From Candidatus Zipacnadia bacterium (lineage in GTDB: Bacteria; Armatimonadota; Zipacnadia; Zipacnadales; UBA5352): 55,680 nucleotides of DNA. A model generated the notes under the pieces. It was not told where the DNA came from and did not search any database. It saw only the letters and a program-made list of their open reading frames with translations. This document shows positions 1-55,680 of this stretch, one piece after another. The first letter of the stretch is position 1; the number at the start of each line of letters is the position of its first letter. The DNA lies in assembly GCA_029821635.1 (NCBI GenBank), contig JALGSW010000046.1, positions 1 through 55,680 on the forward strand. Direction: 5' to 3'. The translations under genes and the position numbers were made by a program.

Positions 1-1017
1 CTCGCGCTTGAGCCGCCCGGTGTAGCTGAAGTAGTGCCGCCACCAGCCGTAGTAGCCGTCGAGATCGGGCCGCCCGACCAGCGCGCCGTCGAAGTCGCCG
101 TCGGCCAGCGGCTGCTTGAAGGTCGGCGAGTTCGGGTCCTCATCGTATGGATACAGCGGCGGGTTGGCCGAGCCGCGGTCGATGCTCGAGCCCATCAGCA
201 GCACGTGGATCGGCTCGCCCTTCCAGAGCTTCTCGATGGTGCGCGGGATGTGCCGGTAGATCGGCCCCATCTCGCGCGCCGGGCGCAGGCCGGGCGCCGC
301 GGGCTCGTTTGCGGCCACTGCGGGCGCGAACGCCCAGACCGCCCGCTGCTCACCCTCAACCGCCTCCAGCGTGTTCGTCAGCTCCACCTGCACCCCGACG
401 GTGTTGACGTCCGCCGAGTGCGACTCCTCGCCCTCGGTGAAGTACCCGACCACCTGCGCGCCGTCGATGCGCAGCTCGATGCGCCCCTCAGCCTCGGAGG
501 TCGCGTCCCAGCTTTGCGCCACAACCAGCTCGCCGCGCGAGTGCTTCGGGAACGTGCGCGTGTCGCTCATGCCGAGGTCCGCGGGCGTCCACTCGCCGTC
601 CTCGCTGTCGAGCTTCATGAGCTTCACAGTCGCCTGCAGTGCCCCCGGCTGCGGCTGCCAGCCCTGCACCGACAGGCTCAGCACATCGCCGGGCGCGAGG
701 CCCGCCTCGGGCAGCGTGAAGAACTGCCAGAAGCGCTTGCCCGGCTCGATCCGCACGAGATTGCCGGTGGAGAAGTCGGGGCGGATGTCCGCCGGCGCGT
801 GAGACTCGCGCATGACGGTGATGTCGCCCCACGCATCGGTCTGCCAGAACGCGACGTTGCCGGACTGGTAGCTGACCGGGCGGCCGTCGCGGTAGTTGGT
901 GAATGAGTGGAACTCGAAGCGCGGGTTGAGCAGCAGGTTCATGGGCTCAGCGCTCCCCAGAGCGGCGCAGATTGCGAGCAGCACGACACAGGCGACCATC
1001 TGTGAACGGACAGGCAT
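1..1017 (-). CDS. secreted SGNH/GDSL-like hydrolase, C-terminus cut by the window edge
   Basis: The frame is open from an ATG at 1017 down to base 1, giving 339 residues with no stop, so the gene continues to the left. The first ~22 residues look like a signal peptide (MPVRSQ, then a hydrophobic VVLLAICAAL stretch). Residues ~30-250 resemble a carbohydrate-binding-like beta domain opening with a 'NLLLNPRFE' strand. At residues ~272-280 HVLLMGSSIDRG resembles block I of SGNH hydrolases, with Ser277 or Ser278 as possible nucleophile. The other blocks would lie outside the window. GAGG sits 6 nt before the ATG. The gene diverges from the PHP gene at 1162. A secreted esterase acting on polysaccharide side groups is an inference. 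The family call rests on one motif. Confidence 0.55.
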   Translation of the reverse strand, partial: MPVRSQMVACVVLLAICAALGSAEPMNLLLNPRFEFHSFTNYRDGRPVSYQSGNVAFWQTDAWGDITVMRESHAPADIRPDFSTGNLVRIEPGKRFWQFFTLPEAGLAPGDVLSLSVQGWQPQPGALQATVKLMKLDSEDGEWTPADLGMSDTRTFPKHSRGELVVAQSWDATSEAEGRIELRIDGAQVVGYFTEGEESHSADVNTVGVQVELTNTLEAVEGEQRAVWAFAPAVAANEPAAPGLRPAREMGPIYRHIPRTIEKLWKGEPIHVLLMGSSIDRGSANPPLYPYDEDPNSPTFKQPLADGDFDGALVGRPDLDGYYGWWRHYFSYTGRLKRE

Positions 1018-1059
1018 AAGACACCTCGTCTCGCTGATTGGCGAAGCCGAGGGGTTCGG

Positions 1060-1094
1060 TTCGCCGCAGCCTGACAGATGCCTCCCTGCGAGGG
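1060..1094. promoter_or_regulatory. candidate operator in divergent intergenic region (two conserved half-motifs)
   Basis: The words TTCGCCGCAGCC (1060-1071) and CCCTGCGAGGG (1084-1094, an imperfect palindrome) both recur in the divergent intergenic region at 14133-14164, with 12 and 9 nt between them. In each case they lie 60-90 nt before a plus-strand start and just upstream of a divergent minus-strand secreted protein. Sharing is seen directly; regulatory function is inference. Confidence 0.3.
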
Positions 1095-1161
1095 CACCGG
1101 CGACCGCGCGGCGAACTACCCGCTGGCGCCCAGTCCCACTACGGAAGGCCTGATCTCACCC

Positions 1162-2583
1162 ATGTGGAGCACCCTCTGCGAACGCATCCTCGCCGTTGAG
1201 GCGCCCGGCGCGGCCGTCGAGCGCCTCTCGATCGTCGCACCATCCGTCGTCCGCCCGGGCGAGCCCTTCGCGATCCGCCTCGCAGGACTGGACGCGAAGG
1301 CCTACCCGTCGGTCGAGTGCTCGGCCGCCGCCCGGCCGGTCGATGGCCCGGCGGCGAAGCTCCCCGAGGTGCAGTTCGAGGCCGGGCACCCGGCGGTCGG
1401 CGCGATCGAGGGCGCGCGCATCGCCCAGGAGGGCTGGCACCGGCTCGCCTTCAAGCTTGAGGGCCGCACGTTCGTGAGCAACCCGATCCACTGCAGCGCC
1501 GAGGCCCGGCGCATCTTCTGGGGCGACCCGCACGTGCACACGGTCATCAGCCGCTGCCACCCCACGCAGTGCCGGTCGCTGGACTTCTGCTTCGTGGGAG
1601 CGCGCTACATGACCGCCCTCGACTGGGTCTGCGCCGCCGATCACGTCTCCAACGGGCGCTGCGACAAGGGCAAGTGGGAGGCCCAGCGGCGCGCTGTGAG
1701 CATCTTCGACGATCCGGGGCGCTTCGCGGCGGTGCTGGGCTACGAGGCATCGCTCGCGGGCGGCGCGGGCGGCGACAACAACGTCTACTGCCGCGGCGAC
1801 CTCGAGGACTTCGTCGATCACTACGAGGAGGGCAACACGAAGACGCTCGCCGATGCCCTCCCCGACGACTGCTTCCTCGTACCGCACCACACCACGCGCA
1901 CCGGCAAGCACGGGGAGCTGTCCGACGCGATCTACCCCGGCCCCGACCGCATGCCGGTGGTCGAGGTGCACTCCAAGTGGGGCACCAGCGAGTTCCGCGG
2001 CAACCCGCGCGCGCTGCTCAAGGTCCATGACGGCCCGTGCTACGTGCAGGACCTGCTCGCGCAGGGCTACCCGCTCGGCTTCATCGCCGGCACCGACACC
2101 CACGCGACGATGCCGTCGAGCTACGGAGACGACAGCGCCCAGCTCTACGCGCCGCCCGGCCTGACCGCGATCCGCTCCGACGGGCTCTCGCGCGAGGCGA
2201 TCTTCGACGCTATCCGCGCGCGCGACTGCTACGGCGCCAGCGACGAGCGCATCATCATCGAGGACAGCCTGGCCGGCGGGCGCATGGGCCGCGTGATCGA
2301 CCGCAGCGGTCTCGCGGGGCCGGTGGAGATCGCGGCGGAAGTCGCCACGCGCACGCCGATCGAGCGCGTGGACGTCGTGCGCAATGGCGAGGACGTGCAC
2401 ACGATCGAGCCGGGCGAGCAGGACTGGCGCGCGAGCGTGCAGTTTGCCGATGAGGCCGACCTGTCCGCGGTGGCCTTCGACGCGGCTGGCTGGTTCGACC
2501 GACCGTTCGTGTACTACTACCTGCGCGTGACCTGCGAATCCGGCGCGCAGGCATGGTCGAGCCCGGTGTGGACAACGGTATGA
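1162..2583 (+). CDS. PHP-type metal-dependent phosphoesterase-like protein (DUF3604-like)
   Basis: 473 residues from the ATG at 1162. An ATG at 1078 would add 28 unconserved residues and has no better ribosome site. Metal-ligand motifs of the PHP fold are in order: GDPHVHT (~121-127), AADH, PHHT and GTDTHA (~310). An N-terminal beta domain of about 110 residues precedes the PHP core, and a C-terminal beta region of ~100 residues follows, as in the DUF3604 group. No signal peptide is visible, so the protein is probably cytoplasmic. PHP enzymes hydrolyse phosphoesters with a tri- or dinuclear metal centre; the substrate here is unknown. The only ribosome-site candidate is GGAAGG about 13 nt upstream, which is weak. 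The gene stands alone between a divergent SGNH gene and arsC. Confidence 0.75.
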   Translation: MWSTLCERILAVEAPGAAVERLSIVAPSVVRPGEPFAIRLAGLDAKAYPSVECSAAARPVDGPAAKLPEVQFEAGHPAVGAIEGARIAQEGWHRLAFKLEGRTFVSNPIHCSAEARRIFWGDPHVHTVISRCHPTQCRSLDFCFVGARYMTALDWVCAADHVSNGRCDKGKWEAQRRAVSIFDDPGRFAAVLGYEASLAGGAGGDNNVYCRGDLEDFVDHYEEGNTKTLADALPDDCFLVPHHTTRTGKHGELSDAIYPGPDRMPVVEVHSKWGTSEFRGNPRALLKVHDGPCYVQDLLAQGYPLGFIAGTDTHATMPSSYGDDSAQLYAPPGLTAIRSDGLSREAIFDAIRARDCYGASDERIIIEDSLAGGRMGRVIDRSGLAGPVEIAAEVATRTPIERVDVVRNGEDVHTIEPGEQDWRASVQFADEADLSAVAFDAAGWFDRPFVYYYLRVTCESGAQAWSSPVWTTV

Positions 2584-2727
2584 GAGTCGCGAATTGCGCC
2601 GCGGCGTCGTCCGTCAAGCCGTCTGGAGGGGCCGCTCCGAGCGAAGCGAGGAGTTCGACGCCGCGAGCGTCAGCGAGTGGCGGCGAAGGTTCCACCCCGG
2701 CCCGGTCGTTCTGAGGAGAGATCACCC

Positions 2728-3189
2728 ATGCCCAACGCAACGCAGCGCGTCCTGGTCCTGTGCACCGGCAACTCCTGCCGCAGTCAGATGGGGGAGGGCT
2801 TCCTGCGCCAGCTTGGCGGCGTGCGCTTCGAGCCGTATTCGGCGGGGACGGAGCCTGCCGGAGAGGTCAATCCGCTGGCGGTGAAGACGATGGCCGAGGT
2901 GGGCATCGACATCTCCGCTCAGGAGCCGAAGGACCTTGGCGTCTACGATGACGAACAGTTCGACCTGGTGATCACGGTCTGCGATGGCGCGAAGCAGGCG
3001 TGTCCGATGTTCCTGGGCGCGCGGAAGAGCGTGCACTGGTCGCTGGAGGACCCGGCTGAGGCGGAGGGGACGCAGACGGAGCAGATGGTGGTCTTCCGTG
3101 CGATCCGCGACGAGATCCGCTGCCGCGTCGACCACCTCATCACGACGGGCGAGGCGCTCAACGACGACGGGGAGCCGGCGCGGCTGTAG
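2728..3189 (+). CDS. arsC: thioredoxin-coupled arsenate reductase (LMW-PTP fold)
   Basis: 153 residues. Near the N-terminus VLCTGNSCRSQMGEG gives the CX5R phosphate-loop signature of the low-molecular-weight phosphatase fold, with the catalytic Cys first. Further on, VCDGAKQACP supplies the C-x6-C pair (Cys82/Cys89 in the staphylococcal enzyme) that separates true thioredoxin-dependent arsenate reductases from plain phosphatases. The following WSLEDPAEAEGT segment is also typical of the family. It would reduce arsenate to arsenite in the cytoplasm. The start is firm: a GAGGAGAG ribosome site lies 8 nt before the ATG. No arsenite pump or ArsR repressor is adjacent, so the gene is isolated from the usual ars operon. 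Confidence 0.9.
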   Translation: MPNATQRVLVLCTGNSCRSQMGEGFLRQLGGVRFEPYSAGTEPAGEVNPLAVKTMAEVGIDISAQEPKDLGVYDDEQFDLVITVCDGAKQACPMFLGARKSVHWSLEDPAEAEGTQTEQMVVFRAIRDEIRCRVDHLITTGEALNDDGEPARL

Positions 3190-3254
3190 GGGCAGCGGCT
3201 TCTTCTACAGGATGCACAGGATGGCGAGGATGACGGCGGGCAGGGCCGGCGCCG

Positions 3255-3505
3255 TCAGCCGTCTGCTGTTGTGGCCCCGACGCCCTCGCCGGGGAGATCA
3301 GGTGACTGTTGGACGAACTGCCGGAAGCCATCCGCGGTCCGCTGGCTCACGCGCTTCGAGGCAGCATCGTAGTGATAGTAGCTGTTCCCGCCCGCCGCGA
3401 AGTCGATGCGCGTCGTGAGATTCTCGGTGTTGTAGGCGTAGTATGTGGTCCCGGCGGCCTCCTGCTTCGCCACCGTGTTCCCGCAGGACTCATACCGACC
3501 CAGGG
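3255..3505 (-). pseudogene. RHS/YD-repeat fragment, terminal piece of the RHS cargo array
   Basis: An open stretch on the minus strand encodes YD-type repeat sequence: GNTVAKQEAAGTTYYAYN, then NLTTRIDFAAGGNSYYHYD and SKRVSQRTADGFRQFV, ending at TGA 3255-3257 after an unrelated QQSPDLPGEG tail. It is about 80 residues, with no start of its own and no hyperconserved RHS C-terminal core, so it is a remnant rather than a gene. Bases ~3312-3436 closely repeat 6366-6487. It follows the stop of the lipoprotein gene at 3520 by only ~15 bp, so that cargo gene is bounded on this side by RHS sequence. Confidence 0.8.
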
Positions 3506-3519
3506 CGGGATGCAGTGCG

Positions 3520-4656
3520 TCAATCTATCGACCACAGCTCTGTCACCTGGCCTGACAGCATATCGACTGTCACGATGCGCGCAGCATCGGCGACCACAAC
3601 TACCGGAGGACGAAGCCATTGGACGCCTGGCCGGAGGCCATACACAGTCAGAGCAGCCTGGTGGATTTCGCCATCATCCGGGTTCACGTACTCCAGTGAG
3701 AGGTCGGCGCTATCCGACTGTCGTGCAATGATCACATGCTTGCCTGTCTTATCAATATCAGCCCGGACGACATTGGGTAGGGTCTCACGGACGAGATCAA
3801 GCTCATTAGTTCCCGTGTCCAGCCGCTCCACCGAACAACCTTCGGCGTGCGCCCGCCACACTACCGCCCATCGGCTGTCGGGATGTCCGCTGGCACCAGT
3901 CACATCGTCAGCAAGCGCCGTAAGACGGCTCAAGTCGGGAACAGTAGCTACTAGGTGACCCTCGGAGAGGAAGTAGAGGGAGTTGCCTTGAGAGAAGAAG
4001 AGATACTGTGCCTCCCTGAAGACAGATGCTCCCCACGTCCCCAGGCTCTTGCTGCTGATCACGTCGCCTTGCGGCAACTGCAGCACGATGACTTCAGGTG
4101 CGTCTGGCCTGCCTTGGGGGAGAGTGGGGACCACGATAAGCGCCGCGACATCACCTGCGGACGACACCGCCAGAGAGACGACAGCGGGCGCGGGTGCGCT
4201 TGGGGACTGGGCGAGCCCTGCCAGCACGCCAGAGAGTGGCACCGTGCTGGCAACATCACCGCATCTATCGACTACCACTAGGCTCTTGGTCTGGTCACCC
4301 CTCGCGGTGAACGTCGATACCGCAACGCTGACATGCTGGCCCTCCTCAAACCAGTTGCTCATGCCCTCGACCAGGTCTCCTCCCCCGACAGGCTGCACCC
4401 GTCGGGCTGGGAAGTGTTCAGGATCCACTAGGATCACAAACTGCGACGCTATCTCCACGCCCATGCCCGGACAACCCACAATCTGCTGTTTTGGACCGGC
4501 CCACGTCGCCACTTGATAGCCTATCAGGGCTGCTGGCGCCGCGACATCCGCTCCGCCCTCGAGCTGTTCGTGACTGCCAATACCGGACGACCTTGAACAG
4601 CCGCTCAGTACAGCCAGTGTAGCCATCAGGCCCAACGTTGTTGGTGTGCAGCGCAT
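3520..4656 (-). CDS. lipoprotein cargo gene within the RHS array, function unknown
   Basis: 378 residues from the ATG at 4656, which has GGAGG 5 nt upstream; an in-frame GTG at 4668 lacks such a site. The N-terminus MRCTPTTLGLMATLAVLSGC is a lipoprotein signal with lipobox LSGC, so the mature protein is lipid-anchored. The rest alternates short beta-rich blocks (for example VVVDRCGD, DVAALIVVP, SVERLDTG, HVIIARQSD, RIVTVDMLSGQVTEL), which fits a beta-propeller of the kind found in TolB/WD-like proteins. No enzymatic motif was seen. It begins 12 nt after the stop of the RHS tip gene and ends next to another RHS fragment. Local base composition looks less GC-rich than its neighbours, suggesting transfer. 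By position it could protect against, or partner, the RHS tip; that is inference. Confidence 0.75.
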   Translation of the reverse strand: MRCTPTTLGLMATLAVLSGCSRSSGIGSHEQLEGGADVAAPAALIGYQVATWAGPKQQIVGCPGMGVEIASQFVILVDPEHFPARRVQPVGGGDLVEGMSNWFEEGQHVSVAVSTFTARGDQTKSLVVVDRCGDVASTVPLSGVLAGLAQSPSAPAPAVVSLAVSSAGDVAALIVVPTLPQGRPDAPEVIVLQLPQGDVISSKSLGTWGASVFREAQYLFFSQGNSLYFLSEGHLVATVPDLSRLTALADDVTGASGHPDSRWAVVWRAHAEGCSVERLDTGTNELDLVRETLPNVVRADIDKTGKHVIIARQSDSADLSLEYVNPDDGEIHQAALTVYGLRPGVQWLRPPVVVVADAARIVTVDMLSGQVTELWSID

Positions 4657-4668
4657 GTTGACCTCCAC

Positions 4669-5562
4669 TCATGCTGGAAAGTTTGGGGCGCCGGGCACTA
4701 GGAACCCACGTGGCACTCGCTTGAACTTCCCCGTCGCCAAGCAGAGAACCTCCTGCTGGACACACCACGCTGAGCAGGCGTCCTGCTTGTCACCCGTTGG
4801 GGCCCACACCATGCAGTGACTCTTGCACGTCCCTGCGTACAGGGAGCAGACCGGCCGGTACTTGTTGGGTAGATTGGTCACGGGTGGAGGCAGTTCAGGT
4901 CCTACCTCGCGGGGCGGCTCCGGAGGCACGACTCCCGGCAACTTGGACTTGGGCGTGCATACCCGCTTTGTGAACGTGCTCCTCGAGTTCGTCACTTTGA
5001 TAGACTCAGGCCATGAGCGCTCCCAATACTCCCATCTCCCGCAATGAACTCTACCGTAGCGTCTAGAGCATATTCGCTTGTTGATGTACCAATGCTCTCT
5101 TACCCAATAATGTGTTACCCATTTGCCAAGCCCGGGAGGCCAGCCGATCACGCAGTTCCCGTCGACATCGGGCTCCGTACTGGTGTCTTCCCACTCAACA
5201 TAGTCGTTGAATACATTCACCCACTCTGTGCAGGCCAGGCCAGCGGGATCCACTGCTGCTGCAGGTCGATTGAGCACGTACACAAGCCAGTTCTCCGCAG
5301 CTCTCGCCGGATCCGCCGTCGTGAACCGCCCCACCCCCTGCGCGTAGTCCCGGAACCCCAGGTGGTACATGCTCGCGTTGGGCATGCGGTAGTAGCGCTC
5401 GCGGCCGGCGTAGGTGTGCGGGTTGACGGTGCTCCCGGTGCTCGCGAGCAGCACGCCCCAGGCGTCGTGGCGGTAGGTGTCCGTCACCGCCTCGTGGGTA
5501 GGGATCAGCGCCAGTTGAGTGAGCTCAAACTCCGGACCAGATTGGCGACTTCGGTCATTCAC
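4669..5562 (-). CDS. RHS C-terminal core with cysteine-rich variable tip (truncated RHS protein)
   Basis: 297 residues from a GTG at 5562. From about residue 14 the sequence is RHS: an EAVTDTYRHDAWG segment (residues ~24-36), then PHTYAGRERYYRM, GFRDYAQGVGRFTTADP and NRPAAAVDPAGL (to ~109). This is the hyperconserved end of RHS repeat-associated core domains. Residues 110-297 form a unique tip with about a dozen cysteines, many aromatic residues and a proline-rich linker (~225-245). No known toxin domain was recognised in it. The long N-terminal YD-repeat barrel is absent, so this is an orphan C-terminus. The start overlaps the TGA of the upstream membrane-protein gene. A lipoprotein gene follows after 12 nt. 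It may be a remnant or a displaced cassette. Confidence 0.7.
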   Translation of the reverse strand: MNDRSRQSGPEFELTQLALIPTHEAVTDTYRHDAWGVLLASTGSTVNPHTYAGRERYYRMPNASMYHLGFRDYAQGVGRFTTADPARAAENWLVYVLNRPAAAVDPAGLACTEWVNVFNDYVEWEDTSTEPDVDGNCVIGWPPGLGKWVTHYWVREHWYINKRICSRRYGRVHCGRWEYWERSWPESIKVTNSRSTFTKRVCTPKSKLPGVVPPEPPREVGPELPPPVTNLPNKYRPVCSLYAGTCKSHCMVWAPTGDKQDACSAWCVQQEVLCLATGKFKRVPRGFLVPGAPNFPA

Positions 5563-6050
5563 GACCCATTGCCATCATCAGCTGCAGAGACATGCGGGAC
5601 GTCGTCGGTTTGTGCATTGCCACGCCGTCTCCGCACCGATAGCCAACTGCCTGCTAGGCCAGAAGGGATTGCCAGTAGAGCTGAGGCCCCTACGAGATCG
5701 TGTGGAGCCAAATGGTCTGAAGACAGCGGCAGTGAACTCAGATATGCCCCCATCAGTACGACCAGCGGAGTCATGACGGCCCAGTTCCGCAATTGAGGAG
5801 CAACGAATGCACATATGTACCCACCAACCAGCGCGGCTGGCGCGAGACCTGCAGTCATTGTTATCAGGCTGGCGGCTGCCGGCAGGTCCGCAGAAAGGAA
5901 CCAATCACCCGGCAATAGACTTGTCCGCTTGCCGACTTGCAGGATCAGGTACTCCACTGTCACTGTCACAAGTACGAAGACGATATACGATGCAATGAAC
6001 TGGAGTGCGCCAACAACGAGCCGCGGGATGATGCTAGGTCGTTCCTGCAT
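5559..6050 (-). CDS. small polytopic membrane protein, RHS-array cargo
   Basis: 163 residues with about four hydrophobic segments: ~10-32 (LVVGALQFIASYIVFVLV), ~55-80, ~88-105 and ~118-135. A basic turn (VRRRRGN) and a hydrophilic tail follow. No family was recognised. The ATG at 6050 has GAGAGGAG 9 nt upstream and lies only a few bases after the stop of the RHS fragment at 6056, so the two could be translated together. Its TGA overlaps the GTG of the next RHS fragment. The gene is flanked by two copies of the same RHS coding segment (5455-5514 and 6149-6208). Small membrane proteins beside polymorphic-toxin tips are often immunity proteins, but no cognate toxin can be named here. Confidence 0.65.
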   Translation of the reverse strand: MQERPSIIPRLVVGALQFIASYIVFVLVTVTVEYLILQVGKRTSLLPGDWFLSADLPAAASLITMTAGLAPAALVGGYICAFVAPQLRNWAVMTPLVVLMGAYLSSLPLSSDHLAPHDLVGASALLAIPSGLAGSWLSVRRRRGNAQTDDVPHVSAADDGNGS

Positions 6051-6055
6051 CTCGG

Positions 6056-6490
6056 TTAGCTCCTCTCTTCCTGCTCCCCCATCTCTATTGCCTTTTGCGG
6101 ATCTGCCGGTCGACAGTGAATCGATTCGCCGTTCACCAGACGGTCCACCCCCCAGGCGTCGTGGCGATAGCTATCGCTCACCGCCTCGTCCGCCCCGGTC
6201 AGCGCCAGCGTGGGCCTAAGCGGCCGCGCACGCGGACGCCGGTGGTTGTAGTGATAGAAGCTGCTCGTCTCGCGCCGCATGGCCTCCAGCCCCGAGCCCA
6301 TGGTGTAGTGAGCGATCGTCTCCTCGCGCTCCAACTGGAGCTTGAGCATATCCGGCCCCTGGTAGACGAACTGCCGGAAGCCATCGGCGGTCCGCTGGCT
6401 CACGCGCTTCGAGTCGGCGTCGTATGCGTAGTAGCTGTTCCCGCCCGCCGCGAAGTCGATGCGCGTGGTCAGGTTCTCGGAGTCGTTGGG
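6056..6490 (-). pseudogene. RHS/YD-repeat fragment (middle piece of the array)
   Basis: The minus strand reads through RHS sequence: SENLTTRIDFAAGG, then NSYYAYDADSKRVSQ, TADGFRQFVYQGPDML, then YHYNHRRPRA and DEAVSDSYRHDAWG. After DAWGV it departs into about 30 unrelated residues ending at TAA (6056-6058). In a full-length RHS protein the DAWG segment would continue to the C-terminal core, as it does at 4669-5562, so this copy is cut at that point. Its upstream edge merges with the 3' end of the membrane-protein ORF at 6469. Bases 6366-6487 repeat ~3312-3436; 6149-6208 repeats 5455-5514; and 6348-6384 repeats the fragment near 7033-7069. Confidence 0.75.
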
Positions 6491-6915
6491 GCATCAGGGG
6501 ATCTGTGCAGCTTCGCACGACGCCAGCTGCCAACAGCCCATGCTGCTGCAATCCCTACAGCGCTCCAAACCAGCGGCATCACAAACCAGTGAAGGTGAGG
6601 GTGGCGGAGCCACAGCCCGAGGGATGGCCCGCATAGAACGCCCCAGAGAGCTGACGCTTGTGGACAAGTGTAGCCAGTGAGTGCACCTACCATCAGACAG
6701 GCAAGCCCGCCAACTACGGCTACCTCAGTGCCGATCGCTTCGTAGGCAGCGAAGAAGCTCTCCATGGTCGCGGTACCCTCCATTGCCTCGGCGGCTGTAC
6801 GACTGAGTTCATAGAGGCCTGAAGAGGGCAACCAAGCCGCTGCCACACCCACCGTGAGCGCTGCTATCAGGGAGGTAATGACCACATTGGCGACTACGAC
6901 AAACGCAAGACACAC
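6469..6915 (-). CDS. small polytopic membrane protein, RHS-array cargo
   Basis: 148 residues from a GTG at 6915, with about four hydrophobic segments: ~3-28 (LAFVVVANVVITSLIAALTV), ~62-80, ~84-100 and ~108-126. No family was recognised. The start is uncertain. A good AGGAGG lies farther upstream, about 9 nt before an in-frame CTG at 6954, which would add LNAPDPSAKRRGP; no in-frame ATG exists between. The last residues (about PTTPRT) are read out of frame from the neighbouring RHS fragment, so the insertion seems to have fused this ORF's end to RHS DNA. RHS fragments with the same FRQFVYQGPDML segment lie on both sides (7010-7080 and 6056-6490). Confidence 0.55.
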   Translation of the reverse strand: MCLAFVVVANVVITSLIAALTVGVAAAWLPSSGLYELSRTAAEAMEGTATMESFFAAYEAIGTEVAVVGGLACLMVGALTGYTCPQASALWGVLCGPSLGLWLRHPHLHWFVMPLVWSAVGIAAAWAVGSWRRAKLHRSPDAPTTPRT

Positions 6916-7009
6916 CGGCCCGCGACGCTTTGCTGAAGGATCTGGTGCGTTCAGGATGCCTAACCTCCTGACGTCGGTCGGATCACGTAGGATGCTAACC
7001 CACAGCGCG

Positions 7010-7080
7010 CTAGCGCATCGAGAGCAGCCTCAACATATCCGGCCCCTGGTAGACGAACTGCCGGAAGCCGTCCGCCGGCA
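7010..7080 (-). pseudogene. short RHS fragment, first piece of the array
   Basis: About 22 codons read ADGFRQFVYQGPDMLRLLSMR and then stop (TAG at 7010-7012). The first part matches the fragment at 6056-6490 almost base for base. It begins abruptly next to the hairpin at 7081-7111 that follows the pilin-like gene, so the array's left boundary (in its reading direction) is here. Confidence 0.65.
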
Positions 7081-7111
7081 TCGGTGCTCCCCCGGCCTGG
7101 GGGAGCACCGA
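7081..7111 (-). terminator. perfect 13-bp hairpin after the pilin-like gene
   Basis: Arms 7081-7093 and 7099-7111 (TCGGTGCTCCCCC and its exact complement) enclose a 5-nt loop. The hairpin lies 18 nt past the pilin-like stop codon. There is no clear T-run after it, so it may act as an intrinsic terminator of the T-poor kind or as an RNA-stabilising end. It also marks the edge of the RHS array. Confidence 0.55.
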
Positions 7112-7129
7112 ACCGGCGTCCCCGGGACC

Positions 7130-7774
7130 TTACGCGGCGCTGTCGTCGTCCCAGAACAGGATCGAGCTGTTCTCGGTTTTGCTCCAAGAGCCCTCGAGCA
7201 GCGACTTCGACAGCCACTTCGCGTGGCCGTCCACCATCCCACAGTTCATGCCATCGTTGTGCCGACCGAAGGCCGCCGTGTCGTAACCCCACGGGTTCGC
7301 CGTCCCGAGCAGCGTGAAGCAGCCGTGGTTGCTCGTGCCGATGTCCTTGTTCTCACCGAACACCAGCAACTCCGCCGGGTGCTCGATCGACGCCAGCGAC
7401 ACCGCGCCGCCGAAGACGTTGTGGTTCGGCTCGGAGAGGTGGTAGTAGCCCCACTGGTAGGGCTGTGAGTAGGCGCGCACCAGCTTCGGCTGACTCGGGC
7501 AGTGGAGGAGCTGATCGTTCTTGATGTAGACCGGCAGCGTGTTGTACCAGCGGGAGATCTCGGGCGTGGTGTAGTCCATGTTCAGCGGGGACAGTTCGTC
7601 ATAGTCCTGGACGTACATCTGGAAAGCGAGGACGATCTGCTTGACGTTCGAGAGACAACTCGTCTGACGCGCCTTCTCCCGCGCCTTCGCGAAGACGGGG
7701 AAGAGGATTGCGGCCAGTATCGCGATGATCGCGATCACGACGAGCAACTCGATGAGCGTGAAACCCTTGCGCAT
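7130..7774 (-). CDS. type II secretion pseudopilin-like protein, prepilin N-terminal methylation signal
   Basis: 214 residues from the ATG at 7774 (GAGGGGG 8 nt upstream; the in-frame TTG two codons earlier is too close to that site). The N-terminus [28 protein letters not shown] is a classic class III prepilin signal: peptidase cleavage after Gly5, Phe as first mature residue, Glu at +5, and a long hydrophobic helix. [20 protein letters not shown] and a C-terminal [12 protein letters not shown] block are typical of the large DUF1559-related pseudopilin families of Armatimonadota and Planctomycetota ('H-X9-DG' tail). It would be processed at the inner membrane and exposed on the cell surface. 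No assembly genes are adjacent; such genes are often scattered singly. A good promoter lies at 7843-7870. Confidence 0.9.
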
Positions 7775-7842
7775 TGTCAACGCCCCCTCAGGCCCTTCAT
7801 TCCCGTGAGGGGATTGGGCTCCCCCCCCGTTTGCTTCTATGT

Positions 7843-7870
7843 ATCATACACTTTCTTCCCGGGGAATCAA
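7843..7870 (-). promoter_or_regulatory. sigma-70-type promoter of the pilin-like gene
   Basis: Read on the minus strand: TTGATT (7870-7865), 16-nt spacer, TATGAT (7848-7843). Transcription would start near 7836, giving a leader of about 60 nt. The AT-rich patch stands out in an otherwise GC-rich intergenic region (7775-7979), which otherwise shows only a C-tract at 7821-7828. Confidence 0.6.
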
Positions 7871-7979
7871 CGATTTGCGGCCGATACTGCGAGAGGAATC
7901 CCCGTTGTTAGTTGCCTCACCCATTCCTGCGCGGCGTTTCTTGCGAACTCGATATGGACGCTCTCAGGTGCCGCGGGCG

Positions 7980-10460
7980 CTACATGTCATCCGGCAGGCG
8001 GATGACGCGCGCGTCGTCGAGCAGCACCACGTCGCCCTCCTCCTGGTCGAGCGCGCGCGGGAGGATCACGAGCCGTCCGGCCTCCTCCGGCACCTCCACC
8101 ACCGCGCTGAGGAGCTGCCAGGCGCCCGTCCCGCCCTCGCCCGCGACGGACTGATTCGCGTCCGCGCGCACCCAGCCGCCCTCCGGGGCATGCCACTTGA
8201 GCTCCAGCCGCGGCTGCTGCGCGTCGGAGCCACTGCTCTTCGCCCAGATCGACACGTAATAGCGTTCGCCCGGCGTCACGGGCATGTTGGCGATGAAGGT
8301 CGCGAGCCTGGCGCCGACGATCTTCGCGCAGCGCGGCTCAGTGCGACCGCCCTCCTGCTCCCACGTGAGGTAGTCGGTGCTGCCATCGATCGACCACTTC
8401 GACCAGCCCGGCGGCGAGCCCGCGGTGACCCAGTCCTGGCCTTCCGGCGCGTCCCCGGCGATCTCCTCGAAGCCCGGGTTCGGGCACAGGTTCTCTGCAT
8501 CCGGATGCTCCAGCACCCATGCGAAGGCCGCGACCTGCGTGGCGACCGAGTCGCTGGCGGAGGCGGCGATCGCTGCGAGGCGCTCTGCGCTGATCGCATC
8601 GCCCGCCGCGAACAGCCCCGCGAGCGCCCCGGAGTAGGCGGCGTTGAGGTCGCCCTTCCAGGAGTTGAGGCGGCTGGCGCGCTCGTTCACGAGCCGGTCG
8701 TAGGTGCCCGCGAGCAGCTCGTCCTCCATGACCGACGCGAAGACCGCCTCGCGCTGCGCGGTGAGGGCAGAGAGCGCCTCCAGCTCGTCGAGGAGCTCGT
8801 CCGGCTGCACCTGCGCGGCCATGTCGCGGACGGTGCTCGCCTGCCAGTACTCGCGCAGGATCGCGTCGGTGAGCGCGAAGCCCCGTGCGACGAAGTCCAC
8901 GCGCGCGTCGAAGGGCGCGGCCTGTGCGAGGCGCGTGGCCTCGGCGAGGTCGGCGACGCTCGCCTCAAGCTGCTCGGGCGTCCAGAGCGCGATCTGCTGG
9001 GGGACCGAGCTGATGCCGTAGAACCAGCGGCCCTCGCGCTCGGTCAGGATCGTCTCCTCGAAACGCTCGTAGAGGCGCGCCATCGGGGCGGCGGCGGGTC
9101 CGAACATGCCCGCGTAGTAGTCGTCGAGGATCGCGCCGACGTCCTGCTGCGGGTCCCACATGAGCTTCGCGCGGGCGTACATCATCGGCCCGGCGTACCA
9201 CCAGGTGGGCCACGACTCGTTGGTCATCGCGACCGCGCCGATCTCATCGTAGAAGCGCAGCGACTCGGCCATCAGGCGCGGGTAGTTGCGCGGGAGCAGC
9301 CACATCTGGCTCGTGTAGTTGTAGACGCCGAAGGCGCCCGCGGCCTCGGTCCATGCGCGCGCGATGGCCTCGTCCTCGGCGCGGTAGGCCGGATCGTGCC
9401 ACGCGCCGACGTCCTGGGTGATGACGACCAGCACGTTGCCAGGCAGCTCGACGCCGCGCGGGACCGGCTCGACGCTGGAGTACGCGATGCAGGTGAGCCA
9501 CTTGTCCGGGTGCGTCTCCTGCAGGACCTCGGCGACCTGCTTGACGAAGGTGAAGTAGCGCTCGGACTTGACTTCGCGGTTGCGGAAAGTGTAGCCGGGG
9601 ATGTCGAGCGCGTTGCATTCGTCGCACTGGCACCAGCCGCGCCCGTCGTTCATGCCGAGGGAGAAGTAGTTGGCCTCCGGGTGGTCCACCCACCACTGGC
9701 GCGCGGCATCGATGGCAAGCTGCACGACCTCGGGGTTGCTCGTGCAGGGCTGCCAGCCGTGACCGAGATTCGAGATGCGCCGCTCGCCGTTGCTCAGCGG
9801 GAAGTACTCCGGGTGCGTCTCGGCGTGCTCGTCCACGCGCACAATGTTCAGGAGATTGTGCGAGTAGCGGTTGAAGGGCACGTTCGTGTCCATGTCGGTG
9901 ATGCGCACGCGCCGCTGCCAGGTGTTGCCGTGGTCGCGGATCGAGCGCTCGATCCCGTGGTTCTTGCGGCACAGGAACGTGGGCTCGACGCGCTCGCGCA
10001 TCGGTGCGACCGTGACGGTAGACATCTCCGGCACGTTCATGCCGAAGTCGGTGGGGATGTACCAGCGCACGCCGAGTTGCTCGAGCAGCCAGTAGACCGC
10101 GTTGAGCGTGCCATCGGGCACGTTGCCCGCAAGGACGAGGCGCTCATCGGTCGCCTCGACAACGAAGCCATCGAATGCCAGCGATGCGAGGTCGGCGGCC
10201 TGCGCCCAGGCGTCATCGGGCGCGCCGAGGTAGACCGCGGGCGTGCCGGCGGCGAGCTCGGTCACGATCGGGAGTTCCGCGCCGGCCATCAGCCGCAGGT
10301 GCAGGTTCAGCTCCTCGGCAGCGAGGGCGACTTCCGGGGCGGCGTCGGCGGGCACGACGATCTGCGCGACCGGTGCGCCGTCGCGGATGAGCGTCAGATC
10401 GGCCGCGCACGGAATGGCGACGCAGAGCGTAAGCAGAGCGATCATGGCTGTGCGGATCAT
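7980..10460 (-). CDS. secreted DUF4838 protein with C-terminal carbohydrate-binding-like domain
   Basis: 826 residues; GAGGAGG lies 8 nt before the ATG. A signal peptide (MIRTAMIALLTLCVAIPCAA) leads into an alpha-glucuronidase-like N-domain (EVALAAEELNLHLRLMAGAELPIV). The DUF4838 region follows (~170-480), including SLGMNDGRGWCQCDEC, whose CxC-x2-C cluster recurs in this family. Residues ~640-826 look like a carbohydrate-binding beta-sandwich (NLCPNPGFEE, then GERYYVSIWAKSSG and VVLLDDARVIRL). It probably acts on polysaccharide outside the cytoplasm; the reaction is not established for the family. It is the last gene of a minus-strand run with the UroD-like gene (10525) and the secreted protein at 11732. 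A palindromic repeat lies in the 64-bp gap upstream. Confidence 0.8.
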   Translation of the reverse strand: MIRTAMIALLTLCVAIPCAADLTLIRDGAPVAQIVVPADAAPEVALAAEELNLHLRLMAGAELPIVTELAAGTPAVYLGAPDDAWAQAADLASLAFDGFVVEATDERLVLAGNVPDGTLNAVYWLLEQLGVRWYIPTDFGMNVPEMSTVTVAPMRERVEPTFLCRKNHGIERSIRDHGNTWQRRVRITDMDTNVPFNRYSHNLLNIVRVDEHAETHPEYFPLSNGERRISNLGHGWQPCTSNPEVVQLAIDAARQWWVDHPEANYFSLGMNDGRGWCQCDECNALDIPGYTFRNREVKSERYFTFVKQVAEVLQETHPDKWLTCIAYSSVEPVPRGVELPGNVLVVITQDVGAWHDPAYRAEDEAIARAWTEAAGAFGVYNYTSQMWLLPRNYPRLMAESLRFYDEIGAVAMTNESWPTWWYAGPMMYARAKLMWDPQQDVGAILDDYYAGMFGPAAAPMARLYERFEETILTEREGRWFYGISSVPQQIALWTPEQLEASVADLAEATRLAQAAPFDARVDFVARGFALTDAILREYWQASTVRDMAAQVQPDELLDELEALSALTAQREAVFASVMEDELLAGTYDRLVNERASRLNSWKGDLNAAYSGALAGLFAAGDAISAERLAAIAASASDSVATQVAAFAWVLEHPDAENLCPNPGFEEIAGDAPEGQDWVTAGSPPGWSKWSIDGSTDYLTWEQEGGRTEPRCAKIVGARLATFIANMPVTPGERYYVSIWAKSSGSDAQQPRLELKWHAPEGGWVRADANQSVAGEGGTGAWQLLSAVVEVPEEAGRLVILPRALDQEEGDVVLLDDARVIRLPDDM

Positions 10461-10485
10461 AGTTGGGCCTCCTCATCGTCTGGCT

Positions 10486-10511
10486 CCCCCTCTTCCGGAA
10501 CGGAGAGGGGG
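10486..10511. repeat. GC-rich palindromic intergenic repeat (family member)
   Basis: The palindrome CCCCCTCTTCCGGAACGG is followed by AGAGGGGG, with 8-bp outer arms. It is nearly the reverse complement of the unit at 27280-27301 and resembles the one at 28487-28509. It sits between two same-strand genes, so it may attenuate or stabilise the transcript. Confidence 0.5.
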
Positions 10512-10524
10512 CCGGGGGGAGAGG

Positions 10525-11574
10525 TCAATACACCCCGAGCTTGCGCCCCTCGTCGAGCATCGCGAGGTAGTTCGCGACCGGGATGTAGTTCGCGACGGTG
10601 TTGCCTGAGCCCAGCGCCCAGCCGCCGCCGGGCTTGCAGTCCTCGATGACGCGGGCGGTGTAGGCGCGCACGTCGGCCTCGGTGCCGCCGGCGAGGACGT
10701 GCACGTCGATCCCGCCGAGGGCGCCGACGCGGTCGCCGTAGCGGCGCTTGAACTGCGCGACCGGCTCGATCACATCCTCGAACGAGTGGAAGGCGTCGAA
10801 GCCGACCGCGATCAGGTCCTCCATGATCGGCTCCCACTGTCCGCAGGAGTGCAGCAGCGCGACCTTGCCATGCGAGTGGATGCAGTCCACGATGCGCGCG
10901 AGCCACGGCAGGAACATCTCGCGCATCACGTCCGGCGCGACCATGGTGTGCGTCTTGAAGCCGAGATCGTCGGCGATCATGCATGAGCCCATCGCGTCAT
11001 GGGCGCAGAGCGCGTCGTAGAGCCGGAGCTGGCACTCACCGACGCGGTCCGCGACCGCGCGCACGAGCTCGGGGTCATCGGCCAGCAGGTAGCAGAGCGG
11101 TTCGTATCCGAGCAGCAGGACGGTGTATTCCCAGACGCCCGCGTAGGACGTGTTGCACTTCATCCCCGCGGGCATCATCTCGCCGAGGCACTCGATGTCG
11201 CCGAAGCTCGTCTCGGTGAGCTGGGGCCACGGATAGGCCTCCAGGTCCTCCCACGAGGCGATCGGGCCGCCGTGCTCATCGCGCCAGGTGCGCTCGCCGC
11301 GGCCCTGCGCGACCTCCGTGTCGGCAGTGGAGAGCAGCCGCTTCTGCTGGAAGTAGAAGCCGACACCCGCGCGCACGAAGTCGTAACCCATGCGGCGCTG
11401 GAACTCGATGCGGTAGGCGCGGCCATCGTCGCCTTGCGGGACGGGCTCGCCCATCACCGCCTCGATCACCTGTTGATCGACGCCCAGCTCAAAGAACGGG
11501 ACCCGGTCGGGCTGCCGGCCGTGGACGGCGTCGAGCAGCCGGTCGAAGTCGGGCTCCCAGAGGTTCTTCGGCAT
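10525..11574 (-). CDS. uroporphyrinogen decarboxylase-family protein (methyltransferase-like)
   Basis: 349 residues from the ATG at 11574 (AGGAGG 9 nt upstream). It has the UroD/HemE fold pattern: DRVPFFELGVDQQVI near the N-terminus, a KVALLHSCGQ segment (~250-260) and GIDVHVLAGG late in the protein. The His-x-Cys pair in HSCG is where corrinoid/CoM-type methyltransferases of this superfamily bind zinc, unlike true HemE. A heme role is therefore unlikely and methyl-group transfer is more likely, though no partner corrinoid protein is seen nearby. No signal peptide, so it is cytoplasmic. It lies between two genes for secreted carbohydrate-related proteins. Two more relatives are at 53715 and 54902. 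Confidence 0.8.
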   Translation of the reverse strand: MPKNLWEPDFDRLLDAVHGRQPDRVPFFELGVDQQVIEAVMGEPVPQGDDGRAYRIEFQRRMGYDFVRAGVGFYFQQKRLLSTADTEVAQGRGERTWRDEHGGPIASWEDLEAYPWPQLTETSFGDIECLGEMMPAGMKCNTSYAGVWEYTVLLLGYEPLCYLLADDPELVRAVADRVGECQLRLYDALCAHDAMGSCMIADDLGFKTHTMVAPDVMREMFLPWLARIVDCIHSHGKVALLHSCGQWEPIMEDLIAVGFDAFHSFEDVIEPVAQFKRRYGDRVGALGGIDVHVLAGGTEADVRAYTARVIEDCKPGGGWALGSGNTVANYIPVANYLAMLDEGRKLGVY

Positions 11575-11731
11575 CGATGCGGCCTCCTGTTGTGGCGCGG
11601 TGCGGCCGGTTTGTGCGCGCGGAACGACGGGCCGGCACAGCGGCTTCGGCGCTTCGCGCCTCACCCCTCGCGCCGCTAAACAGCAGCGGACGCTCGGGGC
11701 GGCCCCTCCGACGGCAACGGCACACAGCGAC

Positions 11732-14086
11732 CTACTCCCACGTCACCACCGACAGCTCCCCCGGGCCAAGCTCGATCACCAGCGCGTCGCCATCCACCGC
11801 TGGTTCCGGGCCGAGGAGCGCCTTTGCGTTCGCGATGCCCTCGCCGGTGAGGCGCACCTGGTGGGCGCTCTCGCGGTCGTAGTTGATGAGCGCCACCATC
11901 CGCCCGCGCGGGCCGCGCCACTGCCAGTCGCGCACGGGGATGCGCGAGTTCTCCGAGCCGACCTCGATGCGCCGCTCGCCGACGGTCACCGTGCGCAGGT
12001 CGCGCACCTGCGCCTCGATGGTCGCGCCCGAGCCGCGCTCGGCTCCGTCGATGAAGGGCCGCAGCAGGCGGATCTGCTCCATGCTGGCGCGCAGCGTGTT
12101 CATGATCTCCCCGTCGAGCGACTCGATCCCCACCCAGAGGATGACGCCGTCGCCGCCGGAGAGCGCGGTGGCGAGCATGTTCGCCCACTGCTCCCAGGCG
12201 TCGGGGAAGGTCGCCGGGACCGCGATGTCCGATCCGAGCGTGAAGGGCATCACCAGCGCGGCGGTGTTCGCGCACGTGGAGCGGATCAGTGGCTCGAAGT
12301 CCTCGGGCGCGCGGTAGATCATCGGCGCGTGGAGGCCCACGTCCGGCTCGAAGCGGCGGATGTCCTGGCCCCGGTCGGCGTTCCACTGCGTCCACGCGGG
12401 CCCGCAGACGCCGAAGAGGCAGTCCGGGTCGATTTCGCGGATGACCGCCGCGTGGTTATTGATGATCTGCTCGTTCTGCCACGCGCGGAAGTTGCCCCAC
12501 GCGTGGTCCGGCAGCGCCTGGAGCTCCTGCGGCGTCATCGCCAGCACCGCGTCCACGGGCCGGTGCGTGATTTCAGCGAACTTCCGCCGGCAGCGCTCGC
12601 AGAAGCAGACGCTAAAGACCGGCGGCTCATAGTTGAGGATCAGCCAGTCGCGGTCGAGGGCGAGGGCGTTGGCGTAGAACTCGCGCAGCCAGGTGGCGTG
12701 CGGCTCGAGCATCTCCACCTGCACCTGCGGGCAGGTCGTGCCTCGGTTGCGCGCCGACTCGGTGGCATGGACGAGCTTCTGATCGTCCTCCGCGGGGCCG
12801 CCGTAGCCGTACCAGCGCCACGTCCAGGTGAACCAGCCCTGCTCGGCAAGTTCATCGTCGATTGGCAGCAGCTCGTGCTGGTAGTAGCTCAGCGCGAGGC
12901 CGCCGCGCACGCCCGCGTAGTGCAGGTAGTCGAGCACGCGCGCGCGGCCCTCGGGCGTCGGCAGGCGCAGGGCGTCGGAGTGCTGGGCGTAAAGCGCGAA
13001 GCCCGGCGCGGGTGCGCTAACGGGCTCGATGTTCGGGCCGAGGCCCGGTTGCACTTGCGCATCGATCGTATGCAGTGGCCCGACCTCGCCACCGTTCTCG
13101 AAGCGCCACTGGAACGCGAACTGCTCCGGGCAGCCCTCGCCGGGCTCGGCGTAGACAAAGTGGTAGCGTTCCCAGTTCGGGCCATCGGGCCGCAGGGCGG
13201 TCAGCAGCGTCTCCGCGCGGATCGGCAGCCGCCAGCGCAGGTAGGGCGCGCCGTCGTGCTCGATCGGCTCGGGCATGAGCTCGATGGGGTCGGGCGGCAG
13301 CGCGCGCCCGCAGACGACCGGGCCGCGGATCGTCAGCGCCGCGGGCGCCTCGACGATCAGGTGCGGGTCCTCGACATCGTCGGGGCGGCCGTAGATGAAC
13401 ATCGCGACCGGATTGAGGCGCTCGGGCAGCAGGTGGATGGTCCTGTCCGCGCGCCGATGGCCCGGGTACCAGATCGCCTGCAGCGCGAAGCCATCGTCCT
13501 CGGGAAGCACCAGCCGCCCGGGCTCGACCGGCGCCCCGGGGGCCTCTCCGGGAGCAAGTTCCTCGATGGTCACGTCATCGAACCACGCGAAGCCGGTGCA
13601 CTCCCAGAGCTTGAGCTGCAGCTCGCCCCACTCGCAGTCCTCACGCGTGGTGAAGATCAGTTCGCGCTCGTGCCAGTCGCGACTGCCCTTCATGAAGGGG
13701 GTCATGTGCCAGTGGTCCGGCGAGGGCTCGCCGTTCTCGTAGAGGATCACGTAGGCGCCCTTGCTGCCCTCGCTGACGTCGCCGAGCATCACGCGGCAGC
13801 TCAGCCGGTAGCTGGTCGCGGGCTTGAGCTCGATGCGCGGCGCGGCCCACGTGGCGCGCGCGGAGGCATCCTCAGGCACATCGCAGCGCAGCGAGCCGGC
13901 GGTCTCGCCGGGCGGCTCGGCGGCGTCCCACTCGCCGGAGCATTCCCCGCGCTGGTTGAGGAAGCGCCAGCCCCGCGCGCGCGCGCCGGGGACGCCGTCG
14001 GCGAAGTCGGCCCGGAAGATGACCTCCCCCGCGCTCGCGGCGGCCGCGCAGGCACAGACGATCAGGCAGATGAACGCGTGTCGCAT
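11732..14086 (-). CDS. secreted glycoside-hydrolase-like protein
   Basis: 784 residues from the ATG at 14086 (GAGGAG 8 nt upstream; an in-frame GTG three codons earlier overlaps that site). Signal peptide MRHAFICLIVCACAAAASA. Residues ~25-185 form a carbohydrate-binding-like beta-sandwich ending WFDDVTIEEL. The middle (~390-660) looks like a TIM-barrel: NYEPPVFSVCFCERCRRKF carries the CxC-x2-C cluster also seen in the DUF4838 proteins, and a catalytic acid could lie in NYEPP. The last ~80 residues are a beta domain (VVALINYDRESAHQVRL). The substrate is unknown. The gene heads a minus-strand run with the UroD-like gene (157 bp on) and the DUF4838 gene. The 157-bp gap holds nothing recognisable. 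Confidence 0.65.
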   Translation of the reverse strand: MRHAFICLIVCACAAAASAGEVIFRADFADGVPGARARGWRFLNQRGECSGEWDAAEPPGETAGSLRCDVPEDASARATWAAPRIELKPATSYRLSCRVMLGDVSEGSKGAYVILYENGEPSPDHWHMTPFMKGSRDWHERELIFTTREDCEWGELQLKLWECTGFAWFDDVTIEELAPGEAPGAPVEPGRLVLPEDDGFALQAIWYPGHRRADRTIHLLPERLNPVAMFIYGRPDDVEDPHLIVEAPAALTIRGPVVCGRALPPDPIELMPEPIEHDGAPYLRWRLPIRAETLLTALRPDGPNWERYHFVYAEPGEGCPEQFAFQWRFENGGEVGPLHTIDAQVQPGLGPNIEPVSAPAPGFALYAQHSDALRLPTPEGRARVLDYLHYAGVRGGLALSYYQHELLPIDDELAEQGWFTWTWRWYGYGGPAEDDQKLVHATESARNRGTTCPQVQVEMLEPHATWLREFYANALALDRDWLILNYEPPVFSVCFCERCRRKFAEITHRPVDAVLAMTPQELQALPDHAWGNFRAWQNEQIINNHAAVIREIDPDCLFGVCGPAWTQWNADRGQDIRRFEPDVGLHAPMIYRAPEDFEPLIRSTCANTAALVMPFTLGSDIAVPATFPDAWEQWANMLATALSGGDGVILWVGIESLDGEIMNTLRASMEQIRLLRPFIDGAERGSGATIEAQVRDLRTVTVGERRIEVGSENSRIPVRDWQWRGPRGRMVALINYDRESAHQVRLTGEGIANAKALLGPEPAVDGDALVIELGPGELSVVTWE

Positions 14087-14132
14087 GGCAACCACTCCTC
14101 AGTCTCGCGCGCGTGCGCGCCGGACAGGCAGC

Positions 14133-14164
14133 TTCGCCGCAGCCACTCCGGTTCCCTGCGAGGG
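14133..14164. promoter_or_regulatory. candidate operator, second copy of the motif at 1060-1094
   Basis: TTCGCCGCAGCC (14133-14144) and CCCTGCGAGGG (14154-14164) recur here between divergent genes (11732-14086 minus; 14233 plus). A shared regulator is inferred only. Confidence 0.3.
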
Positions 14165-14232
14165 AGGACACGCGGCCCGTCGCGGTCAATTTCATCGCAA
14201 CCCGCCTACGCCGCGCACCTGGAGTGGTAGCC

Positions 14233-16215
14233 ATGGCCGATCGGGCGCTCTTCCTCGGCTTTGACGCGCTCGTGCCGAACACGCTGGAGAAGTTCCTCGC
14301 GGAGGGCATCCTGCCCAACTTCGAGCGGCTGCTCACGCGGGGCGTCTTCAGCCGCCTGCGGCCGGTGATCCCGGCGCAGACGCCCACGAACTGGACGACG
14401 CTCGCGACCGGCGCCACGCCCGGCACGCATGCGATCATCCAGTGGGGCTCGCGCGTGCCCGGTGAGGCGCACACTGCGTCACACCGCGAGGAGGCCTTCA
14501 ACGCGGGCCACTGCCGCGCCGAATACCTCTGGGAGACCGCCGCGCGCGACGGCGTGCGCAGCGTGGTCTTCAACTACGCGGGCTATCCGCCGACTCGGCC
14601 GGACATGGTCACGCACATCGAGTGGCTCTTCAAGCCCGCGCAGTCGTGGTTCGACCTCGCGATGCCCGCGAACTACCACAACTGCCCGGAGCTGGACACC
14701 CGCGACCCGATCGAGCTTGTGCCCGCGCAGGGCTGGCAGAACGCGCCCGAGTCGGGCGTGCCGCCGTTGGAGGCCACGCTGGAGGTGCGCACGACCACCG
14801 AGGGCGTCGGACCGACCTACCAGGCCCTGCTCTTCGGCGCGGAGGCGTACGATCGGGTGCTGATCGCGCCCGACCGCGACGGCTCCTGCCCGGTGGCGGA
14901 ACTGCGCGTGGGGGAGTGGAGCGAGTGGGTCTACGCGGTCTTCAGCACTGAGGATCACGGCGAGGCCGAGGGCGCCTTCCGCTTCAAGCTCGTCGAGCTG
15001 GCCCCGGACGGCTCGCGGGTGCAGATCTACCGCTCCGACGCCTTCCCGACCGACGGTCGCATCTGCTCCGACCCGGAGCTGGGCCGGCGGCTGATCGACG
15101 AGCTGGGCCCCTACGTGCACGCCGGGCAGACCTGCGACCTGCATCGCACGAACATGCTGCCCGATTTCGCCACGGTGGACGAGGTCATGGCCGCCGAGGC
15201 CCGCTGGTGGCCGCGCGCGGTGCAGATCGCGATGGGGGACGGTGACGCGAAGCTCCTCTACCTGCACTGGCACATCCTTGACGCGATGGGGCACAGCTTC
15301 GTCGAGCGCATCGACCGGACCGGCACCGGCTACGATCCGGAGACCGCCGACGAGATCTGGACGATCGTGCGCGGCTACTACCGCGCCGCCGACCGGCTGC
15401 TGGGGGCGTTCCTCGACCTCTTCGACGATGGTGACACGGTCTTCTGCGTCGCCTCCGACCACGGCATGCCCGCGAACATCAAGGCGGTCTCGCTGGTGAA
15501 CGCCTTCCTCGAGGAGGGCTGGCTCACGAAGACCGCCGACGGGCTGGGCATCGACTGGGACGCGAGCAAACTCTACTTCGCGCAGAACCACCTGTGGGTG
15601 AACCTGCAGGGGCGCGATGAGGGCGGGCTCGTGCCGCCGGAGGAGTTCGACGCTCTGCGCCGCGCGGTGGTGGCGAAGATGCGCTCGATCACCGATCCGG
15701 AGACCGGCGAACACGCGCTGCCGATCGTCCTCCCGCGCGAGGACGCGTCGATGATCGGCCTGTGGGGCGAGTACATCGGCGATGTCTGCTTCGTCTACGG
15801 CGGCGGCTATCGCTGGTCGGGGCCGGAGGTGCTGCGCATCGGCGAGGAGCGCGTGGTCTTCCCGTGCGGCGGCGGCAACCACGGGCCGATGATCCCCACG
15901 TACGAGACGCAGACCGCGTCGGTGATGGCCGCGATGGTCCTCGGCGGCGCGGGGATCCGCCCGCAGGAGGCCGCGCCGAGGCTCGAGCAGTTCCGCCTGA
16001 GCACCACGGACGTGGCGCCGACGATCGCGCATCTGCTGGGGCTCGACGTGCCGGCGCAGAGCGAGGGCCGGGTTCTGCACGAGTTCCTCGCGGGCGCGCA
16101 CTCCGAGCGCCCCGAGCGCGGCGAGGTGACGCCGACCGCGCGCAACGTCGTGCGCCGCAAGAGCGTCAAGCCGAAGGGCGTTCAGCTTCAGGGCGATGTG
16201 ACCGACGAATCGTGA
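14233..16215 (+). CDS. type I phosphodiesterase / nucleotide pyrophosphatase-family protein (alkaline phosphatase superfamily)
   Basis: 660 residues from the ATG at 14233 (GGAG 8 nt upstream). Metal-site residues of the superfamily are in order: Asp11 in FLGFDALVPN; the nucleophile block TPTNWTTLATG (Thr50, Asn53); Asp350 and His354 in LDAMGH; Asp409-His410 in ASDHGM; and a last His at ~550 in GGNHGPM. All ligands of a two-zinc phosphodiesterase or phosphatase are therefore present. No signal peptide is seen, so the protein is probably cytoplasmic, unlike many relatives. Annotated relatives cleave nucleotide or lipid phosphodiesters; the substrate here is open. It is first in an operon with an MBL-fold hydrolase (17-nt gap) and a secreted FG-GAP protein (19-nt gap). 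Confidence 0.85.
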   Translation: MADRALFLGFDALVPNTLEKFLAEGILPNFERLLTRGVFSRLRPVIPAQTPTNWTTLATGATPGTHAIIQWGSRVPGEAHTASHREEAFNAGHCRAEYLWETAARDGVRSVVFNYAGYPPTRPDMVTHIEWLFKPAQSWFDLAMPANYHNCPELDTRDPIELVPAQGWQNAPESGVPPLEATLEVRTTTEGVGPTYQALLFGAEAYDRVLIAPDRDGSCPVAELRVGEWSEWVYAVFSTEDHGEAEGAFRFKLVELAPDGSRVQIYRSDAFPTDGRICSDPELGRRLIDELGPYVHAGQTCDLHRTNMLPDFATVDEVMAAEARWWPRAVQIAMGDGDAKLLYLHWHILDAMGHSFVERIDRTGTGYDPETADEIWTIVRGYYRAADRLLGAFLDLFDDGDTVFCVASDHGMPANIKAVSLVNAFLEEGWLTKTADGLGIDWDASKLYFAQNHLWVNLQGRDEGGLVPPEEFDALRRAVVAKMRSITDPETGEHALPIVLPREDASMIGLWGEYIGDVCFVYGGGYRWSGPEVLRIGEERVVFPCGGGNHGPMIPTYETQTASVMAAMVLGGAGIRPQEAAPRLEQFRLSTTDVAPTIAHLLGLDVPAQSEGRVLHEFLAGAHSERPERGEVTPTARNVVRRKSVKPKGVQLQGDVTDES

Positions 16216-16232
16216 AGGAGACGGTGACCGAC

Positions 16233-17084
16233 ATGGCGACACTGCACATCCTCGGTGCAGGCACACCGCAGCCGCACGTTGACCGCTGGGGTTCGGCACA
16301 CGCGCTCGAGTTCGGCGATGGCGTTGTGATGATCGACTGCGGCCCGGCGGCCACGCTCAAGCTCGTGCGCGCGGGCCTGCAACCGAAGGACGTGAACTGG
16401 CTGTTCTTCACCCATCATCACTCCGATCACAACTGCGACTACCCCTGCCTGATGCTCTTCCGCTGGGATCAGTCCACCGACGAGCCGCCGCTGCGCGTGA
16501 TCGGCCCGCCGCCGACCGAGGCGCTCACGGAGAAGCTCTTCGGCCCGTGCGGGGCGTTCGCCGACGACATCCGCGCGCGCATCGAGGACGTCGCGAGCAA
16601 GCGCTGCCACCTGCAGCGCGGCGGGACACTGCCGCGGCCGGGGCCCCGCTACGAGGCGCGCGACGTGGAGCCCGGCGCGATCGTCGAGGGGCCAGGCTGG
16701 ACGGCCACCTGCGCGCGCTCGCAGCATATGCAGCCGCTACTCTGGCCGCTGGCGTGGCGCTTCGATTGGGAGGGCGGGAGCGCGTGCTTCACCGGCGACA
16801 CCGCGCCCTGCGACGAAGTGGTGGCGCTCGCCTCGGGCGTCGGCACGCTCGTGGCAAACGCGCCTCTGCGGCAGGAGGCGCTGCACGACGAGCTCGCGAC
16901 CTGCATCTTCGGCACGATGGACGCCGCGCAGCTTGCGCGCGACGCCGACGTCGAGCGGCTTGTGCTGGCACACCTCGCGCCATCGCTCACACGAGACAGC
17001 GACCGTGCGATTGCGGAGATGCGCGAGGTCTACGACGGCGAGATCATTCTCGCGGACGAGGGGCTGCGGGTGGCATTCGAGTGA
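16233..17084 (+). CDS. MBL-fold metallohydrolase (RNase Z-like)
   Basis: 283 residues. The N-terminal beta-strand LHILGAGTPQPHVDRWGSAH is the RNase Z/PhnP-type opening. THHHSDHN at residues 60-67 gives the HxHxDH zinc motif, FTGDTAP carries the bridging Asp, and LAHLAPS the last His. The ATG at 16233 is 12 nt after GAAGGAG; a GTG at 16224 is also possible but too close. The RNase Z exosite is not apparent, so a phosphodiesterase of the PhnP/arylsulfatase kind is as likely as tRNA processing. Being 17 nt behind a phosphodiesterase gene argues for a shared pathway in cutting phosphate diesters or sulfate esters. Confidence 0.85.
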   Translation: MATLHILGAGTPQPHVDRWGSAHALEFGDGVVMIDCGPAATLKLVRAGLQPKDVNWLFFTHHHSDHNCDYPCLMLFRWDQSTDEPPLRVIGPPPTEALTEKLFGPCGAFADDIRARIEDVASKRCHLQRGGTLPRPGPRYEARDVEPGAIVEGPGWTATCARSQHMQPLLWPLAWRFDWEGGSACFTGDTAPCDEVVALASGVGTLVANAPLRQEALHDELATCIFGTMDAAQLARDADVERLVLAHLAPSLTRDSDRAIAEMREVYDGEIILADEGLRVAFE

Positions 17085-17103
17085 TCCGCAGGAGGTCAGG
17101 CGG

Positions 17104-19089
17104 ATGAGGCTGCGCTGGACACTGGCGGCGGCCATTGCACTGATCGTCCTGGCAGGCCCGCAGGCTCGGGCCGTGGGGCGCTTCGAGCCCGATCCGCAGT
17201 TCGCCCCGGGGCTCGCGGACCTGCCTTCGCTGCTTGACGCCGAGACCGACCTGCTGGTGGAAGACTCGGACTTCGAGCACCCGCCGGACTGGCGCGTGGT
17301 GACCAGCGAGTGGCTCCGGCTCGCTTGCACGGGCGGGTCGGCCCTGATGCTCAGTGGTGACGGCGAGGCCCCCGCGCAGGTGACGATATCCGCCGATGGC
17401 GTCTACCGACTCTGGGTGCGCAGCCATGGCGCGGCGGCGCGCAGCTTCCGCGTCTGGGTTGGCGATGAGCAGTCAGAGGCGACTTTCGGCGATGCGCAGG
17501 CGAACTGGCGGCCCGGCGGGGAGTTCGCGCTCAAGCGCGGGCCGTTGACCGTGCGCATCGGCGGCGCGCAACAGAACCCCTACTTCGACTGCCTGATCCT
17601 GACGAGCGACCTCGATCTTGACGCCGCGAAGCTCGCGAAGCCGCGGGCCTTCGGGGGCGACGAGTGCTGGGTCACGGCCGGGCAGGGCAGGCGTTTCGGT
17701 GGCGGCAACAGCGCGGGAGACATCGCCCGGTGGCACTGGGAGTTCGGCGATGGCGCCGGCTCCGAGGCGCAGGCCGTCGCTCACACATACGAGGCCCCCG
17801 GCGACTACGAAGTTTCTCTGACGGTGACCGACCGGCGCGGTATCAGCGACAGTCGGGCTGAGACCGCGCATGTGCTGCCGAAGACGTGGGAGACGGTCGC
17901 GCAGGTGCCCGTGCGGCGGGCGGCCGGGCCGCGCTTCGGTGACATCGACGGCGACGGGCGCGTTGACCTCCTGCAGGGCGATCCCTACCGCTGGGTCGAT
18001 GCCTACCTGGCGGACGGAACGCTGCTGTGGTCCTACGACTCCCCGCCGGAGTTCCCGACGCCGGTGCAACGGCGCGAGCACCCGATGGTGATCTGGGACT
18101 TTGATGGCGATGGCGCGGGCGAGGTCGCCATGTGGCGGCTCATCGACGGGCGCGAGTGGCTCTGCATGTGCGACGGCATGACCGGCGAGGTTGTGCGCAA
18201 GGTCCCGTGGCCGGTCGAGGACGGCTACATCAACGGGCGGCTCGCGGTCGGCAACCTGACCGGCGACCCGACGAAGGCGACCATCCTCATGCTCAACGGC
18301 CAGTACTCCCTCGGGACGCTCCAGCAGGTCGATGCGTACGATGCGGAGCTCAATCACCTCTGGTCATACGCGCGCGAGGGCAGCGACATCCTCGGGCACT
18401 ACGTCTACTCCGCCGACGTCGAGGGCGATGCGCGCGAGGAAGTCTTCGTCTCGCGGGCGATGATCCGCCCCGACGGCTCCGTCGGCTGGTTCCGCGAGGA
18501 TCTGCGCGACCACGCCGACAGCATCCGCCTCGGCGACATCGATGGTGACGGGCGCGTCGAGCTCGTCTGCGCCTTCTCCGGCGAGGGCGTCTACGTGCTC
18601 GACGCCGCAACCGGGGAGACGCGCTGGCACCAGGCCACGAACCACGCGCAGCAGCTCGAGATCGCCGATGTGCGGCCGGATGTGCCGGGGACGGAAGTCA
18701 TCATCGGCGACCGCTTCTACCTCCCCGTGCTGCGCGCGCGCCTGCTGATCTACGATTGCCATGGGGCGCTGCTGACGGCCTTCCCCGAGACCGCGATCAC
18801 CGGCAACGCGAACCTCGGCGTGCTGGAGTGGGACGGGCAGCCGGGCATGGAGATCGCGTGGTCGAATATCGTGCTGGACGGCCGCGCGAACGTGCTGGCG
18901 GCGCTACCGAAGGTCCTGCACCACGCCTTCGACTTCGCGGGCGACGGGCGTGAGGAGTTCGTCTGCAACATCCGCGACGCCGACAACGCCCTGTTCGTGG
19001 TCGCGTGGGGCGCTGCAGGAGGAACGGGAGTGCCCTGCCGCACCGACTACGAGGCCCTGCTGAAGATCGTGAACCACACGCACTACTGA
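17104..19089 (+). CDS. secreted protein with PKD domain and FG-GAP/VCBS-type propeller
   Basis: 661 residues; AGGAGG lies 8 nt before the ATG. Signal peptide MRLRWTLAAAIALIVLAGPQARA. A beta domain (~30-170) is followed by a PKD domain (~180-258; WHWEFGDGAG, HTYEAPGDYEVSLTV). The rest repeats calcium-binding-like blades: DIDGDGRVDLL (~280), DFDGDGAGEVAMW (~331), DVEGDAREEVF and DIDGDGRVELV (~479). This resembles the propellers of rhamnogalacturonan lyases and integrin-like adhesins, but no lyase site was identified. It probably binds or processes polysaccharide outside the cell. It is last in the operon that starts at 14233, which pairs cytoplasmic hydrolases with one exported protein. Confidence 0.75.
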   Translation: MRLRWTLAAAIALIVLAGPQARAVGRFEPDPQFAPGLADLPSLLDAETDLLVEDSDFEHPPDWRVVTSEWLRLACTGGSALMLSGDGEAPAQVTISADGVYRLWVRSHGAAARSFRVWVGDEQSEATFGDAQANWRPGGEFALKRGPLTVRIGGAQQNPYFDCLILTSDLDLDAAKLAKPRAFGGDECWVTAGQGRRFGGGNSAGDIARWHWEFGDGAGSEAQAVAHTYEAPGDYEVSLTVTDRRGISDSRAETAHVLPKTWETVAQVPVRRAAGPRFGDIDGDGRVDLLQGDPYRWVDAYLADGTLLWSYDSPPEFPTPVQRREHPMVIWDFDGDGAGEVAMWRLIDGREWLCMCDGMTGEVVRKVPWPVEDGYINGRLAVGNLTGDPTKATILMLNGQYSLGTLQQVDAYDAELNHLWSYAREGSDILGHYVYSADVEGDAREEVFVSRAMIRPDGSVGWFREDLRDHADSIRLGDIDGDGRVELVCAFSGEGVYVLDAATGETRWHQATNHAQQLEIADVRPDVPGTEVIIGDRFYLPVLRARLLIYDCHGALLTAFPETAITGNANLGVLEWDGQPGMEIAWSNIVLDGRANVLAALPKVLHHAFDFAGDGREEFVCNIRDADNALFVVAWGAAGGTGVPCRTDYEALLKIVNHTHY

Positions 19090-19185
19090 GCGCGTATGGT
19101 GCGCGGGATGGCTACATGCGGCGAAGGGTCTGGCGGCCGAACTGTGAACGATCGCGCCCGGGCGCCTGCCTCGTCGTCGTCAACT

Positions 19186-19203
19186 GTGAGATAATCGTGA
19201 GAT
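19186..19203 (+). promoter_or_regulatory. direct repeats GTGAGAT spaced 11 bp, possible response-regulator site
   Basis: GTGAGAT at 19186-19192 is repeated exactly at 19197-19203, one helical turn later; a related GTGAACG lies at 19144-19150. The AT-richer patch TAATCGTGAGATT is unusual here. It sits ~265 bp before the PEP-CTERM-like gene, inside the 377-bp non-coding stretch 19090-19466. Function is inferred from the spacing only. Confidence 0.3.
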
Positions 19204-19256
19204 TCGCGTGCGCGCCGATCTGGTAAAGTCCACACTGAAGCATATCCTGGCTTCGG

Positions 19257-19326
19257 GACGCGTCGCCGGCCATGAGGGGGCCGGCGATGACGGGGACCTG
19301 CCTCTTTCCAGCCAGAGGCGCGTCAT
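19257..19326 (+). ncRNA. candidate structured leader RNA with two mutually exclusive folds
   Basis: Three helices can be drawn in the leader of the gene at 19467. P1 is GACGC (19257-19261) with GCGTC (19320-19324). P2 is a perfect 9-bp stem, 19263-19271 with 19279-19287, around a 7-nt loop. P3 is GCCTCT (19300-19305) with AGAGGC (19314-19319). P1 encloses P2 and P3 as a three-way junction with a single-stranded GGGGACC segment. Alternatively ATGACG (19287-19292) pairs with CGTCAT (19321-19326), extending P3 and breaking P1. It matches no riboswitch class I know, and no base covariation can be tested here. Confidence 0.4.
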
Positions 19327-19466
19327 GGGTCTGTGCCGACACGCGTGATGAGGAGCCGCTTGCGTGTCCGCGCGTCCTCCGGCGCATCCCCGCCCCCGTC
19401 TCGTGTGCTGCGCTCGCCCTCAGTGGTGACAGCAACGTCGCTTACTGACGGAAAGAAGGGGATGAT

Positions 19467-20027
19467 ATGCGAAAAAGCACAGTGCTCATCATAGTGGGAG
19501 CACTCGTAGTGGCCGTGGCAGCCCCGAGCTGGGCTAACCCCTGGGACTGGGAGACGGAGTGGTATGACGGACCGGCCTCCGCGGTGCGAGACCCCGCAAC
19601 GGGGTTCTTCATCTCGACGATCGACGTCACGCAGACCGGCTACGTGGAGTACGTCTACGTCAAGCTCGCGGGACAGACAGAGGCATTCACGGGCGACTGG
19701 GCGATGGGTATCCGGTCGCCAAAGGGCGATGTCTTCTACGATGGTCTGCAGGGGTCCGGCATGGGCGAAGAGACGTGGACCCTGGATATGGGCGTGCTCA
19801 TGATCGATTACTTCGGTCCGCTGACCACGCCTTCGGAAGGAACCTGGGCCTATATCATGGAGTGGCCCGCCGGCGTGGACGCTCAGATCGACGGGTGGCA
19901 ACTCAAGATCCAGGGCGTCAACGACCCGCCCTATGGCACCGAGGACTCCCCTGAGCTTGCTACATGGCTCCTGCTCATGGGTACCGGCGGGGTCGGCGCG
20001 ATTGCGCGGCGTCGCAAGCGCGCCTGA
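19467..20027 (+). CDS. exported P-domain protein with PEP-CTERM-like sorting tail
   Basis: 186 residues; signal peptide MRKSTVLIIVGALVVAVAAPSWA. Residues ~50-155 resemble a proprotein convertase P-domain: STIDVTQTGYVEYVYVKL, then WAMGIRSPKGD, GEETWTLDMG and the closing IDGWQLKIQG strand. The C-terminus SPELATWLLLMGTGGVG followed by AIARRRKRA has the parts of a PEP-CTERM signal: motif, hydrophobic helix and basic cluster. The motif reads P-E-L instead of P-E-P. It is therefore a likely exosortase substrate, released into the exopolysaccharide layer; the exosortase gene lies at 44790. The ATG follows GAAAGAAGGGG. A strong hairpin ends the gene at 20055-20084. The long leader (19090-19466) suggests RNA-level control. 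Confidence 0.75.
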   Translation: MRKSTVLIIVGALVVAVAAPSWANPWDWETEWYDGPASAVRDPATGFFISTIDVTQTGYVEYVYVKLAGQTEAFTGDWAMGIRSPKGDVFYDGLQGSGMGEETWTLDMGVLMIDYFGPLTTPSEGTWAYIMEWPAGVDAQIDGWQLKIQGVNDPPYGTEDSPELATWLLLMGTGGVGAIARRRKRA

Positions 20028-20054
20028 ACGCCCCTCACCTGCCGCCGGCTAGCC

Positions 20055-20084
20055 GACAGCCCCCGCTTACTCACGGGGGCTGTC
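20055..20084 (+). terminator. 11-bp hairpin terminator after the PEP-CTERM-like gene
   Basis: GACAGCCCCCG (20055-20065) pairs exactly with CGGGGGCTGTC (20074-20084) around an 8-nt loop, 27 nt past the stop. No T-run follows. It separates this gene from the convergent gene at 20119. Confidence 0.65.
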
Positions 20085-20118
20085 GCACATCAGGTGTTGC
20101 GCGTCGCGCTCCATCCAC

Positions 20119-21963
20119 TCAGTTCGCCGACCACTCGCCCTCCCAGATCGGGTAGCGCTGCGGGTCGATCGCCAGCGTCATCTTCACCTGCTCGAGCCAC
20201 GCCGCGTACTGCTCGTCGGAGCGGTAGAAGTGCGAGCCCTCGCCATCCTCGATCATGCCCGCCTCGCGCATCGCGTGATGCAGTTGGATCAGGTTGTCGC
20301 CGAACATCTCCAGCCGCGCGCGCCGGCGGTCCGTCTCGACCTTCGAGAGCGCGTCGAGGTAGAGGCGCTCCATCTCGTCGAAGATTGGCAGGTGTACGTT
20401 CTCGATCACCGCGCGGTTGATCTCGTAGTTCTCGCCGCGGTAGACGATCGACTCCTGCTCCTTCCAGTGCGTCATGCGCGCCTCAACGAGGCTGTAGAGT
20501 TCGCGCATCGACTCCCAGCCCGGCCCGTAGGTGCGCTGCATCCACTCGTCGAGCGTCGCGTCCACGTCGAGCTGTGCGTCCCACATCTGCCGCGCGAAGA
20601 CGTAGTTGACCGGCGCGCCGTAGCCCCAGGCGGCGACTCCGACCATGCTCGCCCCGCGGTAGTTGGCCGCGTGAGCGACGGGCAGCTCCATCTTCAGGAT
20701 CGCGCGCGGCGGCGGGATGACCGCGCCGTTGAACGAGCGCATCCAGACCGTGTAGCTGCCGTAGACCATGTTGTGCGTGAAGCGCGTCCAGTCGCTCACG
20801 ACGCTCGCGAACTCGTCGCGGTAGGTGGGCTTCGCGAGGCCCCAGCCGTAGTAGTGCAGGCCGTAGAAGACCAGCCAGACATTCGGGTGCATCTGGATCG
20901 TCTCTTGCGGGGGGTACATGTAGTTGTAGTACACGTAGCCCGGAAGCTGGCGCTCGGGGTAGCGCTCGGCGACGCGCCCGGCGATGTCGTTGTAGAACTT
21001 GAGCACGAGCGGCGAGAACGATGCCCAGCCGTGCGGGTCGTCAGCGATGAAGGGCGCGCAATCCTTGCAGGTGCAGAACGAGCCGCCGTCGCTGGGTGAG
21101 ATCGAGGCTGAGATGCGCCGCGGGTTCGCCGCGAGCCGCTTCATCACGCCGTCGGCAAAGGCGTTGAGCATCTCCTCGTTGGTGGTGCAGTACTTGACCG
21201 CGGAGTGGCGTGCGGGCACCCAGCGCTTCTCCATGCTGCTCGGGATCGCCCGCCACTCGGGGTGCTCGGCGAGCGCCTCTTCGGTGATGTAGTCGTTCCA
21301 CGAGTGCCCCCAGCCGAGCGCCCAGCCGTCGAACTGCTTGGCGGGCAGGCGCTGGGTATGCATCCACTTGCGCACCACCTGGCGGTCGGGGAACCACTCC
21401 GGCGTCTCCTGCTGGATGGCCTGCAGCGAGCGGACCTCGAAGTCCGGCGCCTCCTCGACGTCCAGCTCGGGCAGGTCGAGGCGCTCGTGCGCGGGGATGT
21501 CCTCGCCGACCTCGCCGGGCATCAGCCAGCGCGCGCCGACGACGTCCTCAAGGAAGTCATACATGCCGTAGAGCGTGCCCCGGCTCGTCCAGCCGATCCA
21601 CTGCAACTCGCCGTCGCGCACGTCCGCGCCGGTGATGTAGAGGTTGCCGCCAACGGTGCGGGTGCGGAAGCCGTCGCGTGGCAGGCCGTCGGTGGTGACG
21701 CCCGCCTCGCGCGCGGCATCGTTGTCGCCGAGGCAGATCATCGGCGCGGCGGGCGCGTCCACGATGGGCAGCTCCGCGCCGGTGGACTCGCGGAGCACGC
21801 GCTGCAGCTCTTCGGCGGCCAGCAGCACCGATTCGGGCGCATCGGCCTCGCGGTAGATCACCCAGTCCGACCGGCCGCCATCGGCCAGAGGCGGCATCTG
21901 CTGAGCCGCGAGCGGCAGAGCCAGCGTCAGCACGAGCAGCGGCGTCAGCGTGCGCGCCATCAT
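20119..21963 (-). CDS. secreted DUF4838 protein
   Basis: 614 residues. Signal peptide MMARTLTPLLVLTLALPLAA, an N-domain like that of alpha-glucuronidases (ESVLLAAEELQRVLRESTGAELPIV), then the DUF4838 core with SISPSDGGSFCTCKDC (~295), which keeps the CxC-x2-C cluster. The C-terminal ~150 residues are helical (YSLVEARMTHWKEQE). It lacks the extra C-terminal binding domain of the other DUF4838 protein at 7980. The start overlaps the stop of the preceding gene: the ATGATG at 21963-21958 contains that gene's TGA. Translation is thus coupled; either ATG may serve, with GGAGG 6 nt before the first. Last gene of the run that starts at 27153. Confidence 0.8.
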   Translation of the reverse strand: MMARTLTPLLVLTLALPLAAQQMPPLADGGRSDWVIYREADAPESVLLAAEELQRVLRESTGAELPIVDAPAAPMICLGDNDAAREAGVTTDGLPRDGFRTRTVGGNLYITGADVRDGELQWIGWTSRGTLYGMYDFLEDVVGARWLMPGEVGEDIPAHERLDLPELDVEEAPDFEVRSLQAIQQETPEWFPDRQVVRKWMHTQRLPAKQFDGWALGWGHSWNDYITEEALAEHPEWRAIPSSMEKRWVPARHSAVKYCTTNEEMLNAFADGVMKRLAANPRRISASISPSDGGSFCTCKDCAPFIADDPHGWASFSPLVLKFYNDIAGRVAERYPERQLPGYVYYNYMYPPQETIQMHPNVWLVFYGLHYYGWGLAKPTYRDEFASVVSDWTRFTHNMVYGSYTVWMRSFNGAVIPPPRAILKMELPVAHAANYRGASMVGVAAWGYGAPVNYVFARQMWDAQLDVDATLDEWMQRTYGPGWESMRELYSLVEARMTHWKEQESIVYRGENYEINRAVIENVHLPIFDEMERLYLDALSKVETDRRRARLEMFGDNLIQLHHAMREAGMIEDGEGSHFYRSDEQYAAWLEQVKMTLAIDPQRYPIWEGEWSAN

Positions 21964-24164
21964 CCGGCGCCTCCGTCGGCCTCGATCTCGCCGAGCGCCT
22001 GCATGATCGCCACGGTGTGTTGCGCGACGAGCCAGCGGTTCACGGCGTACTCCGCGTGCGACCAGCCGTTGCCGAGCTTCAGTGTGCCGCCGATGGTCGG
22101 CAGGCCCTCAGCGTCCGTCCCGCGCTCGGTCCATACGGCGGCGTTGCGCACGCGCGGTGAGTACACGATTGTCCCGGTGATGCGCTCAAGCTCGGCCCGG
22201 GCCTCGCGCGCGGCGGCGTGGGCCTCGGCGTTGTCCGATGCTTCCGCACGGGCGATCGCCTCGCGCAGCGTGTGGACGTAGCGGTAGTCATCGACGCCCT
22301 CGCGCGCGCCGATCCAGCCGGTGGACGGGCCGCCCGGCTCGTCGCCAAGCGGCGGGTAGACGTGCATCCACGTGCCGTAGTTGTGATCGTTGTCATTGTA
22401 CGGGGTGCCGCCCCAGCTCATGTAGGACCAGTTGTAGCAGCCATTGGTGTTCGCGGCGATCTGGAACCAGCCCGCGACCCAGCGATCGACCTCGGGCCGG
22501 TAGGACTCCACGTCACAGTTGTAGATCGCGATGATGCGCCCGTCGGCCTGCGCGCTCGCGGTCGTCTCCGGGTCGCCGATAGCCCCGTTGTAGTTCCACA
22601 CGTCCGACCACGGGCCCGCGATCTGCTCGAAATACTCGTCGCGCGGGCCGTCCTCCTCGGTGCGCATCCCGGGGATCTGCTTGAGGAGCTTCAGGCAGCG
22701 CACGTTGCGGTCCTTCGCCACCTGGTCCTTCCAGCCGGGCTCATCGACCGGCTGCACGATCAGCTCCGGCCAGCCGCGCCGCTCCTGCTCGGCCATCATC
22801 GCCCGCCAGAACGCCTGGTAGCGCGCCGCCCACTCGTCGCTGTCGAACGCCATCTCCGCCATCCCCGGCGCGTGCTGGCCGCTGTCGGAGAGCTGGATCA
22901 CCGGCATCGGGTAGCCCAGTTCGACGTACATGTCCATGAACGCGGCGTACTGCGTGCCGTCGAGGTCCAGCGCGTACTCCTCGCCCGCCCACGTGACGGC
23001 TTCGCGTGGCACTCCGAAGGTGAGCCCGACCGAACTCATCCCGTGCGCGCGCTGGTCAGTGAGGTCCAAGCGCATCTGCGCGATGCGCGCCTCGTCGGTG
23101 TCGGCGAGCTTCGGCCCGGTGTAGTACTCGCCCCAGAACATGTCCGCCGGCTCGAGCAGCTCGTAGGGCAGCACGCGCAGCCGCATGGGCACGGTCACAG
23201 GCTCGCGCCCGTCGGCGGCGATCGTGAGCGTGCCCTCGTGAACGCCAGGCGACGCGTCGGCCGCGACCTCCAGGTCGATCAGCCAGCGCCGCGAGCTGTC
23301 GGCGGGCACGTCCACGGCCTCGCGCCGCTCGCAGAGCACCGGCATGTCCACGATGAACTGCTTGGAGGAGTAGGTCACGCGCTTGTCGAGCGCGCGGATC
23401 GGCAGCACTTCGCCGGTAGCGGGAATGCCCTCGAAGCTCACGCGCACCTGCGCGAGGTCGCCCAGGGCGTACACCGAGAGCGTCGCGGGCTCGTACTCGC
23501 CCGGCGTGGCGACGGCGTCTACGCTCGCGACGCGCTCCTCGGGGCGCGGGACGGAGTTCGCGAAGACCACGTCGGTGAACGGTCGGTCGAAGAGGATGAA
23601 GCCGCGCGCCTGCTCGGCGTCCGTCGGCTCAGGCGCCTCCGCGGTCTCAACGTAGTGGATCGGCTCGAAGCGGTTCTCGAGCGTGGCCAGGTGGACGTTG
23701 TCGATGTAGACGGTGGCGTCGGCGCGCGGCATGCGCCGGTAGATGAGGATGCGCTCGATCGGCCCGAGCCCGGCGGTCCAGATCTCGACGCGCTGGGACG
23801 CGTTCGCCGGAACCGCCGCGCCGCCGAACTGCGTCTCGCCGTCCTTGAGGTCGATGCGCCAGCTCAGCGCGAGGCGGTCGTCCTGCGGATTGAAGGCGTC
23901 GAATGCGAAGACCGTGAACTGCGTGCTGTCGGCCTCGATCGGGAAGAGCACGCCCGGCCAGGTGTCCTGCTCGCTGCCGGGGATGTCCAGCCGCAGCGCC
24001 CACTCGCCATCGGTCGCGTGCTCCTGCACTCGCTCGGCGGTGATCGCCGCCGGGATGCTGGCCCGCTGCAGGTCGGCTTCGGTCTCGAACGAGTTCACCA
24101 TCTGCTGAGCGGCCACGGGAAGCGCCGCGAAGAGCACCGTCGCAACGATCAGTGCGCGCCTCAT
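21960..24164 (-). CDS. secreted glycoside-hydrolase-like protein (GH123/DUF4091-like)
   Basis: 734 residues from the ATG at 24164, which has GAGGAG 8 nt upstream; an ATG at 24170 overlaps the previous TGA (TGATG) but is too close to that site. Signal peptide MRRALIVATVLFAALPVAA. Residues ~20-170 form a binding-type beta-sandwich (NSFETEADLQRA, ATVYIDNVHLATLE). A second beta domain (~190-360) ends in VTVPMRLRVLPYEL, a hallmark join before the TIM barrel of GH123-like enzymes. The barrel follows with FWGEYYTGP, QPVDEPG and GCYNWSYMSWGG. The acid pair of GH123 (Asp-Glu) may be the DE in QPVDEPG. Family GH123 removes N-acetylgalactosamine; this relative's substrate is not known. Confidence 0.6.
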   Translation of the reverse strand: MRRALIVATVLFAALPVAAQQMVNSFETEADLQRASIPAAITAERVQEHATDGEWALRLDIPGSEQDTWPGVLFPIEADSTQFTVFAFDAFNPQDDRLALSWRIDLKDGETQFGGAAVPANASQRVEIWTAGLGPIERILIYRRMPRADATVYIDNVHLATLENRFEPIHYVETAEAPEPTDAEQARGFILFDRPFTDVVFANSVPRPEERVASVDAVATPGEYEPATLSVYALGDLAQVRVSFEGIPATGEVLPIRALDKRVTYSSKQFIVDMPVLCERREAVDVPADSSRRWLIDLEVAADASPGVHEGTLTIAADGREPVTVPMRLRVLPYELLEPADMFWGEYYTGPKLADTDEARIAQMRLDLTDQRAHGMSSVGLTFGVPREAVTWAGEEYALDLDGTQYAAFMDMYVELGYPMPVIQLSDSGQHAPGMAEMAFDSDEWAARYQAFWRAMMAEQERRGWPELIVQPVDEPGWKDQVAKDRNVRCLKLLKQIPGMRTEEDGPRDEYFEQIAGPWSDVWNYNGAIGDPETTASAQADGRIIAIYNCDVESYRPEVDRWVAGWFQIAANTNGCYNWSYMSWGGTPYNDNDHNYGTWMHVYPPLGDEPGGPSTGWIGAREGVDDYRYVHTLREAIARAEASDNAEAHAAAREARAELERITGTIVYSPRVRNAAVWTERGTDAEGLPTIGGTLKLGNGWSHAEYAVNRWLVAQHTVAIMQALGEIEADGGAG

Positions 24165-24169
24165 GCCCA

Positions 24170-25117
24170 TCACTCCTCGGGGGCGACGGTCAGTCGCCAG
24201 ACATCGTTGAGCACCGGCCAGGTATTGCCGCCCGCGATCCAGAGGCTGTCCTCGAAGACCCATGTGGTCGGCTCGTGGCGCGACTTGAACTCCTCGGGCA
24301 CCGGCATCTCGTGCCATGTGACGCCGTCCTCGGTGTACCAGACCTCCGCGAAGTTCGCGTGGTGCACGTTATCGTAGCCGCCGATGACCCAGAGCCGGTC
24401 GCGGTAGACATCGGCGATGAACCACGTTCGCGGCGCCCACGGGGCGTGCTCGAGGACGCGCTCCCAGGTGACGCCGTCCTCGGAGCACCAGACGTCGTTG
24501 AAGGTCGTCCAGGCCTCGTAGCCCTCTTCGGGAGGATCGTTCGGGGTGCTCACGCGCCCGCCCATCAGCCACAGCTTGCCCTTAAATGACGCGACCGCCG
24601 AGCCGGCGCGTGCGCCATAGGGCGCGCCCGTGGCGAGGCACTCCCAGTCGACGCCATCGGTGGTTGAGTAGACATCCGAGCCCGAGCCGAGCTGGAAGAT
24701 CTTCCCGTTGTGCACGAGCGTCTCTCCGTAGCCGCGCGTGCCGAATGGTGTCGCATCGGCCACCTGCTCCCAGTTCTCGCCATCGGCGGAGTTCCACACG
24801 CTGCCCTTGATTGCCCAGACCTTGCCGTCGTAGACGACCATCTCGGCGTATCCTGGGTAGGGCGTCTGCTCGATGACCATCCGCCAGTGCCTCCCGTTGG
24901 TCGAGGACCACAGGTCGGGGTAGAGCACGTTCCCGTGGTAGTAGCCGTTGCTGAGCCACATCCTCCCGTCGAGGACGAACGGCTCGGCGGTGTCGCGCGG
25001 CCCCCACTGCGCGCTCTCCGTCACAAGCTCCCACTCGCCGGTCAAAGGCCCGTCATCCTGCGCCATCGCCATCACCGCCGTGAGGATCGCCATCGCCACG
25101 ATCGTCGCTCGCGTCAT
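24170..25117 (-). CDS. secreted Kelch-like beta-propeller protein
   Basis: 315 residues; GGAGG lies 9 nt before the ATG at 25117. A signal peptide (MTRATIVAMAILTAVMAMA) precedes a single domain made of repeats of about 50 residues: FVLDGRMWLSNGY, VVYDGKVWAIKG, LVHNGKIFQLGSG, ASFKGKLWLMGGR, YRDRLWVIGGYD, and WVFEDSLWIAGGN. Each repeat ends with a '[DN]G..W' strand such as TDGVDWE or EDGVTWE. This is the Kelch/sialidase-type six-blade propeller without a visible catalytic Asp-box set, so binding is likelier than hydrolysis. It precedes the GH123-like gene with a TGATG overlap, so the two are coupled. Confidence 0.7.
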   Translation of the reverse strand: MTRATIVAMAILTAVMAMAQDDGPLTGEWELVTESAQWGPRDTAEPFVLDGRMWLSNGYYHGNVLYPDLWSSTNGRHWRMVIEQTPYPGYAEMVVYDGKVWAIKGSVWNSADGENWEQVADATPFGTRGYGETLVHNGKIFQLGSGSDVYSTTDGVDWECLATGAPYGARAGSAVASFKGKLWLMGGRVSTPNDPPEEGYEAWTTFNDVWCSEDGVTWERVLEHAPWAPRTWFIADVYRDRLWVIGGYDNVHHANFAEVWYTEDGVTWHEMPVPEEFKSRHEPTTWVFEDSLWIAGGNTWPVLNDVWRLTVAPEE

Positions 25118-25221
25118 CGCCTTCGACCTCCAGTGTCGGTCCGCCGGACAACATCGGAGCGGCTGAAGGCAGCTCACTGCGCGAGCTGTCTCCGCTCCAT
25201 ACGGCTGGGCAACAACAGATG

Positions 25222-27153
25222 CTACTCGACCACGACCGCTCCGTGCACGTGCAGCTCCGGCACGGTCGCTTTCAGGATGCCATCCACGTACGTCCAGTCC
25301 GGCTTCCCGCCGCCCGGCTCCCACGTTACGCTCGCGGGCTCCTCGCTCAGCCGCAGGCGCAGCTCGATCGGCCCGACAGTCGGGATGTCCTCGACCGCGA
25401 GGTAGCTGTCCGCGCGCTGAGCGTTCGACAGGTTCAGCAGGTGCACGCACAGCCGCCCGTCGGCGCTGCGTCGCAGCGACAGCTCGACCTGCGGCGGCGC
25501 GTCCAGCTCGACCAGGGGCTCGGGCAGCAGTCGCGCGGTCAGCGCGCCGATCAGGCCCCGCGTCGCCGGGTGGTGTACCTTGCGGTAGTCCTCGCCGACC
25601 GGCCCCCACGCGGCGCCGATCATGCCCTCGCCGAGCGAGGCCGCCGTCGCCGCCGGGACGCCGTGGCGCGTCTCGTAGGTCGGGTAGCGCAGCGCGACCT
25701 CGTCGGCCTCAAGCTGCGTGACGGCCTGCCAGCGCCCGCAGGTGGCGCCCATGCTGAGCGGTGAGTCGAGGTGCGCGGTGGTCTCCTCCGCCGGCCCGTC
25801 GCAGCGTACGCCCAGCTCCTGCTCGAACATGCGCGCCACGTCCGGGCCGAGCAGCAGCAGGCTCCCGCCGCGGCGCGCGTAGTCCACGAGCGCCGCGCGC
25901 AGCTCGTCAGCGAGCACTGTGGCGTTGGGCACCGCGACCATCTCATACTCATCGATGCACTCAACGAGCCGCCAGCCCGCGAGCACGTCCACGGAGTAGT
26001 GCAGCGCCAGCAGCGCGTGCAGGCAGCCCTCGGTGTCATGGCGCTCGGGGCCGCCGGTGTGGAAGACGCGATCGCTGGCGCGCATCAGGTGGTCGGTCGG
26101 CAGCAGCAGCGCGACCTGCGGGACCGTCGTGCTGCCCTGACAGATCCCCTGGCGCGCGCGGCAGAAGTCGGCGACCTGCGCGGCGGTGTCGATGAAGTGC
26201 TTCGGGACGCGCCCGGCGCGCGTGGGCTGGTAGTAGTACTGGAACGCGCCGCCCTGCATCAACACCACGCCCGCCTCCTGTTGAAGCTGGAGCGCGGGCT
26301 TGTGCAGGCGCGCCTCCCAGTGGCGGTTGAAGCCCCACGCCATCAGGTCCCACGGGACGCCGATGCTCGCGAGGTAGCGGGCCTCCAGTCGCGCTCGCTC
26401 GCATGAGCTTGCGGGCGAGAAGTCGCCGGAGAGGTAGTCCAGCGCCACCTCCGGCTCGACCGGCGCGTAGGTCGAGTACATCCAGTTGCTCGTGATGTCG
26501 AGGTCGGGCTTCGTCTCATGCAGCGCATCGACCCAGTGCTTGAGGTAGCTGAGGAACTGCGCGCGGTGGAAGTCCTTCCAATCGGCCCACGCCTCGTCGT
26601 CGGGCCCGGCGGGAGGCTCGGCACCGGTCTGCTCGCGCCACGCCTCGACGGCCCTCGGCGACCGGTCGAGCGCCGTGCCCCAGCAGTCGCCATCGATCCA
26701 CATGCCGTCCACGTCGTACTTCGCGACGACCTCCCGCAGTTGCGGGATCATCAGCTCGTTCACGTAGTCACCGAAGGTGGAGGTCGCTCGCGGACTGGGC
26801 TCACCATCGGCCTCCATCGCCGCCCACTCCGGATGCTCCGCGATCGCCTTCTCATCGATCACGCCGGAGTAGTGGATCAGCAGCGCGACGCCCATCTCCG
26901 CGGTGACTTCGCGCAGGATCGCCAGCGAATCGCGCACCACGCCCGGCGAGGTCCAGCCGACCTCGGTCGGCCAGCAGGTGTATCCGGGGTGGCCCTTGCA
27001 GTCCCACTGCACCCAGTCGGGGCGCACACGCTCGATCAGCTCGCGGATGTTCTCCTCGGTGGTCTCGGCGCCAAGTTCCGTGTCGTCGGCGCTCGCGTGC
27101 AGGTCGAAGTGCAGCCCGAAGAACGCATCTTTGCGACGCAGCCTGTCGGCCAT
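25222..27153 (-). CDS. cytoplasmic glycosidase-like protein (alpha-L-fucosidase/GHL-type TIM barrel)
   Basis: 643 residues from the ATG at 27153 (GGAGGG 7 nt upstream). No signal peptide. The N-terminal ~330 residues read as a TIM barrel: FFGLHFDLHAS, RPDWVQWDCKGHPGY, GVALLIHYSGV, VDGMWIDGDCWG (a candidate catalytic Asp), LDITSNWMYS and FQYYYQPTRAG. Residues ~350-510 form an alpha/beta domain like the beta-galactosidase trimerisation domain (VPQVALLLPTDHLM, LVDYARRGGSLLLLGPDVARM). The end is a beta-sandwich. This plan matches uncharacterised GH29/GHL relatives. It heads the run of four genes to 20119, and is the only one there without export signals. Confidence 0.6.
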   Translation of the reverse strand: MADRLRRKDAFFGLHFDLHASADDTELGAETTEENIRELIERVRPDWVQWDCKGHPGYTCWPTEVGWTSPGVVRDSLAILREVTAEMGVALLIHYSGVIDEKAIAEHPEWAAMEADGEPSPRATSTFGDYVNELMIPQLREVVAKYDVDGMWIDGDCWGTALDRSPRAVEAWREQTGAEPPAGPDDEAWADWKDFHRAQFLSYLKHWVDALHETKPDLDITSNWMYSTYAPVEPEVALDYLSGDFSPASSCERARLEARYLASIGVPWDLMAWGFNRHWEARLHKPALQLQQEAGVVLMQGGAFQYYYQPTRAGRVPKHFIDTAAQVADFCRARQGICQGSTTVPQVALLLPTDHLMRASDRVFHTGGPERHDTEGCLHALLALHYSVDVLAGWRLVECIDEYEMVAVPNATVLADELRAALVDYARRGGSLLLLGPDVARMFEQELGVRCDGPAEETTAHLDSPLSMGATCGRWQAVTQLEADEVALRYPTYETRHGVPAATAASLGEGMIGAAWGPVGEDYRKVHHPATRGLIGALTARLLPEPLVELDAPPQVELSLRRSADGRLCVHLLNLSNAQRADSYLAVEDIPTVGPIELRLRLSEEPASVTWEPGGGKPDWTYVDGILKATVPELHVHGAVVVE

Positions 27154-27227
27154 TGGCGATCCCTCCAGCGTCGGCTGATACTCACTCAACGGAGCAATTC
27201 CGTCTCGGGGGCGCGAAGGCCTCCCTC

Positions 27228-27598
27228 GGAACGGCGCCTCACCCCTCCGGCCGTCTCGCGGGCGCTCGCCGGCCTCCTCCGCTCTCCGTTCCGGAGAGGG
27301 GTGACGGAATGCGTTGCCTCACCGGGAAAGCGCGTGGCTGTCCGCTGCCCCCTCCGGCACGGAGGGGGTGCCCGAGCGTCGTGTGCGAGGGCGGGGGAGG
27401 CGCCGTTCGGAGGGACGGAACGGCGCCTCACCCCTCCGGCCGTCTCGCGGGCGCTCGCCGGCCTCCCCCCCTCTCCGTTCCGGAGAGGGGTGACGGAATG
27501 CGTTGCCTCACCGGGAAAGCGCGTGGCTGTCCGCTGCCCCCTCCGGCACGGAGGGGGTGCCGAGCGTCGTTTGCGAGGGCGGGGGAGGCGCCGTCCGG
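27228..27598. repeat. 189-bp tandem duplication rich in GC palindromes
   Basis: Two near-identical copies lie head to tail: 27228-27416 and 27417-27598, offset by exactly 189 bp, differing by a few substitutions and a 1-bp deletion. Each holds two palindromes, CTCTCCGTTCCGGAGAG (27282-27298) and CCCCTCCGGCACGGAGGGG (27348-27367), and their copies. The block fills most of the 481-bp gap between two divergent genes (27153 minus; 27635 plus). No start of transcription is obvious. Reading frames through it are artefacts of repetition. Confidence 0.85.
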
Positions 27599-27634
27599 CA
27601 GGTCCCACGTGCCCCTGCCGCGAACCGCCAGCCC

Positions 27635-28447
27635 ATGCACGTCAGCGTCATCGTCAGCACATACAACCAGCCGGACTGGCTGGAGAAGGCCGTCTGGGGC
27701 TGGGACGCGCAGTCCGAGCGCGGCTTCGAACTGCTCGTGGCCGACGACGGCTCGGGGCCCGAGACCGCCGAGCGCATCGAGCGCCTCAGCGCCGAGACCG
27801 GCCTGACCATCCGCCACGTCTGGCAGGAGGATCAGGGCTTCCGCAAGAGCGCGATCCTCAACCGCGCGATTGGGGCCGCGGAGGGTGACTACCTCGTCTT
27901 CTCCGACGGCGACTGCATCCCGCGCGTTGATTTCCTCGCAACGCACATCCGCCTCGCGCGCGCGGGCCGCTACCTTTCAGGCGGCTACTTCAAGCTGCCG
28001 AGGGCGCTCAGCGAGGCGATCACCCGCGATGACGTGCGCGCCGGGCGGCCGTTCGACGTCGCGTGGCTGGACGCGCACGGGGTTGAGCGGACGAAGGCGC
28101 ACCTGCTGCTGACGGCCAGCCCGCTGTGGGCGACGCTGCTCAACCGCGTCAGCACCACGAGGCCCACCTGGAACGGGCACAACTCCTCCGGCTGGAAAGC
28201 CGACCTGGTGGCGGTGAACGGCTTCAACGAGGCGATGGGCTACGGGGGGCAGGACCGCGAGCTTGGCTACCGCCTCGCGAACAGCGGCGTGCGGCCGGTG
28301 CAGATCCGCTTCAGCACGGTCTGCGTGCACCTTGAGCACCCGCAGGGCTGGCGGACCGAGGAGGCCGTCGCCGCCAGCAGGGCGATCATCGACGAGACTC
28401 GCCGCACCGGGCGGACGTGGATCGCCGAGGGCATGCGGAGGGGCTGA
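27635..28447 (+). CDS. family 2 glycosyltransferase with GT7-like C-terminal domain
   Basis: 270 residues. MHVSVIVSTYNQPDWLEKAV opens the GT-A fold; LLVADDGSG and the DxD-like FSDGDC (~92-96) mark the nucleotide-sugar and metal sites. GGQDRELGYRLANSG (~205) matches the galactosyltransferase-type C-terminal motif, where Asp-Arg-Glu follows Gln. No transmembrane segment; likely a cytoplasmic enzyme building exopolysaccharide or lipid-linked sugar. The start is chosen by homology. No Shine-Dalgarno sequence is visible before the ATG at 27635, and a longer frame runs back into the tandem repeat, which I treat as non-coding. It stands alone. Confidence 0.85.
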   Translation: MHVSVIVSTYNQPDWLEKAVWGWDAQSERGFELLVADDGSGPETAERIERLSAETGLTIRHVWQEDQGFRKSAILNRAIGAAEGDYLVFSDGDCIPRVDFLATHIRLARAGRYLSGGYFKLPRALSEAITRDDVRAGRPFDVAWLDAHGVERTKAHLLLTASPLWATLLNRVSTTRPTWNGHNSSGWKADLVAVNGFNEAMGYGGQDRELGYRLANSGVRPVQIRFSTVCVHLEHPQGWRTEEAVAASRAIIDETRRTGRTWIAEGMRRG

Positions 28448-28486
28448 CCTCCCCCGGCCTCCCCGCCCGGGAGGGCGAGATCGGCC

Positions 28487-28509
28487 ACCCCCTCCGTTCC
28501 GGAGGGGGT
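28487..28509. repeat. GC-rich palindromic repeat between convergent genes
   Basis: ACCCCCTCCG (28487-28496) and CGGAGGGGGT (28500-28509) pair exactly around TTC. Same core (CCGTTCCGG) as in the 27228 tandem repeat. It lies between convergent stops at 28447 and 28538, so it could end transcription in both directions. Confidence 0.6.
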
Positions 28510-28537
28510 AACGGCGGTCACGGCATGCGGCGCGAGG

Positions 28538-31500
28538 TCACTGCACCTCGTCTCCCCACACCTGCACCTCGGCGATCGTGATGTACGTGCGGTTTTCCAT
28601 GCGGTGCAGCCGCAGGCGCAGCTTCTGCGCCTCGATCGCGAGGTCCTCGAACTCGTTCCAGCCATCCACCGGCTCGTCGATCACCGCGAGCGGTTCGTCG
28701 CTATCCGCCGGCAGCAGCTCGATCCGCGAGGTGCCGTGTGCGCGGCGGTTCGCGTCCAGGTTCACCTTCAGCCCCACGCGCTCGATGCGGTACGTGTCGC
28801 CGAAGTCGAAGAGCAGCTCGCCACTCTCGCGTCCCTGCCAGTACCCGTAGCTGCACGGCTTACGGCTGTAGTCGTAGCCATCGTCGCCATCGGTCAGCGA
28901 GCCCTGCGTGAAGGGGATCGGGCCCTCCACCTCGGCCTCGCCTGTCATCGGCGCGTCCGGCAGGTAGCTGCCGCCGGTGCGGATGATCATGCTCTCCGAC
29001 GGCTCGCGGCCCTCGTGACCGACGCCGTTCTCCGTGAGGAGCTTGCCAACCTCGCCGCGGTCTTCGAGCGCAAAGCCGTCGAAGCGCACGTCGCCGGTGC
29101 CGCGCGCGTTGACCAGCGTGATCGTGAGCACCTGGCGCGCGGTGGTCATGAAGCGCGCCTCGTACTGCGCCCAGCCGTCGCGCGTTTCGCCCGTGGGCGC
29201 CAGCCGCCCGCTGCTGCGCGAGTCATCGTCGTAGCTGCGCAGCGAGTAGCTCATGCTCGGGTTCATCGTCTCATCGGCGCGCAGCCACCCGGTCAGTCGC
29301 CAGCGATGGCCGCCCGGAAGTGCGGTCTGCCCGGACACGGAGATGTGCCGCAGGCGGTTGTCGGAGTGGATGCGCAGGCAACGCTCGCCCTCGACCGCAT
29401 CCGGGTCTACGAAGTAGCCCACGTTCACGATCGGGTCCTGATAGAAGTCCTGTCCCGGGACCTTCTTCACGCCCCAGTGCCGGAAGCCGTCCTCGAAGCC
29501 GCCGTTGGTCAGTTCGCGCGGGTACTGCCCCCAGGAGAACTCGCGGGCGCGCTCGAACGCCTCGCGCTCCTCCGCCGGACCGAAGCCGGCGGCCTTCGCC
29601 TGCCGGAGGAACGCGGTGATGAACGAGGTCGCGGAGGCGTCGGAGCTTCCGCGCTGGTTCAGCAGGTTGTGCGCGAGCACGTCCATCCCCAGGCGCAGCC
29701 AGGCCTCATCGCCGGTCAGCTCATACGCGTAGCCGATCGCGGGGAAGACCACCGAGCCCCGGCCCAGCGCGTAGCCGCCGATCTCCTCCGCGCGCTTGTC
29801 CTCGGAGATTTGCTCGTCCGGGTAGTAGTTGAACGCCATCTTCCCCTTCTTGTCCACGTTGAGCGACAGGTCCAGCTCGCGCAGGAAGGTGTCGCGCAGC
29901 TCATCCCCGCCCACGTTCTGATGCAGCTTCGCCATCGCGAGACAGCCGTACCAGGTGAAGGCGCTGCCCGCCTGGTAACGGTTGTGATACCACGATCCGT
30001 TCTCGGCCCCGCAGACGCTCTCGTCAGCGATCTGCCGCTCGCCCAGCACGCGGATGTGCGCCATCGCCGCGTCGAGGTGGCGCGCGTCGCCGGTCACCTG
30101 GTAGATGTCCACGAGGTTGTCGATCGCGCGCGTCCAGTCGCGACCGGTAGTGAAGCCCGGCTCCTTGCTCAGCAGCCGCTCGCCGACCTCGTTGAGCACC
30201 GCCAGCGCGCGGGTGTCGCCCGTCAGCAGGTAGAGGTCGCGCAGGCCCTGAATCCACGAGTGCGACCAGCCCTCACCCGACGCGGTGTGCTGGCTGCAGT
30301 GCGTGTGGCAGTAGCCGAAGCGGTGGTCGATGTCCACGTCGCGGTAGTGCTCGGCGGCCAGCCGCGCGGCGTCGAAGTGCGGGCGCGAGATCGTGCGGAA
30401 GAAGTGCAGGAATATCTCATGATCGGCCATGGTCTCGAGGTTCGACCAGCCGCCATCGCCGGGCGCGTCGCCGTAGTCGAAGAGCCCGTAGAGATTGCGG
30501 CGGACCTTCTGTGCGTCCGCGAAGCGCCCGAGTGTCTCGAGGTTGCCCAGCGTGGCCTCGAAGATCGGGAAGGTCTCCGGGTCGGGCGTCATGAGGAAGT
30601 TAAAGACGCCCGTGGAGCAGATCCACTCGGCGTTCGGCGTCAGCAGCGGCAGGTCCCCGGTGCGGAACGCCTGCGGTGTACCCTGCGCGTCGGCGTCCAC
30701 AATCAGATCGACCGTCCGCGCCATGCCCTGGCTCATGACGAAGCCGCCGGCTTCCGGCGGCCACGCCCACGCGGTCAGCGCATCCTGCGTACAGGTGAAG
30801 CCGCTCGGGCGGTTCTCGGCGAAGTCGCGCATGGCGACGGCCATGCCCGATGCGCCTGAGGGCACCGCGACCGCGCCGACCGGCCTCGCGCCGGCCGGCT
30901 CCGCGCCCTCGGCGACGCCGTAGAAGGTCGGCTCAACGCGTTGGGGGCCGAGGCCCCAGGCGATCTCGCCCGCCCCGCGCAGGGGCGTGCTGCCGTCGGC
31001 GGTCATGATGAGCACCGGCGCGGCGCCCTCGCGCGGGAGGCGCAGCCCGAAGCCCTTGAGCACGGTGCGGGCCTCTTCGTTGACGAAGCTCGTGCTCACC
31101 AGCGCCTTGGGCGAGCCGGCGAAGGTCGTCACGCGCTGCTCGACCATCAGCGGGCCGACCTGCCGGCGCGTCGCTCTGACGCGCACCAGCGGCCCGTCGC
31201 GCTCGACGGTGGTCCACTGCATCTCAGGCGCGGCCTCGGCCTCGGAGCCGTCCAGCCCCACCACGACCGGCAGCAGCGTCGGCGGCTCGGGCATCGCCAC
31301 CGCCTCGATCGCCATCCGCGCCACGTCCGGCCCGTAGGCAATCCGCAGGTCGCCCGGCGCATCAGAGGGCACGGTCACGAGCAGCGTCAGGATCGAGCCG
31401 TCGCCATGCCAGCGCGAGAGCACGTCGAGCTGCGCCTGCACGGGGTTACCGGCAGCGTCCTCGACCCGCGCGTGCTCGCGGCGGAAGAGCGTGCCCTTCG

Positions 31501-32188
31501 GCAGCGGCACCCCGCCCCACGCGCAGGGCAGCAGCGGCTCCGCGCCCTCGGGCAGGCTCAGCGTCAGATCGATCGCGCCCGCCTGATCCGCGCCATCGCC
31601 CTCGTAGGCCTGGAGCGGCCCGAGGTCGATCGGCTCATGCGCCACGGGTGTCGGGTCCTCGACGTTCTCGTTCGGGGCGCCGCCGGCGCAGCGGATGGAG
31701 AAGTCATCCGCGAACACGGGCACATCGCCCGCGGGAGCGACCGCCAGCTCGAACGGCCCGCCGCGATCGGGCGCGACAGACAGCTCGATCGTCTGCCACT
31801 GCGTCCCGACGTCCACCGTCTGCGTCTCGCTCGCGCGGTTCCAGCGGTCGAACCACGTCAGCCGCACGGTCGCCTGCGTCGGCGCGTCCGCGCGCAGCTT
31901 CACCGAGCCCGTGATCGGGCTGCCGGAGCCCTCGCCGCCGAGGACGAACTCGCTGGCGGGCGTCGCTCCGACGATGCAGACATCGCCGTTCGCGGCGTTC
32001 CCGTGCGAGACGGTCCAGCCATCGGCGCTTGCTGGCTCGCCGGCGCGCGGCCAGACGCCCCACGCGGCGTCGTCCTGCCCGCAGCCTGCCATGTACTCCA
32101 GGCCGCCTGCGGGCAGCGCCTCGTGGCCCTGCGCGCTGGCGAGGGCGGCGGTTGCGAAGATCGCGATGAGTACGAGTGCGTTCGTCAT
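28538..32188 (-). CDS. secreted PcRGLX/YetA-like polysaccharide lyase-type protein with discoidin-like end
   Basis: 1216 residues from the ATG at 32188 (GGGAG 7 nt upstream). Signal peptide MTNALVLIAIFATAALASA. After a binding-like domain (~25-190), LPCAWGGVPLPKGTLF followed by VQAQLDVLSRWHGDGSI is the RIFT-barrel signature of PcRGLX/YetA-like exo-rhamnogalacturonan lyases. A second beta region and an alpha/alpha barrel (~590-840, with FGYCHTHCSQHTASGEGWSHSW) follow as in that family. The last ~300 residues hold a carbohydrate-binding domain and an F5/8-like domain (LLFDFGDTYRIERVGLKVN). It would act on pectic or similar acidic chains outside the cell; activity is by family likeness. It diverges from the 32347-35603 pair of barrel enzymes. 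Confidence 0.65.
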   Translation of the reverse strand: MTNALVLIAIFATAALASAQGHEALPAGGLEYMAGCGQDDAAWGVWPRAGEPASADGWTVSHGNAANGDVCIVGATPASEFVLGGEGSGSPITGSVKLRADAPTQATVRLTWFDRWNRASETQTVDVGTQWQTIELSVAPDRGGPFELAVAPAGDVPVFADDFSIRCAGGAPNENVEDPTPVAHEPIDLGPLQAYEGDGADQAGAIDLTLSLPEGAEPLLPCAWGGVPLPKGTLFRREHARVEDAAGNPVQAQLDVLSRWHGDGSILTLLVTVPSDAPGDLRIAYGPDVARMAIEAVAMPEPPTLLPVVVGLDGSEAEAAPEMQWTTVERDGPLVRVRATRRQVGPLMVEQRVTTFAGSPKALVSTSFVNEEARTVLKGFGLRLPREGAAPVLIMTADGSTPLRGAGEIAWGLGPQRVEPTFYGVAEGAEPAGARPVGAVAVPSGASGMAVAMRDFAENRPSGFTCTQDALTAWAWPPEAGGFVMSQGMARTVDLIVDADAQGTPQAFRTGDLPLLTPNAEWICSTGVFNFLMTPDPETFPIFEATLGNLETLGRFADAQKVRRNLYGLFDYGDAPGDGGWSNLETMADHEIFLHFFRTISRPHFDAARLAAEHYRDVDIDHRFGYCHTHCSQHTASGEGWSHSWIQGLRDLYLLTGDTRALAVLNEVGERLLSKEPGFTTGRDWTRAIDNLVDIYQVTGDARHLDAAMAHIRVLGERQIADESVCGAENGSWYHNRYQAGSAFTWYGCLAMAKLHQNVGGDELRDTFLRELDLSLNVDKKGKMAFNYYPDEQISEDKRAEEIGGYALGRGSVVFPAIGYAYELTGDEAWLRLGMDVLAHNLLNQRGSSDASATSFITAFLRQAKAAGFGPAEEREAFERAREFSWGQYPRELTNGGFEDGFRHWGVKKVPGQDFYQDPIVNVGYFVDPDAVEGERCLRIHSDNRLRHISVSGQTALPGGHRWRLTGWLRADETMNPSMSYSLRSYDDDSRSSGRLAPTGETRDGWAQYEARFMTTARQVLTITLVNARGTGDVRFDGFALEDRGEVGKLLTENGVGHEGREPSESMIIRTGGSYLPDAPMTGEAEVEGPIPFTQGSLTDGDDGYDYSRKPCSYGYWQGRESGELLFDFGDTYRIERVGLKVNLDANRRAHGTSRIELLPADSDEPLAVIDEPVDGWNEFEDLAIEAQKLRLRLHRMENRTYITIAEVQVWGDEVQ

Positions 32189-32346
32189 GGATGAGCTCCC
32201 TGCGTCCGTAGTGAGGCCGATGCGTAGAGCCTTTTCGCCGCCGCCAACGCGCGCTCCTGCAGCCGAAGGAGGCGGGCGAGCGACGCGTCGCGAACGCACC
32301 TCTCCGGCAGGCCTGCCTGAGGGGGGCATGAAGGGAGCCCAAGCCG

Positions 32347-33792
32347 ATGACTGAGCGAGTCGATGCGGTGCGGACCTTCGCCGATGGATTGATCGAGTTC
32401 GGACGCGACCACTACGGTCCGAGGCACACGCCGCTGTTCGTCAGCCAGCTCGATCTCGAGACGCGTGAGATCCCGCGCGACTGCGGCGGCCTGTACTGCA
32501 GCGCGAGCCGCGGCGGGGCGGGCGCCACGACCAGCAACCTGCAGTTCGACGCGGGCCTGCTGCGCATGCTCTACGCGCTCACCGAGGTCACGGGGGCGCC
32601 GCAGTACGCCGCAGCCGCCGACGACTACCTCGCGCACTTCCTGACCGAGCTTCCCGATGAAGTTGGGAACTTCCCCTGGGGCGACCACCGCGGCTATGAC
32701 GTGCTCGCCGATGAGCCGATCGACGCGATGGACGAGTTCAAGGTCACGTGGCTGCCGTGGGAGCGGCTCTGGGCGATCGACGCCGACGCGTGCCGGGCGC
32801 AATTCGATGCGCTGAAGCTCCATCTGATCGACGAGTCGCGCTCGTGGGCCTTCAACCGGCACTACCCGCCCGGTGACGTGCCGCACTCAATGTGCTCCTC
32901 CGGCGGCGCGTGGATTGCCGCATGGGCCTTCGCGTACGCGCAGACCGGCGAGCAGCACTACCTCGACTGGGCCGAGAGCCTGCGCGACTACCTGTGGAGC
33001 CGCCGCGATCCGGGCACCGATCTGCTCGCCGCACACCCCGACGACGCGCTCTTCGACTGCAGCGGGCTGAAGGGCCGTCCGGCCCGCACGGAATACATGG
33101 GCTCGTGGTGCTGGTACGCCTGCAACCTCCTGCAGGCCGACGGGCAGCTCGGCGAGGTCGCAGGCTCCGAGTTCCGCCGCCAGGCCATCGCGTACATGCA
33201 CGCCTTCACCGACCGCGCGGACATCACCGACGACGGCGCCTTCCACGCCAGCTTCGACCTCGCGACCGGCGCGCCGCTGTTCGGCCGCATCGAAGAGCCC
33301 TGGCGCTACCTGCCCGCCTACTGCGATGGTGAAGCCCCCAGTGGCATCATCGGCCTGCGCGCCCTCGCCGCGCTGGCCTTCGGTTACCTGCGCACCGGAG
33401 ATGAGGCGCTGCGCGAGGCCTTCGACCGTCTGGTGCCGGGCCTGCGGCTGCAGGCATTTGCGCGTACCTCGACGCCTCTCGACATCCCCGCGGGCATGAT
33501 CGCGATGGCGATCTGCGCCTTCCTCAATATGTACCAGGTGACGGGCGAGAGGCCCTACCGCGACTGGGGGGAGCTGCTGGCGACCTACGCTCTGCAGCAC
33601 TATGTGCACGACGGCTTCTTCGTGACGGGGGTGCCGGCGGTCGCGCGCTACCGCGAGCCCGTGCTGGACGGCTGGCGGACGTACTCCAACCGCGGGGGCA
33701 GCGCGGAGCTGGCGCTGGCGATCCTGCGGCTTGAGCTGGCCTCATTCGGCGGCGATGACCCGTCGGATGACAACCCGATCTGCTACTTCTGA
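32347..33792 (+). CDS. alpha/alpha-barrel enzyme, possibly pectate-lyase-like
   Basis: 481 residues; the ATG has GGGAG 9 nt upstream. No signal peptide. Helix-rich repeats of ~50 residues with paired aromatic residues (for example AGLLRMLYALTEVTG, AWAFAYAQTGEQHYL, LAFGYLRTGDEAL) form a toroid like those of GH88/GH105/GH127 and PL10-type enzymes. DHYGPRHTPLFVSQLD near the N-terminus recurs in proteins annotated as pectate lyases in Planctomycetota-type genomes; I know it only by resemblance. It ends 23 bp before the GH127 gene, so the two form an operon likely working on the same oligosaccharide in the cytoplasm. Confidence 0.5.
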   Translation: MTERVDAVRTFADGLIEFGRDHYGPRHTPLFVSQLDLETREIPRDCGGLYCSASRGGAGATTSNLQFDAGLLRMLYALTEVTGAPQYAAAADDYLAHFLTELPDEVGNFPWGDHRGYDVLADEPIDAMDEFKVTWLPWERLWAIDADACRAQFDALKLHLIDESRSWAFNRHYPPGDVPHSMCSSGGAWIAAWAFAYAQTGEQHYLDWAESLRDYLWSRRDPGTDLLAAHPDDALFDCSGLKGRPARTEYMGSWCWYACNLLQADGQLGEVAGSEFRRQAIAYMHAFTDRADITDDGAFHASFDLATGAPLFGRIEEPWRYLPAYCDGEAPSGIIGLRALAALAFGYLRTGDEALREAFDRLVPGLRLQAFARTSTPLDIPAGMIAMAICAFLNMYQVTGERPYRDWGELLATYALQHYVHDGFFVTGVPAVARYREPVLDGWRTYSNRGGSAELALAILRLELASFGGDDPSDDNPICYF

Positions 33793-33815
33793 GCGCTCTG
33801 TCCGAGGTGACGACC

Positions 33816-35603
33816 GTGCCCACCGCGCCACGACGTGCCGTCTCGACCGACTGGCCAGACGCGCCGGGCAGGCCGCGTCCGCTCGGGCTTGCCGAGGTGC
33901 GCCTCGGTGGCTTCCTCGGCAGGCGCGTGGCGCGCAGCAACGGCCCGAGCCTCGCCGCGGGCCTCGACAGCCCCGTCTTCCGCGGCTACGAAGCGGATGC
34001 GGTGGGCGGCGGCTGGGACGGGGAGTACCGGCGACGCGGTGCGGCGGACACCGACCTCTACAAGTGGCTGGAGGCCGCGTGCTACGCCAGCGCCGGCGAC
34101 GCCGACCTGCGCGGAGAGATCGATCGCGTGGTCGAGGTCATCCTCGCCGCGCAGCGCCCCGCAGGCTTCATCCACACGAACCGCTCGCCTGACGAGGGCC
34201 TCGACCCTCGCGCGCGCAACGAACTCTACCTCGCCGGGCACCTCTTCGAGGCCGCGATCGCGCACTTCCACGCCACCGGAGAGAGCGCCCTGCTTGACGC
34301 CGCGTGCGGCTGGGCGGACTTCCTGCACGAGCGCTTCGTGGCCGGTGACGCGTACTTCGACGACGTGCCCGAGCACGAGCACCCGGAGGCGGAGCTGGCG
34401 CTGATCCGGCTCTTCCGCGCGACCGGCGATGAGCGCTACCTCGACTTCGCCCGCGACCTCGCCGCACGAGCGACCGTCACCGAAGCAGTCGGCGACCTGC
34501 GCTGCGGCCCGCACGATCGCCACGCGGTCTGCACCTTCTACATGCTGACCGCGTGGGCCGAGCTGTTCCTGCAGACGGACGATCAGCGCTGGCTGCGCCC
34601 GCTCCTGCCGCTGCTCGACGAGCTGGAGGCCACGCGCCTCTACGCGCACGGAGGCGTGGGCGTCGATGAGATCATCCCGGCGACCGCGTGGCATCTGCCG
34701 CAGGCCGGGTCGGTCGCGGAGACGTGCGCGTCGGTGGCGCTGATGATGCTCGCGCGCCGCATGGCGGCGATCACCGGGACGAGCCGCTGGTTCGACCTCA
34801 TCGAGCGCGCGCTCTATAACGCCTTCCTGGGCGCCCTGAGCGCCGACCAGCTCGCGATCTTCTACTTCAATCCGCTGAGCCTCCTGCGCCCCGGCGATGA
34901 GGGTCGGCAGGACCTGCCCGGCGAGCGCATGCGCCTCCCGGCGCTGCACCGCACGTCCTGCTGCTTCCCGAACGCCTGGCGGCTGCTCGCGTCGCTGCCG
35001 GAGTGGGTGTTCGCGGCCCGCGATGACGTGCTGCAGGTCAACCTCTTCAGCGACGCCGACTGCCGCGCGCGGATCGCCGGTGTGACGGTGACGCTGCGGG
35101 TGCGCACAAGTTACCCGGTGGCTGGCCGCGTCGAACTCACGCTGGAGCCGGAGCGCCCGGTGCACTTCGGGCTGGAGTTGCGCATCCCGGCGTGGTGCGA
35201 AGGGGCGACCGTCGGAGTGTGCGGCGCGAGCCGAAGCCCCGCGACGAGCGGTTGCTATCACACGATCGACCGTGAGTGGGCGCGGGGGGACGTGGTGGTG
35301 CTGGAGCTGCCGATGCCGCCGGCGGCCATCGCCTCGGGGCCTGACGCCGCGTTCAGTCGAGGGCCGCTGCTCTACTGCGTCGAGGAGCAGGACGCGCCGG
35401 GCACCGACCTGGGCGACCTCGCGGTGCCGCGTGAAGCGCTGTCTGATCTACGCGCGGCGCCGCCCGTGGATGTCAGCGAAGGGCTGCCCGTGCTGGAAGT
35501 CGCGACGGTGGGCCGGACTGAAGCGAGGCTCATCCCGTGGTTCGCGCGCGGCAACCGTGCCTCGCGCCACTGGCGGGCGCTGCTGCCACTGATCGGCGAC
35601 TAA
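33816..35603 (+). CDS. GH127 beta-L-arabinofuranosidase-family protein
   Basis: 595 residues. I chose the GTG at 33816, 8 nt after GAGG; a GTG at 33807 overlaps that site and would add three residues. The alpha/alpha barrel fills ~60-430. SVAETCASVALMM gives the Glu and Cys zinc ligands, and LHRTSCCFPN the Cys-Cys pair, one of them the nucleophile in the characterised enzyme HypBA1. All four key residues are therefore kept. The tail is a beta-sandwich. No signal peptide; it would release L-arabinofuranose from imported oligosaccharides. Its stop overlaps the convergent stop of the lipoprotein at 35600 by three bases. Operon with the gene at 32347. Confidence 0.85.
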   Translation: MPTAPRRAVSTDWPDAPGRPRPLGLAEVRLGGFLGRRVARSNGPSLAAGLDSPVFRGYEADAVGGGWDGEYRRRGAADTDLYKWLEAACYASAGDADLRGEIDRVVEVILAAQRPAGFIHTNRSPDEGLDPRARNELYLAGHLFEAAIAHFHATGESALLDAACGWADFLHERFVAGDAYFDDVPEHEHPEAELALIRLFRATGDERYLDFARDLAARATVTEAVGDLRCGPHDRHAVCTFYMLTAWAELFLQTDDQRWLRPLLPLLDELEATRLYAHGGVGVDEIIPATAWHLPQAGSVAETCASVALMMLARRMAAITGTSRWFDLIERALYNAFLGALSADQLAIFYFNPLSLLRPGDEGRQDLPGERMRLPALHRTSCCFPNAWRLLASLPEWVFAARDDVLQVNLFSDADCRARIAGVTVTLRVRTSYPVAGRVELTLEPERPVHFGLELRIPAWCEGATVGVCGASRSPATSGCYHTIDREWARGDVVVLELPMPPAAIASGPDAAFSRGPLLYCVEEQDAPGTDLGDLAVPREALSDLRAAPPVDVSEGLPVLEVATVGRTEARLIPWFARGNRASRHWRALLPLIGD

Positions 35604-36877
35604 CGGCTCGCACCGCGCGCCTGCTCCGAATCCGTCCGCCAGACCTCACCGTTGGGCAGCACGCACACGATCTCGCCCGGCTCGCCGCCCGACGCGCTCG
35701 TGATGGTCCAGCCGAGGATCGCGCTCGGGCCATCGAGCGCGAGCACTTCGCGGAGTTCCCCGGCTGCCGCGTTGAGGCCGAAGAAGAGGAAGCGGCCGCC
35801 GGTGGTGCGCACGACCAGCTCGTCCGCCCGGCCTCCTACCCAGTGCGCCGCCTCCAGCCGGTCGCCGACCGCGGGTAGCTCGACGCTCGCCGCCAAGCCC
35901 TCCAGCCCGAAGCCCTCGAAGCGGTAGGCGGTCAGCGTCCGTCCCCCGTCCTCGGCGATCTCCAATGCCGCGATCTCGCCCTGGCCCGCGCCGGTGAAGT
36001 CGCCGAAGGTAGCATCGCGGAAGGGGCGGGCGAATGAGGTGCCGCGCCAGCGTGGATCGAGGCGAGGCAGGCCGTCATCGCCCACGACCACGCGGTAGAT
36101 CCACGGCCGCCGCCGCGTCACCTGGTCGAAGGGCGCCTGCGTGTAGACGCCGACCAGCAGGTTGTCTTCCTCCCCGGCGAACTTCCCGGCGCGCAGTGCC
36201 CACGGACTCGCGCCCGCCAACGCCTCCGGCGAACCGACGACGAGCGCGTCTCCGCGCAGCCACGCGAACTGCACCTCGGCGCCCGTGACCCACGGGGGTG
36301 CCTCGGCTTCGCCTTCAGCGGGCGCCCGCGGCGGGACCTCGCCGCCGGTAATGAGTGCGACGACCTCGCCCGTGTCGCCCTCATCCGGCCACACCGGCGT
36401 CGCGGCGCGCACCGGCGGCAGCACACCATCGACCGCCAGCGCGCCGCCCTCCGCCTCGACCGGCCCGTCGCGGAGGTAGCTGCCTGCGTAGCGCACGCCC
36501 TGCTCATGGAAGATCAGGAAGCCGAAGCGCAACGGGGCATCGGTCGGCAGGTCGTAGTCAAGCACAGGAACGCGGCAGAGGGCGGTGACATGGCCGGAGA
36601 CGCGGACCGGATCCGGCCGGCCGAGGAGCGTCACCTCGTCGCGACTCCCCGTAGCGAGCGACGCGAAGTCGGTGCCGAGCCCGTGCGGGAACTGCGGTGC
36701 CGCCGCTACCGGCCAACTGGTCAGCTCCGGCGGCGAACCGCTGCGGCCGCATCCAGCGAGGGCGGCGCACACGACCGCGGCGCCCAGACAAAGCACAAGC
36801 GGCCGCACGCTCCCGCGGGAGCGATCACGGCCGCGGTGAGTTCGGCTCAACGCGCTGGCTCTACCGCTGCGTCTCAT
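35600..36877 (-). CDS. lipoprotein with FG-GAP-like repeats, function unknown
   Basis: 425 residues from the ATG at 36877, where GTGAGG stands 9 nt upstream. The start lies inside the end of the DivIC-like gene (17-bp overlap). The signal sequence is long: a basic N-region of ~23 residues, then VRPLVLCLGAAVVCAALAGC with lipobox LAGC. A GTG at 36808 would give a normal short lipoprotein signal but has no usable ribosome site; this start is open. The mature part is beta-rich with DATFGDFTGAGQGEIAALEI and ELVVRTTGGRFLFFGL blades, an FG-GAP-like propeller. Linked to a cell-division gene by overlap, it may have an envelope role; this is inference. Confidence 0.6.
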   Translation of the reverse strand: MRRSGRASALSRTHRGRDRSRGSVRPLVLCLGAAVVCAALAGCGRSGSPPELTSWPVAAAPQFPHGLGTDFASLATGSRDEVTLLGRPDPVRVSGHVTALCRVPVLDYDLPTDAPLRFGFLIFHEQGVRYAGSYLRDGPVEAEGGALAVDGVLPPVRAATPVWPDEGDTGEVVALITGGEVPPRAPAEGEAEAPPWVTGAEVQFAWLRGDALVVGSPEALAGASPWALRAGKFAGEEDNLLVGVYTQAPFDQVTRRRPWIYRVVVGDDGLPRLDPRWRGTSFARPFRDATFGDFTGAGQGEIAALEIAEDGGRTLTAYRFEGFGLEGLAASVELPAVGDRLEAAHWVGGRADELVVRTTGGRFLFFGLNAAAGELREVLALDGPSAILGWTITSASGGEPGEIVCVLPNGEVWRTDSEQARGASR

Positions 36878-37445
36878 CTCCCGCGGCCTCACCATCGGTG
36901 CCCGCGCCCTGCGCCGCGGACTCGGACGCAGTGCCCTCGTCCGTGGCTTCGACGGGCGGCTCATCCTCGATCACCGGTACCGCGACGTACTCGTCAACCT
37001 GGCCGATCCCGACCCAGTAGCTGAAGATTGCCCCGAACTCGCGAACGTGGTCCACGAGCGGCGCGCCGGCCTTCGCCAGCCACGCATCGAGGCGATCGGC
37101 CACCGACTGAGGCTCCGGCCGCGCCTCCTCCGCCTCCGTGGCATCGACTGTGACCCAGATCTCGTCATCAGGGCCGACGCCGAAACGCCGCTTCGCCTCA
37201 ACGTCCTGGCCCTCTGCCGTCCGGGCGTACTGCACCTCGCGCTGGAGAGCGTCCACGCGTTGTGACGCGGCGTCGATCCGGCGCTGCTGTTCGAGGGCAC
37301 GACAGGAGGAGCACCAGCCGTCGCTGACAACGATGGCGGCGCGCGGCCCCCACGCTATGAGCGCAAAGGCCAGCCCCATCATCAGCAGCAATCGCCGGCG
37401 CTGGATACGTTTGGCTGTCTCTGATTGTCGCGGATCCTGGTCCAT
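36861..37445 (-). CDS. DivIC/FtsB-like septum formation initiator
   Basis: 194 residues from the ATG at 37445. A basic N-terminus (SETAKRIQRRRL) is followed by one membrane helix (~22-40, LLMMGLAFALIAW). A coiled coil comes next (~55-80, LEQQRRIDAASQRVDALQREVQ), then EAKRRFGVGPDDEIWV, which mirrors the 'ARE+LG' end of the DivIC/FtsB core. Such proteins link the FtsL/FtsQ complex at the septum. The C-terminal ~90 residues are acidic and extra. Its place 188 bp downstream of enolase repeats the eno-ftsB order found in many bacteria, which supports the call. GGAG is 11 nt upstream of the start. Confidence 0.7.
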   Translation of the reverse strand: MDQDPRQSETAKRIQRRRLLLMMGLAFALIAWGPRAAIVVSDGWCSSCRALEQQRRIDAASQRVDALQREVQYARTAEGQDVEAKRRFGVGPDDEIWVTVDATEAEEARPEPQSVADRLDAWLAKAGAPLVDHVREFGAIFSYWVGIGQVDEYVAVPVIEDEPPVEATDEGTASESAAQGAGTDGEAAGDETQR

Positions 37446-37572
37446 CGACGCCACTACTCCGATGCCGAATCGGCTGTGGCATGGCTGCAATTGCGAGCAG
37501 TATACCATGCGCCCGTGCCCGCGGCAAAGGAGTTGTTGATTCACTTGTCACCTCGCGCCCCGCGTACAGGAA

Positions 37573-37608
37573 GCGGCCGCGCGCCCCAGTCGGGGGATGC
37601 GCGGCCGC
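37573..37608 (-). terminator. strong hairpin after enolase
   Basis: GCGGCCGCGC (37573-37582) and GCGCGGCCGC (37599-37608) form a 10-bp stem; the loop holds another 4-bp pairing (CCCC/GGGG). It lies 26 nt past the enolase stop. No T-run follows, so the transcript may still pass to the DivIC-like gene. Confidence 0.6.
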
Positions 37609-37633
37609 GGTCTCATACGCTGCGCCCCATGCG

Positions 37634-41736
<4,103 letters not shown>

Positions 41737-41794
41737 GTGGTAGCGTCCTCCCTGTCATTTTCACGCAATTGGTCGCGTCTGTGGTCGTAATCGG

Positions 41795-41810
41795 TTCACG
41801 TCTATGTGAA
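41795..41810. promoter_or_regulatory. inverted repeat TTCAC-N6-GTGAA upstream of ppdK
   Basis: A 5-bp inverted repeat with 6-nt centre lies 59 nt before the ppdK start. It may be an operator. The region 41737-41850 otherwise shows no clear promoter box pair. Confidence 0.25.
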
Positions 41811-41850
41811 ACCCCCTCGATCTGCCGGAGCAGTGTGCGGCCCGGGCGCC

Positions 41851-42126
41851 CTACAGGTCGTCCAGCGGCTTGACACGCTCGGAGTGTACCAGCCGCGCAT
41901 ACCTGTCGCGCTCGGACTTGGGCACAGCACGCTCGGACAACTCCAGCACCTCGTACTCGGCGATCTGCATCCCGATCTGCACGCGGATACGGTCACCGGG
42001 ATGCACTACGGTGCTGGGCTTGGCCGTGCTCCCACCTATCTGCACATTGCCCTCGTCAGAGAGGCGTTTTGCGAGGGTGCGGCGCTTGACGATGCCGACG
42101 TTCTTGAGGTATTTGTCCAGTCGCAT
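41851..42126 (-). CDS. rqcP: S4-domain ribosome-quality-control protein RqcP (YabO-like)
   Basis: 91 residues, nearly all one S4 RNA-binding domain: MRLDKYLKNVGIVKRRTLAKRL, then the STVVHPGDRIRVQIG strand pair. Size and opening match Bacillus YabO/RqcP, which binds stalled 50S subunits and aids alanine-tail synthesis; the heat-shock Hsp15 is the alternative. It follows mazG at 70 bp, as yabO follows yabN(mazG) in Bacillus, which favours RqcP. The ribosome site is poor. It ends the surA-mazG-rqcP run. Confidence 0.85.
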   Translation of the reverse strand: MRLDKYLKNVGIVKRRTLAKRLSDEGNVQIGGSTAKPSTVVHPGDRIRVQIGMQIAEYEVLELSERAVPKSERDRYARLVHSERVKPLDDL

Positions 42127-42196
42127 CTCCGGGCGTGGTCCCGAGCCGAGCGCCCGCGCCTCTCAGGCGCGGCGGCGCTCGCGGGACCTCCCGCCG

Positions 42197-42958
42197 CTAC
42201 GCCTCCTCAGCCTTCGCCCTTTCCCAGAGGATGTCCATCTCCTCAAGGTCCATCTCGCGCAGCCGCTCGCTCCCCCCGGCCTGCTCCTCCACCGCACGGA
42301 AGCGCCGGCTGAACCGCTCGTTCGCCCCGCGCAGCGCCCCCTCCGGCTCCACGTCAAGGAACCGTGCCAGATTCACCACCGCGAACAGCAGGTCGCCCAC
42401 CTCCTCCTCCACCGCCTGCCCCTCGGCCTCCTCCACCTCGCGAAGTTCCTCATCGACCTTCGCACGAGGCCCGCTGATATCCGGCCAGTCGAAGCCCGCT
42501 CGCGACGCGCGCTTCTGCAGCTTATACGCCCTCTGCAGCGCCGGAAGGATCGCGGGCACCCCGTCCACCGCCGACTCCCGCTCCTGGTAGCCGTCCTCTT
42601 CTCGCTTGAGCTTCTCCCAGCGGTCGATCACTTCGTCCGGCGTGTCCGCGACAGAATCGGCAAACACGTGCGGATGCCGGCGCTTGAGCTTCGTGACAAT
42701 CTTCTCGCACACGTCCTCGACGCCAAAGTCGCCGCGCTCGGACGCAAGCTGCGCGTGGAAGACCACCTGCAGCAGCACGTCGCCCAACTCGTCGCACAGG
42801 CGCGGCCAGTCCTCCGCGTCCATGGCCTCCAGCGCCTCGTACGCCTCCTCGAGCAGGTAGGGGCGCAGGGAGCGATGCGTCTGCTCCCTGTCCCACGGAC
42901 AACCCTCGGGTGCGCGCAGTTGCGCCATCACCCTGACCAGCTCGTCGAACCGCTCCAT
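42197..42958 (-). CDS. mazG: nucleoside triphosphate pyrophosphohydrolase MazG
   Basis: 253 residues with two MazG domains. The first has EGCPWDREQTHRSLRPYLLEE near the N-terminus, then EEAYEALEAMD and CDELGDVLLQV: the ExxE-x12-ExxD magnesium site. The second repeats it as VDEELREVEEA and EEEVGDLLFAVVN (~180-205). KRRHPHVFAD and WEKLKREE, typical of full-length MazG, lie between. It hydrolyses (d)NTPs to monophosphates, clearing odd nucleotides and tuning the alarmone response. The gene is 46 bp after the foldase gene and 70 bp before rqcP. Confidence 0.95.
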   Translation of the reverse strand: MERFDELVRVMAQLRAPEGCPWDREQTHRSLRPYLLEEAYEALEAMDAEDWPRLCDELGDVLLQVVFHAQLASERGDFGVEDVCEKIVTKLKRRHPHVFADSVADTPDEVIDRWEKLKREEDGYQERESAVDGVPAILPALQRAYKLQKRASRAGFDWPDISGPRAKVDEELREVEEAEGQAVEEEVGDLLFAVVNLARFLDVEPEGALRGANERFSRRFRAVEEQAGGSERLREMDLEEMDILWERAKAEEA

Positions 42959-43004
42959 CTATACTCCTCGAGGCGCGCTCGCGCCCCGCCCTGTCACTGT
43001 AGTG

Positions 43005-44006
43005 CTACTCTGAGTCGGGCGTGGCGGGCGCCTCCGGCGCTGCCGGCGCGTCCGGAAGAGGCTGGTCACCGCCCGGCGCGCCGCCCTCGACACCGAACTG
43101 CGGGATCTCGTCGGGCATCGCCGTGTAGACCTCGTTGAGCCCGGAGAAGCGCGGATCCACGATGGTCACCGTCGTCTTCTTGGCCTGCTCGTCGAGGATG
43201 TCGCGCAGCGAGTTGGCGTTCGCCATCTTGTACTGCTCATCGATGCGCTCCCGGTCGGTGTCGAATGAGGCCTCGCGGCCCTGCGTGCGGTCGCGAACCT
43301 TCAGGATGACCCAACTGCCGCCCGCCTCGATCGGGTCGCTGACCTGGCCCACGGGCAGGCTCTGCGCGACCTGCTTGATCTCCGGCTGACTGATGCGGTC
43401 GATTGGCATCTCAGGGCGCTCGCCACCGGTCTCGCGAGTGGTCGCCAGCGAGTAGCGGCTCGCCAGATCCGCGAAGCTCGCCTCACCCGCCGCCAGCTCC
43501 TGCTGGACCTTCTGCGCGTCCTCCTCGGAGGCCACGATGATCTCGCTTAACGACACCGTCGCGGGTTGCGCGAACTGGGCCTTGTTCTGCTCGAAGAACG
43601 CCCGGAGCTGCTCCTCGGTCGGCTGCACTCCGTCCAGCGCCAGCCTCTTGGCGAGCGCCATCATCCCGACCTCCTCCTCCCACTCCTCCTGGGAGAGGTC
43701 GTTGGCGGCCAGGAACTGCTGGAACTGCTCCTCGGGGCCATACTGCGCCTTGGCGTCTGCGAGCTCCTTCGTCATCTCTTCTTCCGTGATCTCGATCCCC
43801 TTGTCGTTGGCGGCCTGGCGGATCAGTTCACGGTCGATCATGCTGCGCAAAATGTCTTCGCCGAACGCCTTCATCACGCGATCGCTGAATTCCGTCTCGG
43901 TGATCTTGACGCCGCCCACGGTTGCCACCGGAGAGCTTCCGCAACCGGCGATGGTCAGAGCAAATACAATCGTTAACACAGCGAGCAATAGATGGCGGTA
44001 TGTCAA
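43005..44006 (-). CDS. lipoprotein parvulin-type peptidyl-prolyl isomerase (PrsA/SurA-like)
   Basis: 333 residues from a TTG at 44006, the only in-frame start that leaves an intact lipoprotein signal (TYRHLLLAVLTIVFALTIAGC, lipobox IAGC); AAGGGG is 9 nt upstream. Residues ~25-150 are a SurA-type helical chaperone region (VGGVKITETEFSDRV, TEEEMTKELADAK, LSQEEWEEEV). A parvulin domain follows (~150-260; SLSEIIVASEEDAQKVQQEL, FADLASRYS, SWVILKVRDR). It would help fold secreted proteins at the membrane surface, fitting a cell with so many exported enzymes. The C-terminus is Pro/Ala-rich. A promoter is at 44076-44104, making it first in the run with mazG and rqcP. Confidence 0.88.
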   Translation of the reverse strand: MTYRHLLLAVLTIVFALTIAGCGSSPVATVGGVKITETEFSDRVMKAFGEDILRSMIDRELIRQAANDKGIEITEEEMTKELADAKAQYGPEEQFQQFLAANDLSQEEWEEEVGMMALAKRLALDGVQPTEEQLRAFFEQNKAQFAQPATVSLSEIIVASEEDAQKVQQELAAGEASFADLASRYSLATTRETGGERPEMPIDRISQPEIKQVAQSLPVGQVSDPIEAGGSWVILKVRDRTQGREASFDTDRERIDEQYKMANANSLRDILDEQAKKTTVTIVDPRFSGLNEVYTAMPDEIPQFGVEGGAPGGDQPLPDAPAAPEAPATPDSE

Positions 44007-44075
44007 CAGGATGCGCCCCTTTCATCATCTCGGGGGAGGAGAAACGGTGCGCGTACGCGCGATAAGTACGCGGAG

Positions 44076-44104
44076 AGTATAGCACATCCGCCGCGCAGAC
44101 ACAA
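44076..44104 (-). promoter_or_regulatory. sigma-70-type promoter before the foldase-mazG-rqcP run
   Basis: On the minus strand: TTGTGT (44104-44099), 17-nt spacer, TATACT (44081-44076). The transcript would begin near 44069, giving a ~60-nt leader that holds the GCGCGTACGCGC inverted repeat (44050-44061). Confidence 0.6.
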
Positions 44105-44160
44105 AGGCCCAGCGGACACCTCGGGACGCTTCACATCCCCATTTTCTCTATTCAGCAATC

Positions 44161-44817
44161 CTACGTGTCCGAGGGTTCCCAGTCCTCGTACCAGAAGCCG
44201 ATCACATGCGGGTAAACGGCCGCCGTCACCTCGGCCAGTCGCGCCTGGGTCTTCTCCTCATCGCCGAGGATCGGCGCGCTTGCCATCAGTGACAGGCCGC
44301 CTGCGCCGCGCGGCCCGGTCTGCACCGCCCACGCGTGCTCGGCGTAGTCGATCGAGGTGCCGCCCTTGTGCGCGAAGACGAAGAGCACGAGCTGAGCCTG
44401 GTCCTCGCGCTCGACGCGTATGAGCCGGCCCAGTACGGGCTTTTCGTGCGGCAGATCGCCGTCGATCGGCACGACGGTGTCGTGCTCCCAGACCACCAGC
44501 CAGCCGCCCGCCGGGTAGCACTGCGCGGGCGAGTGCACGGTGCGCCAGCTCCCGCCGTAGATCACGTTCATCGTGACCGTGTAGGGCGGCTCGCCGTACG
44601 CCACGGTCTCCATCACGTCCGCCTCGAGGTACGCCTGCACGCCCTCGTCGCCGGGCAGCACGCGGCCGTTCATGCCGTCGATCCGCATCGGGATCGCCGA
44701 CAGGTCCACCTGGTACTGCGCGCCCTCGGGCCGTACGTGGTGCATCACGGGCGTCAGCGCGATGCCCGCCACGAGCGCGCCGATCGCGATCAGATATCTT
44801 GTCGCATCGTGTCGCAT
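44161..44817 (-). CDS. epsI: EpsI-type exosortase-associated protein (DUF3485)
   Basis: 218 residues from the ATG at 44817, with GAGG 8 nt upstream. One N-terminal membrane helix (YLIAIGALVAGIAL) and a periplasmic-type beta domain. Family marks: DLSAIPMRIDGMNG, then NVIYGGSWRTVHSPAQCYPAGGW with the conserved H-P-x-C-Y-P-like core. EpsI proteins stand with or are fused to exosortases and take part in exopolysaccharide/PEP-CTERM systems; the biochemical step is unknown. The first 28 bp overlap the exosortase gene, so the two are translated together. Confidence 0.85.
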   Translation of the reverse strand: MRHDATRYLIAIGALVAGIALTPVMHHVRPEGAQYQVDLSAIPMRIDGMNGRVLPGDEGVQAYLEADVMETVAYGEPPYTVTMNVIYGGSWRTVHSPAQCYPAGGWLVVWEHDTVVPIDGDLPHEKPVLGRLIRVEREDQAQLVLFVFAHKGGTSIDYAEHAWAVQTGPRGAGGLSLMASAPILGDEEKTQARLAEVTAAVYPHVIGFWYEDWEPSDT

Positions 44818-45734
44818 TTCAGCAACCTCGCCGCCAGGAAGAGTCCGATCAGCCCCACTACGAAGACCATCAGGCCCGAGAGCGTGTGGAAGAAGCCCTC
44901 CGCCGCCTCCTGGCCGAACGCGCGGCCGAGGATCAGCGTGAATGTAATGCGTAGCGCGTTCGCCAGCAGCGCCGCCGGGGCGCCCGCCACGAACAGCAGC
45001 ACTCGCTTCCACATCGGCCCCTCCACGAGGAACGCGAACAGCGCCGCCAGCGCGCTCATGGCGATCGTGGACTTCAGTCCGCTGCAGACCTGCGCTACCT
45101 CGAAGGTGTAGTCGGGGATCTCGATTGTGGTGCCCTGTAGATTGACCGGCATGCCCACGAGCGAGACCGCCTTCGCGGCCACCGCCGCACCGTAGGTCTG
45201 CAGCGGGCCGGAGAACTGCGTCACCAGCAGTCGCCCCGTCGGGACCATGAACGCCAGGAAAGCGATCGGGAAGAGCAGCACTTTCGCCCGGCCCCAGCCC
45301 CACAGCAGGACGATCAGGCCGCCGATGACCATGATCATCGCGAAGCCCTGGATGAAGTTGACGTCGAGGTAGACCGCCGCCAGGAAGATGGCGATCCCCG
45401 GTACGAGCAGGCCCAGCCCCCAGAGATTGTGCCCTCCCTCAGCCTGCCGCAGCTCATCGCGTCGCCGGTAGATCAGGTAGGCCGAGATCAGCGGGATCAG
45501 CGGACCGTGCCCGTAGTACTCGCTGCGCATCCACACGTCCCACATCCACTTGAGGTACGACGCGAAGCAGACGATGAGCAGCGCGACGACGACCCACATG
45601 AGCGGGGTGAACAGCCTCGGGCGCGCGTCACCGGTGGCCTGTCCGCTCGCTGCGGCCTCCTCGACCTCCTGCGCGTCTCCGGCTTCGTCGGTCTCCTCGA
45701 TCTCGTCGGGGGCTCGACCGGGCGTCTCGGTCAT
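44790..45734 (-). CDS. xrt: exosortase
   Basis: 314 residues from the ATG at 45734 (GGAG 6 nt upstream); a TTG one codon earlier is possible. An acidic N-tail of ~38 residues precedes about eight membrane helices. Early YYGHGPLIPLISAYLIYRRR is the family's periplasmic-loop signature. Later VAQVCSGLKSTIAM holds the proposed nucleophile Cys217, ALLANALRI the Arg262, and GFFHTLSGLMVF the His283: the Cys/Arg/His set of exosortases. It cleaves PEP-CTERM tails of exported proteins, coupling them to exopolysaccharide. A fitting substrate lies at 19467-20027. It is in an operon with epsI, a zinc-ribbon protein and a GT39-like enzyme. Confidence 0.95.
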   Translation of the reverse strand: MTETPGRAPDEIEETDEAGDAQEVEEAAASGQATGDARPRLFTPLMWVVVALLIVCFASYLKWMWDVWMRSEYYGHGPLIPLISAYLIYRRRDELRQAEGGHNLWGLGLLVPGIAIFLAAVYLDVNFIQGFAMIMVIGGLIVLLWGWGRAKVLLFPIAFLAFMVPTGRLLVTQFSGPLQTYGAAVAAKAVSLVGMPVNLQGTTIEIPDYTFEVAQVCSGLKSTIAMSALAALFAFLVEGPMWKRVLLFVAGAPAALLANALRITFTLILGRAFGQEAAEGFFHTLSGLMVFVVGLIGLFLAARLLKCDTMRQDI

Positions 45735-45743
45735 CAAGCGCTC

Positions 45744-46295
45744 CTATTGCCTTCTCTTGCGGCGCACGCGCCGTGAGGTCCGACTCTTGTGTGGCTCGCG
45801 GTGCCCGCTCTTCCGGAGGTAGACGACGATGCCCGCGCCCGCGCCCACGACCATGATCCCGATCACCGCCAGAATCGCCGGGCCGTAGCGCACGAGGCCT
45901 CCCCAGACCAACCGCAACAGCCTCACAACGCCCGCCGCCGCCAGCGCGAGCCGATCCCCGACAGCTCGCGGGGCCGCCTCGCCCGCCGACATCCCCAGCT
46001 TCGCGAAGGCCGTCAGGAGTATGAGGACCATGATCATCGCCACGGCGGCGGCCAATGCGCCCACCAGCGCGTGACGAATGAGCTTGCGCGTGCTGGGAGT
46101 GCGACTGCGGGACTTGCGGGCAACGCGAGCGCTCTGCGACCAGTCCGCGCCGCAGTTCGGGCAGACGCGCTCGTTCGCCGGGAGATGCCAGCCACAGAAG
46201 CAGGTGCGGTAGACGCCGCGATGGCAGACCGGGCAGGACCTCACCCCCTCCGGAACCGCAGTGCCGCAGGTCGTGCAGATCAGCCGATCCTCCAT
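45744..46295 (-). CDS. double zinc-ribbon membrane protein
   Basis: 183 residues from the ATG at 46295. Upstream ATGs (46403, 46418) would add an unconserved Ala/Arg-rich stretch and overlap the previous gene; GGGGGG 7 nt before 46295 fits the start used here. Residues 5-48 hold Cys pairs of a double zinc ribbon: CTTCG, CPVCH, CFCGW, CPNCG. A basic linker and two membrane helices (~73-95 and ~125-150) follow, then a strongly basic tail (RRVRRKRRQ). No function is known. It lies 9 bp before the exosortase gene, so it may be an accessory to sorting or polysaccharide assembly. Confidence 0.75.
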   Translation of the reverse strand: MEDRLICTTCGTAVPEGVRSCPVCHRGVYRTCFCGWHLPANERVCPNCGADWSQSARVARKSRSRTPSTRKLIRHALVGALAAAVAMIMVLILLTAFAKLGMSAGEAAPRAVGDRLALAAAGVVRLLRLVWGGLVRYGPAILAVIGIMVVGAGAGIVVYLRKSGHREPHKSRTSRRVRRKRRQ

Positions 46296-46383
46296 CACGT
46301 CGCCCCCCGCCTCTGTGTCAGGCCCGGAGTCATCCGGCCGGGCCTCGCGGGAGGCCCGCGTCACCGACGCCGCTTGACCACGT

Positions 46384-48030
46384 TCAGCCGGATGTGTCTT
46401 CATCCGCGCCTTCCCCATCCGACGACTGTCGGCGCATCAGGACCCATCGTCCGTCGCCGAGCCGCGCGGTGATCGTGAAGCCCAGGAGTTGTGCATCTCC
46501 CTGCTGAGCGCGCACCCAGGCGTTCGCCCAGATCTCCATCCGCTCCGCGCTGGCGATACGCGCCACGGTCGGACTGAGCACGAGCCAGTTGAACCGGCCC
46601 ACATGCTGCTCCATCCGCCGGAGGTCCGCTTCAGTCTGCGGCACCCACACCGCGTCCACGTCGGCCATCCACGCAACCGTCCACGGGATGTCCGTGAGCA
46701 CCGGACCGTCCACGGTGTCGCGCAACTGCGTCATCGCCTGCTCGAGCGGCGTCTCGCCGACGAGGTTCTCAGGCTCATCCGGCGTGATCGACGTCACGAA
46801 CGGGTGGAGGTGCAGGACCAGCAGCAGCCCGACGGCCACCACGACCCATCGCAGTCGCGTGCGCGGCTCCAGCGCCTGCGTGCGGGCGTCGAGCAGCCGC
46901 CAGAAGAACGCCACCGCCAACACCGTTACGAAGCCGCCCACCGGCGCTATCAGGCGCGGGGCTGCGATGAAGAGCGCCAGCACCACCGAAACGATCACGA
47001 GCATCCCGTAGAGCAGGTAACGCAACCGCTCGATGCGGTCGTCGCCAAGCCTCACAAGGATCCCGACGAGGAAGAAGGGCGTGACGAACAGGCCACCGAG
47101 GTTGTTGAAGGCCCCGTAGAGGCCCGTCAGGCCGCCGCGAATCTTCTCGAAGACCGCACGCGGGTTGTCCGCCATGAAGACGAGGTAGCTCGGCATATCC
47201 TCATCGTAGAGCCGGTAGACCGTGTTCGCCGGGTGCGCCCTCGTCTGCCCCAGCAGTTCGTGCCAGCGCAGGCTGAAGAACGGGTTGCCGGTGATCGAGT
47301 AGTTGCGGTACAGCCACGGGGCCGCGACGATCGCCACGACAGCCACGAAGATGAGCACTCGTACGAGCCGCCCCTCGGGCTTCATCACGATCAGGTACAC
47401 TACCGCAGGGACCAGAGCGGCGATCCATACGTACTTCGTCAGATAGGCCAGCCCCAGGGCCACACCCGCGCCCACCACCCACAAGAGCTCGTGCTTCTCG
47501 CTGCTCGCCGCGCAGTGCAACAGCAGTAGCATCCCCGTGACCAGCAGCGTCAGCAGAGACGCTTCAAGTCCCGAGATCGAGTAGCTCAGGTTCGCGATGT
47601 GCGTGCCGAACAGCAGCGTGGCGAGCACGGCGGTGCGCCAGTCGAAGAGCCGCGCCGCGAGGGTGAAGAGCACAGGGATCGTCAGCAGGAACGCCAGCCC
47701 CGACGAGTGAGAGACGGCACGGTCGTTGGCGCCGAGGACCCGCATGACAGCAGATATCAGCGCCACGTGCAATGGGGGGTAGGTCAGGTCCGGGTGATGC
47801 TCGACGCTCGTCTCATAGACGAGCCCCAGGGGCTTGATGAAGCTGGTGGTGAAGCCGTCGCCGCGCATGAGGTGGCGCGCGATCTGGGCGTAGTCTATCG
47901 CGTTCACATCGGCAAGGGTCTCGAATCGGCTCACGTTGAAGACCAGGTACATCAACGCGATGAATGCGAAGAGCATTCCGACGATGAGCACCTTCCGCTG
48001 GAGTTCGCGACGGGCTTCATCGGGACGCAT
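46384..48030 (-). CDS. GT39/ArnT-type membrane glycosyltransferase
   Basis: 548 residues from the ATG at 48030 (AAGGAG 8 nt upstream). Around a dozen membrane helices. The first periplasmic loop reads ADVNAIDYAQIARHLMRGDGF and then YPPLHVALIS, the pattern of protein O-mannosyl/ArnT-type (GT39/GT83) enzymes, whose catalytic acid is in that loop (Asp in NAIDY). They transfer a sugar from a lipid carrier on the outer face of the membrane. A soluble domain of ~110 residues ends the protein. As first gene of the exosortase operon it may glycosylate envelope polymers or exported proteins. The promoter is at 48074-48102. Confidence 0.75.
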   Translation of the reverse strand: MRPDEARRELQRKVLIVGMLFAFIALMYLVFNVSRFETLADVNAIDYAQIARHLMRGDGFTTSFIKPLGLVYETSVEHHPDLTYPPLHVALISAVMRVLGANDRAVSHSSGLAFLLTIPVLFTLAARLFDWRTAVLATLLFGTHIANLSYSISGLEASLLTLLVTGMLLLLHCAASSEKHELLWVVGAGVALGLAYLTKYVWIAALVPAVVYLIVMKPEGRLVRVLIFVAVVAIVAAPWLYRNYSITGNPFFSLRWHELLGQTRAHPANTVYRLYDEDMPSYLVFMADNPRAVFEKIRGGLTGLYGAFNNLGGLFVTPFFLVGILVRLGDDRIERLRYLLYGMLVIVSVVLALFIAAPRLIAPVGGFVTVLAVAFFWRLLDARTQALEPRTRLRWVVVAVGLLLVLHLHPFVTSITPDEPENLVGETPLEQAMTQLRDTVDGPVLTDIPWTVAWMADVDAVWVPQTEADLRRMEQHVGRFNWLVLSPTVARIASAERMEIWANAWVRAQQGDAQLLGFTITARLGDGRWVLMRRQSSDGEGADEDTSG

Positions 48031-48073
48031 GACGTCCACTCCTTCACCGGGGCCCCTGTTCGGATCAGAGGGG

Positions 48074-48102
48074 AGTGTAGCATATTGGTCGGGCATCGGC
48101 AA
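48074..48102 (-). promoter_or_regulatory. sigma-70-type promoter of the GT39-exosortase operon
   Basis: On the minus strand TTGCCG (48102-48097), 17-nt spacer, TACACT (48079-48074), about 44 nt before the ATG at 48030. Confidence 0.5.
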
Positions 48103-48169
48103 GCGGACCGGGGTCTCTCCGAAGCGGCGCAGAGGGCGATGGAGCCGGTTCAGGAGCCCCCTCCGCTAT

Positions 48170-48199
48170 TTGACAGTTGGCCGCCGCGCGTGGTACATT
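48170..48199 (+). promoter_or_regulatory. sigma-70-type promoter of the APC-USP gene
   Basis: TTGACA (48170-48175), an 18-nt spacer, TACATT (48194-48199). Transcription would begin near 48206, giving a ~118-nt leader that contains the two hairpins at 48223-48283. It is divergent from the promoter at 48074-48102. Confidence 0.7.
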
Positions 48200-48222
48200 G
48201 TCGCAACCCACATGCCGTCCCC

Positions 48223-48283
48223 GCAGGCCCTCATCGGGCCTGCTTTCCAGGCCACCGATGCACCCACGGGAGGGTGCATCGGT
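48223..48283 (+). other. two tandem hairpins in the leader of the APC-USP gene
   Basis: Stem 1: GCAGGCCC (48223-48230) with GGGCCTGC (48236-48243), 5-nt loop. Stem 2: ACCGATGCACCC (48254-48265) with GGGTGCATCGGT (48272-48283), 12 bp, 6-nt loop. They fall wholly between promoter and start. No T-run follows, so a terminator is unlikely unless Rho is involved; a leader regulator or stabiliser is possible. Confidence 0.6.
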
Positions 48284-48323
48284 TGACGTTCGGGCAGGCG
48301 ATCAGAAGGAGATCTTGCGCACG

Positions 48324-50726
48324 ATGACCGCACAACACCAGTCTGCGGTGGCCCCCTCACACTCCACGGAGCTCAGCCGCGACCTTGGCCTCTTCGACAT
48401 CACGATGGTGGGCGTCGCCGCCATGATCGGCGCGGGTATCTTCGTCCTCACCGGCATCGCAGCCGGTCAGGCCGGACCCGCGCTCATCGTCGCATTTGCC
48501 CTCAACGGCATCGTCACGCTCCTCACCGCCATGGTCTACGCGGAGCTCGGGTCGGCCATCCCCGAGGCCGGCGGCGGCTACCTGTGGGTCCGCCAGGGCC
48601 TCCCCGGCGGCAACGCCTTCATGGCCGGGTGGATGAGCTGGTTCGCCCACGCCGTCGCGGGCAGCCTCTACGCGCTGGGCTTCGCCGCCTACCTGGTGGA
48701 GACGCTCGCGCTCATCGGTGTCCTCGGCCCCGTCGCCGGTGGCGAGCTGGTGCAGCTTGGCGGCATGACGATAGCGCTTCCGGTTCTCGAGAAGACCCTC
48801 GCGGTCGCCATCGCGCTGCTCTTCATCTACATCAACTTCCGCGGCGCCTCCGAGACCGGGATGGCGGGCAACATCATCACGGTGGGCAAGATCGCCATCA
48901 TCGGCGTCTTCATCGTCAGCGGCCTCGCGGTCATCTTCGGCGACCCGCAGCGGCTGGGGCAGTTCGTGCCCCTCGCCCCCAACGGCCTCACCGGCATCTT
49001 CGGCGCGATGGGCCTCACCTTCATCGCCTACGAGGGCTACGAGATCATCGTGCAGACCGGTGAGGAGGTCAAAGACCCGCGCCGCAACATCCCGAAAGCG
49101 GTCTTCCTCGCGCTGCTGATCGTTGTGCCGATCTACATGCTCGTCGCCTTCGTGTGCATTGGCGCGGTGCACGCCCCCGATGGCACGGCCTCGTGGCAGT
49201 TCCTAGGCAACGCCGGCGAGCTGGGCCTGCTGCGCGCCGCCGAGCAGTTCATGCCGCTCGGCAGCGTCCTGCTGCTGGTCGGCGCGCTGTTCTCGACGAT
49301 GAGCGCGCTCAACGCCACCACCTACTCGTCCACGCGCGTCTCGTTCGCGATGGGCCGCGACCGCAACCTGCCCGACATGTTCGGCGCCGTGCACCCGAGG
49401 ACGCGCACCCCCTACCTCGCCCTGGTGCTCTCAGGCGCCCTCATCATCGGCATGGCGGTCCTCATTCCTGAGATCAACGACGTCGCGGCCGCCGCCGACA
49501 TCATGTTCCTGCTGCTCTTCGGCCAGGTCAACATCGCGGTCATCACCATCCGCCGCAAGTACGGCGACAAGCTCGCCTACGGCTACCTGACCCCGTTCTT
49601 CCCCTATCTGCCGATCATCGCTATCGTCCTGCAGCTCGCGCTGGCGGTCGTGCTCTTCCTGAACGTCTCGCCCACCGCCGGCGTCGTCACCGCCATCTGG
49701 CTCGCGATTGGGCTCGCGATCCACCACTTCTACGCCTCCAAGCGCGAGCGCGAGGAGGAGGTCACACCGGTCCTCGTTGAAGAGCGGCTCAAGATGGACC
49801 ACGAGCGCTTCTCGGTCCTTGTCCCTGTCTCCAACCCGGCGACCGTGGACAACCTGCTCGCCGTCGCGCGCAACATCCTCGACACCGAGCCGGGCGACCT
49901 GATATTGCTGCACGTCATCACCGTGCCGGATCAGCTCCCCGTCAGCGTCGGTCGCGACTTCATCGCCGACGCGCGCCCGATCCTCGACGAGACGGCGCGC
50001 AAGGCCGAGGCGCTTGGCATGACGCCCAACACGCTCGTGCGCGTCGGGCACCGTCCCGCCGATGCGATCATCGACACTGTCGAGGAGCATGACTGCAACT
50101 TCGTGGTCATGGGCTGGCGCGGGAAGGCCAGCGACCCGCGGACGATCGTTGGCAGCAACATCGACAACATCGTCAAGGAGTCGAACGCGAACGTCGTGGT
50201 GCTGCGCGGTGATGTCGAGCTTCCCGCGCGGCGCATCCTCGTGCCGATCCAGCACCCGCAGCACGGGCACCTGATGGCGGGCCTGGCGGCATCGGTTGCG
50301 ACCGAGAGTGGGGCGTACATCGAGCTGGTACACGTCGTGAGCGAGGAGCTGACGCCGCAGGAGCGCGCCGAGCGCGCGGCTGAGTTGCGCGAGTCGCTCA
50401 GCGCCCTCGACTTGGAGCCAGGGGAAGGCGAGGCGGGGGAGGCGGACTCGGAGGGCCGGAGCAAACGGCGCTTCCGCATCCGCATCGAGACCGGTGACGT
50501 GGTGCCGACGATCGTGGGGCGCTCGGGCGACTTCGACCTGCTGCTGATGGGCGCGTCGCGTGAGAGCTGGATTCGCCGCAAGGTCTGGGGCGACAAGACC
50601 TTCCGCATCGCGACCCAGGTGGACTGCCCGCTGGTGCTCGTGAACCTGCGTGGCGGCAAGCTCAAGTTCAACGTTTCCCAGTTCTTCCAATTCTTCTGGG
50701 ACACGGAGGAAGAGCCGACACCGTAG
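48324..50726 (+). CDS. APC-family amino acid permease fused to two universal stress protein domains
   Basis: 800 residues. The N-terminal ~470 residues hold about 12 membrane helices of an APC (amino acid-polyamine-cation) transporter: GLFDITMVGVAAMIGAGIFVLTG is helix 1 with its substrate-binding GAGIF break; MVYAELGSAIPEAGGGYLWV and GLTFIAYEGYEIIVQTGEEV are also diagnostic. Residues ~490-630 form a first USP domain (FSVLVPVSNPATVDNLL, VVMGWRGKASDP), and ~632-790 a second (RRILVPIQHPQH, LLLMGASRESWIRRKVWG). USPs bind ATP or other nucleotides, so uptake may be gated by energy state. GAAGGAG is 12 nt before the ATG. The small membrane protein at 50799 follows after 72 bp. Confidence 0.92.
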   Translation: MTAQHQSAVAPSHSTELSRDLGLFDITMVGVAAMIGAGIFVLTGIAAGQAGPALIVAFALNGIVTLLTAMVYAELGSAIPEAGGGYLWVRQGLPGGNAFMAGWMSWFAHAVAGSLYALGFAAYLVETLALIGVLGPVAGGELVQLGGMTIALPVLEKTLAVAIALLFIYINFRGASETGMAGNIITVGKIAIIGVFIVSGLAVIFGDPQRLGQFVPLAPNGLTGIFGAMGLTFIAYEGYEIIVQTGEEVKDPRRNIPKAVFLALLIVVPIYMLVAFVCIGAVHAPDGTASWQFLGNAGELGLLRAAEQFMPLGSVLLLVGALFSTMSALNATTYSSTRVSFAMGRDRNLPDMFGAVHPRTRTPYLALVLSGALIIGMAVLIPEINDVAAAADIMFLLLFGQVNIAVITIRRKYGDKLAYGYLTPFFPYLPIIAIVLQLALAVVLFLNVSPTAGVVTAIWLAIGLAIHHFYASKREREEEVTPVLVEERLKMDHERFSVLVPVSNPATVDNLLAVARNILDTEPGDLILLHVITVPDQLPVSVGRDFIADARPILDETARKAEALGMTPNTLVRVGHRPADAIIDTVEEHDCNFVVMGWRGKASDPRTIVGSNIDNIVKESNANVVVLRGDVELPARRILVPIQHPQHGHLMAGLAASVATESGAYIELVHVVSEELTPQERAERAAELRESLSALDLEPGEGEAGEADSEGRSKRRFRIRIETGDVVPTIVGRSGDFDLLLMGASRESWIRRKVWGDKTFRIATQVDCPLVLVNLRGGKLKFNVSQFFQFFWDTEEEPTP

Positions 50727-50798
50727 CTCGCCGTTGCCGTCCTTCGTTTGTAGGACAGGCTTCCGGTCCGTCAGCCGTTCCGAAGAGAGGGACTACTC

Positions 50799-51119
50799 GT
50801 GTCACTCAAGAACCTCCAGGACGCCGGCGTCCTGCTGCCGAAAGAGGAGTGGGGCGTGCATGACCTGCACACCTCGGTCAACAAGCCGCGACTGCTCGCC
50901 TCGCTGGCGCTCGGGCTGGCGTCGGTCGTCATGATGTACCTCGGCAGCGGCAGTGCGCTCACGTTCGTCGGCGCCGGGCTCTTCCTCATCTTCATGGTGT
51001 GGATCACACACATCTCCATCCGCGCGATCAACGTGCAGTCGGCGCAGTTCCGGCAGGAGCGGGAGGCGGCGCACCTCGAGGACGCCCCGCTGCCCGGCGA
51101 GACCACGTTCGACGACTGA
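50799..51119 (+). CDS. small membrane protein downstream of the permease
   Basis: 106 residues from a GTG at 50799 with GAGAGG 8 nt upstream. Two close membrane helices (~33-50 and ~52-70, RLLASLALGLASVVMMYLG and ALTFVGAGLFLIFMVW) with soluble ends; the tail is acidic (LEDAPLPGETTFDD). No family known to me. It lies 72 bp after the APC-USP gene on the same strand without an obvious terminator between, so it may be a partner subunit. Confidence 0.7.
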   Translation: MSLKNLQDAGVLLPKEEWGVHDLHTSVNKPRLLASLALGLASVVMMYLGSGSALTFVGAGLFLIFMVWITHISIRAINVQSAQFRQEREAAHLEDAPLPGETTFDD

Positions 51120-51177
51120 TCGTCCACGTCACCGCGCGGTTCGCGTTTAAGCAGGCTCGAATCGAGGGAGAAGAGCC

Positions 51178-53127
51178 ATGCGTGTGACAGCATTCGCGGC
51201 AGTTGCGGCACTGTTTCTGGCTACGCCCGTCACGGCGCAGGAAGCGCTGAACGTCCCGTGGCTCCTGCAGGCCGTTGACGCCGATGCGGCCACCTGGAGC
51301 GCCACCGTCGAGCGCTGCGTCACCGAGTTCGGCGCGGCTGCGGTGACCGACCGCCACGTCGTGGATGCCCTCGGCTACCTTCTCCGCGCGGAGGAACTCC
51401 GTCCCGTCGGCGCCGACGTGCCCCTGCCTGACGCCGAAACGCTCGAGCAGATCCGCACGCTCCTGACCTCCGCCGACGAATTCCTCGGCCGCCACCTGCG
51501 CGGGGAAGTGTACCGCTTCCCCGCGCAGTTCGCCTACCCGCCCGCGCCGCCGCCCCCGGGCGTCGAGCCACCGCCTCCGGGCCCCACGCCTCTCGCCCTG
51601 CGCGCGCTGGTCGATACCGGGCTTCAGACCGACGGCTGGATGGTTGCCGAGCGCATCCTGGTCGGCTGCCGATGGCTCCCGTACCAGGAGCTGGCGCCGC
51701 TGGTGGAGCGCGCCGCCATCGTCTGGCACCACCAGGAGGCCGTGGAGGTGATCGCTCAGGGCCGGGTGCGGAGCGGGCATGTCGAGGCGGCCGGACTGCT
51801 GCTGCTGATCCATCAGCGGGGCTGGATCGGTCGTGAGAGCGGCCTTGTCACGGGCTGGGAACGTTGGTCTGACGAGCGTGTGGCGCGGGGGACCCCCTAC
51901 ATGATCGCCAAATGCGCCGGAGCGTCGGACGCGGGGCGGCTCGTCCGCGCATTCACGCAGATGACCGGCCGCGAGCTGCCGGAGTTGGAGCCGTGGTCAT
52001 TGCAGCGGCACCGCGAGATCTACCAGGCTGCGCGCGACGTCGTCGCCGAGCTGGACGACACGCTCCCGCCGCTGATTGACCCGGACTGGGACCCGGATGC
52101 CGAGGTCGTGGCGGTGCTGCGGGGCGCCTGGTATGAGACCACGCTGCGCGCGCAGATTGAGCGCGTCCAGGACCCGGCCGCCGAGCCGAGGGAACTTCGC
52201 GTTGCACTACAACGGCTTCTCTTCGAGGACACGGATGAGAGCCGCGCAGCGGTCGAGGAGCAGGTCCGGGTGGGGGAGCGGTGGCTCACCATCGCGTGGA
52301 GCCTGGACCTCGTTGAGCAACTGAGCCCGGAGTGGGCGGCGGAACTGCGGAGCGTCGCGCTCGACCGCCTGCTCGATGATCCGGAAGGAGCCGCGCGCCT
52401 GACCGAAGCGATCTTTGAGGCGAAGGAGCGCAGGACCATCGAGACACTTGTGTCGCTGACGGGCGCGGTTGACGCCGCCCAGATGACCGATGCATTCGGG
52501 GAACTCGCGCTCGCCCACAGGGACCTGATCCACAACAACGAGATGTCGTTCTACCCGCTGCGCAACGCCATCTGCGCGTGGGGGATGATCGACCACGCGG
52601 AAGCGGCGGAGTTCTTCCTCTGGCTGCTCAGCTCGGATTCCGAGGCGCAGCGCAACGTCGGCATCTTCGCGGTGGGGGAGCTTGGTGCGGCTGAGGCAGT
52701 GCCGGGGCTCGTGGCGCTGATGGTGCCGGAGGAGCAGCACGCAGGCGCCTCGTCGATCATCACCGCACTTGGGAAGATCGACGCGGACGTAGCCCGCGAC
52801 GCGATCATCGAGGCGATTGCCGCGCTGCCCGAGGACCGGGAATACTGCTCGTCGGTGACTGTGGTGGCCTGCCGCGGATGCGGCATCAACCACTACCAGG
52901 GCGACAGGGCGTGGCGTTTCGGGATGTGGGGCGTGGTCGCCCCGGATGTTCCGGCCTTTGCCGCGCGCGTGCTGGAGAAGATCGACGAAATCTGCGCGCT
53001 GAGCACAAACGAGCAGATCGTGCGCTCGGCGCAGAATCGGGCGGAGATGATCCGCAACGCCCTCGCGCGGCCCGGGCGGACCTTCAGCGGCCCGCCCCCT
53101 CCGCCGCCGGCCCCCCCACCACGGTGA
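51178..53127 (+). CDS. secreted alpha-helical (HEAT-like) protein with proline-rich linkers
   Basis: 649 residues. Signal peptide MRVTAFAAVAALFLATPVTA. A proline-rich run (~121-138) splits an N-terminal helical part from the main body. The body is made of helix pairs, becoming HEAT-like near ~480-560: AEFFLWLLSSDSEAQRNVG, ELGAAEAVPGLVALMVPEE, ITALGKIDADVARDAII. A CRGCG cluster follows at ~563. The end is a poly-proline tail (PPPPPPAPPP). No catalytic motif; a scaffold or binding role is likely but unproven. The start follows GGGAGAAGAGCC. It is 58 bp after the small membrane protein; the next gene (csp) has its own promoter. Confidence 0.6.
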   Translation: MRVTAFAAVAALFLATPVTAQEALNVPWLLQAVDADAATWSATVERCVTEFGAAAVTDRHVVDALGYLLRAEELRPVGADVPLPDAETLEQIRTLLTSADEFLGRHLRGEVYRFPAQFAYPPAPPPPGVEPPPPGPTPLALRALVDTGLQTDGWMVAERILVGCRWLPYQELAPLVERAAIVWHHQEAVEVIAQGRVRSGHVEAAGLLLLIHQRGWIGRESGLVTGWERWSDERVARGTPYMIAKCAGASDAGRLVRAFTQMTGRELPELEPWSLQRHREIYQAARDVVAELDDTLPPLIDPDWDPDAEVVAVLRGAWYETTLRAQIERVQDPAAEPRELRVALQRLLFEDTDESRAAVEEQVRVGERWLTIAWSLDLVEQLSPEWAAELRSVALDRLLDDPEGAARLTEAIFEAKERRTIETLVSLTGAVDAAQMTDAFGELALAHRDLIHNNEMSFYPLRNAICAWGMIDHAEAAEFFLWLLSSDSEAQRNVGIFAVGELGAAEAVPGLVALMVPEEQHAGASSIITALGKIDADVARDAIIEAIAALPEDREYCSSVTVVACRGCGINHYQGDRAWRFGMWGVVAPDVPAFAARVLEKIDEICALSTNEQIVRSAQNRAEMIRNALARPGRTFSGPPPPPPAPPPR

Positions 53128-53208
53128 GAGTTCGCGGTTTGATGCGGCGGACGCGCATTCACCAACTGCGCGATTCCATCCCCATCGGCGGCAGATCTCC
53201 CATACTCC

Positions 53209-53236
53209 TTGCCTTTTGCTCCCACGTCACTATAAT
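53209..53236 (+). promoter_or_regulatory. promoter of the cold shock gene
   Basis: TTGCCT (53209-53214), 16-nt spacer, perfect TATAAT (53231-53236). The transcript would carry a leader of ~125 nt, the sort of long 5' region often seen in cold shock genes. Confidence 0.65.
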
Positions 53237-53369
53237 TGTAAGTGCAACCTAAACGGCCGCGCGTCCGTGCCGTCAGCCATGTACCTCATCGCAGATGGTC
53301 GTCGCAGTAGGGGCGCGGGACATGCCGGCCACATCCGCCCAGCGCTCGCACGTACGGAGGCCTTTTGAT

Positions 53370-53606
53370 ATGCCGATCGGGAAAGTCAAGTGGTTCGACG
53401 ACGCGAAGGGATTCGGCTTCATCGAGCAGGAGGATGGCGAGGACGTCTTCGTCCACTACAGCGCCATCAGCGGGGAAGGCTACCGCAGCCTCCCGGAGGG
53501 CTCCGAGGTCGAGTTCGGGATAGAGGACAGCCCCAAGGGCCCGCGGGCCATCGACGTCGTGGTCATCAAGGCCGCGGCTCCGCAGGACGGCGGCGCGGTC
53601 TGGTAG
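53370..53606 (+). CDS. csp: cold shock domain protein
   Basis: 78 residues, one cold shock domain: [17 protein letters not shown] with RNP1 (KGFGFI) and DVFVHYSAI with RNP2 (VFVHY), then [17 protein letters not shown]. It binds single-stranded RNA/DNA and acts as an RNA chaperone. CGGAGG is 9 nt before the ATG. Ten residues beyond the domain (APQDGGAVW) are unremarkable. It has its own strong promoter at 53209-53236 and ends before a hairpin shared with the convergent UroD gene. Confidence 0.97.
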
Positions 53607-53632
53607 ACAGCTCCGGTGCCCCAAGCCTTCCT

Positions 53633-53677
53633 CCCCCTCTCGCCAGGACCTCGCTCAGCGAAGTCGCGGAGAGGGGG
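53633..53677. terminator. GC hairpin between convergent csp and UroD-like genes
   Basis: CCCCCTCTC (53633-53641) pairs with GAGAGGGGG (53669-53677); the 27-nt inner part has a further short stem. It lies 27 nt past the csp stop and 38 nt past the stop at 53715, so it could serve both. Confidence 0.45.
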
Positions 53678-53714
53678 GCGGGGGTGGGGGGCGTTCGCCG
53701 CAGCACCGCACGCG

Positions 53715-54854
53715 CTACGGCTGCTCGTGCAGCGTCTCCATCATCGCGTCGAAGTTCTCCAGTGGCGTGACGGGCACCACCTGGTTCGAGACGCCCACGA
53801 CGATCTGCCCGCGCCTGCGTGCGACATCCAGCGCCGAGCGCGTCTCCGCCACTACGTCCTCGACTGAGCCCTGGTGCAGCGTCTCCGACGCGATCCCGCC
53901 GCACAGCCGCAGGTGCGGGAAGGTGTCGCGGATCACCTCAAGGTCCATCTCACAGCGCCGATCGATCTCGTAGAAGCCCTGCACTCCGGAGTTGCCGAAC
54001 AGGTCCTCGGCCACCGGCCACAGGTTGCCGTCGCTGGCGAAGAAGTGCCAGGTGTCGTGCTCGTCGCAGCACTCCGACACGATCTGCAGCGCGGGCAGCA
54101 TGCAGTGGTGGAAGGCCTTCGGGCCGTAGAGAGGGCCGTTCTTGCCCGCGAAGTCGCCGCCGCCGAAGAGGATCTTCAGGCCCATCTGCGCCATGACCGG
54201 GATCGTCTTGCAGTTGATCTTCGCACGGGCGACGAGATGGCGTCGGACGGTGTCGGGCTCCAGCGCCATCGCCTCGAGCCAGTTGCGCTCACGCAGGATC
54301 GCGACGCCGGTGCCGCTTCCGGGGATCGCGCGCTCTTCGCCGTAGTACTCGATGGCGACCTGCAGGTCCTTGAATGAGTCCGGCGCGGGGCCCGCGTAGG
54401 TCTCGGCCGAGGCCTCGGACTGGTCGGCGGCGCGCCGCACGTCCTCGATGGTCGGCTCAGGGCGCGGCGCCCGATCGGTCTCCTGGAAGAGCTCGGTGGC
54501 CGGATCGAAGCGCGAGACCCACCAGTAGCCGTCCTCGTCCCCGTACTTGAATGTGTTGTCGTCGATCCGCGCGATCGGGTCGTGCGGGTAGCGCCAGTAG
54601 GCCGGGCGCACGAGGTCGAGGTCGAGCTTCTCGCTCGCCTCCAACACGTCCATGCGGGTGCGCTCCTCAAACTCGTCGAGCGTGCCCTCCCAGCGGGCCA
54701 CGCTCTCCCGGTAGCGCTGCATGGCGTGGCCCACAAACGCCTCGCGGCCCAGAACGTGCGAGGCGATGCGGCTGGACAGGCCCGCGCAGTAGATGGGCAC
54801 TTTGTCGAACTCGCGGCCCTCGAACGTCGCCATCACGCGTTCTTTGCCGGTCAT
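53715..54854 (-). CDS. uroporphyrinogen decarboxylase-family protein
   Basis: 379 residues from the ATG at 54854. The UroD-like fold is marked by TGKERVMATFEGREFDKVPI at the start. Later blocks are ILFGGGDFAGKNGPLYGPKAF (~220-240), HFFASDGNLWPVAED and LRLCGGIASETLHQGS. The ending VTPLENFDAMMETL is the usual C-terminal helix. It lacks the HSCG zinc pair of the relative at 10525; that place reads F-x-S-D-G. It is therefore a different subfamily from the methyltransferase-like one, and from HemE, whose N-terminal RRPVDR block is missing. It follows a close paralog (54902) by 47 bp. Confidence 0.75.
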   Translation of the reverse strand: MTGKERVMATFEGREFDKVPIYCAGLSSRIASHVLGREAFVGHAMQRYRESVARWEGTLDEFEERTRMDVLEASEKLDLDLVRPAYWRYPHDPIARIDDNTFKYGDEDGYWWVSRFDPATELFQETDRAPRPEPTIEDVRRAADQSEASAETYAGPAPDSFKDLQVAIEYYGEERAIPGSGTGVAILRERNWLEAMALEPDTVRRHLVARAKINCKTIPVMAQMGLKILFGGGDFAGKNGPLYGPKAFHHCMLPALQIVSECCDEHDTWHFFASDGNLWPVAEDLFGNSGVQGFYEIDRRCEMDLEVIRDTFPHLRLCGGIASETLHQGSVEDVVAETRSALDVARRRGQIVVGVSNQVVPVTPLENFDAMMETLHEQP

Positions 54855-54901
54855 GCTCTCACCCTGTCGGTGCACCGTCGTGAGCTGTTAGCTGTTCGCC
54901 G

Positions 54902-55680
54902 TTAGCTGGCAACTGGCAGCCATCTGTTCCCCCAGAGTGTCTCAATCATCGCGTCCACGTTCTCCAGCGGGCTCATCGCCACGACGGTGTTCGAGGCGCC
55001 CACCATGATTCGCCCCCGACGCTTCGCCACCTGCAGCGCGGTCAGGCACTCGTGGCGCACGTCATCGGGCGAGCCGATGTGCAGCGTCTCGCTGGCCACG
55101 CCGCCCATCAGCCGCAGGTCGGGGAAGCGGTCGCGCAGCCGCCCGAGGTCCATCCCCGCGCGGCGGTCGATCTCGTGGTAGCCGTGCACGCCGCAGTTGC
55201 CGTAGAGCTCGTCGGCCACCGGCCACAGGTCGCCGTCGCTGGCGAACATGTGCCAGACGCCCGCGGCCTCGCAGCCCTCGGAGATGCGCCGCACCGCAGG
55301 CGACATGCAGCGCTTGAAGCTCGCGGGGGAGTAGAGCGGGCCGTTCTTGCCGGCGAAGTCTCCGCCGCCGAAGATCACCCGGCAGCCCATCTCGCCCATC
55401 ACGCGCGCGGCCTTGCAGGCCTTCTCCGCCAGCGCCATCGTCCAGCGCAGGACCAGTTCGGGGCGCAGCAGCATCGCCTCCAGCCAGACGCGTTCGCGCG
55501 GCACGTAGACCATGATGCCGGAGCCGAAGACCGCGCGCTCGTCGCCGAAGTGGGTCAGTGCGCGCTGCTGGAGCGGGAAGTCGTCGGGGGTCGGAGCGTA
55601 CTCGGCAGCCTGCTGCTCGGTGTGCTCGACGATCGCGTCGAGTTCGTCCAGCTCGGGCTGATGCACCGGCGAGCCGTCCA
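54902..55680 (-). CDS. uroporphyrinogen decarboxylase-family protein, N-terminus cut by the window edge
   Basis: 259 residues are visible; the frame is open to base 55680, so the start lies to the right. It is a paralog of the gene at 53715: VIFGGGDFAGKNGPLYSPASF, HMFASDGDLWPVADELYGN, LRLMGGVASETLHIGS, VAMSPLENVDAMIETLWG. Order and spacing of the blocks are the same, so a tandem duplication is likely. Visible residues lack the HSCG zinc pair. Stop TAA at 54902-54904. The 47-bp gap to the next gene holds short GTTAGCTG-type repeats. Confidence 0.75.
   Translation of the reverse strand, partial: DGSPVHQPELDELDAIVEHTEQQAAEYAPTPDDFPLQQRALTHFGDERAVFGSGIMVYVPRERVWLEAMLLRPELVLRWTMALAEKACKAARVMGEMGCRVIFGGGDFAGKNGPLYSPASFKRCMSPAVRRISEGCEAAGVWHMFASDGDLWPVADELYGNCGVHGYHEIDRRAGMDLGRLRDRFPDLRLMGGVASETLHIGSPDDVRHECLTALQVAKRRGRIMVGASNTVVAMSPLENVDAMIETLWGNRWLPVAS

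What the first reader, a model, noticed from the sequence alone, without database searches (positions are those of the whole stretch)
3255..7111. RHS cargo array: three unrelated genes bracketed by repeated RHS core fragments
On one strand RHS pieces alternate with cargo genes: fragment 7010-7080, membrane protein 6469-6915, fragment 6056-6490, membrane protein 5559-6050, RHS C-terminus with new tip 4669-5562, lipoprotein 3520-4656, fragment 3255-3505. The fragments are not successive parts of one broken gene. They overlap: FRQFVYQGPDML occurs on both sides of the first cargo, DAWG on both sides of the second, and NLTTRIDF...FRQFV recurs beyond the third. Cargo thus sits between direct repeats of RHS DNA, as if circular cassettes had entered by recombination at RHS sequence. 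Known RHS loci keep displaced tips with immunity genes; here the payload is mainly envelope proteins, in an order I do not know from described systems.
Basis: partly seen in the sequence, partly recalled or inferred. Interest (0 to 1): 0.82.

Follow-up and report, generated by a model that had tools for sequence, protein, structure and literature searches.

The report
Decayed RHS tip and immunity array
A sediment bacterium carries the remains of a row of RHS toxin-tip modules, in which most toxin ends are gone but the neighbouring membrane or lipoprotein genes, probably their immunity genes, are still there; this follows a known pattern, although a sister species has an unusually long, intact-looking version of it.

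Summary
On the minus strand of 3255-7111, four overlapping fragments of the last ~190 codons of an RHS core alternate with three unrelated genes. The fragments are 79-90% identical, so they are not assembly duplicates.

The "cargo" is best read as the partner (putative immunity) genes of an orphan rhs-CT/rhsI array. Each gene follows the place of an RHS tip. Only unit 3 still has its tip, reached through core plus a DPAGL motif. Units 1 and 2 lost the tip but kept the partner. All three partners have a Shine-Dalgarno site; the RHS fragments do not.

The organism is Candidatus Zipacnadia (WS1, Armatimonadota). A same-genus MAG (G003) holds at least 30 modules of the same plan (RHS core, unique tip, adjacent partner). 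There, 25 of 27 partners have a hydrophobic N-terminus against 14 of 52 ordinary genes. "Envelope payload" is therefore a rule of such arrays in this clade.

Poole 2011 and Kirchberger 2017 describe this architecture and a mechanism for it: homology-facilitated illegitimate recombination. Circular cassettes are not needed. Toxicity and immunity are inferred, not shown. The window feature is a degraded member of a known kind; the long sister-species array is the more interesting find.

The parts
7013..7076 (-). RHS fragment 1 (PADGFRQFVYQGPDMLRL), core codons about 239-255 of the L102 reference; tip lost
6469..6954 (-). partner 1: membrane protein (start CTG 6954 with AGGAGGT, or GTG 6915); last codons and stop read into RHS fragment 2
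   Evidence: no Pfam match
6146..6490 (-). RHS fragment 2, core codons about 210-324; remainder of core and tip lost; ORF runs on to 6056 in unrelated sequence
5559..6050 (-). partner 2: membrane protein, 163 aa, AGGAG site
   Evidence: private to this genome apart from weak hits in G008
5284..5530 (-). RHS fragment 3: Rhs_assc_core, core codons 304-381, leading to the DPAGL motif
4669..5283 (-). tip 3: the one surviving variable C-terminal tip (204 aa, Cys-rich), no known family
3520..4656 (-). partner 3: lipoprotein (lipobox LSGC), 378 aa, GGAGGT site, starts 12 nt after tip 3 stop
   Evidence: no homolog in 45 related genomes
3297..3503 (-). RHS fragment 4, core codons 189-255; no tip or partner follows it
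3255..3294 (-). copy of a dispersed REP-like palindromic element that abuts the end of fragment 4

Best explanation
This is the decayed, headless remainder of an RHS polymorphic-toxin locus: a row of displaced (orphan) rhs tip / immunity modules. Each unit was once RHS core 3' end, then variable tip, then partner gene that protects the cell from that tip. New modules enter at the 5' side through homology in the RHS core, while the far end joins by illegitimate recombination. That pushes older modules downstream and leaves 5'-truncated, overlapping pieces of core. Later deletions removed the tips of units 1 and 2 and the full-length RHS gene. The partner genes, which have their own ribosome-binding sites, stayed, perhaps because they protect against kin that still carry the old tips. 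The partners are membrane proteins and a lipoprotein, which suggests that tips in this lineage act in or on the cell envelope. Shown: fragment overlap, gene order, adjacency, ribosome sites, envelope features, composition, and the same plan in relatives. Inferred: toxicity of the tips, immunity function of the partners, order of insertion, selection for retention.
For: Fragments overlap in RHS coordinates and three of the four start just after or within the end of a partner gene. Unit 3 runs through the RHS-associated core and DPAGL into a unique tip with a partner 12 nt downstream. All three partners have SD sites of 5 nt or more; the RHS fragment ORFs have none. In same-genus G003, 30 modules show the same plan with unique tips, partners mostly within about 60 nt of the tip stop, SD sites in 11 of 27 partners against 1 of 30 tip ORFs (P 7e-4), and a hydrophobic N-terminus in 25 of 27 partners against 14 of 52 control genes (P 1e-8). 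Window-type units with core, tip and membrane partner occur in G003 C179 (duplicated) and C5; G026 C528 has a near full-length RHS, tip, lipoprotein, partial RHS, second tip, second lipoprotein. Four of 30 G003 tips carry HExxH (0.29 expected, 0 of 2000 shuffles), a motif of known RHS metallopeptidase toxins (PMC3482391), and one is fused to ankyrin repeats, a known immunity fold. The literature describes the same features: variable lengths of upstream homology, orphan tips without initiation signals, immunity genes with SD (PMC3150448), and displacement with retention of immunity genes (PMC5361080).
Against: No tip or partner in the window matches a known toxin or immunity family. Partner 3, partner 2 and tip 3 have no convincing homolog in 45 related genomes, so no intact tip is known for the surviving partners. 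No full-length RHS gene or YD-repeat gene is in this MAG, which is 87.6% complete. Structure models were too poor to use. Linked divergence of tip and partner was seen for one tip pair only and weakly (tips E 6e-14, partners E 0.002).
Confidence: 0.8

Rival explanations
1. Cargo cassettes: circular DNA molecules with RHS homology and unrelated payload genes integrated one after another by recombination at RHS sequence. The payload has no functional tie to RHS tips.
For: Cargo between direct repeats; foreign-like composition; in G003 each module begins with a conserved ~320-nt lead, which would suit a cassette site.
Against: Cargo is not random: it follows the tip directly, has ribosome sites, and is almost always an envelope protein. 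In the window each fragment starts at a different RHS codon, not at a fixed site. No integrase or attachment-site signature was found.
Confidence: 0.06
2. The short RHS-core proteins are surface-displayed or secreted variable proteins (adhesins or enzymes) and the downstream lipoprotein or membrane protein is their anchor or export partner, not an immunity protein.
For: Nearly all partners are envelope proteins; tips are Cys-rich (3.0% against 1.4% in controls), fitting an extracellular life; several lipoproteins beside RHS tips in relatives match PD40 beta-propeller repeats.
Against: Partners are mutually unrelated and differ in topology, which is odd for an anchor; tip frames lack ribosome sites; in the window tips are deleted while partners are kept, which suits immunity better than anchoring.
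Confidence: 0.08
3. Pseudogene debris: duplications and deletions inside one RHS locus trapped ordinary neighbouring genes by chance and nothing is expressed.
For: Three of four fragments lack a tip; GC3 of partners is low (55-64%); the same-family genome G006 lacks the interval altogether.
Against: All three partners are open with good ribosome sites; the same order occurs in intact form many times in relatives.
Confidence: 0.06

Closest known systems
Orphan rhs-CT/rhsI and cdiA-CT/cdiI module arrays (Poole et al. 2011, PMC3150448)
   Same: Overlapping fragments of core of varying length, variable tip after DPxGL, adjacent small gene with ribosome site, tip fragments without initiation signals, fragments that lack tip or partner.
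   Different: No full-length RHS head in the MAG; two of three partner-bearing units have lost the tip; all partners are envelope proteins; uncultured Armatimonadota; the G003 array has at least 30 modules against 11 orphan pairs in the largest cdi example of that paper.
Orphan immunity-gene arrays of Vibrio cholerae T6SS clusters (Kirchberger et al. 2017, PMC5361080)
   Same: Successive displacement, remnants of the effector 3' end, immunity genes retained; one-sided homology proposed.
   Different: Effectors there are VgrG and other T6SS effectors, not RHS core fragments; here immunity has not been tested.
Polymorphic toxin loci with toxin cassettes and polyimmunity loci (Zhang et al. 2012, PMC3482391)
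   Same: Toxin-immunity order, strings of immunity genes as remnants of former toxins, HExxH peptidase tips, ankyrin immunity proteins.
   Different: No window tip or partner matches a described toxin or Imm family; partners are nearly all exported.

Membership tests
Orphan rhs-CT/rhsI module array | RHS-associated core fragment before each tip | tested here: met
   TIGR03696 on unit 3; fragments 1, 2, 4 map to the same core
Orphan rhs-CT/rhsI module array | DPxGL-type motif marks the core/tip border | tested here: met
   VDPAGL in unit 3; DxxG-type motif in 28 of 30 G003 modules, counted by eye
Orphan rhs-CT/rhsI module array | Tip unrelated between modules | tested here: inconclusive
   Only one tip survives in the window; in G003, 3 tip pairs among 30 tips show similarity
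Orphan rhs-CT/rhsI module array | Small gene directly after the tip, able to be translated; tip without initiation signals | tested here: met
   SD sites for all three partners, none for RHS fragments; 11/27 against 1/30 in G003. Caveat: the unit 3 ORF start overlaps the partner 2 stop (GTGA), so coupling is possible
Orphan rhs-CT/rhsI module array | Full-length rhs gene at the head of the locus | tested here: not met
   None in this MAG, 87.6% complete; a near full-length RHS heads the array in G026 C528. This lowers the claim to a headless remnant
Polymorphic toxin / immunity pair | Tip inhibits growth and partner specifically protects | not testable with these tools
   Needs expression experiments
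Integron-like or circular cassette array | Integrase and fixed recombination site per cassette | tested here: not met
   Window fragment starts differ by up to about 115 codons; no integrase among the ORFs read near the array, though integrase profiles were not searched genome-wide

The most novel reading that the evidence does not exclude
In Zipacnadia, RHS tips form a large reservoir (at least 30 modules in one genome, each with a ~320-nt uniform lead) of envelope-acting toxins, several of them peptidase-like, neutralised by exported lipoprotein or membrane immunity proteins; the uniform lead would serve as a dedicated recombination border for swapping tips.
Probability: 0.25. Interest if true: 0.62.

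Novelty: new member of a known kind. Interest (0 to 1): 0.4.

Why it matters
It extends orphan RHS tip/partner arrays to an uncultured class (Zipacnadia) for which I found no report of RHS systems in the papers searched. It also shows a strong bias towards envelope partners. The G003 array, with at least 30 modules, is a ready source of uncharacterised tip/partner pairs to test for envelope-acting toxins and exported immunity proteins.

Tried and rejected
Assembly duplication: rejected, copies are 79-90% identical. One RHS gene broken by three insertions: rejected, fragments overlap. Known toxin or immunity families: Pfam on tips and partners, NCBIfam on tips and window proteins, gave nothing apart from ankyrin repeats and one weak SecDF head domain. 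Homologs of partner 2, partner 3 and tip 3 in 45 related genomes: none convincing; partner 1 was not searched. AlphaFold of tip 3 and partner 3 without an alignment: pLDDT 36-37, not used further. Partner 3 against the lipoproteins that stand beside RHS tips in G026 and G018: no significant profile match. The 2309-aa RHS-like frame in G003 C94 as donor head for the G003 array: rejected, no shared DNA with the lead; it looks like a Tc-complex B/C-type gene. The palindrome at 7081-7118 as a mate of the 3255-3294 repeat: rejected, that hit is a self-complementary hairpin behind the pilin gene.

Full report
OBSERVATION. The window is contig C85 of a 5.0-Mb, 247-contig MAG (87.6% complete). Relatives that carry the same RHS core are deposited as candidate division WS1 and Candidatus Zipacnadia, a class of Armatimonadota (PMC10290634). 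On the minus strand, 7111 to 3255 reads: RHS fragment 1 (about 7076-7013); partner 1, a membrane protein (6954 or 6915 to 6469); RHS fragment 2 (6490-6146); partner 2, a membrane protein (6050-5559); RHS fragment 3 with tip (5530-4669); partner 3, a lipoprotein (4656-3520); RHS fragment 4 (3503-3297); then a dispersed REP-like element (3294-3255). Pairwise alignments of the fragments are far beyond chance (E 1.9e-45, 1.6e-16, 3e-12). At 79-90% identity they are old or separately acquired copies, not assembly errors.

FRAGMENTS. Against the most complete related core (L102 in G026, 381 codons before the tip), fragment 1 covers about codons 239-255, fragment 2 210-324 (alignment to 336), fragment 3 304-381 plus tip, and fragment 4 189-255. 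Three fragments start right behind, or inside the end of, a partner gene. The last codons and stop of partner 1 are encoded by RHS DNA, and several G003 partner frames likewise run into the next RHS lead. Such joints are what illegitimate recombination at one end would leave.

PARTNERS. Each cargo gene stands where an immunity gene stands in known RHS loci. Partner 3 starts 12 nt after the tip 3 stop. All three have Shine-Dalgarno sequences (AGGAGGT, AGGAG, GGAGGT) while the RHS fragment frames have none. Poole et al. report the same contrast for an orphan cdiI and its tip fragment (PMC3150448). One caveat: the unit 3 frame starts at a GTG that overlaps the partner 2 stop, so it might be translated by coupling. 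Cargo is AT-richer than RHS DNA and the flanks (57-61% against 63-68% and 68-70% GC), with low GC3, as expected of young, exchanged genes. Partners 2 and 3 and tip 3 have no convincing relative in the 45 other genomes of the class that were searched; partner 1 was not searched.

RELATIVES. RHS-core hits occur in 16 of the 41 genomes searched (this one and 40 relatives, all of the same order), in tandem in several. In same-genus G003 the window-type core occurs on two contigs with core, tip and membrane partner (C179 duplicated; C5 with two different pairs). G026 C528 holds a near full-length RHS gene (its frame broken once in the MAG), tip, lipoprotein, a second partial RHS copy with another tip, and a second lipoprotein; the second lipoprotein reaches the Pfam PD40 beta-propeller cut-off, the first falls just below it. 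G003 also holds a second, larger set of another RHS type: 46 full or partial copies of a ~320-nt lead over 13 small contigs, 30 of them read as units with RHS core, a tip and usually an adjacent partner. Several of these contigs begin or end within the lead, as repeats break assemblies, so it is likely but not shown that they form one array. The lead was found in none of the 60 other genomes at the stringency used.

STATISTICS ON G003. Of 27 partners over 100 aa and close to their tip, 25 have a hydrophobic segment in the first 40 residues against 14 of 52 ordinary genes (P 1e-8), and 11 have an SD match of 5 nt or more against 1 of 30 tip frames (P 7e-4). Tips hold 3.0% Cys against 1.4% in controls. 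Four of 30 tips carry HExxH (0.29 expected, none of 2000 shuffles reaches four). One tip frame is fused to ankyrin repeats. Both HExxH peptidase tips with RHS and ankyrin immunity proteins are described for polymorphic toxins (PMC3482391). These numbers rest on simple rules of mine (first start codon near the tip stop, Kyte-Doolittle threshold; controls taken mostly from the window and from neighbouring genomes), so the exact fractions are approximate. A rougher automatic pass over other genomes of the order gave 12 of 22 partners with a hydrophobic N-terminus, with many doubtful partner calls, so the bias is well supported in G003 and only suggested elsewhere.

SYNTENY. In same-family G006 the two genes that flank the window array lie 536 nt apart, with the ArsC-like gene truncated and no RHS or pilin gene. 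In G003 the ArsC-like gene is followed by other genes. The array is therefore specific to this lineage at this locus. Which state is ancestral cannot be told.

MECHANISM. The best account is successive displacement. An incoming module (RHS core 3' end, tip, immunity gene) recombines by homology at the core and joins at its other end without homology, pushing the older module downstream as a 5'-truncated orphan. This is the model proposed for T6SS effector loci and, in the same paper, recalled for rhs loci (PMC5361080). Loss of tips with retention of partners in units 1 and 2 matches retained immunity genes there. The full-length head is missing from the MAG, so this is a headless remnant, or the head lies in an assembly gap. 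Whether tips are toxic and partners protective was not tested.

NOVELTY. Anatomy, expression signals and evolution fit orphan rhs-CT/rhsI arrays, so I file the window feature as a new, decayed member of that kind. The envelope bias and the number of modules in G003 (at least 30 against 11 orphan pairs in the largest cdi case of PMC3150448) go beyond what I found described. That comparison rests on the open-access papers I could search, not on a full survey.

Noticed in passing
G003 contigs L079-L091 (PXBW01, WS1 T3Sed10_264): At least 30 short RHS-core / unique tip / exported-partner modules with a uniform ~320-nt lead (46 full or partial copies); a possible sigma-70-like TTGACC-N17-CATCAT stretch lies just before the ATG of the short RHS ORF.
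   Followed up: partly
window 3255-3294 (-), and L004-L020: Dispersed REP-like element CCCCGGCGAGGGCGCCGGGGCCACAACAGCAACGGCTGACGGC, more than 20 copies in this genome, one abutting the end of RHS fragment 4.
   Followed up: partly
G000:C43:32898-34404 (L023 6898-8405): Second orphan RHS core plus tip in the same genome, starting at nearly the same RHS codon (303) as window fragment 3, followed by an ORF with hydrophobic segments that runs off the contig end.
   Followed up: partly
window about 3300 and 7026, L092, L107, L108, L109: RHS fragments in several genomes begin or end near the same two core codons (about 255, QGPDM, and about 302, HYNH), possible recurrent breakpoints.
   Followed up: no
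L149 (G006:C14) about 5380-5760: At the array-free site of G006, an insert of about 330 nt with inverted-repeat ends lies between direct copies of the 3' end of the flanking gene, like a small mobile element.
   Followed up: no
L078 (G003:C94): A Tc-complex B/C-type RHS gene with an A-type neighbour (by eye) in a WS1 genome, unrelated to the cassette array.
   Followed up: no
L086 1628-2824 (-): Transposase-like ORF (DUF4338 type by eye) between lead copies in the G003 array.
   Followed up: no
window 7980-10460 (-): The 826-aa protein beside the array belongs to a large paralogous family: 28 matches in this genome and 43 in G001.
   Followed up: no
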